Shown: piece by piece, positions 1 through 40,740 of the stretch
Layout of the letters: every line of letters starts with the position of its first letter
Numbering within the stretch: position 1 is the first letter of the stretch
Assembly (NCBI GenBank): GCA_016934265.1
Contig: JAFGTF010000107.1
Coordinates: 1 to 40,740, forward strand
Source of the DNA: Spirochaetota bacterium
GTDB lineage: Bacteria > Spirochaetota > B62-G9 > DRHN01
Direction of reading: 5' to 3'
DNA: 40,740 bases
The notes under the pieces: generated by a model
Seen by the model: only the letters and a program-made list of their open reading frames with translations
Database searches by the model: none
Told to the model about the DNA's origin: nothing
Program-made: the position numbers and the translations under genes

Positions 1-66
1 CCATTCGTTTGGACTGCTACAGCGGATTCGATCTTGGAAAAGATCAAAAGACTTTGTCAAAGTATT

Positions 67-282
67 TCAGAGACATAACACTAGTATATCGTATACTTTC
101 TGCGCATGACGTAAATTCACTTTTCTGCTTTTCTTCTTTTGATAAAAATACAAGATCAGAAAAACACATATAAGCACGATAACGATTCCGATAAAAATCA
201 TTATCTGTCTTGGACTTTCATGGAAGCCGCTGGCAATAGCCTGCAGCAGGCCGTTAACCTTTTCTTGATCCAGAAAGAACAT
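67..282 (-). CDS. Small single-pass membrane protein, probably a truncated gene
   Basis: This 71-residue frame starts with ATG at 282, preceded by an AGGGGAG ribosome binding site. One strongly hydrophobic segment (about residues 26-46) is followed by a very basic stretch (YQKKKSRK), so the C-terminal side should be cytoplasmic. The stop is TGA at 67-69, but the same frame stays open beyond it to the window edge. The short length and this pattern suggest the N-terminal part of a longer protein interrupted by a stop. The N-terminal layout resembles membrane-anchored PilZ-domain proteins of spirochaetes; that is a weak inference because no PilZ motif is present. Just upstream (about 283-427, minus) another frame without an ATG encodes a protein-like peptide (ending near WEMVEKGRLT), which may be the tail of a deleted neighbour. 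Confidence 0.35.
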   Translation of the reverse strand: MFFLDQEKVNGLLQAIASGFHESPRQIMIFIGIVIVLICVFLILYFYQKKKSRKVNLRHAQKVYDILVLCL

Positions 283-463
283 GTCAATCTCCCCTTCTCT
301 ACCATCTCCCAAAGGACTTCCGCAGTGCGGCTGTTCCTCCGGCTTAGTTTATCTATTGCTTTCCGTACATCCTCCCTTCGAATGAATTCGCAAACGCTCT
401 TCCGAGCCCATAATCCGGCTTCATATTAAAAAGTTATGTATACTGTCCATAATTAAATGAAAG

Positions 464-488
464 GCGCGCGGGCGTTCCCGCCCGCGTG
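464..488 (-). terminator. Rho-independent terminator of the lipoprotein gene
   Basis: An eight-base-pair GC stem (CGCGGGCG / CGCCCGCG, extendable by two pairs) with a four-base loop lies 19 bases past the stop of the lipoprotein gene. On the minus strand it is followed by a U-rich stretch (CCTTTCATTTAATT). Confidence 0.6.
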
Positions 489-506
489 TTTCTGTACCGT
501 CATGTA

Positions 507-1814
507 TTATCCAATAGGTATTGAGGGGGCCTTCGCGTCGTCGTAGTTCGCATCCTTCACGCCGAGCCCGAACCGTACCGTAAGCTGCTCCTCGCTCGAA
601 ATCCATTCGAACATCGTGAACCCGAAGAAACGGCCGGACGGATCGAAGGCCATCATTATGAGCAGCTCGTATCCCTCATCCGAGTCATAAGCGACGAACG
701 CACCCTGGCACTTGTGGGCGTTCTGTACGACCGTGGACGCCGCCAGATCGTTACCCGCGACATCCTGGAAAGATATTGATATATCTTCATCTTCCACACG
801 GGTGAGCGCAAGCGGCCCGTTATATAAATATGAATCCCCCCCTTCAATGCGATACGAATAGTTGAACACGTCGATTGCACCGGCAGAACCCTCGCTCATT
901 ATAACGACCTTGACCGGCCCGATCTCCGCCCCTTCACCGAATGAATACCCGTACGCCATGGTGAGGTACGTTCCGTCTACGACCGGCCAGAATGTTGAAA
1001 GAGTATCGACCGCCGAGGTCTGCGGAACCGCGAGCGCGCCGCCGCCGCCCGCCCCAGGCCCCCAGTCGAGAATCAATGCACCCGAAGCAGTTCCCGTAAC
1101 CGCCATGGCCTGGCTCCAGTCGCCAGTTGCGCCTTCCCAGATGCAGAACGCGCCGGACCCGGAGTCCCAGGTCAAGGCGTCGATTCCCGCGTCTCCGGAA
1201 GGGTTGATGTTGCTCAAGCCGTCACTCTCGTCTAAAAACTCTTCCTTCCTACTGTACGCCGCGCCGTACATCTCTCCCGCTTCTCCGCTCGTATCGAACG
1301 CGGCGAACCCGCAGCTCATGTCGGAGTCCGTACCGGTCGGGTCGATGATGAACTTCACCCAGTTGTACGCCCGCGAGTAGAAGGAGGACGCGGCCGGCGC
1401 CTCCCTCGCTACGAGGAACACAGGATTTCCGTCTCCGTGACCCTCGGAGTCGAACGCCTGGAACACGCACGCGGCGTCCGGGATCTCCGCGAAGAGCACG
1501 TACCCGCCACCTTCGATATCGATCCTGTTGACGATCGAAAACCCGCTCGCGTACTCCGTATCGGCCGAGACTGCGGTGTACTGATACCACGACTGCGATG
1601 ATTCCGTTTCCCCCTCGGTGAAATTGATCTTTTTTACCTGCTGGTTGTCGCGGTCCATCAACACCACAATGAAGTCCCCTTTCGGGTCCGTTCCGCCGTA
1701 GCTCGGATAGCTCAATGCACTGCTACCGGCGGAATTGCATCCGAATACGACGAAGAGCCCTCCCGCGAGCAGGAGAGCGGCACCGATCCCTATGACCAGG
1801 TATCGTTTTTTCAT
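507..1814 (-). CDS. Unrecognised secreted lipoprotein
   Basis: The 435-residue protein starts at ATG 1814 behind a GGGAGG ribosome binding site. It has a basic N-terminus (MKKR), a hydrophobic core (about residues 5-22) and a lipobox-like VFGC with Cys26, which points to a lipoprotein anchored in an outer or inner membrane. The mature part is rich in Gly, Asp, Ser and aromatic residues, with repeated patches such as DSEGHGDGNP and WDSGSGAF, and has no further membrane segment. I recognise no catalytic motif or domain. The composition suggests a beta-rich extracytoplasmic protein. It is monocistronic: a terminator follows at 464-488, and the upstream gap carries a gene remnant. Confidence 0.75.
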   Translation of the reverse strand: MKKRYLVIGIGAALLLAGGLFVVFGCNSAGSSALSYPSYGGTDPKGDFIVVLMDRDNQQVKKINFTEGETESSQSWYQYTAVSADTEYASGFSIVNRIDIEGGGYVLFAEIPDAACVFQAFDSEGHGDGNPVFLVAREAPAASSFYSRAYNWVKFIIDPTGTDSDMSCGFAAFDTSGEAGEMYGAAYSRKEEFLDESDGLSNINPSGDAGIDALTWDSGSGAFCIWEGATGDWSQAMAVTGTASGALILDWGPGAGGGGALAVPQTSAVDTLSTFWPVVDGTYLTMAYGYSFGEGAEIGPVKVVIMSEGSAGAIDVFNYSYRIEGGDSYLYNGPLALTRVEDEDISISFQDVAGNDLAASTVVQNAHKCQGAFVAYDSDEGYELLIMMAFDPSGRFFGFTMFEWISSEEQLTVRFGLGVKDANYDDAKAPSIPIG

Positions 1815-2441
1815 AGCAACCTCCCTATTTTATTCGTGTCTTACTACAAAAGATGTGTGAACGCTCTATGATTGAATCAGTTGTTTTCAGCCGCAGCAAA
1901 AGACAATGTTCCACCATTATAGACTTCTATACTACAATATAGCAATAAATAATAATTTATCTTTGCCGTACGCTGTTTTTTTTCATTCCTTCAGCGAACA
2001 ACACGCGGGTGGGGGTGCCGGAGGTTCCACAGAGCGGGAGTGGGAAGCAGTAGAGAGTACCCGAAAGCTCCCGTATGGAATTTACGATAGGAATGAATAG
2101 CGATAATAGTTTGGAAAATTTATTGAAGCACCTATTTATCCTCTGTTACACTATTTCAGAACTGCGTCAACGAGGGTTCTGTATTTTCGAATCGGCACAT
2201 TGTCCGGGATAGAATCATTTTTCGGGTGGAGATCATTCGGAATCCGACATTCACCGCAATGGAACGATATAGTACCTTAAAATAGAGACAGGAAATCATC
2301 GTGTTATCACCGATACGAAGGAAAATACCTACCAATAGCGCCAAACCGCCCTCGTCGGGAACTAGAAGGACTCTCTCACTTATGTATCGGAAGCCTCATA
2401 CACTGTCAGCGCTATTATTTACTACCGTTCACGGATAACGA
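1815..2441. other. Gene-poor gap with decayed sequence
   Basis: No intact gene is visible. The stretch contains the 3' end of a cyclase-family gene (about 1957-2090, separate entry) inside AT-rich sequence. The part from 2100 to 2441, downstream of the methyltransferase gene, shows no recognisable motif and no clear terminator. Confidence 0.5.
1957..2090 (-). pseudogene. 3' remnant of a cyclase-family (kynurenine formamidase-like) gene
   Basis: Read on the minus strand, about 36 codons encode a peptide that closely matches the C-terminus of the intact cyclase at 15743-16423. The shared run is LSGTLYCFPLPL, then a C in place of V, then GTSG, then TPT in place of APA, then RVLFAEG. The preceding residues (PIVN...RE versus PLVN...RK) also align. 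Where the intact gene stops (GGA TGA), the remnant reads GGA ATG and runs on for nine junk codons to a TAA. Upstream of the match the frame soon meets a stop, so the N-terminal five-sixths of the gene are gone. This is the tail of a second cyclase copy or a partial duplication. Confidence 0.65.
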
Positions 2442-3893
2442 CTATATCAGGCCTTTCTGTTCATAGTCCCGCCGTGCTCTTTTCAGAATCTCGTCTATCT
2501 CTTTATTCTGGTCGTCACTCAAGGGCGGCTCGGGTTTGTGTTCGGCGATAAGCCTGTCGACCTTTTGTTTCGCATGAGACAGGATATCCGGTTTCCCCCG
2601 TTTAATCCATTCCGGAATAGAGGTCCTGTCAAAGGTGGAGGGTGTGAACTGTTCGTGCCTCCACCATTTCCTCGTATGAGCGGTTTTAAGGAAGTGACCT
2701 GGAACGGGTCCCACCTTGTGTATGAGATCCAGGGCGAGGGTGTCGTCATTCACCTCTATTCCTTCTAAAAATCTGCCGACCCATCCGCAGATTTCATCAT
2801 CCACCACCGCCTGGACCGGATGCCATGTCAACTCCCCGAAGACGGACCCGTGAATAGAGAGATAGTTGGTCCCTGAAAGCGCGCTTGCAAAAAGCATAAG
2901 CGACTTTTCGGCGCCGTTCTGCCAGTCGATCTTCTTCGAGTTGGAATATGCCGCCTGACCCGACATTGTCGGGATATCGTACCGTCTCCATAGCTGGTTG
3001 TGTATTGCAATATGCAACCCAACGCCCATAGCCCCGAAATCGGGACTGCCGTTACCCATATTCATCGGATATACGAAATCCCCTGCAAGGATCTTGGAAC
3101 CCGGTTTGATAAGCTGAGCGAGGCACAAGCCTGCAAGCACCTCTGCATTATTTGACGCGGCGGAGCCTGCGAAGGTAGCGGGCCCCGTCCCCCCCATGAC
3201 TGAACCGCTTACCATCGTCATCGGCATGCAGGCCTCAGCGAAAGAAAAGGTGCCTTCACAAAAATCTTCTGGAAGGGTAAGCGGCGGTGAAGGAGCCTCT
3301 TCCAGAATAATGTCGGTACCCGCCACCTTCGCTATCTCGAGGCTGTACTTTTCCGCATCATACGAAGGGCCGGCCGAAGTAATTTTTGTGGAGTTTCTTA
3401 CGGCGCTCGCAACCCCCTCGGCCATTACCATAACGGAGGGGACATCCACCATGTCCATGTAGTATTCGTAACCCAGGGTGAATGCGAGATTATCAAGCGC
3501 GTCCATTACACGGATCGCATCGGAGTGTTCCTGTAACGTAGACTTTGCCACCTCCCACGTGTCGATATTCACCTTTGACATGGAAGCGTTCTGCCCGAAG
3601 TAGGTTCTGTTCCCTCCCATTCTAAGCGACGACCCCGGGTCTCTCGCATTTATGAGGAAGCTTTTCGGCGTCTTCCCGATGCACTGCTCTGCAAGCCAGG
3701 AGGGAATACGAACCCTTTTTCCCGCAGTATCTACCGAACAACCGTTGCTTTCAAACAGATCCAGGGCCTTCTCGTGCTCCACCCTCACCCCCGTAGTCTC
3801 TAGTATCTCAAAGGTCCCGTTCCATATAGCTTTCACCTGATCTTCGTTCAGAAGCTCGAGCGGTTTGAAGTTTCTCGTGTATCCTTTTACCAT
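2442..3893 (-). CDS. MttB-superfamily methylamine:corrinoid methyltransferase (non-pyrrolysine)
   Basis: The 483-residue protein belongs to the trimethylamine methyltransferase superfamily (MttB/MtgB). Typical features are the N-terminal EILETTGVRVEHEKAL helix region, the Gly-rich core (SGSVMGGTGPATFAGSAASN) and the C-terminal helical tail ending in ARRDYEQKG. Family members move a methyl group from a quaternary or tertiary amine to a corrinoid protein. Characterised non-pyrrolysine members act on betaines (glycine betaine, proline betaine, carnitine). No in-frame amber codon interrupts the gene, so it is the non-Pyl type, and the substrate cannot be read from sequence. The chosen start is ATG 3893, six bases after GAGGTG; a GTG lies three codons upstream. 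The gene sits directly behind its corrinoid partner as the last gene of the liv operon. No methyltransferase II or RamA-type activator is in the window. Confidence 0.92.
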   Translation of the reverse strand: MVKGYTRNFKPLELLNEDQVKAIWNGTFEILETTGVRVEHEKALDLFESNGCSVDTAGKRVRIPSWLAEQCIGKTPKSFLINARDPGSSLRMGGNRTYFGQNASMSKVNIDTWEVAKSTLQEHSDAIRVMDALDNLAFTLGYEYYMDMVDVPSVMVMAEGVASAVRNSTKITSAGPSYDAEKYSLEIAKVAGTDIILEEAPSPPLTLPEDFCEGTFSFAEACMPMTMVSGSVMGGTGPATFAGSAASNNAEVLAGLCLAQLIKPGSKILAGDFVYPMNMGNGSPDFGAMGVGLHIAIHNQLWRRYDIPTMSGQAAYSNSKKIDWQNGAEKSLMLFASALSGTNYLSIHGSVFGELTWHPVQAVVDDEICGWVGRFLEGIEVNDDTLALDLIHKVGPVPGHFLKTAHTRKWWRHEQFTPSTFDRTSIPEWIKRGKPDILSHAKQKVDRLIAEHKPEPPLSDDQNKEIDEILKRARRDYEQKGLI

Positions 3894-3915
3894 CCCAGTC
3901 ACCTCATCTTTTTTT

Positions 3916-4563
3916 CTAACCTTCCTTTAATAGTCTCTTAGCAAGTTTTACCGCCTCAACAGCGGTAGGCTCATACCCGTCGGCACCGATTTTTTGTGCG
4001 AAGTCGTCTGTAATCGCCCCGCCGCCGACGATCACCTTGATATGGCTTCTCAGCCCTGATTTATCGAGCTCCTTTATCACTTTCTCCTGCTCGTACGCGG
4101 TGGTGGTCAACAGCGAAGACATGGCGAGTATGTCGGGGTTCTGCTCCTTGACCGCACCGATAAACGTATCCGCCGTAACATTGATACCGAGGTCGTGGAC
4201 GTCGAACCCTTCCGCCATTAGAAGCGTGCCGACCATATCTTTCCCTATGTTGTGTATATCCCCAAAGACCGTACCTATCACCACTGATCCTACTTTCTCC
4301 CGTTTCAGCCCCTTTTTCGCGATTTCCTCTTCTAATACAGGCATGGCGCCCTGCAGGGCATCCGCCGCACCGATAAGGTCGGGAAGAAAGAGCTCGCCTT
4401 TTCCGAAGTCGTCGCCGATCCTGCTTATCACAGAGATCAAGTCGTTAATAACCTCGATCGGATTCAGCCCTTCGCTCATAGCCTGTTTCGCAAGTGTTTC
4501 CGCCGATTCCTTGTCATACTCCTCGATCGCCAGCTTCAGTTTGGTTGTCGTGTCAGAACCCAT
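3916..4563 (-). CDS. Corrinoid (cobalamin-binding) methyl-carrier protein
   Basis: The 215-residue protein has the MtgC/MtbC/MttC architecture. A helical cap (about residues 1-90) contains FLPDLIGAADAL. It is followed by a Rossmann-like B12 domain with the DxHxxG motif GDIHNIGKD (Asp102, His104, Gly107; His104 is the expected lower axial cobalt ligand). Later B12 signatures are SSLLTTT and VGGGAIT. It accepts the methyl group from the MttB-family enzyme encoded 22 bases downstream and passes it to a tetrahydrofolate methyltransferase not found here. The protein is cytoplasmic. ATG 4563 is preceded by a GGGGAAGGGG purine run. Confidence 0.93.
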   Translation of the reverse strand: MGSDTTTKLKLAIEEYDKESAETLAKQAMSEGLNPIEVINDLISVISRIGDDFGKGELFLPDLIGAADALQGAMPVLEEEIAKKGLKREKVGSVVIGTVFGDIHNIGKDMVGTLLMAEGFDVHDLGINVTADTFIGAVKEQNPDILAMSSLLTTTAYEQEKVIKELDKSGLRSHIKVIVGGGAITDDFAQKIGADGYEPTAVEAVKLAKRLLKEG

Positions 4564-4723
4564 TGACCCCTTCCCCCTTCATATGCTGAATAATTCTCAT
4601 GCTCCTTCTTCCCGCCGTAGAACAGACTACAATATTCGGATAGCGTTCGACCCTTCCCGAAGGAAAGACTATCACATCTAAATGAGAGTGACGCTCTTCT
4701 TACTATTACCCAACTTCATTTGC

Positions 4724-5782
4724 CTACGCAAATGTTAAAAGCCGTTTCGGATTCTCGACAAGCAGGGTATCGATCTGCGTCTCGGATATTCCGTTCAGCT
4801 TCATCAGCGGCACCACATTTGTAAGAACATGATCGTATCCGAACCCGCCGTATGAGGCGAGAGAGGTTTTCACACAGTGGTCGGAAGCTACCAGGAGCTG
4901 CTTTAGATATCCCTTCTCAATAAGCCGTAAAAGCGTCTTCACCCTCTGCTCGTCCGTCGGAAAGTTGAAATGCCGGCCCTGGTACGGCGGGAAGTATCCC
5001 TCGTACCCGAAAGTATCAAACTCTACGTAGCAACCTTCGTCGAGTATCCGCTGCAGGACATCATCCGTGATACACCAGGCGTCACAATGGCTCATCGCGA
5101 CCCGCGAGAGGTCCGCTCCTGCTTCCTTTATGATCTTGATGTTATCGAGAATAAGATTGTCACTATGGCTCGAATGAATATTGAACGGCGCTCCCGTCTT
5201 TTGTTGGGCGATGGCGGCTGCACGGAGCGATTTCCGCTCAAACTCGTCGATCGGGACCATGGCACCGATCTCACCTATCATACCGGCCTTAATACCGGTC
5301 TCACCGACACCATTCACGATATCGTCAACGATTCGTTCCGCAAGCCGATCAGGGCTCATTTCCCGCACTTGTTCTGTCTGTGAATGTCCGACATAGAACC
5401 CGGCGCCCATTATGATGTTTAGTCCGGTGGCTCGCGCGATTCGGGCGAGTCCCTTCGGGTCACGTCCGAGTCCTATATTACTCATTTCAACTATCGATCC
5501 GCCCCCTGCCAGTTTAAACCTCATGGTTTCTCGAATACCGGTCTTTTCGTCTATAAGCCTCACGTTATCGAGGCAGGTAAAGAGGTTCTGTCGTATCCAC
5601 CAGAGATTTTCAATCGTCACCGGCTCGTGGGCGAGTCTTCTCTCGGTCGATTCTTCCGGTTCTTCAAAGAACACGAGGAAATCGATCAGGATATGCTCAT
5701 GCGCGAGCGTGATACCGAGTTCATCTGGATCGATCGGCCCGAGTACCGTTTGGACCTTTCCCGAGATTTTTGTCTCTCCCAT
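4724..5782 (-). CDS. Phosphotriesterase-family amidohydrolase
   Basis: The 352-residue TIM-barrel metal hydrolase has the phosphotriesterase-family ligand set: HxH at His28/His30 (AHEHIL), Glu171 (MIGEIGAM), His203 (NIHSSH), His232 (SHCDAW) and Asp301 (VASDHC). Glu171 replaces the carboxylated Lys of true phosphotriesterases, as in E. coli Php and related homologues, so organophosphate hydrolysis is not implied. Relatives include lactonases and amide or ester hydrolases. ATG 5782 follows GGAG with a six-base spacer; an ATG ten codons upstream lacks such a site. It lies between livK and the corrinoid gene, so it may cleave an imported ester, lactone or amide before or after demethylation. That role is inferred from position only. 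Confidence 0.87.
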   Translation of the reverse strand: MGETKISGKVQTVLGPIDPDELGITLAHEHILIDFLVFFEEPEESTERRLAHEPVTIENLWWIRQNLFTCLDNVRLIDEKTGIRETMRFKLAGGGSIVEMSNIGLGRDPKGLARIARATGLNIIMGAGFYVGHSQTEQVREMSPDRLAERIVDDIVNGVGETGIKAGMIGEIGAMVPIDEFERKSLRAAAIAQQKTGAPFNIHSSHSDNLILDNIKIIKEAGADLSRVAMSHCDAWCITDDVLQRILDEGCYVEFDTFGYEGYFPPYQGRHFNFPTDEQRVKTLLRLIEKGYLKQLLVASDHCVKTSLASYGGFGYDHVLTNVVPLMKLNGISETQIDTLLVENPKRLLTFA

Positions 5783-5850
5783 CTTCTTCTCCAGTATTTT
5801 ATATATCCGCACTTAATTATAAAAATTCTTAAAAACAAGACACGATTCCA

Positions 5851-5880
5851 CGTAAAATAAGGGGCGGACACCCCCCCTCA
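5851..5880 (-). terminator. Stem-loop after livK, probable partial terminator
   Basis: AGGGG and CCCCT arms (5860-5878) flank a nine-base loop and are followed on the minus strand by TATTTTA, about 30 bases past the livK stop. Placed between the binding-protein gene and the enzyme genes, it could lower expression of the downstream cistrons relative to livK. Confidence 0.4.
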
Positions 5881-5905
5881 AAGGAGATGCCCGCACGCAC
5901 TCTCT

Positions 5906-7135
5906 TTACTTCCATTCAAACCCGCAATTGATCGGATTTTCCAGCTTGTCTCCCTTTATGGTGTACAGGAAGGCAGGAGCCTTGTATTCCCCGTCGACGA
6001 TCTTGATATTCATCGTCGCAAATTCGAAGCTGTCTACGTTGTTCATATACTTCTGTATTTTCACCCTCTCCTCTTTCAACTTATCACGACACCCCGTGAT
6101 CTTGAGGTCCTCGAAGCACTTCTTGATTAAATACATTGAATCGTAATCTGTCGGTACCGTCCAGTTCGGCTCCCCGTCAAAGTCTTCCCTGAACTTGTCC
6201 GCCAGCTTTTGCCACTTCTGGGACTTTGCCTGGCTGTTGAATATCGACCACTGATACGCACCGTCAAGGTATCCCTTTCCGAGCGCCCAGAACTCCGGCG
6301 TGCCGGCACCGTGGAAGAAAAGAAATCTTCTGTTTTCCTTTACTCCGCGTTTCTGGAGCTCCAGCACTATTTTAACCATCGCTTCGGGATAACAGTACAT
6401 TACAAACCCGTCAGGTTTATGCGAGAGCGCCCGTACCGCGAGAGGACTGAAGTCGACCGCTTCGGTAACTGCGATTTCTTCGAGCACCTTTACCCCTACC
6501 GCTTTCAAACCGTTGGACTGGTGCTTCGACTGCTCATACCACGTAGAAGCTTCCGGCTGCACAAACATCACCACCGATTTGATATCCGGCTCCCGCTCTA
6601 TCCACTTCTGACCTGTTGTTTTCGCAAACTGCTCGGTATTGGTAAGCCACACATTGGCCCACGGCCTGAACTTCTTTGCAACATCGTAGCTCGAAGTACT
6701 CTGAAGCATATATACACCTTCATCATAGGCAAGCTGCGAGCAGGCTTCCGCATCCGTACTCCCGTGCGGCCCCATGATGAGCAGCGGCTTCGTATCGAGC
6801 ACCTTCGCCATCTGTGTAACGGCAAGCTCGGGCTGATGAGTTCCGGTATCGTACACTTCCGCCCGCACCGGGACCCCACGAATACCACCGGCTGCATTGA
6901 TCTCGTCGATCGCTTCGTTCATACCCCATACGATCATTTCCCCGTAGGGCGCCCAGCCGCCGGTCATGAACATGAGGTTCGAAAAAACCCATTCATCGAC
7001 GCATGGTTCGTCGGATGCCACCGGCGCGGCTTCCTTTGCAGTCCCTGACGTTTCTTTTTCACTACCTGCTAAGGCGACGAGTGAAATGCAAAACGTCATC
7101 ACAATCACCATGATAACCAGCATACATTTCTTCAT
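5906..7135 (-). CDS. livK: Branched-chain-amino-acid-type ABC transporter substrate-binding protein
   Basis: The 409-residue type I periplasmic binding protein (LivK/Peripla_BP_6 family) has a Sec signal peptide: MKKC, a hydrophobic core over residues 4-21, and probable cleavage after ALA. The fold is recognisable from MKVLDTKPLLIMGPHGSTDAEA-like sequence around residue 100, followed by two-lobe alternation to a C-terminal FEWK. ATG 7135 has a strong AAGGAGGT site; the frame extends upstream without one. Family members bind amino acids, amides, urea or aromatic acids. The co-operonic MttB-type enzyme suggests a methylated amino compound. It delivers ligand to the LivHMGF complex encoded upstream in the same operon. 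Confidence 0.9.
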   Translation of the reverse strand: MKKCMLVIMVIVMTFCISLVALAGSEKETSGTAKEAAPVASDEPCVDEWVFSNLMFMTGGWAPYGEMIVWGMNEAIDEINAAGGIRGVPVRAEVYDTGTHQPELAVTQMAKVLDTKPLLIMGPHGSTDAEACSQLAYDEGVYMLQSTSSYDVAKKFRPWANVWLTNTEQFAKTTGQKWIEREPDIKSVVMFVQPEASTWYEQSKHQSNGLKAVGVKVLEEIAVTEAVDFSPLAVRALSHKPDGFVMYCYPEAMVKIVLELQKRGVKENRRFLFFHGAGTPEFWALGKGYLDGAYQWSIFNSQAKSQKWQKLADKFREDFDGEPNWTVPTDYDSMYLIKKCFEDLKITGCRDKLKEERVKIQKYMNNVDSFEFATMNIKIVDGEYKAPAFLYTIKGDKLENPINCGFEWK

Positions 7136-7173
7136 TTCCACAAAACCTCCTTCATAAAATTGTATATCTGTTA

Positions 7174-7194
7174 AGATCAATAGATCCTTGATCT
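7174..7194 (-). repeat. Inverted repeat in the livM-livK intergenic region
   Basis: A perfect seven-base inverted repeat (AGATCAA / TTGATCT) with a seven-base loop sits 39 bases upstream of the livK start. No T-run follows, so it may stabilise or process the livK message or act as an operator; nothing distinguishes these. Confidence 0.35.
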
Positions 7195-7236
7195 ATGTTA
7201 TATCTCAGCTATACATGACGAGAAGAACCCAAAATA

Positions 7237-8103
7237 TTAACTTTTCCTTCTGTTTATAAAAAACCGCTTCACAGAGACCTTTATGTCCCACAGCATCTTT
7301 TTGGAAATGACCCCTTCAGGTCGGAGAAGCATGGTTACCACCAGCAGCAAACCGTAGATTGTATCCTTCCACTCGGCGACCGCCTCAGGCAGCAACAGGG
7401 GGAAGCCCCAGAGTATGGGAGTGAAGACCACCACACCCCACATGGTGGTATAACCGCCGACGAACATGAAACAGTAAATGTTCAAGAGCATTCCGAGCGA
7501 GAAGTGACGCGGCACCAGAATTCTCACAAGGTTGGCAAAAAGCACACCGGCAATAGCGCCCAACACACCCGCGAAAACCTGGAGCCATACGCTGAGCCAG
7601 TACGTATTGATCTTTAGGGTTCTTGCGACGGAAGTATCGATGAAGACCACTTCCATGGCCCGGCCGATTCTCGACCGTTCGAGCCTGAAAATGAAGAAGC
7701 CGACGATGAATACTATCACATAGGTCACTATGAGAAGATGATCGACCCTCGGTATGCTGTAAAAGCCGTACACGCCCCCGAGAAACGCCATATTCCTGAG
7801 TACGGTCTGAGTAATGAATATCATTGCAATAGTGGCAATGGTCATTGAAAATCCCGGCGCCCTTCCGAGCCCAAGGGCCGGAACAAAAGAAAAAACTGCA
7901 CCTCCTCCCATCGCAGCGAGAAGCGCAGGTAGAAATGGCCAATGCAGCTCACGTGTCAGGTACGCGCATATATAAGCTCCCACCGCCATCGCCGCAATAG
8001 GTACATTATTCAGCTGCCCGTTTCGATAGACAATATAGATCGCCCAGCCGAGGAGAATGAAGATTCCGGTAAATACAAGAAAGTAAAACAGGCTTATAGG
8101 CAT
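7237..8103 (-). CDS. livM: Branched-chain-amino-acid-type ABC transporter permease LivM
   Basis: The 288-residue inner-membrane protein has eight to nine hydrophobic segments, with family landmarks AVGAYICAYL (residues about 39-48), ALGLGRAPGFSMTIATIAM (about 77-95) and a C-terminal GLLLVVTMLLRPEGVI. The last is the usual LivM/LivH tail just before a basic end. It forms the translocation pore with LivH and is driven by LivG and LivF. ATG 8103 sits 31 bases after the livH stop. Confidence 0.9.
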   Translation of the reverse strand: MPISLFYFLVFTGIFILLGWAIYIVYRNGQLNNVPIAAMAVGAYICAYLTRELHWPFLPALLAAMGGGAVFSFVPALGLGRAPGFSMTIATIAMIFITQTVLRNMAFLGGVYGFYSIPRVDHLLIVTYVIVFIVGFFIFRLERSRIGRAMEVVFIDTSVARTLKINTYWLSVWLQVFAGVLGAIAGVLFANLVRILVPRHFSLGMLLNIYCFMFVGGYTTMWGVVVFTPILWGFPLLLPEAVAEWKDTIYGLLLVVTMLLRPEGVISKKMLWDIKVSVKRFFINRRKS

Positions 8104-8134
8104 GTTCTAGTACCTGTGTCTTCTAGAGTATCCT

Positions 8135-9010
8135 TTATGCTTTCATACCGAATATTCCGCGAGGTCTTACCATGACGATGATCATGATCATTCCGAATGC
8201 CACCGCGTTCGCCCAATCACCCCGCATGTACCCCATGACGAAACTCTCCGCCATCCCGAGTATCAGAGCCGAAACAAGCCCTCCTCCTAGATTGCCAAGG
8301 CCCGCAAAGATAGCCACTGCAAGAACCTTGAGTGCAAGCGTATTTCCAAGGCCGGAGGATGCAGACCCGAGCGCCATAATCAGGAATACGGAGGAGATTC
8401 CTCCGAGAATTCCTGCCAGCATGTAGCTGTATAAGCTCATGGCATTAACCGGCAGCCCTATAAGACGGGCCACGCCGGGCACCTGAGCCATCGCCCGCAT
8501 TGCTCTTCCTGTTTTTGTCTTGAACAGGATAAAGAAAATACCGCCCACAGCCACAAAGCTGCCCAAAATAGTCAGCATCTGTCCCGCGGATATGATCGCA
8601 TATCCAAACTGCAGCAGTGCCTTCTCACCTTTCAAAGATTCGGGAAATGCAATCTGGATCCCCTTGTTGATCACCCGCGAAAGGATGTCCGTAATTATTA
8701 TTGCAATCCCGAGCGCCACTATAAACGAAGCGACAGCGGCGCCCCGTTTCGAGAGGCTCCTGAATATCGGCTCCGTTGCAATTCCAAGCACAATTCCGGA
8801 CAATACGGCGGCCAATATACCAAGGAAGATGTTGTTTCCCGTGACACGTAATACGAGCCAGCTCACATACATTGAGAGCACGAGAAGGTGGGGGTAGGCG
8901 TACTGGAAAACACCGCCTTCGAGAAGCAGGAGGTTGAATCCCGTGACCAGAAGCGCATAGATCCCGCCAAGTATCAATCCGTTAATAATCTGTGCCAGTA
9001 GAAATTCCAT
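8135..9010 (-). CDS. livH: Branched-chain-amino-acid-type ABC transporter permease LivH
   Basis: The 291-residue membrane protein opens with the LivH-type sequence IINGLILGGIYALLVTGFNL. The middle carries AGILGGISSVFLIMAL, and the C-terminal part contains AIFAGLGNLGGGLVSALILGMAES and ends in MVRPRGIFG. The first segment normally continues into a FGVINFAHG-like loop; here it reads LLLEGGVFQYAYPH, so the early periplasmic or ligand-path region is divergent. It pairs with LivM. The gene lies between livF and livM with short spacers. Confidence 0.9.
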   Translation of the reverse strand: MEFLLAQIINGLILGGIYALLVTGFNLLLLEGGVFQYAYPHLLVLSMYVSWLVLRVTGNNIFLGILAAVLSGIVLGIATEPIFRSLSKRGAAVASFIVALGIAIIITDILSRVINKGIQIAFPESLKGEKALLQFGYAIISAGQMLTILGSFVAVGGIFFILFKTKTGRAMRAMAQVPGVARLIGLPVNAMSLYSYMLAGILGGISSVFLIMALGSASSGLGNTLALKVLAVAIFAGLGNLGGGLVSALILGMAESFVMGYMRGDWANAVAFGMIMIIVMVRPRGIFGMKA

Positions 9011-9031
9011 TAGGCGCTTATCCTAGTTGTT

Positions 9032-9760
9032 TTAGATATGCCCACCGAGATACGCATGATGGACCTTCTCATTTTTTTCAAGATCTTCAGCACTGCCGCT
9101 CAGAACGATTTGACCCTTTTCAAATACATATCCCCGATCCGCAACCTGCAGGGCTTTCCGGGCATTCTGTTCGGAGAGAAGAATCGAATATCCGTCCCTG
9201 TTCAATTCCCTGATTATTTCGAACACCTCGGTAATGATGACCGGGGCGAGCCCCAGTGAAGGCTCGTCGAGCATCATAAGCTTGGGCTTCGCCATCAATC
9301 CTCGTCCTATCGAAAGTATCTGTTGCTGGCCGCCGCTGAGAGTACCCGCCTCCTGCCGTCGCCTCTCCTTCAGGATTGGAAATCGCCGAAAGACATTCTC
9401 CATATCCTTTCGTATCACCGCGTTCTTGAAATGGTAGCCTCCGAGCTGCAGGTTTTCCCATACGAGCATCTGAGGCACAATGCCGCGTCCCTCCGGGAGA
9501 AGGCATATGCCGGAGGCAACGATCCTGTTCGTCGGCATCGTAGTTATATCTTCACCCTCAAAAAAAACGCTTCCTTTTTTCGGAGGACCTATTCCTAGCA
9601 CCGCATTCAGCAGAGTGGATTTTCCCGCTCCGTTTGCACCGAGGAGCACGATCACCTCGCCTCTATTCACGGTCAAGTTGATATTCTGGAGGGCCTTAAC
9701 CGGCCCGTATTCCACGGAGAGGTCTTTTATCTCGAGCAGTACCCTATCACTCTTTCCCAA
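9032..9760 (-). CDS. livF: Branched-chain-amino-acid-type ABC transporter ATPase LivF
   Basis: This ABC ATPase has Walker A GANGAGKST (residues 41-49 from the chosen start), signature LSGGQQQ and Walker B LMMLDEPS with the LivF-typical LGLAPVI following. The likely start is TTG 9760: it lies six bases after TGGAGG, gives 242 residues (usual LivF size) and overlaps the livG end by 14 bases. Longer readings into livG from earlier codons lack a binding site. The overlap implies translational coupling of the two ATPase subunits. Confidence 0.92.
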   Translation of the reverse strand: MGKSDRVLLEIKDLSVEYGPVKALQNINLTVNRGEVIVLLGANGAGKSTLLNAVLGIGPPKKGSVFFEGEDITTMPTNRIVASGICLLPEGRGIVPQMLVWENLQLGGYHFKNAVIRKDMENVFRRFPILKERRRQEAGTLSGGQQQILSIGRGLMAKPKLMMLDEPSLGLAPVIITEVFEIIRELNRDGYSILLSEQNARKALQVADRGYVFEKGQIVLSGSAEDLEKNEKVHHAYLGGHI

Positions 9761-10523
9761 GATAGGCCTCCAGCACATTCGGATCGCACCGGATATCAGC
9801 CGGCGTTCCCTCGCATATCTTTTTTCCGAAATTGATGCACGTGATCCTGTCCGATATCCCAAGCACCAGGGTCATATCATGTCCCACGACTACCACGGTC
9901 ACTCCGAACTCCTTTCTCACCATATAAATCATTTCCGCGACACGCTGTGACTCCTCGGCCCCCATCCCGCCGGTCGGTTCGTCCAAGAGCAGCAGTTTGG
10001 GCTCGGCGGCCATGGCGCGTGCGATCTGAATCAGTTGCCTCTCTACCCAGACCAAATCCGCAGCCCACCGGTCCGATGCATCCGACATTCCGACCAGGCT
10101 CAGCAACTCGAACGCTTTGTCCCGTATTCTCTTTTCCTGACCGGAGATGGTAAAAGGAGCGCGGAAAAATGTCCCGAGCACATCCGTTTTTGTAATCCTG
10201 TATGCGCCGGTCATGACATTGTCAAGTACCGTCATACCGGGCACGATCTTTCCCGCCTGGAAGGTTCTGCTTATTCCCATCTCCGCTATCTTTTCCGGTT
10301 TATACGTGGTGACGTCGTGGGATTCAAAAAACACATTTCCCCCTGAAGAGGGAAGAATACCCGTTATTACATTGAAGAAGGTCGTCTTGCCTGCGCCGTT
10401 GGGGCCGATCAATCCGTGAATATTACCACGCTTCACATCTATATCGAGACCGTCTATAGCATGAAGTCCGCCGAATGTCTTTTTCAAGCCCTTCACGGAA
10501 AGAATAATTCCACCTTCCTTCAC
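9747..10523 (-). CDS. livG: Branched-chain-amino-acid-type ABC transporter ATPase LivG
   Basis: First gene of the operon. From GTG 10523 (six bases after GGGAGG) it encodes 258 residues; an ATG 14 codons earlier lacks this spacing. Walker A is GPNGAGKTT (residues 40-48), the Q-loop region is ISRTFQAGKIVPGMTV, and Walker B is LLLLDEPTGGMGAEE. The ABC signature is unusual: LVWVERQ (157-163) replaces the LSxGxQ-type motif, keeping only the final Q and the following IARA. LivG proteins are relaxed here, and in a heterodimer the LivF signature (LSGGQQQ) is canonical. It may mark a subfamily rather than loss of function. Confidence 0.9.
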   Translation of the reverse strand: MKEGGIILSVKGLKKTFGGLHAIDGLDIDVKRGNIHGLIGPNGAGKTTFFNVITGILPSSGGNVFFESHDVTTYKPEKIAEMGISRTFQAGKIVPGMTVLDNVMTGAYRITKTDVLGTFFRAPFTISGQEKRIRDKAFELLSLVGMSDASDRWAADLVWVERQLIQIARAMAAEPKLLLLDEPTGGMGAEESQRVAEMIYMVRKEFGVTVVVVGHDMTLVLGISDRITCINFGKKICEGTPADIRCDPNVLEAYLGKE

Positions 10524-10621
10524 CCTATGCCTCCCGCCCAGACGGGGCGATACCGGAAAATCCATATACCGCGTTACAGCCCGTATTGATCGGGCTATAA
10601 TACCGGCAAAGCCCTCATGGC

Positions 10622-10649
10622 GTTATGTATACTTAGTACAATAAGTCAA
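10622..10649 (-). promoter_or_regulatory. Promoter of the liv-mttB operon with embedded GntR-type operator
   Basis: On the minus strand, a -35 TTGACT (10649-10644) and -10 CATAAC (10627-10622) are separated by 16 bases. The spacer holds the near-palindrome GTATACTTAGTACAA (10627-10641, written on the plus strand). The same element with three substitutions lies at 12277-12291 between the GntR gene and the aminotransferase gene. Binding here would block RNA polymerase, so the simplest model is repression of the eight-gene operon by the regulator encoded at 11521-12261. Confidence 0.6.
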
Positions 10650-10709
10650 GTGAAAAAATAATTCATAGCTCATTATTTAATCATATCGACTGTAGCATGT
10701 CAATACCTT

Positions 10710-11510
10710 TTAATTTATTGCTATCTCATTCGCCGGATGATACTTCCGGCTAGATGCACGTATCATCTCTTTGATCACCTTGGTAAAGCAGTCGATATCG
10801 AGACTGCATCCTCCGACTCCCACTCCGTCCACATCTTTCAACAAGCAGATATCGAACGTATTGTCCGGTTTCACACTGCCCCCGTACAGGAGTGCGATAT
10901 TTTTCGATACTGTCTCACCATAAAATTCAATAATCTTTTCCCTAATATAGCAGTGTGCATTTTCGATTTCATCCATTTCGGGAGTTTTTCCAGTACCGAT
11001 CGCCCACCGAGGCTCATATGCGATAAAAAGTTTCCGGTTTTTCGGTATACCGGCAAGACAGGTCCGTATCTGGCGTTCCAATACGGTACAAACCCGCCCC
11101 TCCTCTCGTTCCTCCATGGTTTCTCCGATACAGATTATCGGGGTCATACGGTTCCTCAGCACTGACAAGGCCTTCTTATTGACGTCGGAGTCGTTTTCAT
11201 GAAAATATTTTCTTCTCTCTGAGTGACCGATAAGAACATGGCTGCACCCTATGCTTGCAAGCATGGACGCCGAAACCTCACCCGTGTACTCACCACACTC
11301 CTCATAAAAAACGTTCTCCGCGCCTATCAGCACATTGCCACCCTCGGCTTTCCGAACGAGCGCATCGATATACGGATATGGAATACACATAATGACTGCA
11401 AGGTTCTTGTCAATCGGAAGAAGGAATGAGGTCAATTCCTCAATGAACTCGACGGCTTCTTCGATTCGTTTGTTCATTTTCCAGTTTGCAAAGACCGTAT
11501 ACTCTACCAT
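10710..11510 (-). CDS. Triosephosphate isomerase paralogue
   Basis: The 266-residue TIM-barrel isomerase has the catalytic set intact: Asn9/Lys11 (ANWKMN), His96 (IGHSERR), Glu166 (AYEPRWAIGTGKTP) and the phosphate-binding LYGGSVKP and GVGVGG. It can therefore act on triose phosphates or, like EryH/LerI-type homologues, on a tetrulose or related phosphate. The Arg after EP (usually Val) and GVGVGGCSLD (usually LVGGASL) mark it as divergent. It starts ATG 11510, ten bases after the GntR stop, and so is co-transcribed with the regulator. With the FGGY kinase across the divergent promoter it suggests that a sugar-like phosphate is formed. It is probably not the housekeeping tpiA. Confidence 0.88.
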   Translation of the reverse strand: MVEYTVFANWKMNKRIEEAVEFIEELTSFLLPIDKNLAVIMCIPYPYIDALVRKAEGGNVLIGAENVFYEECGEYTGEVSASMLASIGCSHVLIGHSERRKYFHENDSDVNKKALSVLRNRMTPIICIGETMEEREEGRVCTVLERQIRTCLAGIPKNRKLFIAYEPRWAIGTGKTPEMDEIENAHCYIREKIIEFYGETVSKNIALLYGGSVKPDNTFDICLLKDVDGVGVGGCSLDIDCFTKVIKEMIRASSRKYHPANEIAIN

Positions 11511-11520
11511 GTTTAAGTAT

Positions 11521-12261
11521 CTACCCCGTATACTCCGAGATGTTGATATTAAAGATGTACATATCGCCGCGATAGTATGCACATTCATACAGTATGGGAA
11601 GCCCTTTTCTTATGGACTGCGTGCCCGATACCATAAAGAACGGTACCGAATTGCTGTCGATTTCCATGAGCTGCCGTATCTTCTTATCAGGTGATGAAAA
11701 TTGAAGCGACTGGCTTATTCGTGTGATCTTGTGTCCGTATTCTTCCATTAAAAGGTTTGTTATCGACCCCGACAGGTTATGGCTGCTGATATCCGGACAC
11801 AGCCCTTCGCGGATATATACGGACTCGTACATCATCGGTATCTCGTCGCCATAACAAAGCCGTGTAATACAAAACACCGGTTCGTCGTTTCGAACCGTAA
11901 GCTCAGGCAAGATCTCCTCGGGACAGGGTAGTATTCTCATATCCAGTACCTTCGCAGAAGGCTTATAACCCATCTCGATCATGTTTTTCGTGAAGCTCAT
12001 GATTTTCCAGAGACTTCTTTCCACCGGAGGTTTATTTACGAATGTCCCGATACCCTGGCCGCGGATCAGAAGCCGCTCATGCACGAGATCGGACAATGCC
12101 CTTCTTACCGTGGTAGAGCTTACATTATACCGCTTGCGAAGCTCGTTTTCGCTCGGTATCAGCTCGCCCGGATGGTACTTGCCCTTGATAATATCTCGAC
12201 GGAGTATCTGTTTCAGCTTATGATACTTCGGTATGGAAATGCCGTCTTCGATAGTACGCAT
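11521..12261 (-). CDS. GntR/HutC-family transcriptional regulator
   Basis: The 246-residue regulator has an N-terminal winged helix (about residues 8-75) with the family signature SENELRKRYNVSSTTVRRAL and wing GQGIGTFV. It is followed by a UTRA effector domain (about 90-245) containing FCITRLCYGDEIPMMYE and ending near YRGDMY. UTRA domains bind small metabolites such as sugar phosphates or amines. ATG 12261 is used; a TTG two codons earlier is possible, and the upstream site (AAAGAG) is weak. It is divergent from the aminotransferase-kinase operon and co-directional with the TIM paralogue. Matching operator-like sites at 12277-12291 and 10627-10641 suggest it controls itself, both divergent operons and the liv-mttB operon. 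Confidence 0.92.
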   Translation of the reverse strand: MRTIEDGISIPKYHKLKQILRRDIIKGKYHPGELIPSENELRKRYNVSSTTVRRALSDLVHERLLIRGQGIGTFVNKPPVERSLWKIMSFTKNMIEMGYKPSAKVLDMRILPCPEEILPELTVRNDEPVFCITRLCYGDEIPMMYESVYIREGLCPDISSHNLSGSITNLLMEEYGHKITRISQSLQFSSPDKKIRQLMEIDSNSVPFFMVSGTQSIRKGLPILYECAYYRGDMYIFNINISEYTG

Positions 12262-12276
12262 ATACAAACTCTTTTT

Positions 12277-12291
12277 GTGTACTTAGTGCAC
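12277..12291. promoter_or_regulatory. Putative GntR operator between regulator and aminotransferase
   Basis: GTGTACTTAGTGCAC is a 15-base palindrome with one mismatched pair around a central T, located directly upstream of the plus-strand -35 box. It shares TACTTAGT and the flanking GT/CA bases with the site in the liv promoter. Confidence 0.55.
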
Positions 12292-12298
12292 TATTTGC

Positions 12299-12326
12299 TT
12301 GACATAGAAAATCATTGATGTATTAT
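12299..12326 (+). promoter_or_regulatory. Promoter of the aminotransferase-FGGY kinase operon
   Basis: TTGACA (12299-12304), a 16-base spacer and TATTAT (12321-12326) form a near-consensus housekeeping promoter. The operator-like palindrome ends seven bases upstream of the -35 box. Transcription would start near 12333, leaving an untranslated leader of about 85 bases before the GTG at 12418. Confidence 0.65.
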
Positions 12327-12417
12327 ATCAGAGGTTTCACGAATGTCAAGATTATTATTTCATATCACGCGAGAACAGGTAAACACGAGATCATACCGGA
12401 TAAGAGAGGAATTAACC

Positions 12418-13512
12418 GTGAGTAGTATTGAAGATTTCATCGTTCCATGGGTTAAAGAGGCTGCTCCGTATAGTGATGTTCATATATCATACGCCTGGCA
12501 GAACCCTTCTGTCGCGAGATTGATGTCGAATGAGAACTTTCACAGGCCCTCTAAAAGCGTTATCAAGACCGTGAAAAAGACACTGAGAAACGGGAATCTC
12601 TACCCGTGTGCGGGTATGCCGCTTCGGCAGAAAATCGCCGAAATAGAAAAAGTAAAACCGGAACAGGTCTTCATCGGGAACGGTTCATCTGAAATAATCG
12701 ATGTTCTCTCACGCATTTTCCTCCGTGAAAAAGATAACGCGGTAATCCCTGAACCGACGTTTCCCATGTATGCCGTACGGGTTCAGCTTGCCGGAGGCAC
12801 GGTGGTCGGCGTACCCGTAGGTAAGAATTTATTGTGGGATGTCGAGAAGATTTTGTCATCCATCGACAGCAAAACGAGACTCGTCTTTATTACCAGCCCG
12901 AACAACCCGCTGGGCAGCATCTTCCCTGAAGAGGATCTGCGGAAAGTGCTGGATACAGGAGTCCCCATCATGCTCGATGAAGCGTATGTCGAGCTCGAAG
13001 ATAAGCCTCGTTCCATGTCCTTTCTGCTCAAAGAGTACGAGAACCTGATAGTCAATCACACAATGTCCAAAGCATGGGGAATCGCAGGATTCAGACTCGG
13101 ATATTCTCTCTCGTCTCCGGTAGTAACCGATTATATGTTCCGCATGAGAATCAACTTCAGTATCGGTACCATCAATATGGAGGCCGCACTCGCGGCATTG
13201 AACGACATCGATTATTTCAACAGACAAAATGAAGATACGAAAACCGAACGAAACAAGCTCTTTACCAGGCTTACCTCAATAGAGGGACTTCGTGCATTCC
13301 CCTCGGAGGGCAACTTTATCCTGCTGGACCTCGGCCCAAGTAACGTCAAGGCCGATGAGGCGATAGAATACTTCATGAAACACGATATGCAGATCCGCGC
13401 CATGGATAAACCGACACTCGGGCCGGGATTCATACGCTATACGATCGGTACGAGGAAACAAAACGTAAAGTTTATTCGACTGCTGGAAACACTGACATCG
13501 GATAGGAAATAA
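12418..13512 (+). CDS. HisC-like class I/II aminotransferase, copy 1
   Basis: The 364-residue PLP enzyme is related to histidinol-phosphate aminotransferase and CobD-type decarboxylases. Visible motifs are SNEN (residues 37-40), IGNGSSE for cofactor phosphate, SPNNPLG (160-166), DEAY (187-190), the Schiff-base Lys218 in TMSKAWGIAGFRLGY, and a C-terminal substrate Arg in GFIRYTIG. GTG 12418 (eight bases after GAGAGG) gives a protein aligned end to end with copy 2 at 27361. The longer reading from ATG 12343 adds 25 residues absent there. In copy 1 the usual NENP is NENF. The kinase gene begins 22 bases after the stop. True HisC is less likely because no other his gene is near; it may transaminate or decarboxylate an amine or amino-acid intermediate. 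Confidence 0.88.
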   Translation: MSSIEDFIVPWVKEAAPYSDVHISYAWQNPSVARLMSNENFHRPSKSVIKTVKKTLRNGNLYPCAGMPLRQKIAEIEKVKPEQVFIGNGSSEIIDVLSRIFLREKDNAVIPEPTFPMYAVRVQLAGGTVVGVPVGKNLLWDVEKILSSIDSKTRLVFITSPNNPLGSIFPEEDLRKVLDTGVPIMLDEAYVELEDKPRSMSFLLKEYENLIVNHTMSKAWGIAGFRLGYSLSSPVVTDYMFRMRINFSIGTINMEAALAALNDIDYFNRQNEDTKTERNKLFTRLTSIEGLRAFPSEGNFILLDLGPSNVKADEAIEYFMKHDMQIRAMDKPTLGPGFIRYTIGTRKQNVKFIRLLETLTSDRK

Positions 13513-13534
13513 ACGAAGGAAAATACGAATAATC

Positions 13535-15091
13535 ATGAAAAAACGTTTACTACTCGCACACGACGTCGGTACAGGCGGCAACAAAGCGGTGGTAACCGAT
13601 ATAAAAGGTCATGTGCTGTATTCCCATTATATACCATACCCTCTTATTACCCCGCGTCCCGGATGGGTCGAGCAGGATCCTGAGAAGCTCTGGGGAGCGG
13701 TCGTCGAATCGACAAAAGCGGTTCTGTCACAAATAGATTCGGACAAATCCGAAATAATCGGCGTCAGTCTGTCCGCGCAGATGCTCAACACCCTTCCCCT
13801 CGATAAGGACGGCAAACCCCTGACCAATATGCTCTCCTGGCTCGATATCAGAAGCATTCCACAGGCAGAGCGGATTGTCGAAAACGGGGGTGCCGATTCC
13901 TTCATTGAGGAGGTAAGCAACCTACCGACCGCAAAGGATATCGTCCCAAAAATCCTGTGGCTTAAGGACCAAAAACCGGAAGTATGGAAGAAGACCCGAA
14001 AAGTTATGGATTGTAAAGAATACCTTCTTTTCCGTCTGACAGGCAAGATCGCAGTCGACTGGCATGGGGCTTCCCTCTATTTCCTGTTCGATCCGAGAAG
14101 ACGGAAGTGGTCAGAGACTCTCTGTAAAAGGCTTGGGATTCCGCTTTCTATGCTCCCGGATGCATATCCATGTACAACCGTCATCGGCACCGTTACCGGC
14201 GAAGCCGCAAAAGAGACGGGAATTCCGAGCGGCACTCCGGTTGTTATCGGCGCGGGCGATCTCGGAGTCGCCCAGGTCGGAGCAGGAGCCGTAGCTCCCG
14301 GCAAGGTCAATATCATGACGGGTACCGCGACTCTCGTGGCGGCGTCGGTAGACAGGTTCGTAAACGATACCGAGAAACCGTTATGGGGGTTGTGTCATGT
14401 TGATCCCGAAACCTGGATCATCTCGGGAGAAATGGAAACGGGCGGCGGGGCATTGATGTGGTACCGGGACACACTATGTGAAGATATAAAGGGGGAAGCT
14501 GAAAAAAAGAATCTCTCCACATACGCCATGATGAGTGATATGGCGACGGATGTTCCGCCGGGCTCCGATAGCCTCATCTTTACTCCCTGGCTATCGGGAG
14601 AACGAGCCCCGGTGCTAGACCACTATCTGAAAGGGGCGTTTATCGGTCTCTCATTCGGACATACACGGGCGCATATGATTCGGTCCGTCATGGAAGGGGT
14701 CGGTTATCATCTGAGATGGATCAAGGAAAAGATGACCGAAATAGGTATCGCCATCGATACCATCCATGCCATGGGGGGTGCCGGCATGAGCGATATCTGG
14801 ATGCAGATAATATCCGATATCATGGAGTCGGAGATCAAAGTCGTTAAGAATTCACAGGAAGCGGGGGCTGTAGGGGCGGCGCTTACCACTGCCGTCGGCA
14901 TCGGCGTTTACCCGCATTTGAATGTCGCCGACGAGTTTGTAGAGTTTTCCAAGGTCTATTCACCGCAAATGAACGGAAGGACAAGAATATATACCGAGCT
15001 ATACGGTGAGTACCGTGCGTTATACGAATCCCTCTCGCCTATCTATAAGCGAATTCATTCCATAGGCGAGCAGTACAACAGCGACCTTTGA
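13535..15091 (+). CDS. FGGY-family carbohydrate kinase
   Basis: The 518-residue ATP-dependent sugar or polyol kinase has an N-terminal actin-like phosphate 1 motif (AHDVGTGGNKAVVTD, Asp10), MLSWLDIRS at about 99-107, the catalytic-base motif GAGDLG with Asp242, the Gly-rich MTGTATLV (about 261-268), and a C-terminal adenosine motif AMGGAGMSDIWMQIISD. General similarity is to xylulokinases, but the substrate is undetermined; relatives act on pentuloses, tetritols, glycerol or dihydroxyacetone. It is transcribed with aminotransferase copy 1 and, with the TIM paralogue, would feed a phosphorylated C3-C4 fragment into central metabolism. The Shine-Dalgarno is poorly spaced (AAGGA 14 bases upstream), so coupling to the upstream gene is likely. 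Confidence 0.9.
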   Translation: MKKRLLLAHDVGTGGNKAVVTDIKGHVLYSHYIPYPLITPRPGWVEQDPEKLWGAVVESTKAVLSQIDSDKSEIIGVSLSAQMLNTLPLDKDGKPLTNMLSWLDIRSIPQAERIVENGGADSFIEEVSNLPTAKDIVPKILWLKDQKPEVWKKTRKVMDCKEYLLFRLTGKIAVDWHGASLYFLFDPRRRKWSETLCKRLGIPLSMLPDAYPCTTVIGTVTGEAAKETGIPSGTPVVIGAGDLGVAQVGAGAVAPGKVNIMTGTATLVAASVDRFVNDTEKPLWGLCHVDPETWIISGEMETGGGALMWYRDTLCEDIKGEAEKKNLSTYAMMSDMATDVPPGSDSLIFTPWLSGERAPVLDHYLKGAFIGLSFGHTRAHMIRSVMEGVGYHLRWIKEKMTEIGIAIDTIHAMGGAGMSDIWMQIISDIMESEIKVVKNSQEAGAVGAALTTAVGIGVYPHLNVADEFVEFSKVYSPQMNGRTRIYTELYGEYRALYESLSPIYKRIHSIGEQYNSDL

Positions 15092-15742
15092 AAACACCTT
15101 CCCAGCCCGTTACTCCATTCATGCAGCATCGAGACTGTACTTACGATATTCTTCCGAAGCTATCGGTATCGATGTACCGATCGGTAGCACATCGAACTTA
15201 TTCCTTTTCCTACTGCAGTACGAAACCGGCGGCACGACGGTACATTACCCGGAGAATACTCGCCGTTTTAACTCACAGAATCATCCGTACAGCGATACAA
15301 TCATTCAATGACGCTCCGTATTCTCTCGTTTTCCTCGCGTACGGATTCCATGGGGACTCGTCGCTGTTGTTTATAATGTTACTCTCATTCGACGGTATCT
15401 ACGATCTCGGACATGCCGTCTCCTGCGACCTGAACACCCTTATCCCGTAATACGAAATACCTTTCTTAATCGGGGTATGAATAACAAGGGAATCAACATT
15501 CCCGTTTTTCCTTCAGCATAAAAACTTCCATTTCGAGCAAGGTGACTACACCGTTTATAGGTAACGATAACACCTCCCCCGTCACACCGGATTCCACTAT
15601 TCTCTCCACTTCCTCCGCCAACCGACTGTATATGTATGGATCTCATCTCCTTATTGACCGCTGTATCGATATAGTATTCCTGCGAGCGTTTCGCATATTG
15701 CGACAATAACGGAATATTGTATGATTGCGTCGTATCGCGGTA
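15092..15742. other. 651-base gap, no intact gene supported
   Basis: It lies between the convergent FGGY kinase and cyclase genes. The kinase-proximal two thirds show no coding signal and no clear terminator hairpin. The cyclase-proximal third contains a protein-like but frameshifted minus-strand reading (separate entry). Confidence 0.4.
15493..15720 (-). pseudogene. Possible decayed small gene downstream of the cyclase
   Basis: Two adjacent minus-strand frames read as one plausible protein if joined by a small indel near 15640. The first is PLLSQYAKRSQEYYIDTAVN and the following NKEMRSIHI. The second is YSRLAEEVERIVESGVTGEV and so on, ending in LLEMEVFMLKEKREC and TGA at 15493. The amphipathic, charged character and regular hydrophobic spacing look coding, whereas the continuation of the first frame is Gly/Ser-rich filler. 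No start codon with a binding site and no known domain are visible, so this is tentative. Confidence 0.2.
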
Positions 15743-16423
15743 TCATCCTTCAGCAAAAAGCACGCGGGCGGGGGCGCCGGAGGTCCCCACAAGCGGGAGG
15801 GGGAAGCAGTAGAGGGTGCCCGACAATTTTCGTACCAAATCGAGGTTGACGAGCGGCGCAAGAAGGAGCGCGTCAGTTCCAAAGAGCTCCGCAAGGAGAG
15901 AGCCCTTCTCTTCCCCGTCGTCCTCGCTCCAGGCCGCCTCTATGCACGGCACGTCCACTCCGAAGATCGAGGGCTTTTTCGCAAGCACCCACTCAAGCGC
16001 GTCCTGTCTGTAGTGCGGGCATTCGAGCACGTATCCCGGCCGGTTCCAGCGCCTGTGCCAGCCGGTGTCGACGACGATCGCGTCGCCGGGCTCGATGACC
16101 GGCGCGTGCTCGTTTAAGAGCCCCGCGTCCACGAGCGCTTCCGGTTCCTGCTCGGGCAGCCGTATAACCTTTGCGGGCCGTATGAACCGCTCGGGCGGGT
16201 ACTCGTTGATGTTCTTGCCGTCCGGGAGGATGTGCGAGCCGGCCTCGAGGTAGGTACCGGAGACAGTCGACATCGAGATCCTCGAGGAGAAGAATCCGTG
16301 CGCTTCAATCGTCGCGAACGTATCGATCTCGACGGACGGAACGAGCCCGCCCATCCCCGGCAGCACGCCATACCCCCACATCCCGTTCTCTATCGGCCCC
16401 GAAAGGTCAACGATCCGTTCCAT
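15743..16423 (-). CDS. Cyclase-family (kynurenine formamidase-like) metal hydrolase
   Basis: The 226-residue protein has the cyclase-family fold pattern: N-terminal RIVDLSGPIENGMWGYG, central AIVVDTGWHRRW, late VDVPCIEAAW and a C-terminal CFPLPLVGTSGAPARVLF. Family members hydrolyse N-formylkynurenine, isatin or similar amides. The canonical HxGTHxDxxxH metal motif is changed to VSGTYLEAGSH (about residues 49-59): the first two His are Val and Tyr, Asp is Glu, and only the last His remains. Activity may therefore differ from formamidase. ATG 16423 is seven bases after AAGGAGG; an ATG two codons upstream is too close to the site. A decayed copy of its 3' end lies at 1957-2090. Confidence 0.82.
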   Translation of the reverse strand: MERIVDLSGPIENGMWGYGVLPGMGGLVPSVEIDTFATIEAHGFFSSRISMSTVSGTYLEAGSHILPDGKNINEYPPERFIRPAKVIRLPEQEPEALVDAGLLNEHAPVIEPGDAIVVDTGWHRRWNRPGYVLECPHYRQDALEWVLAKKPSIFGVDVPCIEAAWSEDDGEEKGSLLAELFGTDALLLAPLVNLDLVRKLSGTLYCFPLPLVGTSGAPARVLFAEG

Positions 16424-16605
16424 TTCCATGCCTCCTTTTTCATCCGTCCCACCGCACTTCGACCGGCATACTCACGCCCGAGCCGAACGCATTTACCGAC
16501 ACCGTCAGGCTTGACACCGTCTGTAACTACCGTGGCTGTATTACTTTTTTAACCGGCATCGCACGATATGAACGCTATACGGCGCCGTTTCGGTCCCCCC
16601 TGCCG

Positions 16606-18000
16606 CTACTCAAACGCTCCGTCGTATCCGATCCAACGGGATTTCAGGCGAACAAGAAGGAGGTAGAGGCGCTTCAGCCTGCGCCATGCCTCTCTCGCTC
16701 CGTGGAGCCCGGCATTCTCCTGTTGTGTCTCTCCGTACACCGTCAGATTGAATGCGTCGATGATCCTGCCGAACTCGCCGCCTTCATCCGGGAATCGCCG
16801 CGTAAGCCGTTTCCCGTACTCCAGCGGCGTCTCGTCCACCGCCCGGGGGATTCCGCTTCTCTTCCCCCATAAGAGAAGCTGCTTGTAGAGCTCGACCACC
16901 CCCAGCGCGGTGCGGCGTTTGAATAAAAATAAAAACAGGGCGTGGAAAAAGGTCGTCCAGCGTATCCAGGACAGCGAAAAACCGCTTTTAGGTCTCTTCG
17001 TTTTTTCCGTTCTGGAAAGAAGCCACCGGATCAGGTACCGTACGCCCCGTACGATCATCAGCATGGATACGGCGCCTATCGAGAAGATCAGCCCCCATAA
17101 GAGGACGACGCCCAGCGTACCATGACGTCCCTCGGCAGGCACGTACGACACCGACAGGTCGACAGGCGTCTCGCTTATCGGCTTTACTCCCAGGCTCAGG
17201 GGCTGGAATATGAATTTGACCACTGCGGTAACGACAGGCCCGACCTTTGCTCCGGCGAACCGTATTCCGCTATACGCCGCTCGGGCCGCCTCGGCAAGGT
17301 AGGGGAAGATCAAGAGAACGGCGCCTGTTCCAAGAAGCAGAAAAACGGCGGTGAAGCTGAGCATTATTCCCGCGCCACCTCGTTTTTGCATGTAGGTCCT
17401 TTTTACGCCCGTCCGGTTTCTGGCCATGCCCACAGCGAAAACGCCGAATGCGAAAAAAGAAAGCATGAGGTATCCGGTCAGGGTATCTCGGACGTCGACT
17501 CCATACTTCCCGCGCATCAGAAGCTTTATCAAGAAAAGGACGAAAAAAGCGCCCAGACCCAGGTCGAAGCGCGAGGAAACCGCGAGATAATCTGCGGAAC
17601 GCCTGACGAGCCTCGATCCGCCCGCGTAGAAGGCGACGGGCCAGATGCTCACCACCGTCAGCGTGAGCCATCCGTAGGTTCCGCTCAATCCGCCGAGAGC
17701 CGGGATCCACTCGCCCGCACACCAGAGAGGATAGTGAGGGGCAACTGCGGCATGCATGACCACCACCCACCCGAGAAGGAGGCCCGCAAGATGAAGCATC
17801 CCCACACCGACGACGCGCCACCCGCGCCCCGCGGAAAAACCTGTCAATACGGCGGCCGTCCCGAAGGTCACCGCACACGCCGGGAGAGGAAAAGGCCGGG
17901 GGATGAGCGCCGATGTCGTAAAGAGCGCCCACGGGTACATCCAGGCAAGCTCCATGCAGCCGGCAATACCGGTCAATAAATTATGCCTTTTCGGTGTCAC
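16606..18000 (-). CDS. Membrane protein with DUF4129-type C-terminal domain
   Basis: The 464-residue protein has about eight hydrophobic segments (from the first 30 residues to about residue 360). A cytoplasmic C-terminal helical region follows, with FKRRTALGVVELYKQLLLWG and TPLEYGKRLTRRFP, typical of the DUF4129 domain found at the end of transglutaminase-like membrane proteins. No transglutaminase Cys-His-Asp domain is present. GTG 18000 is favoured by the upstream AGGGAGAAG and a 25-base gap after the DUF58 stop; the frame itself is open further upstream. It is the last gene of a MoxR-DUF58-DUF4129 operon, an arrangement seen widely in bacteria; its biochemical role is unknown. Confidence 0.75.
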   Translation of the reverse strand: MTPKRHNLLTGIAGCMELAWMYPWALFTTSALIPRPFPLPACAVTFGTAAVLTGFSAGRGWRVVGVGMLHLAGLLLGWVVVMHAAVAPHYPLWCAGEWIPALGGLSGTYGWLTLTVVSIWPVAFYAGGSRLVRRSADYLAVSSRFDLGLGAFFVLFLIKLLMRGKYGVDVRDTLTGYLMLSFFAFGVFAVGMARNRTGVKRTYMQKRGGAGIMLSFTAVFLLLGTGAVLLIFPYLAEAARAAYSGIRFAGAKVGPVVTAVVKFIFQPLSLGVKPISETPVDLSVSYVPAEGRHGTLGVVLLWGLIFSIGAVSMLMIVRGVRYLIRWLLSRTEKTKRPKSGFSLSWIRWTTFFHALFLFLFKRRTALGVVELYKQLLLWGKRSGIPRAVDETPLEYGKRLTRRFPDEGGEFGRIIDAFNLTVYGETQQENAGLHGAREAWRRLKRLYLLLVRLKSRWIGYDGAFE

Positions 18001-18025
18001 AAGGCTTCTCCCTATAAAGCGGCGA

Positions 18026-19215
18026 TCACAGAGCGTAAAAATCCGCAAGCGTATACGTGGGAGGCTCCTCCCCGGTTTCCTCCCGTCTGCCGGAAGCATC
18101 GTCGCGGCATACGACAAGGGCGGTCCGAACCCGCCGCCGGCTCAACGCCTTTCCGACTTCGACAGACTCCCCGTCATTATCATGGCTGAAAAGCAGGCAG
18201 CTCGTGCCCCACGGCAGATGTGAGGCGGCACAAACGGCCTCGAAGAGGCTTTCGGAAGGTACGGGCTTCATCCCCCGGCCAGGATTTCTAAAAGCGTCCC
18301 AAGTTGCTTGGGGCTTCCTGCCGGGGACAGGAACACAAGACCGTCGCCTGCGGACGACGCATTGGTGGCGAGTCCCACCTGGTGTCCTTCCCGCTCCAGC
18401 CGAACTGCAAGGGAGGCTATCACTTCGAGCGTCCGCTCGAACGCCGTTTCGCCGCCTTTTCCCGAAAAACCGTCCGCATGGACGACGAACAGCATTTTTT
18501 CCTGCCGTGAAGGCTCGTAGACCTTTTCCTGTATACGACGGTGCCGTACGCTGGCCTTCCAGTGGATGTGCCGTGCCGGCCGCCATGCCTGATAATCCCG
18601 CGTGCCGACGATGTACACCGGATCGGGAATAATACCCGTACCGCCGGCAACGCCGAAGAGGTCTTCCTGCGAGAACCGGAAGGGTCTGACGGGTACGAGC
18701 CGTGGAAACACGATTATCCGAAGCGTGCCGCCTTTTATCATCTCCCTCGGGTAATAGCCAAGCAGGTCGCCTGCTGCGAGTCTCGGCGGGCCCACCGTAT
18801 GGACGCCCCGCTTTTGCGCGGTAAAGGTCCAGCAAAATCGCACCTGTTGAAACCAGAGCAGTCCTCCGGACTGCTCGGTGGCGGGCTGATCCGTCGCCGG
18901 CGTGAGGATATCGCTCGAGGGAACCTGCAGCCTGAAATGAACGGGGAGAAGTTTGTCGTTTTTGACCGTGACATACAGGACCAGCGACTCGCCGGGAAAC
19001 AGCCTGTTTTCTTGGACCGACAGATCGCACGTCATTCGGCTCGGTGCAAAACCGCTCCAGAGACGCACCGCCCCCATCAGTCCAAGGACGAGAAACGAGA
19101 GGACCGTCAATTCCCGCTGGCGGACCAACAGGGCACCGAAACAGAACAGCCCTACGAAAATAAGTACCAGCGGGATCGAAAAAAAACTAGGGGCTCTCTC
19201 TTCGGTCGGGTTCAT
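18026..19215 (-). CDS. DUF58-family membrane-anchored protein, frame broken at a G-run
   Basis: Two overlapping frames together make a normal DUF58 protein. The first (19215 to stop 18268, 315 residues from MNPTEERAP) has two N-terminal hydrophobic segments, a beta-rich region, the DUF58 signature DYQAWRPARHIHWKASVRHR and a von Willebrand-like MLFVVHADG. It ends LLEILAGG-stop. The second (from 18271 to stop 18026, 81 residues) continues with LPWGTSCLLFSHD, the expected end of the family. The break is at GGGGG followed by ATGA: one more G would fuse the frames. Alternatives are a sequencing or assembly error, a true frameshift mutation, slippage, or reinitiation at the overlapping ATG. It lies between moxR and the DUF4129 gene. 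Confidence 0.75.
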
Positions 19216-19222
19216 GGCCTGT

Positions 19223-20128
19223 TCAGGCGCCGATGTCCGGAGGCACCGGTACACCCGCAAGAATATCCTTCACTATGTCTTCCCCCCCCTGCCCCCTCAC
19301 CCGCTCACGTTCCTTCAGGATAAGGCGATGGGACAGCACGGCCTGAGCCAGGAACTTCACGTCGTCCGGGAGCACGTAGTCGCGTCCCCTCAAGGCCGCC
19401 AGAGCCTGCCCGGCCCTCATGAGCCCCAATGTCGCACGGGGGCTTGCCCCTATCAGGAGAAGGGGGTGGTTCCGCGTGGCCCTCACGATATCCGCTACGT
19501 ACGCTCTGATGGGGGCGGAAACCCGCACCTTTGCCCGCTGCTTCTGCAACCCGGCGATCTGTCCCGGGTCCGCGACCGCTTTCAGCCCCTCCATAGGGTC
19601 CGTGACCTGAAAACGTTCGAGGATCGCCACCTCCTCATCCCGGTCGGGGTAGTCCAGACGGACTTTAAGGAGGAAGCGGTCCAACTGGGCCTCGGGCAGC
19701 GGGAAGGTCCCTTCCAGCTCGATGGGATTCTGGGTGGCAATTACGAAGAAGGGGTTGGGCAGCGCCAGCGTTTCACCGTCAACGGTCACCTGCCGCTCCT
19801 CCATGCTCTCGAGAAGGCTGGACTGGGTGCGCGGAACGGTCCGGTTGATCTCATCCGCCAGGAGGACGTTTGCCATCACCGGTCCGGGCTGGAACTGGAA
19901 CGCCCCGGTCCGACGGTTGTAGATATTGAAACCGGTGATGTCCGAAGGCAGAAGGTCGGGCGTGAACTGAACCCGTTTGAAGGTCCCCCCCATGCTCCTC
20001 GCCAGAGACTTGGCCATCAGGGTCTTTCCGACCCCGGGCACGTCCTCTATCAGGACATGACCTTCGGCAAGCAGGGCAACGAGCAACAGCTCCATGCTCT
20101 CTGCCTTGCCCACGATAACGGCGCCCAT
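19223..20128 (-). CDS. MoxR-family AAA+ ATPase
   Basis: The 301-residue AAA_3 ATPase has Walker A EDVPGVGKT (about residues 28-36), Walker B LLADEINR, sensor 1 FFVIATQNP, the MoxR-typical GTFPLPEAQLDRF and a C-terminal lid with SPRATLGLMRAGQALAALRG. MoxR proteins act as chaperone-like ATPases on partner VWA or DUF58 proteins; the DUF58 gene begins seven bases after this stop. ATG 20128 is the only ATG, but family similarity (CRHILQN before MGAVIVGK) runs about ten codons further upstream. A CTG at 20164 lies five bases after GGAGG and could be the true start. Confidence 0.9.
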   Translation of the reverse strand: MGAVIVGKAESMELLLVALLAEGHVLIEDVPGVGKTLMAKSLARSMGGTFKRVQFTPDLLPSDITGFNIYNRRTGAFQFQPGPVMANVLLADEINRTVPRTQSSLLESMEERQVTVDGETLALPNPFFVIATQNPIELEGTFPLPEAQLDRFLLKVRLDYPDRDEEVAILERFQVTDPMEGLKAVADPGQIAGLQKQRAKVRVSAPIRAYVADIVRATRNHPLLLIGASPRATLGLMRAGQALAALRGRDYVLPDDVKFLAQAVLSHRLILKERERVRGQGGEDIVKDILAGVPVPPDIGA

Positions 20129-20374
20129 ATTTTGTAGAATATGCCGACAGGGCTTCCAGTCCAGTTTTTCCTCCGTGCCGTTTCATGCTTTTTGCAGGAA
20201 GAATCATGCTGTACGGTTTACAAAACGGCGGCACGCATGTCAGCTTGCCATATTCCGCAACGGATAAACCCTCTTAAACGCCGGTTGGTGCAATAATCGA
20301 AAATAATCGAAGATCGGCCGCTTCCTTCTTAACAGGTTTTGAAACCGAAGGAAAAATAAAGGTCGCAACCGCTT

Positions 20375-20839
20375 TTACCGCTCGTACTTCTTTCGGTCCC
20401 CCGGCACCGCCATAAGAATGGGAACAGAAGAATGTACCAGCAATCTATGTGCGACGCTTCCGAAGATCCATTGCTGGACCCCGGACCTCCCATGCGTGCT
20501 CATGATGATGAGATCCGTCTTTTCCTCTCTTGCTACTTCTAAAATCTTCGCCGCAGGCTCGGTACCTATCTCCATCCTGATCTCGACGGATATGCCCTCT
20601 TTCTTCAAAGCGGAAGCCGTCTTCTCTAGATATTTTTTCGCGTCGGCTTCGAGTTTCATTTCGGCCTCATGTATGCCCTCCGCCGCGATGTAGTCCCTTG
20701 CGTCAATGAGTACGGGTACCAGTATCCTGAGCAGGATTGCCTTGTCGACGGGGCATCCATGGGCGATTGTTTTCAGATGCTCCAGAGCTGTCTCGGCGAA
20801 CTTCGAACCGTCCAGAGGAACCAATATTTTCTTATACAT
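20375..20839 (-). CDS. Universal stress protein UspA family
   Basis: The 154-residue cytoplasmic protein starts with the Usp signature MYKKILVPLDGS. It ends with the nucleotide-binding loop STHGRSGVQQWIFGS (Gly117, nine residues, then Gly127-Ser128) followed by SVPILMAVPG. The loop suggests the ATP-binding class. ATG 20839 has a GGGAGG site eight bases upstream. It stands alone between the MoxR and TRAP operons. Confidence 0.92.
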   Translation of the reverse strand: MYKKILVPLDGSKFAETALEHLKTIAHGCPVDKAILLRILVPVLIDARDYIAAEGIHEAEMKLEADAKKYLEKTASALKKEGISVEIRMEIGTEPAAKILEVAREEKTDLIIMSTHGRSGVQQWIFGSVAHRLLVHSSVPILMAVPGDRKKYER

Positions 20840-21071
20840 TAAAAGCCTCCCAACGCCTCAGGCGGGCTTTCGCCCCGCTTCCGACAAGACGACCGCGGGC
20901 TCCCTTCCGCCGGAGGCTTCTCATTATTCCTCCGCCCCTTCATTTGGGCGAGTTGTAAGGGTGAAATTACACCGTTTCCGGTTTTACCGCGTTTCCCCTC
21001 CCGTTACTAGCAGAAAAGAACACATTTTGCCGACAGAGACCCTCGTAAACCGGTTTTCACGTCCCCTTGCC

Positions 21072-22388
21072 TCATTTATAGTACAGACCGGGCAGCCACA
21101 GCGCTATCCTGGGAAACAACATTACAATGGCCAGCCCGAGGATCATTATCAAAACAAACGGAACAATCGAGCGGTAGATGTCCGACAGCGAAATCTCCTT
21201 CGGAGCCATCGCTCTCATGAGAAACAGGTTGTACCCGAACGGCGGCGTCAGGTACGCGATCTGGCATGTAATGGTATAGAGCACGCCGTACCAGATTGGG
21301 TCGAAGCCCATCTCGATTATGAGCGGGACGTATAGAGGGGCGACGATGATGAGCATGGCCGTATCGTCCAGGAACGTTCCCAATAGGAGGTAGGAGAGCT
21401 GCATCATGATGATGACTCCCCACGGACCGAACCCGTACTCCAAAAACAAACCCTTTATCGCATGCACCGCGCCGAGCCCGTCGAAGATCGCGCCGAAAGC
21501 GAGCGCCGCGAGAATGACCCACATGAACATGCAGCTGACGCTCAGCGTTTCCCGCAGGACCTCGATCAATCCCTTCCATGTCAAACGCTTGTTTACGAGA
21601 GCGGCAATGGTGGTTACCGTCGCGCCCACCGCAGAGCTCTCGACAAGACTGGTGACACCCATGAAGAACAGTCCCGACATCATGAAAATGATGATTACAG
21701 GCAGTATCCCGGACCGAAGCAGCCGAAACTTCTCCTTCCAGGGAATCGCCCGCTCCTCCTTCGACAGCGCAGGCCCGAGGTGCGGCTGGAAAAGGCATCT
21801 CACGAGTATGTACAGGATGAAGAGGCCCGCGAGGAGGATACCGGGAAACACGCCCGCAAGCCACAGCCGTCCGATCGGCTGCCTCGCTATCATCCCGTAG
21901 AGAACGAGGACCACGCTGGGCGGTATCATGATGCCCAGGGAGCTTCCCGCCTGTATTACTCCGGTGAGCATCGTCTTGTCGTACTTCCGCTTGAGCATCT
22001 CAGGCAGGGCGAGCGTGGACCCGATCGCCATGCCCGCCACGCTCAATCCGTTCATGGCCGCGATGATGGACATGAGGATGATTGTTCCTATGGCCAGGCC
22101 GCCGTTGACCGGTCCCATCCATACGTGAATCATATTGTACAGGTCGTCCGCTATCCCCGACCTGGAAAACATATATCCCATGTAGATGAACAGGGGCAGG
22201 GTCAGAAGCGGATACCAGGTCAACAGGTTGAAGCTTGCATGGAACGCCAATCCCGCGCCGCCCTTCCCCCATAGGATCAGGGCGAAAGCGCTTGCCACGC
22301 CGCCGATGACCGCGAAGATGTGCCGGCCGGTGAGAAGCACGACAAGCATCGAGGCGAACATCAGAACAGCAACGAGCTCGAAATTCAT
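21072..22388 (-). CDS. dctM: TRAP transporter large permease subunit DctM
   Basis: The 438-residue membrane protein has about 12 hydrophobic segments and DctM landmarks: FIYMGYMFSRSGIADDLY (about 65-82), MNGLSVAGMAIGS, the PPSVVLVLYGMIA loop (about 162-174), GTFLDDTAMLIIVAPLYVP and YLTPPFGYNLFLMRA. It forms the sodium-coupled transport channel for an organic acid or similar solute captured by DctP. ATG 22388 overlaps the dctQ stop in an ATGA junction and has GGGGGAG five bases upstream; an in-frame upstream extension inside dctQ is not credible. Confidence 0.95.
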   Translation of the reverse strand: MNFELVAVLMFASMLVVLLTGRHIFAVIGGVASAFALILWGKGGAGLAFHASFNLLTWYPLLTLPLFIYMGYMFSRSGIADDLYNMIHVWMGPVNGGLAIGTIILMSIIAAMNGLSVAGMAIGSTLALPEMLKRKYDKTMLTGVIQAGSSLGIMIPPSVVLVLYGMIARQPIGRLWLAGVFPGILLAGLFILYILVRCLFQPHLGPALSKEERAIPWKEKFRLLRSGILPVIIIFMMSGLFFMGVTSLVESSAVGATVTTIAALVNKRLTWKGLIEVLRETLSVSCMFMWVILAALAFGAIFDGLGAVHAIKGLFLEYGFGPWGVIIMMQLSYLLLGTFLDDTAMLIIVAPLYVPLIIEMGFDPIWYGVLYTITCQIAYLTPPFGYNLFLMRAMAPKEISLSDIYRSIVPFVLIMILGLAIVMLFPRIALWLPGLYYK

Positions 22389-22933
22389 TTTATCTCCCCC
22401 CCTGTTGATATCTCTTCGGGTCTCGGTATGTCCTCCCCCCGTGCGCGCGCCACGTCCTTGAAGAATTCGGACAGTGTCTGTAGAATCATCAGTATAATTC
22501 CGACCGTCATAATGATCTTGATGGGGGCCACGGGCGGCGCCCATGAGGAATAGGATACCTGCTTGTATTTCAGCGCGTATTTGATACCTTTAATGGCGCC
22601 GTGTAAAAGAACGCCGAGGTAGAAAATCAAAACGGAAAAGGTGATGACGTCCATCGTCGCCTTTCTCTTCGACGACCATTTGTGGTAAAAGATGTCCATT
22701 CTCACCTGTCCCTCGATAAGATGGGAGTAGCCGCCGCCGAGCGTGTAATAGGCGGCCATAACGAACTGCGCGAACTCTACCGCCCATACGTGGGCATTGT
22801 TGAATATGGTTCTCGAAATGGTTTCATACAGCAGAATACCCATCATCCCGAGAACAAAAAACATCACGATCTTGCCCATCAGCTCGTTGGTCGAGTCCAT
22901 ATAACGAACGTAGGCTTTTACTGCTTTAGTCAC
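22385..22933 (-). CDS. dctQ: TRAP transporter small permease subunit DctQ
   Basis: The 182-residue protein has four hydrophobic segments (about residues 19-40, 56-74, 92-112 and 130-152) and the DctQ pattern of conserved aromatic and acidic residues (WAVEFAQFVMAAYYTLGGG, GQVRMDIFYHKW). It pairs with DctM in the inner membrane. The start is GTG 22933, seven bases after AAGGAGG. The four-base overlap with dctM implies translational coupling. Confidence 0.92.
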   Translation of the reverse strand: MTKAVKAYVRYMDSTNELMGKIVMFFVLGMMGILLYETISRTIFNNAHVWAVEFAQFVMAAYYTLGGGYSHLIEGQVRMDIFYHKWSSKRKATMDVITFSVLIFYLGVLLHGAIKGIKYALKYKQVSYSSWAPPVAPIKIIMTVGIILMILQTLSEFFKDVARARGEDIPRPEEISTGGEIK

Positions 22934-23096
22934 TTCGGTTCCTCCTTATCCTATAAGAGATAAGTTGAAATGTACACTCTACTTTCCCTCATAAATTTTA
23001 GGTACCGCCGTAATAAAAGAATGGTATCGTGTTGTATTCCTGAGATCCGTACCCAACTTTAACCGTATCCCCCAGTCCACGAGCCTGTAAAGGGGT

Positions 23097-23135
23097 ACCG
23101 TTCCCGGCCTCTCGTTGGAGCAGGACGGGAACGGT
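23097..23135 (-). repeat. Stem-loop between dctP and dctQ
   Basis: A perfect ten-base inverted repeat (ACCGTTCCCG / CGGGAACGGT) with a 19-base loop lies in the 265-base gap after dctP. On the minus strand no clear U-run follows, so it looks more like an mRNA-stabilising or attenuating hairpin that favours dctP over the permease genes than a full terminator. Confidence 0.5.
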
Positions 23136-23198
23136 GGACTTTCGTTTTGCCACATAAATATGCTACATTATACTACGTACCCCTCACCGTCAAGAACA

Positions 23199-24284
23199 TC
23201 AGTAACGGTAGGGAGCGCCGGCGGCTTCCATGGTTGCAACGTAATCCTTGAGTATCGCCACCACTCTGGCATTCCGCTCGCTCGTCTTTGCTATCTCGTC
23301 CCAGAACTTCAGCGCCGCCTCTTCTACGACCTTCCACTCCGAGTCCGGAATGGTGGTGAGCTTGAGCTTTTCCCCGTGTACACGGTAATTGGCCTCGCCC
23401 CACCAGTACCAGTGCAGCCGGTAGTAGTGCGATTTGTCGACAGCCAGCCTGAACAGCTGCTGCAGGTGCGCAGGCAGTTTTTCCCACGACTCCGTATGAG
23501 CGAACCAGCCGCCGGACCAAGCACCGGATATCGGGTTGGTCAGGTAATAGTCGCACACATCGGCCCAGCCCACGGTATAATCTTCGGTGATTCCGGACCA
23601 GGCGACGCCGTCGAGCACTCCCGTTTGTATGGCCATCTCGACGTCCTCGTACGGGAGGGCCATCGGCACCACGCCGAACTGCTGCATGAACTGACCGCCG
23701 GTCGGGAACATATACATTCTCAGTCCCTGGAAGTCCTTGATCGACCTGATCGGCTTCGTGGTGGCGAAATTACACGGGTCCCAGCTTCCCTGGCTTATCC
23801 AGGTGACGCCTTCCACCTCGTTGTAGGCTTCCTCCCAGATTTTATCCAACCCGTACCAGTTCCACAACACGTTGACGTCCAGTCCGTAGCGTGCGGCAAG
23901 GGGAAAGTACGCACCGAAAACGGACACGTCCACGGGAGACGCCATGGAGTCGTCGTCACTGACGGCCGCGTCGACCGTTCCCTCCTGCAAGGCGCGAAAC
24001 AGCTCGCCCTGGGGCACCAGCTCGTCCGCAGTATACACATCGATGATCATCTCCCCGTTCGCCGCAATATTGAACTCCTTCATTGCGTTCAGGACGACAT
24101 GCTCGTTCAGAGCGGGGCCGGCATACGATTGGAGCCGCCACCTGATGGCTTCTTTCTTTTCCGCCGCTGCCTTTGCAGTTTCACCTGCCGGTTTTTTCTG
24201 GCAGCCCACTGCGAACACAGATAGCGCCAGCACTGCTACCAAACAAACGACGATGAACAATTTCTGCACATTCTTTTTCTTCAC
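23199..24284 (-). CDS. dctP: TRAP transporter substrate-binding lipoprotein DctP
   Basis: The 361-residue extracytoplasmic solute receptor starts at GTG 24284, six bases after AAAGGAGGT. The signal peptide (basic MKKKNVQK, then a hydrophobic core) ends in lipobox FAVGC with Cys28, so it is a membrane-tethered DctP. Family features are the IRWRLQSYAGPALNEH start of lobe 1, the FQGLRMYMFPTGGQFMQQFG region (about residues 183-202) with the substrate-binding Arg, and DGVAWSGITEDY. The ligand cannot be read; TauT-like and keto-acid receptors share this layout. It is first in dctPQM and faces the kinase-aminotransferase-transaldolase operon across a 1.1-kb gap. Confidence 0.92.
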   Translation of the reverse strand: MKKKNVQKLFIVVCLVAVLALSVFAVGCQKKPAGETAKAAAEKKEAIRWRLQSYAGPALNEHVVLNAMKEFNIAANGEMIIDVYTADELVPQGELFRALQEGTVDAAVSDDDSMASPVDVSVFGAYFPLAARYGLDVNVLWNWYGLDKIWEEAYNEVEGVTWISQGSWDPCNFATTKPIRSIKDFQGLRMYMFPTGGQFMQQFGVVPMALPYEDVEMAIQTGVLDGVAWSGITEDYTVGWADVCDYYLTNPISGAWSGGWFAHTESWEKLPAHLQQLFRLAVDKSHYYRLHWYWWGEANYRVHGEKLKLTTIPDSEWKVVEEAALKFWDEIAKTSERNARVVAILKDYVATMEAAGAPYRY

Positions 24285-25407
24285 TGTGAAACCTCCTTTA
24301 AAAATTATGATTTGATGCATCCCAACTACACCTTCTCTTATACCACCGAACGAGTGACATACTCTAACAGCTCTCGTCCTGTGAGAGCACGAAATATCCT
24401 ACCGAAAAGGAAAAACCGCCAGACCCTCGCAAAGCCGCGGTTACCGCTTAGGTCCGTCCTGAATACTCCCGTCTCGTCTGCCGTATATAGATAAAAAAAA
24501 GACTTCGCCATAGGCATACCCTATACCGGACAGGCTCTGTAAACCTATAGAGAGAAGAAATATCTTTTTCCCTTTTCGTATTCTGAAGTGCCACGCCGCG
24601 ATGTGAAGTAAAGAGATTGTCAAGGAGCAGCTGCAACTATAGCCTGGAAGAACCGTCTCTTTTTTTAAAAGAAACATGATGCGTTGCCGAACGCATCCGG
24701 CTGTCACCGATTCCGCGTCCTGTTATAGGTGAAACTCTTCTCTTTATTTTGTTGGTAGTAAGGGAAATTACCCTTATATTACTTGTATACCTATCTAATT
24801 ATGTCTGTATGTTATACGAAAAAAAAAAATTGGTCAATAAAAAAAATAAAAATTGATATTTAATTAACGATATTTTTTCGGTCCTATTTCTGTTCACGGA
24901 AATAATATCATGTTCCGCCTAGATTGCGCTACATATTTCTCCGATCTAACGCGAAAAATTACCCCGGTCACCGGTCCGGACGCACGCGCTCAGGTTCCCT
25001 CCCATTTACCTTTTACTTCAAACAACCATGCGCTGCACCCCGCTTCATTGCAAGGGCTTTTCGATACCGGCAGCCGCATTCAGGCCCGCCGACGTCATCC
25101 GGCAAGGCAGGAGGCGGCGCTGTTTCCAGCGGCGCCGATTACATATGCAGAATTAGCGCTTGACAAGGGAGAAGCAAACCGATAACAATAGGAACTATGT
25201 CGATAAATAGGGGTTTTACGCCCGCCGGTTTAAGAGGTTGAACACGCTGCGGGCTTTGAAACGGATTCAGGTACCGGTACCGCCGCTGTTTTGTATTTTT
25301 CTATGAGTATGTTGTACGGCCAGACACTAGCGATATGTAAGCCGGCCTGTAAGAAAGCATGAGATGTTTACAGAAGGTATATACGACTTGACAGGGGGAA
25401 ATGGAGA
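24285..25407. other. 1.1-kb divergent gap between dctP and the kinase operon
   Basis: No gene is supported. The central 24720-24900 stretch is strongly AT-rich, with long A runs and a short inverted repeat (TAAGGG, six-base loop, CCCTTA, at about 24761-24778), followed by GTATAC-containing sequence. This is a plausible regulatory zone for the divergent transcripts, but I cannot place a convincing promoter. The 24910-25185 part is more GC-rich and open on the plus strand, but has no binding site and a Pro/Arg/Ala-rich, non-protein-like translation. Confidence 0.4.
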
Positions 25408-26334
25408 ATGATGGAAAAACTGACTCCCGCACGCTTCATCTCGCTTATGCCCGAGTTGGAGGGTTTGAAATTACGAATCGACGAGCTCAAGGGAGGGATT
25501 ACAAACAAGCTCTACCGTGTCCGCTCCTCGGACGACCATGACTATGTGGTGAGGTTGTACGGCCAGAAAACAGAACTGTTTATCGACCGTGACGTAGAAA
25601 TGGAAAATATCAGACGAATGGCATCGAGCGGTGTAACGCCGAAGCTCATCAAGTATATGCCTGAGCGCAGAGTGACGATCGTGGAGTTCGTCCCGGGATA
25701 CGTACTGAATAACGCGGATTTCCTCAAGAAGGAGCTCTGGGAGAAGATTATAAGGCCTATTACGATCATTCATCGAAGCGGAGTGACCCTTCCGCTCGTA
25801 TTCGACCCTCTGGTCCAGGTGAAACGGCTTTACCGGATTCTCCAGGACATAGACCGCGAATATCCGGAATTCGAGTTTGAAAAGACCATTGATATACTCG
25901 AAAAAATTTCCGAACGCGCCGAAGTCACTCCCGGTCAGTACGTGGCGTGCCATAACGATCTACTGGCCGATAATTTCATCCTCACAGAGGACAGAGAAAA
26001 ATACAGTGAACCGATGTATCTCATCGATTGGGAATATGCGGGAATGAGCGTGCTGTACTACGATCTGGCCGACATGTTTCAGGAGATTCTTGTGCCGAGG
26101 GAGACTGAGGCCGGGCTTCTTGAGATATACTGGGAAGGAAAAGATTTAGACCGTCACATCCATATGACCGACCTGTTCAAACCGTTTCCCGACATCTACT
26201 GGTTCCTCTGGAGCCTGATACAGCAGAATATCTCGACCATCGATTTCGATTTTTACAATTACGGCAGGGTCAAATACGAGAATTCGCAAAATAATATCCA
26301 ATACTTGAGGGATCATTACGGTGAACGCTTTTAA
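25408..26334 (+). CDS. Choline/ethanolamine kinase-like phosphotransferase
   Basis: The 308-residue protein has the aminoglycoside-phosphotransferase/choline-kinase fold. It shows an N-terminal GGITNKLYRV nucleotide loop, Brenner-type catalytic motif CHNDLLADN (His182, Asn183, Asp184, Asn189) and metal-binding LIDWEYAG (Asp207, Glu209), as in LicA-type choline kinases. It should phosphorylate a hydroxyl of an amino alcohol or similar small molecule; the substrate is not proven. The start is ATG 25408 or the adjacent ATG 25411, close behind GGGGGAAATGGAG. A weak terminator and a GntR gene follow, so the kinase may be its own unit. Its place beside an aminotransferase and a TRAP transporter suggests use in the same pathway. 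Confidence 0.85.
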   Translation: MMEKLTPARFISLMPELEGLKLRIDELKGGITNKLYRVRSSDDHDYVVRLYGQKTELFIDRDVEMENIRRMASSGVTPKLIKYMPERRVTIVEFVPGYVLNNADFLKKELWEKIIRPITIIHRSGVTLPLVFDPLVQVKRLYRILQDIDREYPEFEFEKTIDILEKISERAEVTPGQYVACHNDLLADNFILTEDREKYSEPMYLIDWEYAGMSVLYYDLADMFQEILVPRETEAGLLEIYWEGKDLDRHIHMTDLFKPFPDIYWFLWSLIQQNISTIDFDFYNYGRVKYENSQNNIQYLRDHYGERF

Positions 26335-26339
26335 CACTA

Positions 26340-26360
26340 CCTGCAACATGCAGGCGTTTT
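26340..26360 (+). terminator. Short terminator-like hairpin after the kinase gene
   Basis: CCTGCA, a three-base loop and TGCAGG are followed by CGTTTT, six bases past the kinase stop. The stem is only six pairs, so termination may be partial. Confidence 0.4.
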
Positions 26361-26426
26361 AAAATGTCGGGATTTTTTATGAGAAAAGAAGGAGGGGATT
26401 CACGCTCCTGTTACCAAATCCAATAG

Positions 26427-27209
26427 ATGGTGCAACATATGAAAAACGCGATAGACAAATCGAACCCGATCCCCCTTTACATCCAGCTTGGAAACTGGCT
26501 GGAAATGATGATTAAAGCGGATAGTTTCAAGGTGGGCTCCATGCTCCCCTCGGAGAATGAGCTGGCAACCGTCGTCGAGGTGAACAGGAACACGGTACGG
26601 CACGCAATCACCCTCCTGATCCAGAAGGGGCTTGTGGAGAAGAAAAAAGGGGTGGGCACCTTTGTAAAGAGGAAGCTTCCCATCTATCCGGTACGCAAAC
26701 TAAACAGGATGACCAGCTTCGTGGACGACTTCGAAATGGACAACGTCGAGATCGAGGACAGAATATTATTGAAAGAAAAGGTCCCTGTGACACCCGATAT
26801 TGCCGAAAAGCTTTTCCTCACTCCCCAAGAATTTGCGGTGAAGATCGAGCGACTTCGTATTGCGGACAAGCTTCCCCTAGTTCTGGAGATTCAGTATTAT
26901 CGCTTCAGCAGTTTCGGTAGGCTTTTAGAGATGGACATCAAAGGCTCCATGTATAAGATACTTACCACTATTTTCGATGTGGATCTCGATCATTCCGTTC
27001 AGACGATTCGTGCGGTATATCCTACGGAAGATATCGCCGACAAACTGCATATAACACCCTCCATTCCCTGCATCTTTCTGGAAAGCCTGGCATATACCGA
27101 AGAGGGTCTGTGCATCGAAGTTCTTCATTCCTTCTACCGCGGGGACCGGTATCTCTTTAAGGTGGAGACGGGAGAGTATTATAGGGGAATCGGAACGGCT
27201 GAGAAATAA
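26427..27209 (+). CDS. GntR/HutC-family transcriptional regulator, copy 2
   Basis: The 260-residue regulator has a winged helix (about residues 14-82) with PLYIQLGNWLEMMI, LPSENELATVVEVNRNTVRHA and wing GVGTFVKR, then a UTRA effector domain (about 95-250) ending near FYRGDRYLFK. Its layout matches the first regulator, but the effector domains differ clearly. ATG 26427 follows an in-frame stop; the only strong Shine-Dalgarno-like run (AAGGAGGGG) lies about 30 bases upstream and could pair with a CTCC nearby, so translation may be inefficient or start at ATG 26439. It probably controls the downstream aminotransferase-transaldolase operon through the palindrome at 27298-27308. Confidence 0.9.
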   Translation: MVQHMKNAIDKSNPIPLYIQLGNWLEMMIKADSFKVGSMLPSENELATVVEVNRNTVRHAITLLIQKGLVEKKKGVGTFVKRKLPIYPVRKLNRMTSFVDDFEMDNVEIEDRILLKEKVPVTPDIAEKLFLTPQEFAVKIERLRIADKLPLVLEIQYYRFSSFGRLLEMDIKGSMYKILTTIFDVDLDHSVQTIRAVYPTEDIADKLHITPSIPCIFLESLAYTEEGLCIEVLHSFYRGDRYLFKVETGEYYRGIGTAEK

Positions 27210-27274
27210 CCGGACGATTTCTCCAAAACTGCATCCGGTATCATACTTTTATCTGTTCGTGATATAAAAAATAG

Positions 27275-27308
27275 TTGACAAACCGGTAAAAAGCACTTAC
27301 TTAAAGTA
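27275..27308 (+). promoter_or_regulatory. Promoter region with GntR-type operator before aminotransferase copy 2
   Basis: A consensus -35 TTGACA (27275-27280) is followed after 17 bases by the palindrome TACTTAAAGTA (27298-27308), which occupies the -10 position. The -10 itself is poor (TACTTA), as expected for a repressed or activated promoter. The half-site TACTT resembles the TACT half-site of the first regulon, but the arms are one base pair longer on each side of the centre, so the two regulators probably see different sites. Confidence 0.45.
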
Positions 27309-27360
27309 CATATAGGTAGATGTATAGACAAGATGCGGTACAACCAACAAGGGAGGAGTT

Positions 27361-28458
27361 ATGAAGAAGATCGAGGAATATTTCGTACCCTGGCTGAAAG
27401 GGGTGAAGATGTATATATCCCCCCATATCGAGCTGGCCTGGCAGAACAAAAAGCTCCATAGATTGATGTCCAACGAAAACCCCAACGCGCCGTCCGCCAA
27501 GGTCTTGGAGGCAATCGGCTCGTTCGGAAAGATCGCCAATAGATATCCCGACCAGGGAACTGCGGTCCGGAGCAGGATAGCAACGATAAACGGTCTTGAC
27601 GGACCGGGAAACGTACTCATCGGGAACGGTTCCAGCGAGGTCTACGACATGATCTGGCGGAGCTTCGTTGAGCCGGGAGAGGAGATCATCCAGCACACGC
27701 CCTGCTTCGGCATCTACAAGCTGCGGTGCATCGTCGTGGGCGGCAAGCTGGTATCCGTACCGATGATATATGAAAACGGCGAGTTTTGTTTCGACGCCGG
27801 GAGTATTATAAAGGCGATTACCCCCAAGACCAAGATCATCGTCATCGCAAACCCCAACAACCCCACGGGGAACTTTATGGACGACGAGGATTTCGTGGAG
27901 GTCGCCGAAACCGGCCTCCCCTTCGTGGTCGACGAGGCCTATGTGGAGTATGCGGGGCTTGGGAGATCCCAGGTCAAGCTGCTGAAAAAATACCCCAACG
28001 TGATGGTGACGAGGACGCTGTCCAAGGCATACGGACTGGCTGGGCTCAGGTTCGGATACATGCTGGCTGTAAAAGGGGTGATAGACCAGATAGCGGCCAC
28101 ACTCATCCCCTGGAACGTGGGTACCATACCGATGTGGGCAGCGCTTGCGGCGCTTGAGGACACCGAGGGTCTTACGGAAAGGGTCGAATTCAACAACGCC
28201 CAGGTGCGATACTTCGAGGAGGAGCTGAAAGACGTTCCCGGGCTCAACGTACTCCATTCCTACGGAAACTACATACTCTTCGACGCAAAAGAAACGGGGA
28301 AGAAGGGGGACGATATGGTGGCGTTCGCCCAGGAGAGAGGTCTCATCTTCCGGCCGCAGGCTCCCATGTACGGAAGCGACGGTTTTTTCAGAATCACCAT
28401 CGGGAGCGCGGAAGAAAACAGGATGGCGGTCGAGGCCATAAAGGAGTTTTTATCATAA
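27361..28458 (+). CDS. HisC-like class I/II aminotransferase, copy 2
   Basis: The 365-residue PLP enzyme is collinear with copy 1 (12418-13512): same start pattern (IEEYFVPWLKG), AWQN..L.RLMSNEN (residues 26-40), IGNGSSE (87-93), ANPNNPTG (163-170), DEAY (191-194), Schiff-base Lys222 in TLSKAYGLAGLRFGY, and a C-terminal GFFRITIGSAEEN with the carboxylate or phosphate-binding Arg. Unlike copy 1 it keeps NENP. ATG 27361 follows GGGAGGAG. Members of this group include histidinol-phosphate aminotransferases and L-threonine-phosphate decarboxylase (CobD). With a choline-kinase-like enzyme upstream, an amino-alcohol or amino-acid phosphate is a conceivable substrate, by inference only. Confidence 0.9.
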   Translation: MKKIEEYFVPWLKGVKMYISPHIELAWQNKKLHRLMSNENPNAPSAKVLEAIGSFGKIANRYPDQGTAVRSRIATINGLDGPGNVLIGNGSSEVYDMIWRSFVEPGEEIIQHTPCFGIYKLRCIVVGGKLVSVPMIYENGEFCFDAGSIIKAITPKTKIIVIANPNNPTGNFMDDEDFVEVAETGLPFVVDEAYVEYAGLGRSQVKLLKKYPNVMVTRTLSKAYGLAGLRFGYMLAVKGVIDQIAATLIPWNVGTIPMWAALAALEDTEGLTERVEFNNAQVRYFEEELKDVPGLNVLHSYGNYILFDAKETGKKGDDMVAFAQERGLIFRPQAPMYGSDGFFRITIGSAEENRMAVEAIKEFLS

Positions 28459-28551
28459 CACGGGCCGGATGCGCACGGCCTGAAAAAAGAAGTGCTCCCT
28501 GATGCGACGAAACGCATAGGGACAGCCCATTTCATTTATAAAGGAGGGCAT

Positions 28552-29778
28552 ATGCCTGTAAAAAAGAGTCCGATGGAGAGGATGAACGAGGCGAGCGAGA
28601 ACACCGAGATATGGTGGGACTCCTCTCCACTCATATTCGACAGCTGGAAACACGACAGGATAAAGTCGAAGCCCCTTGAAAAGAGGGACAAAGAAGAGGA
28701 ACTTTTAGACCGCTACTACGTCTCCGACAAGCCCATGGAGCAGCTTTTTTTGGGTGTCACCACAAATCCCCCCCTGTCCGGGGCGGTTATAAAGGACGAT
28801 CCAGGGTTCTGGAGGGAGCTGTCCATCGAGATCAAGAGGAATAACCCCGGCTTCTCCATCCATCAGGTGTGGTGGGAGGTGTACAAGCAGGTGGTGAAGA
28901 GGGGGGCGGAGAAGTACCTGGGCGTGTTCAGGCAGTCGAATTACAAGTACGGCTTCATCTCAGGACAGGTCGATCCCAGGGACTACGAGAACGAGGAAGC
29001 GATGAGAAAGCAGGCGCTCGAGCTCGCCGCTCTCGCGACGAATGTGATGATAAAGATCCCGGGGACCGAGCAGGGCGTGCGTATCATAAAGTATCTGACC
29101 TCAAAGGGGATAGCGACCAACTGCACGCTGGCGTTTACACTGCCGCAGTTCGTCGCAGTCGGCCATGCGGTGGCAGAAGGGGTCGAAGAGGCGAAGAAGA
29201 ACGGTGTCGACCTTTCGATGTGGCGTTCAGTGATCACTTCGATGACCGCGCGGTATGAAGAGCTCGGCGACTTCGATGAGGAGAGCGAAAAAATCGGCGT
29301 AAGTCTCACCGTGGCGGACAAGCGTTGGGCGAGCATCGGGATGTTCAAGAAAGCGATGAGGTATCTCAAAGAAAACGGTTTGCCGAGCAAGATGCTCATC
29401 TGCTCGATGCGGGAGGGCCCGGTGGTGGACGGAAAAACGAGGATATGGCATTTCGAGAAGCTTTCCGGAGCCAACGCGGTCTTCACCTGCCCGCCGAAGT
29501 ATATCGACCTGGTGGATGAGATCGGTGCCGACATCGAGTTCGATCCCGACGGCTGGAAGGAGCCCATTCCGGACGAGGTGCTTGAAAAGCTCAACAAGTT
29601 CAAGTACTTCAGGGAGGCATACGATCCGAAAGGGTTAGAGCCGCCGGAGTTCAACCGACACTCGGCGGTCATCGCCACCGCAAAATCGTTCAGCAAGGCC
29701 ACGAACGAGATGGAGAGCTTCGTCGAGGAATCCGTCACCAAGGCGGAGATAAAATCAAGGCCGGTAACGAAGGCATAG
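28552..29778 (+). CDS. Transaldolase-family protein
   Basis: The 408-residue protein has transaldolase landmarks: GVTTNPPL (residues 68-75), Schiff-base Lys168 in VMIKIPGTEQG, and NCTLAFTLPQ (190-199), plus a catalytic-pocket Ser/Arg-rich strand (LICSMREGP). It is longer than classic transaldolases (about 315 residues), with extra N- and C-terminal parts, and belongs to a divergent branch. It would make or cleave a carbon-carbon bond through a dihydroxyacetone-type Schiff base. ATG 28552 is five bases after AAAGGAGG; an in-frame ATG at 28492 lacks a site. The 93-base spacer behind aminotransferase copy 2 suggests one operon. Confidence 0.87.
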   Translation: MPVKKSPMERMNEASENTEIWWDSSPLIFDSWKHDRIKSKPLEKRDKEEELLDRYYVSDKPMEQLFLGVTTNPPLSGAVIKDDPGFWRELSIEIKRNNPGFSIHQVWWEVYKQVVKRGAEKYLGVFRQSNYKYGFISGQVDPRDYENEEAMRKQALELAALATNVMIKIPGTEQGVRIIKYLTSKGIATNCTLAFTLPQFVAVGHAVAEGVEEAKKNGVDLSMWRSVITSMTARYEELGDFDEESEKIGVSLTVADKRWASIGMFKKAMRYLKENGLPSKMLICSMREGPVVDGKTRIWHFEKLSGANAVFTCPPKYIDLVDEIGADIEFDPDGWKEPIPDEVLEKLNKFKYFREAYDPKGLEPPEFNRHSAVIATAKSFSKATNEMESFVEESVTKAEIKSRPVTKA

Positions 29779-30256
29779 ACCCAAACAGGGGGCGGCGAGG
29801 CGAAGGCGGAAGAGCTCCTCTGCAAAGCGGGAAAAGAGTCGCCCCTCTTTTGTCACGATGCCGTACGGAAATTACGAGGAATGGGAGTAAAAACGCACGG
29901 CACATGCCGTGAAAGACCATGCCGTCGACTGCCGCTGCCGAATAAAGATTCTGGTTTCCCGTACCGATAGAATACAAGTTGCCGCATCGACGGTTTCTAT
30001 CGCCCGATTTGAGAAAGGGCTTCGACAACCGCCTGATCAGACCGCCGCGAAAGACCCCCTTTTTACCGGAACAATCTCTTCAAGCAGATTCGCTGCAGGA
30101 GGATGTGACAAAGAGTTGACTCGGCCCGTGGTTTTATCCGCTTCTTTGTGTATCTTTGCCGAAAAACCAAAGGTTCTATGCTCCTTCACGGGGCCGAGAT
30201 TGATGACGGTTCCCCGATAACTGAAAGAAGATATTCCTGAAATCGTCGAAAACAAA
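29779..30256. other. 478-base convergent gap with small hairpins
   Basis: It lies between the transaldolase and metallo-hydrolase 3' ends. It contains AAAAGAG/CTCTTTT (29832-29851, six-base loop) and CACGGC/GCCGTG (29896-29911, four-base loop). The first is a weak, possibly bidirectional terminator. No gene is supported. Confidence 0.35.
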
Positions 30257-31162
30257 TCAGAACTCAATCGTCTTGCCGCTGTGCAGCCGTTCGAATCTCT
30301 CTCCGAACACCTGCCGCAGCCGATATTCCGCATTGCTTCCGGTGCAGTGACCGCTGAATATCCGTTCGATCCGCATCTCTTCGAGATCTTTCACCGTCCT
30401 GTCGATCAATTCGTCATTGGCGTTGATGAGATGGAATCCCCCGATAATCGCTCTTACCGTATCAGTGCCGGTAAGGCGAATCGCCTTTTTCGTGATGCTC
30501 ACGATTCCCGCGTGCGAGCAGCCCGTTATGACAACGAGCCCTCCGGACGTGTTTATGCAAAGCGAAATGTCATCCACCGCGCTCGCCTTTATCAATCCTC
30601 CGTCTTTGATATCGAACAGATTCAGATGCGGATCCCGCTCATATGAGACCTTTTCCTCGTCCTCGATCTCGCCGGTCGTCATAACGCCTGGAAGAATGGG
30701 AAACGGGTCCTTTACACAAAACCATCGGCCGCCGAGAGAAGTGATGTTATCCTTTCTGTTTTCCCCTGACAACCCCTCGTTGAGGAACAGGCGCGACCTG
30801 TGGGGCTCGAGGTACGGTACGTCATTTACCGTGACATCGAAGATTCGCGGATGCACGATGATAGGTATATCCATTCTATGTATCTCGCGCAACACGCCGG
30901 CAAGCCCGCCCGTATGATCGAAATGTCGGTGGGAAAGAACAATCGCATCGATATCTTCCAGAGAAAGCTCTAAGAGCCGTATATTGTGCAGAATGGGTTC
31001 CGGATCGGATGCGGTGTCGAACAGAAGGGTTTTCTTCCCCCCTCCGGATTCGATCCGGAGGAGGAAAGAGATACCAAACGAGGCCCAAAAAAGACTGTCG
31101 TACCCCGTGTAATCCTCGGCGAGGGTGTAAACCGTAAGCTTTTTAACTGTTTCGCCGCTCAT
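30257..31162 (-). CDS. Metallo-beta-lactamase-fold metal-dependent hydrolase
   Basis: The 301-residue protein has the MBL metal motif HxHxDH (SHRHFDHTGG: His78, His80, Asp82, His83), then GCSHAG, GGFHL and a terminal FSGHCTG. This order is typical of the TM0207/MJ0936-like group, often annotated as 7,8-dihydropterin-6-methyl-type synthases or generic MBL hydrolases. The substrate is unknown. There is no signal peptide, so it is cytoplasmic. Its ATG overlaps the permease stop (ATGA) and lacks a strong site of its own, so it is coupled to the amino-acid permease and may process what that permease imports. Confidence 0.85.
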   Translation of the reverse strand: MSGETVKKLTVYTLAEDYTGYDSLFWASFGISFLLRIESGGGKKTLLFDTASDPEPILHNIRLLELSLEDIDAIVLSHRHFDHTGGLAGVLREIHRMDIPIIVHPRIFDVTVNDVPYLEPHRSRLFLNEGLSGENRKDNITSLGGRWFCVKDPFPILPGVMTTGEIEDEEKVSYERDPHLNLFDIKDGGLIKASAVDDISLCINTSGGLVVITGCSHAGIVSITKKAIRLTGTDTVRAIIGGFHLINANDELIDRTVKDLEEMRIERIFSGHCTGSNAEYRLRQVFGERFERLHSGKTIEF

Positions 31163-32502
31163 TTAAAGTACCTGCCGTACGGCCATTCAGCCAACAGCGA
31201 CTTGATTTCATCTTTTCTTCTGCTCAGGCCGATGTAGTATACGATGGCGCCGAGAATCAGCCAAATTGCGGAATAGGTGAGAGCGAGCCATCCCTGGTAC
31301 ACGAGCAGCACGGCGGAAGAAAGCAACCCGATGACGGGCACGATCAGCTTCCAGCCGTTCAGCTTGAACTTGGTGGCCGCGTACATATCCGGCCACTTCT
31401 TTGGAAGCATGAATATGCATAGATGAGTGATGATCCAGTTGAACAGGAACATCGAGTTGAGGACCTCTCCCACGAGCTGAATCGTTCCCGATACGATCAG
31501 GAATATGGCGACGGCGCCCGAAAGAAACAGCGCGAAATGCGGAATACCGAACTTGTTGAGGTTCGTAAACCATCCTGTAATAATTTTGTCGCGCGAAAGA
31601 CCGAACGCGATACGGGTCGCGATCCCCTGCTCCCCGTTGTGGGAGGAAAGGATCGCCGCAAATGCGACGATGATGATGAAGACGACGCCGAACTTTCCCA
31701 TGAACGCGGTCGCAGCGGCTGCGACCGGCGCGTCCGCGGTGGCGAACTGATCCCACGAGAGGACGCCGACGCTCACGAGCGCCAGGAGGGTGTACAGGAC
31801 GGTCGGCACGGACACGCCTAAGAACATCCCGCGCGGTATTGTCTTTTTCGGGTTCTTCGCCTCCTCCCCGAGGTCGGCCGCCAGGGTGAGCCCGGTATAC
31901 GCAAAAATCAGTATCGACGCCCCTTTCATTATTCCGTTGAATCCCATGGGAGCCTCCATGAACAGGAGCTCGCCCTTTACGAAAGGTATTCCCCAGACGA
32001 TGTATACAACGATACCGAGCACCATAAAAATAAACAGGACGTTCTGGACGATCGATACCGCTTTGACTCCCATAAAATTGAGTACCCCGAAAACAAGCAG
32101 CACAATCACCGCTCCGCCGATTATGGGAATCTGTGCGGTTACCTGCGGCAACGCGTTAAAGTAGATTATAAACGCTTTCGCCGTGACGCACACGAGCCCT
32201 ATAACGCCGAGCCACATACCCCAGCCGGATAGAAATCCCCATACATGCGACACTATCCTTGTGGGATATACGTAGCTTTCGCCGCTCTCCACCGGATACA
32301 TCTGTGCAAGCATCGACGTGCTGAATGCGACCATGAAGCACGGTATCGCTGCTATCAAGTAGGATACCCAGACGTATGAACCGGCATATTTAGCGCCGAT
32401 TCCCGTTACGACGAACAACCCCGCGCCGATGACGATTCCCGCAGTGATGGCTGTAACATCGAGCGTGTTGAGCGCCTTATGCAGCTCTCTCTTTTCAGCC
32501 AT
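31159..32502 (-). CDS. APC-superfamily amino acid permease
   Basis: The 447-residue inner-membrane transporter has about 12 hydrophobic segments. The first contains the APC signature GIVIGAGLFVVTG, where substrate contacts the unwound helix. FAYTGLTLAADLGEEAKNPK (about residues 200-219) is the typical APC loop with Glu and Asn-Pro, and SSHNGEQGIATRIAFGLSRD is the equivalent of the conserved cytoplasmic loop. It should exchange or symport an amino acid or amine. ATG 32502 follows a run of eight G; a good promoter lies at 32577-32605. Confidence 0.9.
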   Translation of the reverse strand: MAEKRELHKALNTLDVTAITAGIVIGAGLFVVTGIGAKYAGSYVWVSYLIAAIPCFMVAFSTSMLAQMYPVESGESYVYPTRIVSHVWGFLSGWGMWLGVIGLVCVTAKAFIIYFNALPQVTAQIPIIGGAVIVLLVFGVLNFMGVKAVSIVQNVLFIFMVLGIVVYIVWGIPFVKGELLFMEAPMGFNGIMKGASILIFAYTGLTLAADLGEEAKNPKKTIPRGMFLGVSVPTVLYTLLALVSVGVLSWDQFATADAPVAAAATAFMGKFGVVFIIIVAFAAILSSHNGEQGIATRIAFGLSRDKIITGWFTNLNKFGIPHFALFLSGAVAIFLIVSGTIQLVGEVLNSMFLFNWIITHLCIFMLPKKWPDMYAATKFKLNGWKLIVPVIGLLSSAVLLVYQGWLALTYSAIWLILGAIVYYIGLSRRKDEIKSLLAEWPYGRYFK

Positions 32503-32836
32503 TACCCCCCCCTTTTTTCAATTATTTAACTAAAATAAATTAAAAACATGCATGAAAACAGTATAAATTGAGCGTTATTTTAGTACGGAAATGAACAAAC
32601 GTCAACAAATAATATAGAATTCGGTAAGAATTATTACCCTCTGCGGGAGTATCCGGTATAGCGACGGTCACTGTTTCGGTTTGATGCACATACTGTTTTT
32701 ACCGACCCGGTCACCGGGTGTGGTGAGAGTTTCCGGTCAGAAAATATGAAGAATCAGGCCGTATGCATTCGGCCCCGCGTTCGCTTTTCCCATAATCAAG
32801 ATCGGTCTTTATACCCGCCTGCTACCCGCTGCCTTC
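32503..32836. other. Intergenic region upstream of the permease operon
   Basis: It contains the permease promoter and an AT-rich leader of about 70 bases on the permease side. The nadE-distal half shows a short GACCCGGTCACCGGGT inverted repeat, with no T-run behind it in the nadE direction. No gene is supported. Confidence 0.4.
32577..32605 (-). promoter_or_regulatory. Promoter of the permease-hydrolase operon
   Basis: On the minus strand, TTGACG (32605-32600), a 17-base spacer and TAAAAT (32582-32577) match the housekeeping consensus closely. It lies about 75 bases upstream of the permease ATG in AT-rich sequence. Confidence 0.65.
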
Positions 32837-34480
32837 TCATCCCTCAAAGCGTGCGGCGATCGGCATCCTCCTGCCCGCGCCGAACGCCTTTGTCGTAACC
32901 TTCAGCCCAACCGCCGCCTGCCGGCGCTTGTATTCGTTTCTGTTCACCCTGTCCACGACCCACCGGACCGTCTCCTTCTCGAACCCGAGTGCCGTGATCT
33001 CCTCTACGCTTCGCCGTTCCTCAATGTATAAAAAGAGTATCCTGTCCAGGATGTCGTACGGCGGGAGCGTGTCCTCGTCCTTCTGGTCCGGCCGAAGCTC
33101 CGCGGAGGGCGGCTTCGTGAGGATGCTTTCCGGGATAACCTCACACTTTTCGTTGATAAGCCTTGCGATCTCGTAGACGGTCGTTTTGGGGACGTCCGAA
33201 ATTACCGCAAGCCCGCCGCTCATGTCCCCGTACAGGGTGCAGTAGCCGACCGCGAGCTCGCTCTTGTTTCCCGTGGAGAGAAGGAGAGAGCCGAATTTGT
33301 TCGAGAACGCCATGAGTATGTTCCCCCGTATCCGAGCCTGGATGTTCTCCTCGGTCGCGTCCTCTTTCTTTCCCCTGAAGCTTTCCTTCAGTGCGTCGAG
33401 ATATGACCGGTGCATCCTTCGTATCGGTATTACGGTAAACTCGATGCCGAGATTTTTCGCGAGCCGCTTGGAGTCCTCCACGCTCCCTTTCGAGGAGTAT
33501 ACAGACGGCATCGATATCCCTAAGACGTTCTTTTTCCCGAGCGCCTCGACTGCAAGACAGCAGGTTACGGCGGAATCTATCCCGCCCGAAAGCCCCACCA
33601 CGACACTAATAAACCCGCACTTTCCGACGTAGTCTTTCAACCCGAGCACGAGCGCGCTCCGTACGGACTCCACCCTCCCAAGCGGCCGGTATTCACCTTC
33701 TTTTCCCGCTGCGGCGGTATCGACGACCCTGATCTCTTCTCTGAAGGACGGAAGAACCTCTACCGGCCTCCCCGACGAATCGACGAACAGGCTCGTTCCG
33801 TCGAACACCAGCTCATCGTTCCCGCCTATCTGGTTGACGAACAAAAACGGTTTCTGGTGCTTTCTTGCATGGCGGGAGACGAGATCGAACCTCACCTTTT
33901 GTTTTCCGGCGGTAAACGGCGACGCGGATATGTTCAGAAAAAGGGTCGCCCCATGCCCCGCAAGGTCACTGAAGGGGTCGCACTCGTAGAACCGGCCTCC
34001 CCAGAGCAGCGGGTCCGTCCACATATCCTCACATACGGTCAGTCCGATCATCTCGCCTTTGAAGGGAATCGGTTTCCGATCCGGCGAAGGGTCGAAATAT
34101 CGCCGTTCGTCGAACACATCGTAGGTGGGAAGGAGGGTCTTGTACTGCACACCAGCCACCGAACCCTCGCACACGAGAAGAGCCGCATTGTACAGCCCCG
34201 TGCCCGCCTTCCTGCCGGTAAAAACCGGCGCACCGACCACGATCCCGACATCCGGAAATCTTACGCTGAATCGCACGAGACTCTGTACCGCGTCCTGCGC
34301 TCTTTGTATGAACTCTTTTTTCTCCAGGAGGTCTTTCGGCGGGTACCCCGTAAGAAAAAGCTCCGGAAACACGATGAGGTCTCCTCTTTTATGGTACGCA
34401 TCGATCGTCACCCGGACCTTGTCCGTATTCCCTTTGATATCCCCGACGACCGGGTTAAGCTGCGCCAGAACGATCTTCAT
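32837..34480 (-). CDS. nadE: Glutamine-dependent NAD+ synthetase
   Basis: The 547-residue two-domain enzyme converts nicotinate adenine dinucleotide to NAD+ with ATP and glutamine. The N-terminal nitrilase-type glutaminase has the triad Glu40 (VFPELFLTGYPP), Lys114 (QYKTLLPTYDVF) and Cys150 (LTVCEDMW). The C-terminal synthetase has the PP-loop VVGLSGGIDSAVT (residues 295-307) and STGNKSELAVGYCTLYGDMSGG. Length and architecture are normal for the bacterial glutamine-dependent form. ATG 34480 follows AGAGG. It lies 166 bases downstream of the radical SAM gene behind a strong terminator, so it is probably a separate transcript. Confidence 0.96.
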   Translation of the reverse strand: MKIVLAQLNPVVGDIKGNTDKVRVTIDAYHKRGDLIVFPELFLTGYPPKDLLEKKEFIQRAQDAVQSLVRFSVRFPDVGIVVGAPVFTGRKAGTGLYNAALLVCEGSVAGVQYKTLLPTYDVFDERRYFDPSPDRKPIPFKGEMIGLTVCEDMWTDPLLWGGRFYECDPFSDLAGHGATLFLNISASPFTAGKQKVRFDLVSRHARKHQKPFLFVNQIGGNDELVFDGTSLFVDSSGRPVEVLPSFREEIRVVDTAAAGKEGEYRPLGRVESVRSALVLGLKDYVGKCGFISVVVGLSGGIDSAVTCCLAVEALGKKNVLGISMPSVYSSKGSVEDSKRLAKNLGIEFTVIPIRRMHRSYLDALKESFRGKKEDATEENIQARIRGNILMAFSNKFGSLLLSTGNKSELAVGYCTLYGDMSGGLAVISDVPKTTVYEIARLINEKCEVIPESILTKPPSAELRPDQKDEDTLPPYDILDRILFLYIEERRSVEEITALGFEKETVRWVVDRVNRNEYKRRQAAVGLKVTTKAFGAGRRMPIAARFEG

Positions 34481-34602
34481 ATGTCCTCTTTTCCTCCCCC
34501 TATGGTAGCGATTTTCCTATGCTCCGGTCAAGGAATCGTGCAGCGGAGCGTGCCGTCGTCGCCACTGCACACGAGTATGAATATGGATATTCGGACGAAC
34601 AC

Positions 34603-34636
34603 AAAAAAATAATCCGGCACCGTATGCGGCGCCGGA
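34603..34636 (-). terminator. Strong rho-independent terminator of the radical SAM gene
   Basis: On the minus strand, TCCGGCGCCG, loop CATA and CGGTGCCGGA form a ten-pair stem with one G-U, followed directly by TTATTTTTTT, 11 bases after the stop. Confidence 0.85.
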
Positions 34637-34646
34637 GCGGACCGAA

Positions 34647-35870
34647 TCAGACGCTCCCCCACACCCCGCGTATCACCTCACCGCAGAACCTGCAGGTCCC
34701 CTCTTTCGTGATTTCATAGCGGGTTACGACGTATCCCTCTCTCTTCACCACGACCGCACCGCACCCCGGGCAGACGGTGTCCTGAGCGCCGGCTTCGGGA
34801 ATGTTTCCGAGATAGACGTACTTCATCCCCTCCCGTCCGGCGATCCTTCCCGCCTCCCGGAGGGTCTCGACGGGGGTAGGGAAAAGGTGGGTGAGCCTGT
34901 GCATCGGAAAGAACCGGGAGAAATGAAGCGGGTACTCTTCGAACCCCCGTTCACAGAGCCAATGGCACATGCGCGCGATCATATCAAGATCGTCCGTCCA
35001 TCCCGGTATGACGAGGTTCGTGATCTCGAACCATACGCCCTCCTCCCTGCAGGTCTCGATCGTGTTAAGAACGGGTCTCAGCCTCCCGGCATTGAGCCTC
35101 GAGTAGATCCCCTCTTCGAAGCTCTTTAGATCGATGTTCGCCGCATCGATATATTTGCAAAGCTCCTTCAGCGGCGTCTCGTTTATATACCCGTTCGTTA
35201 CCCATACGTTTTTGAGGCCCCGCTCCCGCGCAAGCCGTGCCGTGTCGAACATGTACTCGTAGAATGCGGTGGGCTCGGAGTAGGTATAGGCGACTGAAAG
35301 GCAGCCACCGGCGGTTGCGGCACGGACAACCTCCTGCGGGGGCAGGTCGTAGTTTTCCGTTTCCTCCGGCGACGACTGTGATATCGACCAGTTCTGGCAG
35401 TTTAGGCAGCGGAGGTTGCATCCCGCAGTGGCGATGGAGAATATCCGTGTTGCCGGGTAAAAGTGAAAAAGCGGTTTCTTTTCCATCGGATCGATGTGGA
35501 CCGCGCACGGGTTTCCGTAGGCGAGCGTGTAAAGCTTGCCGTCGAGGTATACCTTGTTCCTGCATATGCTCCTGTCTCCGGGCCGCAGCGTGCACTCGTT
35601 CGGGCATACGAGACATGTCACGTTCCTGCCCGTCTTTCTGTAGTGATAAGCCTCCTTAGACCAGCGCCACAACTTCTTCGGTGCCCTGTTCCGGAATACG
35701 GAGGATTCGGCCCGCTGGCGGTCGCCGGGCGCGAACCCGCACAGGCCGAAGGCGGCCGCGGCGCACGCGGCCGCGGCGCACGCGTCGAGCGAGGCCCGCA
35801 GGAAACCGCGCCTCGTGACGGTTTCTTCCCCCGCACGACCGGCGCATTCATTTTTTCGCCCCTTCTTCAT
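34647..35870 (-). CDS. amrS: AmmeMemoRadiSam radical SAM enzyme (AmrS) with Tat-type signal
   Basis: The 407-residue protein belongs to the AmrS group of PflA-like radical SAM enzymes. The cluster motif is CNLRCLNC (Cys151, Cys155, Cys158), preceded by an N-terminal four-Cys region (CLVCPNEC, about residues 86-93, then SICRNK) and ending with a zinc-ribbon-like CPGCG...CRFCG pair. The N-terminus has a twin-arginine-like signal TRRGFLRAS (Arg20, Arg21) and an Ala-rich hydrophobic stretch to about residue 46, followed by a Pro/Gly/Arg segment. Radical SAM enzymes are usually cytosolic, so export or membrane anchoring is unexpected. Partners MEMO and AMMECR1 are encoded as a fusion at 38633. The reaction is not established. 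Confidence 0.88.
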   Translation of the reverse strand: MKKGRKNECAGRAGEETVTRRGFLRASLDACAAAACAAAAFGLCGFAPGDRQRAESSVFRNRAPKKLWRWSKEAYHYRKTGRNVTCLVCPNECTLRPGDRSICRNKVYLDGKLYTLAYGNPCAVHIDPMEKKPLFHFYPATRIFSIATAGCNLRCLNCQNWSISQSSPEETENYDLPPQEVVRAATAGGCLSVAYTYSEPTAFYEYMFDTARLARERGLKNVWVTNGYINETPLKELCKYIDAANIDLKSFEEGIYSRLNAGRLRPVLNTIETCREEGVWFEITNLVIPGWTDDLDMIARMCHWLCERGFEEYPLHFSRFFPMHRLTHLFPTPVETLREAGRIAGREGMKYVYLGNIPEAGAQDTVCPGCGAVVVKREGYVVTRYEITKEGTCRFCGEVIRGVWGSV

Positions 35871-35931
35871 TCCCGGTTCCCCTGTTTGTATTACCGGCCG
35901 CCTCTTCTAAAATCCTACCCGCCATCCTTCA

Positions 35932-38103
35932 TCATGTCAACCGCCGTTGTATGCCCCTCTTGCCGGCGAGCACCACGATAAGGCCTGAGGCGGCAATACC
36001 GCCTGCTATTCCGCACACCTTAACGATTCCTAAAAGCGGTATCAGGATCGCTGTCACAAGGAGCGCGCCGAGACACGCCCCGAAGAGGTCCGCACTGTAG
36101 AGCGACGCCGCGGTAGGCGGCACCCCCCGAAAGTGCAGCTTCGCCGCCAGGGGGAATTCGGCCCCCACGAGAAACCCGATTGCAGCGGTCGTCAAAGGCA
36201 GCGCCACCTGAGTGCCGATGAAAAAAAGCCGGGCTGCGGTAACAGCCCTCAGTGCGAAGAGTAAAAGCGGCACGATTCCTGCGGCGGCGACCAAAAAAAG
36301 CAGTATGAGTACGAGCTGTCCGAATCCCGCGCGTTTAAGCCGTCTGTTCATCGTGAAGGACCCCGCGGCGAGACCGATCATGAACATCGTGACCAGCACG
36401 CCTATCATGTGGTACACGTATCCGTACAGGACCTGAAATCCGATGACGAGCACCATCTCGAGAGAGGCGCCCGTGAACCCGGTGGCGAACACCGCAAACG
36501 GAATCGGCTTGACCCTCGCAAGGTACGAAACAGTGAGGCCTGCAATCACGCCGATGAAGAGCAGGTAGTCGAACCTGAATTGCGAAAGCCAGAAACGCAG
36601 GTAGTAGTGATAAGACACGGGGAAAAAATCCCTGTTCACCGCGTAGTCCCCCGAGATCGCGTCACGTGCCATACGCACCCTGTCCTCCGACAGCTTCGCA
36701 GGCAGATAGTAGCGGTTGACCCACTGTGTTTTTACCCCCTTCGCCTCGATACGCCCCGCTATGTCGTAGGAAAGTTCAGCATCGGATGCGATAAGACGGT
36801 TCTTCTCCCCCGGGATCACGATGACGTGGTCGAAACTTCGCTCGAGCGTTCGGTAGACCGACCCGTTGAGCAGTTTCGCCTCCCGCGACAGGTAGTTCTC
36901 CTGGGAGCTTATGCCGATCGACAGGACGGCGTCTTCTCTCATCGCGCCCGCAACTTCATGGAAGAACTCGTCCGTGTAGAACCTGTTGAGCTGGGCCGTG
37001 GAGGGGTCCGGGAGGTCTATGATGACGACGTCGTACCAAGCGGGCGCCCGTTTCACGAAAAGCCGGGCATCCATTTCGATCGTTCTGATTCGTTCGTCTT
37101 CGAGGTTATCCGTATACCGTTTGCCGATCTCGATGATGAGCGGATCGAGCTCAATATAATCGATCCGTTCGGGTCCGTACTTCAGTATCTCCTTCGTGGT
37201 TCCGGAGACGCCGCCCGAAACGAGCAGCACGTTTTCCGGTCGGTCGTGCTGCGCCATCGCGTAGTGGACGGCCTCTTCGTTCGCGATCGTGTTGTGCGTG
37301 CTGAAGAGGACGACGCCGTTTTCGTAGAAGTTGAGCTGTTCTCCCGTTTTTGTGACGACGAGACTGCCGTATTTCGAATTCCGGTGATATACTACCTTCT
37401 GCCCGGGGTACTGCAGCGCGACCGTCCTCCCGTCGATATCGAGAATAAAGATCGCGGGGGAAAGAAAAAGAAGCGCCGCCGACAGGACCGTAAGCGGACG
37501 CATTTTTTCGATGCTCGAAAAGACCGCGGCGGCCGTGAGGTTGAGCGCGAGGCATAGATACAAAGCCTGCAGGTGGCCGGTGATATGTACGAGCAGGAAG
37601 CTGAATAAAAGGCCCCCGGCGATATCTCCGATATTGTCGATGAAATACACGCGGCCGATGGATCCTGGACCGCCCTGCGGCGCATAAACCGTGCAGAAGA
37701 GCGTCAGAAGGGCACCGGATACGAAGCAATAGGGGATAAGAAGCCCGAACGTAACGCAAAACGTCGAAAGCGGTGAGACTGCAGCTCCGGCCGTGAAGAG
37801 GGCGGCACGAAGCCCTCGTATGAATACGAGGACGAAGAACGGCATCACGGCGATCAGGATTTGACAGGCTATAAGGAGAGAGACGGGGTTTTTACTCCTC
37901 TCGCAGTATCGCCCCGCCCAGGCGCCCGCGCCGGTAAGAAAAAGCCAGACCGCAAGGATGACCCCGATGACGAGCTCGTTACCGCAGAAGACCGACAAGA
38001 GCTCCCTCATCACGACGAGCTGGGTTATGATGGACGATATCCCGAGCGCGCTTACTGAAACGACCAGCGCCCCTTTGTTCCTTGATACCTCTCTCGATTC
38101 CAT
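35932..38103 (-). CDS. Polytopic membrane protein with spermidine-synthase-like domain
   Basis: The 723-residue protein has three parts. An N-terminal membrane region (about residues 10-220, six or seven segments) comes first. A central domain resembling spermidine/spermine synthase methyltransferase-fold enzymes follows (about 235-490): VLLVSGGVSG (292-301), the acidic IELD strand end (Glu318, Asp320), IIDLPDPSTAQLNRFYTDEF (361-380). A C-terminal membrane region (about 515-715, six or seven segments) ends the protein. The nucleotide-loop motif GGGDGG of true aminopropyltransferases is degenerate here (SGGVSG), so polyamine synthesis is doubtful. Fused membrane-spermidine-synthase proteins often neighbour AmmeMemoRadiSam genes; it lies 61 bases upstream of amrS on the same strand. 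ATG 38103 has only a weak site. Confidence 0.85.
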   Translation of the reverse strand: MESREVSRNKGALVVSVSALGISSIITQLVVMRELLSVFCGNELVIGVILAVWLFLTGAGAWAGRYCERSKNPVSLLIACQILIAVMPFFVLVFIRGLRAALFTAGAAVSPLSTFCVTFGLLIPYCFVSGALLTLFCTVYAPQGGPGSIGRVYFIDNIGDIAGGLLFSFLLVHITGHLQALYLCLALNLTAAAVFSSIEKMRPLTVLSAALLFLSPAIFILDIDGRTVALQYPGQKVVYHRNSKYGSLVVTKTGEQLNFYENGVVLFSTHNTIANEEAVHYAMAQHDRPENVLLVSGGVSGTTKEILKYGPERIDYIELDPLIIEIGKRYTDNLEDERIRTIEMDARLFVKRAPAWYDVVIIDLPDPSTAQLNRFYTDEFFHEVAGAMREDAVLSIGISSQENYLSREAKLLNGSVYRTLERSFDHVIVIPGEKNRLIASDAELSYDIAGRIEAKGVKTQWVNRYYLPAKLSEDRVRMARDAISGDYAVNRDFFPVSYHYYLRFWLSQFRFDYLLFIGVIAGLTVSYLARVKPIPFAVFATGFTGASLEMVLVIGFQVLYGYVYHMIGVLVTMFMIGLAAGSFTMNRRLKRAGFGQLVLILLFLVAAAGIVPLLLFALRAVTAARLFFIGTQVALPLTTAAIGFLVGAEFPLAAKLHFRGVPPTAASLYSADLFGACLGALLVTAILIPLLGIVKVCGIAGGIAASGLIVVLAGKRGIQRRLT

Positions 38104-38315
38104 TCTTTATCCCGCCGGTTTCTTCCATGCAGGCTTCGCTTCCGCACCGCATTATAATACTAGATGCGGTCCGTTTCCCTGTCAAGCGATATGGATATAG
38201 CCTGAACTATCTCAAGAATGCGGTGCATCGTATCGCTTTTACTAGTACTCGGCGCCCCGGTGCCGGTGTATATTCAAAGAGGGGAATAAAATCAGGTTCT
38301 TCTCCAAAATAGTTG

Positions 38316-38490
38316 CAATAAATTATGGGAATAGTAACCATGACTGTGTCATTAATACGAGGCGTAAGACAACATCATCCGATGTTGTCTTTACTGCAGA
38401 GGGCAAAAGTCGCCTATGGCTCATATCGAGACTTTATGCCTCAATCAACGAAGTTATCTCTTAAGACAGTCATTTATTGTCCTTTTTTTA
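38316..38490 (+). ncRNA. Candidate structured RNA in the divergent gap before the MEMO-AMMECR1 gene
   Basis: Several nested complementary segments occur in order. CAATAA (38316-) pairs with TTATTG (-38479). ATGACTGT (38340-38347) pairs with ACAGTCAT (38466-38473). GAGGCGTAA (38359-38367) pairs with TTATGCCTC (38434-38442, one G-U). Inside lies a perfect hairpin GACAACATC / GATGTTGTC (38368-38389; 11 pairs if AA/TT are included). A run of seven T (38483-38489) follows the outer stem. Nested long-range pairing plus a T-run is what a small independent RNA or leader element looks like. I do not recognise it as 6S, SRP, RNase P or tmRNA. No protein-coding frame fits. The strand is chosen from the T-run; a promoter is not clear. 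Confidence 0.4.
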
Positions 38491-38502
38491 GATCGGCTCC
38501 AT

Positions 38503-38539
38503 GACATGGTATGAACGTCTCGGCCGCTCATGCCATGTC
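38503..38539 (+). repeat. Second stem-loop before the MEMO-AMMECR1 gene
   Basis: GACATGGTATGA and TCATGCCATGTC form a 12-pair stem (one G-U) with a 13-base loop, 13 bases after the T-run of the candidate RNA. It ends 93 bases before the ATG at 38633. It could be a second hairpin of the same element or a leader structure. Confidence 0.45.
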
Positions 38540-38632
38540 TTGCAGAAAGAGATTATGATCATTTATAGCTATGATTATAGTTAATAAGTACTTTCATTAT
38601 ATTTTTGCACTTAAATCGGAAAAGAACATAAA

Positions 38633-40180
38633 ATGAAAATCGAACGTTTCTACCGGATAGCCGCCTGCCTTCTTTTGTCTGCGACGACTTTCTTTCCCGC
38701 CGCAATCCGTGCAGGCAACGACGTTTCGTTCCGTGATCCCGCGGTTGCGGGGACTTTCTACCCGTCCGATCCCGTAGCGCTCGAAGCGCTCGTAGACGGG
38801 TATCTGAAACTAGCCGCCCGCATATGCGTACCGCCGAAGGAACGAAAAGAGGTGGTCATGCTTCTCGCGCCGCACGCAGGCTACGAGTTTTCGGGGCTCA
38901 CCGCCGCCTGCGCCTTCTTTTCGCTCGAAGGCGCGGATTACGACACGGTGGTCCTTCTCGGCTGCCCGCACAAAATCGGGGTAAAAGGTGCCGCCGTTTT
39001 CTGCGGAAAGGGGTTTCGCATGCCATGGGGCAGTGTGCCGGTGGACGGCGTGCTAGCGAGGGCCGTTGTCGACGCCTCTGCCGTAATCACCGACGACCCT
39101 CGCCCGCATCTGCCGGAGCATTCTCTCGAGGTCGAGCTCCCCTTCCTCTCCCGAGTCCTTGACGGCTACTCGATAGTTCCCGTGCTCGTTTCGGGAGACC
39201 GTCATACGCTCGAGCTCGTGGCGCAGGGGATCGTCGATGCGCTTCGAAAAAGCCGGGGCGGCACGAACGGCGTGCTCTTCGTCGTATCCACGGATCTTTC
39301 CCACTACCCCAGAAAGCGCGACGCGGAAAAAGGCGACCGGGAGATGCTCGAGGCGTTCTGCACCCTTGACGCGGAGGCTTTAGTGTCGAAAGACAAAGAG
39401 ATCATGAGACGGAATGCCGAGGGGCTTTTATGCACCATGTGCGGCCTTGATGCAGCCTATGTGGGAATACGAATCGCGAACATGATCGGAGGGGAGAAGG
39501 CCTACGTGGCGCACATGAGCACGAGCGCGGATGCGAAGGTCCCGGGTGTTTCTGCGGAGAAGACGGTCGGGTACGGCGCTGTAGTGGTAACGGGCAGAAG
39601 AAAACCGCTCGTCTCGAGGTTCGACCCCCTAAAGCCCGACGAGGGGAAGTACCTCCTCGATCTCGCGCGTCGTACGCTCGAAGAGTATCTGAAATGCGGG
39701 AAGGTCGTCGATCCCGATATTCCCGCCGAGTACGCCCCGCATCTTGACGAACGAAGAGGGCTTTTCGTCACCCTCTACCGGCAGGGCGCGCTGCGCGGGT
39801 GCATCGGGTGTCACATGTCGTCTCTTCCGCTTCACAAGGCGGTACAGCTCATGACGCTCGAGAGCGCGCTGCACGACCCGAGGTTTTCTCCTCTTCGTTC
39901 CGAAGAGCTCGACGGCATACGGATCGAGCTGTCCGTGTATCTCACGCATGTCGAGCCGATCTCGTCTGCAGGTGAGTACGTACCCGGAACGCACGGCATC
40001 ATACTGACGAATAAAGACAGGTCCGCCACGTTCCTTCCGCAGGTCCCGATAGAGCAGGGGTGGGACAGGAAGGAAACGCTTCGGCAGCTCTCAGTCAAGG
40101 CGGGGCTGCCCCCTGACGCATGGAAGGAAAAAGATACGGCGTTCAGCGTCTACGAGACGCAGATCTTCAGCGAGCGATGA
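38633..40180 (+). CDS. MEMO-AMMECR1 fusion protein with signal peptide (AmrB-AmrA)
   Basis: The 515-residue protein fuses two AmmeMemoRadiSam partners. The MEMO domain (about residues 33-322) has AGTFYP, His81 in APHAGYEFSG, His163 in EHSLEVELPF, His224 in STDLSHY and Cys270 in CTMCGLDA, which match the MEMO metal-site pattern. The AMMECR1 domain (about 335-513) has GLFVTLYRQGALRGCIGC (377-393). The two are often separate genes. A Sec signal peptide (MKIERFYR, hydrophobic core to about residue 25, probable cleavage after IRA) predicts export, paralleling the Tat-like signal on amrS. Gene and fusion are transcribed divergently from the membrane synthase-like gene. The Shine-Dalgarno is weak (GGAAAAG). 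The biochemical role of the system is unknown. Confidence 0.92.
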   Translation: MKIERFYRIAACLLLSATTFFPAAIRAGNDVSFRDPAVAGTFYPSDPVALEALVDGYLKLAARICVPPKERKEVVMLLAPHAGYEFSGLTAACAFFSLEGADYDTVVLLGCPHKIGVKGAAVFCGKGFRMPWGSVPVDGVLARAVVDASAVITDDPRPHLPEHSLEVELPFLSRVLDGYSIVPVLVSGDRHTLELVAQGIVDALRKSRGGTNGVLFVVSTDLSHYPRKRDAEKGDREMLEAFCTLDAEALVSKDKEIMRRNAEGLLCTMCGLDAAYVGIRIANMIGGEKAYVAHMSTSADAKVPGVSAEKTVGYGAVVVTGRRKPLVSRFDPLKPDEGKYLLDLARRTLEEYLKCGKVVDPDIPAEYAPHLDERRGLFVTLYRQGALRGCIGCHMSSLPLHKAVQLMTLESALHDPRFSPLRSEELDGIRIELSVYLTHVEPISSAGEYVPGTHGIILTNKDRSATFLPQVPIEQGWDRKETLRQLSVKAGLPPDAWKEKDTAFSVYETQIFSER

Positions 40181-40565
40181 CGGTACCGTTTTTTACACGA
40201 ATACTTCGCGTAAAAAAAAGCCCCGCTAGAAAGATTACCTCAGTGTGCGAAACGCTCGATGCGAACCGGTTCATGTTCAACGGATCGTACCAGGCGGACT
40301 CCTCAGGGAGCGCCATGATGAGCGAGCAGTGTGCGGTTCTAACCGTCGGGACCGCCGCGATGATCTGAAGTGTGCGCGGAAGAGCCGAATAGGGCGTCAT
40401 GATGTCGGAAATCTCGACCGCGACCCCTGTCCTACCCCCACCCCATACCGGCCATGATCGCGCCGTGGATATTCTCTATCAACGAGCCAATACGCGTTCT
40501 GATCCCCGCCGTCCGGACGATTTCAAACCGATCGACTCGGCGTATGCAGACAGTACGGCGGCACG
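40167..40565 (-). pseudogene. Decayed unrecognised gene with a G-run frameshift
   Basis: On the minus strand one frame encodes RRVDRFEIVRTAGIRTRIGS, then LIENIHGAIMAGMGWG, and hits a stop at 40432. A second frame continues with RTGVAVEISDIMTPYSALPR, TLQIIAAVPTVRTAHCSLIM and ALPEESAWYDPLNMNRFASS before running into the terminator and stopping at 40167. Removing one G from the five-G run at about 40436-40440 joins them. Codon choice (ATC, GTC, GCG, CTC) matches the neighbouring genes. There is no plausible start: upstream sequence is AT-rich non-coding. I do not recognise the family. It overlaps the MEMO-AMMECR1 3' end and its terminator, consistent with an old deletion junction. Plus-strand frames here also look partly protein-like, so the strand is not certain. 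Confidence 0.35.
40189..40217. terminator. Bidirectional terminator after the MEMO-AMMECR1 gene
   Basis: TTTTTTACACG, a seven-base loop and CGCGTAAAAAA form an 11-pair stem with one wobble, nine bases past the stop. A-rich and T-rich ends make it usable on either strand, although the plus-strand 3' T-run is absent. Confidence 0.5.
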
Positions 40566-40680
40566 GGTTGTCGCACGCGGTATCGACTGGTGGTTTCTTC
40601 TGGGTTGCTTGCGAACAGGTTTTTTTACGGATCGAGGATCTTTTATTTTCTATCGTTGAGTTAGCTCTAAAAACTAAGGT

Positions 40681-40735
40681 TTTCAAACACAAAGATCTTA
40701 CGTTGACTCGTATAATTCAATGATCTTTGTTTGAA
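40681..40735. repeat. Inverted repeat at the right window edge
   Basis: TTCAAACACAAAGATC (from 40682) and GATCTTTGTTTGAA (40722-40735) are inverted copies differing by a two-base insertion; the inner nine bases (ACAAAGATC / GATCTTTGT) are perfect. The 24 bases between contain TTGACT and TATAAT, too close together for a promoter pair. Its continuation outside the window is unknown. Confidence 0.4.
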
Positions 40736-40740
40736 TACCA

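Follow-up and report, generated by a model that had tools for sequence, protein, structure and literature searches.

Radical SAM enzymes depend on SAM and on low-potential electrons, and for that reason they are regarded as proteins of the cytoplasm or of organelles; we know of none outside cells, and of no SAM in the periplasm. The locus described here, carried on a 40,740-nucleotide stretch of DNA from a Spirochaetota bacterium (contig JAFGTF010000107.1; the whole stretch is termed the window), raises the question of whether an AmmeMemoRadiSam system, two members of which are conserved in humans as MEMO1 and AMMECR1, can work beyond the cytoplasmic membrane. A literature search that did not extend to subscription papers or preprints returned no function for the AmmeMemoRadiSam family and no paper on an exported form of it or on any periplasmic radical SAM enzyme. 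From the sequence evidence, we hold it somewhat probable that the window encodes an extracytoplasmic AmmeMemoRadiSam system whose paralogue in the same genome is cytoplasmic, a reading in which translocation, activity, substrate and the role of the membrane protein SpdMFS in SAM supply are all inferred.

The system consists of AmrS, the radical SAM enzyme (407 aa; 34647-35870, minus strand), SpdMFS, a 14-TM protein with an inserted spermidine-synthase-fold domain (723 aa; 35932-38103, minus strand), and a MEMO-AMMECR1 fusion (515 aa; 38633-40180, plus strand); all three open reading frames were checked and keep the coordinates first assigned to them. All system families are thus encoded together, with 2.8 kb between AmrS and MEMO-AMMECR1, although the fusion gene is divergent from SpdMFS-AmrS and the trio is therefore not a single operon in the window; a Bacteroidetes locus (L105) has the same layout. 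Each component exceeds its family cut-off: AmrS scores 357 bits against TIGR04337 (cut-off 220), the MEMO part 194 bits against TIGR04336 (cut-off 26) and the AMMECR1 part 157 bits against TIGR04335 (cut-off 99). A sequence-only reading of positions 34647-40180 had proposed an AmmeMemoRadiSam trio with export signals, in which the third gene encodes a large membrane protein with a spermidine-synthase-like domain. The open reading frames, family scores and N-termini confirm the trio, and profile matches together with a structural model, described below, bear out the description of the third gene.

The catalytic cysteines of AmrS are intact: the CxxxCxxC motif that binds the radical SAM [4Fe-4S] cluster (CNLRCLNC, residues 151-158; 35397-35420, minus strand) has cysteines C151, C155 and C158 that are invariant across all 33 exported rows of alignment A3, and the motif is present in 42/42 exported and 43/43 signal-less AmrS proteins. 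Also invariant in A3 are an N-terminal cysteine cluster (C86, C89, C93 and C103; 35562-35615, minus strand) and a C-terminal, rubredoxin/zinc-ribbon-like cluster (C367, C370, C393 and C396; 34683-34772, minus strand). The closest solved fold, by structure (TMt 0.78-0.80) and also by profile, is that of the pyruvate formate-lyase (PFL)-activating enzyme (3cb8/3c8f/8fo0).

The N-terminus of AmrS, MKKGRKNECAGRAGEETVTRRGFLRASLDACAAAACAAAAFGLCGFA, is a textbook Tat signal, with TRRGFLRAS preceding a hydrophobic helix; it fits the pattern of an [ST]RRxFLK-type motif ahead of a stretch of moderate hydrophobicity. This signal or N-terminal anchor spans residues 1-45 (35736-35870, minus strand; TRRGFL at 35799-35816), and in the AlphaFold model residues 20-43 form a helix, which a disordered linker joins to a domain modelled with confidence from around residue 67 onward (pLDDT 91). 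The Tat rule was met by only 66 of 20000 composition-preserving shuffles of this N-terminus and by none of 370 internal-Met controls drawn from AmrS sequences, and the genome encodes TatC (1.5e-67). ATG1 is preceded by AGGGG, and the only alternative starts before the conserved cysteines are a TTG at residue 67 and a GTG at residue 84. No convincing cleavage site exists in the helix, because Pro comes directly after the AxA-like GFA. Among relatives, positive charge is heavier before the AmrS helix in 32/40 proteins (p 6e-6), an asymmetry that predicts placement of the domain outside (C-out).

For the MEMO-AMMECR1 fusion, the N-terminus MKIERFYRIAACLLLSATTFFPAAIRA satisfies the Sec rule with an n-region, an h-region and a plausible cleavage site (residues 1-27, possibly cleaved at AIRA|GN; 38633-38713, plus strand). 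As evidence from a single sequence this is weak, since 3328 of 20000 shuffles and 16 of 455 internal-Met controls also meet the rule; the signal is upheld because relatives keep it, and lipobox-like sites occur in 21/62 of the partner proteins. Behind it lie a MEMO domain (residues 34-319; 38732-39589, plus strand) with metal ligands H81, H113 and C270, and an AMMECR1 domain (residues 340-512; 39650-40168, plus strand) with an RGCIG motif at 39794-39808. The ligands match H49, H81 and C244 of human MEMO1 (PMC11081632), and both they and the RGCIG cysteine are retained among exported rows (H81 in 61/61, H113 in 60/61, C270 in 59/61 and C390 in 60/61). The twin-arginine-like signal of AmrS and the Sec signal of the fusion, both claimed in the sequence-only reading, thus stand, the former on motif, shuffles, controls and relatives alike, the latter on conservation.

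That reading did not foresee a further feature of this genome, a second, cytoplasmic AmmeMemoRadiSam trio, complete and with no signal on any member, in view of which the trio in the window is a paralogous exported version. In the AmrS tree, from which loci L078, L126 and L163 were excluded, the second AmrS falls in a canonical signal-less clade separate from a largely signal-bearing one, and signal state requires 7 changes against 28.8 in label shuffles, none of 500 being as low. The exported-type system recurs in numerous bacteria that are not related to one another and in a single archaeon, related loci span over a dozen phylum-level groups, and the system has probably spread laterally. Wherever the MEMO neighbour of a signal-bearing AmrS could be called, it was an exported one (36 of 36 loci). 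An SpdMFS gene occurs no more than 5 kb away from 26/32 exported AmrS genes vs 3/27 signal-less ones. Absence of the signals from orthologues would have refuted the export claim; instead, the signals on AmrS and MEMO-AMMECR1 travel together in one clade, usually with SpdMFS adjacent. Several SpdMFS-bearing loci have a signal-less AmrS (L121, L122 and L157). These belong to seven loci in which MEMO is exported but AmrS lacks a signal (the others being L074, L091, L141 and L145). In favour of the coupling, four nested Bacteroidota loci (L098, L099, L135 and L137) lack both signals, and no SpdMFS match was found in the first three of these four.

Several features of the analysis define how far these associations reach. 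The named loci were chosen by the MEMO-AMMECR1 fusion and are mostly MAGs; signals were called by a simple rule in place of a trained predictor. Many of the AmrS motifs read KR or RK, and labels were set by eye in four cases (the MEMO of L045 and the AmrS of L048, L097 and L108). The hydrophobicity rule used initially was stricter; it overlooked the h-regions of Tat signals and yielded a p of 0.12 for signal co-occurrence, and the final rule, which replaced it, adds a Tat branch. Fisher tests ignore relatedness, and a phylogeny-aware independent-pairs test offered just 2 contrasts on starred branches and 5 on all branches, none significant. Against the exported reading we count the seven discordant loci, these few independent evolutionary contrasts and the lack of any experiment.

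SpdMFS matches NF037959 MFS_SpdSyn (61.8 bits, cut-off 40) and PF01564, and its AlphaFold model (pLDDT 89, pTM 0.89) has seven TM helices on either side of a spermidine-synthase fold. The first membrane half (residues 10-220; 37444-38076, minus strand) is predicted to begin with its N-terminus inside and the second (residues 514-713; 35965-36564, minus strand) to end with its C-terminus inside. Given this 7+7 arrangement and a positive-inside charge bias that recurs in 33/33 homologues, the intervening domain (residues 223-507; 36583-37437, minus strand) appears, on sequence and model, to face out, an orientation not foreseen in the sequence-only reading. Foldseek matched only this part of the protein (1uir, 1inl and others) and found nothing for the membrane halves. 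Its SAM-site acids are kept (E318 in 23/26 and D345 in 25/26 homologues). In SpeE, the acids of GGGDGG and DxxDP hold amine and dcSAM; in the window protein V299 replaces the Asp of GGGDGG, and the aminopropyl-transfer (DxxD) acids are not conserved (N13 D4 at position 363 and D10 P5 E4 at position 366, in 26 homologues). Spermidine synthesis by SpdMFS was considered and rejected: the protein falls below the SpeE equivalog cut-offs (TIGR00417, 73.8 vs 249.55; NF002956, 201.3 vs 472), the transfer acids are lost, and SpeD (PF02675), the source of dcSAM, has no match in the genome, which is 92.9% complete. Its absence may reflect incompleteness. No second PF01564 match was found in this genome either.

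Electron supply would be a further requirement, and some lineages encode candidates for it. A DsbD_2 gene adjoins all five Sec-type Omnitrophota systems, Bacteroidota SpdMFS proteins have a His-rich N-terminal domain to which no Pfam name could be given, and SpdMFS of L157 is fused to Fer4_5 and to an FMN_bind domain whose flavinylation motif is DALTGAT. Such DsbD-like, FMN-bind/4Fe-4S or His-rich modules could deliver electrons. L157, the best hint of electron supply, has a signal-less AmrS. When the surroundings of exported loci were searched by regular expression for redox genes, multihaem cytochromes included, nothing recurred apart from the DsbD-like genes, and no electron module was identified in the window's genome.

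These elements can be assembled into a provisional mechanism, the targeting part of which has sequence support. AmrS would acquire its Fe-S clusters in the cytoplasm, pass to Tat and stay on the outer face of the cytoplasmic membrane via its N-terminal helix, while MEMO-AMMECR1 would leave by Sec, to be free in the window and a lipoprotein in many relatives; SpdMFS would present its SAM-binding fold on the same side. Outside, AmrS is inferred to act as do the glycyl-radical-enzyme activases, which are closest to it in structure; its target would be either the MEMO-AMMECR1 protein or something that the fusion holds, a metal centre or a substrate. SAM supply beyond the cytoplasm is an inference without direct evidence, as is the part given to SpdMFS, which may bring SAM to the outer face or clear SAM products from it, without making spermidine; electrons may cross the membrane by lineage-specific modules (DsbD-like, FMN-bind/4Fe-4S, possibly b-haem). 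Whether this amounts to a radical SAM pathway that is widespread and dedicated to work outside the cytoplasm, with AmrS, exported by Tat or Sec, cleaving SAM that SpdMFS presents on its outward-facing domain and drawing electrons from the lineage-specific transmembrane modules, we regard as evenly balanced.

The sequence-only reading had itself allowed that the N-termini might be membrane anchors. For AmrS an anchor is not excluded, and the missing cleavage site, the KR/RK motifs of some relatives and that reading's own biochemical objection, the need for SAM and low-potential electrons, all suit an enzyme held by an anchor or Tat-docking element on the cytoplasmic face, with SAM and reductant at hand. 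We consider this unlikely, as the charge distribution around the helix predicts the opposite orientation, the Sec signals and lipobox-like sites of the partner only make sense outside, and the spermidine-synthase domain is likewise predicted there. It is also improbable, in our estimation, that AmrS modifies or loads MEMO-AMMECR1 in the cytoplasm before export, with only the fusion working outside and the AmrS signal secondary in some lineages. The seven discordant loci, several with SpdMFS, fit such a division, and TatC is present in all five of their genomes searched; yet both proteins are exported in the other 36 loci, and Sec substrates cross the membrane unfolded, so a folded cofactor would not survive. 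Omnitrophota, moreover, in a pattern that also favours the main reading, retain Sec-type signals on five AmrS proteins with TatC undetectable in 3/5 of those genomes, compared with TatC in 32/36 genomes of Tat-type AmrS (Fisher p 0.028), although incomplete genomes may account for the absences.

Dual localisation, in which initiation at TTG67 would yield a cytoplasmic AmrS and leave the long form as a minor product, draws on the position of that codon, where signal-less orthologues begin, and on a weak AAGAAG upstream of it. It is very unlikely given the good AGGGG site at ATG1, the cytoplasmic AmrS already encoded in the same genome, and long N-termini conserved across the signal-bearing clade with differing signal types. 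Scarcely credible, finally, is a metal-binding or scavenging complex that keeps the folds without radical SAM catalysis: periplasmic SAM is not known, and MEMO1 does bind iron and copper (PMC11081632), but exported copies conserve the core and all the cysteines, auxiliary as well as radical SAM, to the same degree as cytoplasmic copies do, and a SAM-binding fold is encoded beside the exported proteins. The claim that the system works at or outside the cytoplasmic membrane is thus supported, by sequence evidence alone and without a localisation experiment. If true, it would be the first radical SAM case outside and would imply SAM and a strong reductant beyond the membrane; the exported form would give a handle on a system whose function is unknown, with SpdMFS and the redox neighbours as testable partners absent from the cytoplasmic form.

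Comparison with known systems places the locus among familiar parts. Extracytosolic flavin electron-transfer modules (FMN_bind/Fer4_5; PMC8238504) resemble the L157 fusion, which is absent from the window; that paper mentions no radical SAM enzyme, MEMO, AMMECR1 or spermidine synthase. The PFL-activating enzyme, nearest in fold to AmrS, shares about 20% identity with it, is cytoplasmic and lacks both a signal and the N- and C-terminal Cys clusters. Fused MFS/spermidine synthases (NF037959; PF01564) have the architecture and fold of SpdMFS, whereas the window protein is linked to AmmeMemoRadiSam, has unconserved aminopropyl-transfer acids, scores far below the speE cut-offs and is unaccompanied by SpeD. 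Cytoplasmic AmmeMemoRadiSam systems (TIGR04335, TIGR04336 and TIGR04337) have the same three families over cut-offs and the same catalytic residues; the window system differs from them in its signal-bearing AmrS and MEMO-AMMECR1, its fusion of MEMO to AMMECR1, its attached SpdMFS gene and its separate AmrS clade.

Three adjacent genes of the window encode a system whose export, as first proposed, is supported and extended here by signals, conservation, co-occurrence and predicted topology, while actual translocation and activity outside the cytoplasm remain inferences. AmrS (34647-35870, minus strand; TIGR04337, 357 bits) is encoded on contig C12, part of a 3.83 Mb genome that is 92.9% complete and has a TatC gene. 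Its N-terminal sequence, MKKGRKNECAGRAGEETVTRRGFLRASLDACAAAACAAAAFGLCGFA, bears out the twin-arginine-like signal of the sequence-only reading: the Tat rule (RR/KR/RK-x-hydrophobic, then an uncharged segment) was met by 66 of 20000 shuffles of residues 2-66 and by 0/370 internal-Met AmrS controls. An AGGGG lies upstream of ATG1, and only TTG67 and GTG84 offer alternative starts ahead of the first conserved Cys (C86). In the AlphaFold model a helix at residues 20-43 is joined by a disordered linker to a domain modelled with confidence from about residue 67 onwards. The sequence shows no convincing cleavage site, so this AmrS is probably tethered by its N-terminal helix. The earlier suggestion that the N-termini might instead be membrane anchors is not excluded for AmrS, but in 32 of 40 AmrS proteins the 15 residues ahead of the hydrophobic segment carry a higher net charge than those behind it (p 6e-6), an asymmetry that predicts an N-in/C-out topology.

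The divergent MEMO-AMMECR1 fusion gene (38633-40180, plus strand; TIGR04336, 194 bits; TIGR04335, 157 bits) encodes an N-terminus, MKIERFYRIAACLLLSATTFFPAAIRAGND, read as a Sec signal. This call holds, although it rests on relatives because the single-sequence rule (an uncharged segment with KD of at least 1.9) is weak here, passed by 3328 of 20000 shuffles; 16/455 internal-Met MEMO controls were positive. Lipobox-like sites occur in 21/62 MEMO partner proteins. At one locus (L085:8215-10378), an exported fusion is followed by a second AMMECR1, stand-alone and signal-less.

Between these genes lies SpdMFS (35932-38103, minus strand; NF037959), a fused MFS/spermidine synthase of 723 aa that matches the large membrane protein described initially; its AlphaFold model (pLDDT 89, pTM 0.89) comprises seven helices, a spermidine-synthase fold (SpdSyn, residues 223-507) and seven further helices. 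Lys+Arg per residue is 0.195 in inside-assigned versus 0.071 in outside loops and is higher inside in 33/33 homologues (p 5e-7), from which both termini are predicted to lie inside and the SpdSyn domain outside. Foldseek matched this domain to aminopropyltransferases and found no match for the membrane halves. The SAM-site acids are retained (E318 in 23/26, D345 in 25/26) and R374 is invariant. Spermidine synthesis was considered and is unlikely, because the GGGDGG Asp is substituted (V299 in the window), the DxxD pair is unconserved (position 363, N13 and D4; position 366, D10) and neither SpeD nor a further PF01564 match occurs in the genome. That SpdMFS handles SAM or SAM products, and any role in SAM supply, are inferences; the analysis holds no evidence of SAM outside the cytoplasm.

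Co-occurrence was assessed by searching 60 relatives with AmrS as query (neighborhoods of 40 copies retrieved) and in an independent set of 80 named loci, recovered with the MEMO-AMMECR1 fusion without selection on the AmrS N-terminus, from Bacteroidota, Acidobacteriota, Omnitrophota, Aminicenantes, Deltaproteobacteria, Elusimicrobia, KSB1, Planctomycetota, Neomarinimicrobiota, WOR-3, Hebobacteria, Zipacnadia and other groups. Signals were called with the Tat and Sec rules given above, apart from four labels assigned by eye (L045 MEMO; L048, L097 and L108 AmrS). An exported MEMO lay beside 36/36 signal-bearing AmrS with a callable MEMO neighbor versus 7/13 signal-less ones (Fisher p 1e-4), and SpdMFS lay within 5 kb of 26/32 signal-bearing AmrS with enough flank versus 3/27 signal-less (p 6e-8). 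Both tests ignore kinship; a phylogeny-aware test could draw on no more than 2 independent contrasts where branches were well supported, and on 5 over all branches. One genome (G002) carries several AmrS copies, among them a ~220-aa fragment with a clear Tat signal (L078, G002:C1:1674524-1674964) and a copy containing a masked X run (L056).

When 85 AmrS cores were placed on a tree from which the signal region had been excluded, 7 changes sufficed for the signal label, versus 28.8 in label shuffles (0/500 as low), and canonical copies, including the second AmrS of the window's genome, formed a separate group without signals. The window AmrS neighbors Bacteroidota and a contig labelled Euryarchaeota archaeon SM23-78 (L158, one of the 80 loci), whose AmrS is the most similar at 60% identity, rather than its own relatives; this grouping, with a three-gene layout identical to the window's in a Bacteroidetes locus (L105), suggests lateral transfer, as judged from tree and gene order. 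Inside the exported group, four Bacteroidota AmrS (L098, L099, L135, L137) and their MEMO are signal-less; an SpdMFS match is absent from the first three loci, and the L137 contig is too short to judge.

TatC was found in 32/36 genomes with Tat-type AmrS and was not detected in 3 (L088, L095, L102) of 5 Omnitrophota genomes with a Sec-type leader (p 0.028); among the 60 relatives, 7/8 genomes with exported AmrS had it versus 21/52 without (p 0.02). A swap of route in lineages that seem to lack Tat, with the caveat of MAG incompleteness, is expected if destination, not motif, is under selection.

Seven loci pair an exported MEMO with a signal-less AmrS (L074, L091, L121, L122, L141, L145, L157). 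Either AmrS acts inside at these loci, or it is exported together with a partner, or the AmrS-MEMO pairing is looser than proposed. At L091, L121, L122, L141 and L157 the AmrS N-terminus is unusually short, starting just ahead of the first Cys; two genomes (G018, G030) similarly combine a short signal-less AmrS and a lipoprotein-like MEMO-AMMECR1 with a full-length SpdMFS elsewhere in the genome.

Electron routes are likewise inferred, from gene neighborhoods and fusions. A DsbD_2-family gene directly follows MEMO-AMMECR1 at 5/5 Sec-type Omnitrophota loci (L088, L089, L095, L101, L102), and at L157:3785-7420, where AmrS is signal-less, SpdMFS is fused to Fer4_5 and to an FMN_bind domain bearing the flavinylation motif DALTGAT, an arrangement that could move electrons across the membrane. 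Six Bacteroidota/Aminicenantes SpdMFS (L115, L125, L126, L128, L130, L132) bear an additional hydrophobic N-terminal domain of ~110 aa with four invariant His, unnamed in Pfam, which perhaps binds b-type haem. DUF362 proteins, several of which carry RR signals, are encoded close to six exported loci (L108, L118, L134, L138, L150, L162) and to no signal-less ones. No DsbD_2, FMN_bind/Fer4_5, four-His or DUF362 module was identified in the window.

The same genome encodes a second AmrS on contig C50 (332 bits; N-terminus MDTEARFYKRVDSDRVRCGLC) and, on contig C69, MEMO (301 aa) and AMMECR1 as separate proteins. None of these three has a called signal, so the organism, by its gene content, carries one signal-less, putatively cytoplasmic trio and one exported, fused version. 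The C50 AmrS (L002/L055) adjoins Hpre_diP_synt_I (PF07456) and NusG_II (PF07009) genes; similar PF07456 and PF07009 clusters occur beside 8 and 6 AmrS copies without a signal, respectively, and beside none with one. The substrate of the exported version is a matter of inference; its catalytic residues are intact. CxxxCxxC, C86/C89/C93/C103 and C367/C370/C393/C396 of AmrS are invariant across 33 exported alignment rows. The MEMO metal ligands, H49, H81 and C244 in human numbering (PMC11081632), and the AMMECR1 RGCIG motif are retained in 59-61 of 61 exported proteins, and among solved structures AmrS is closest in fold to pyruvate formate-lyase activating enzymes.
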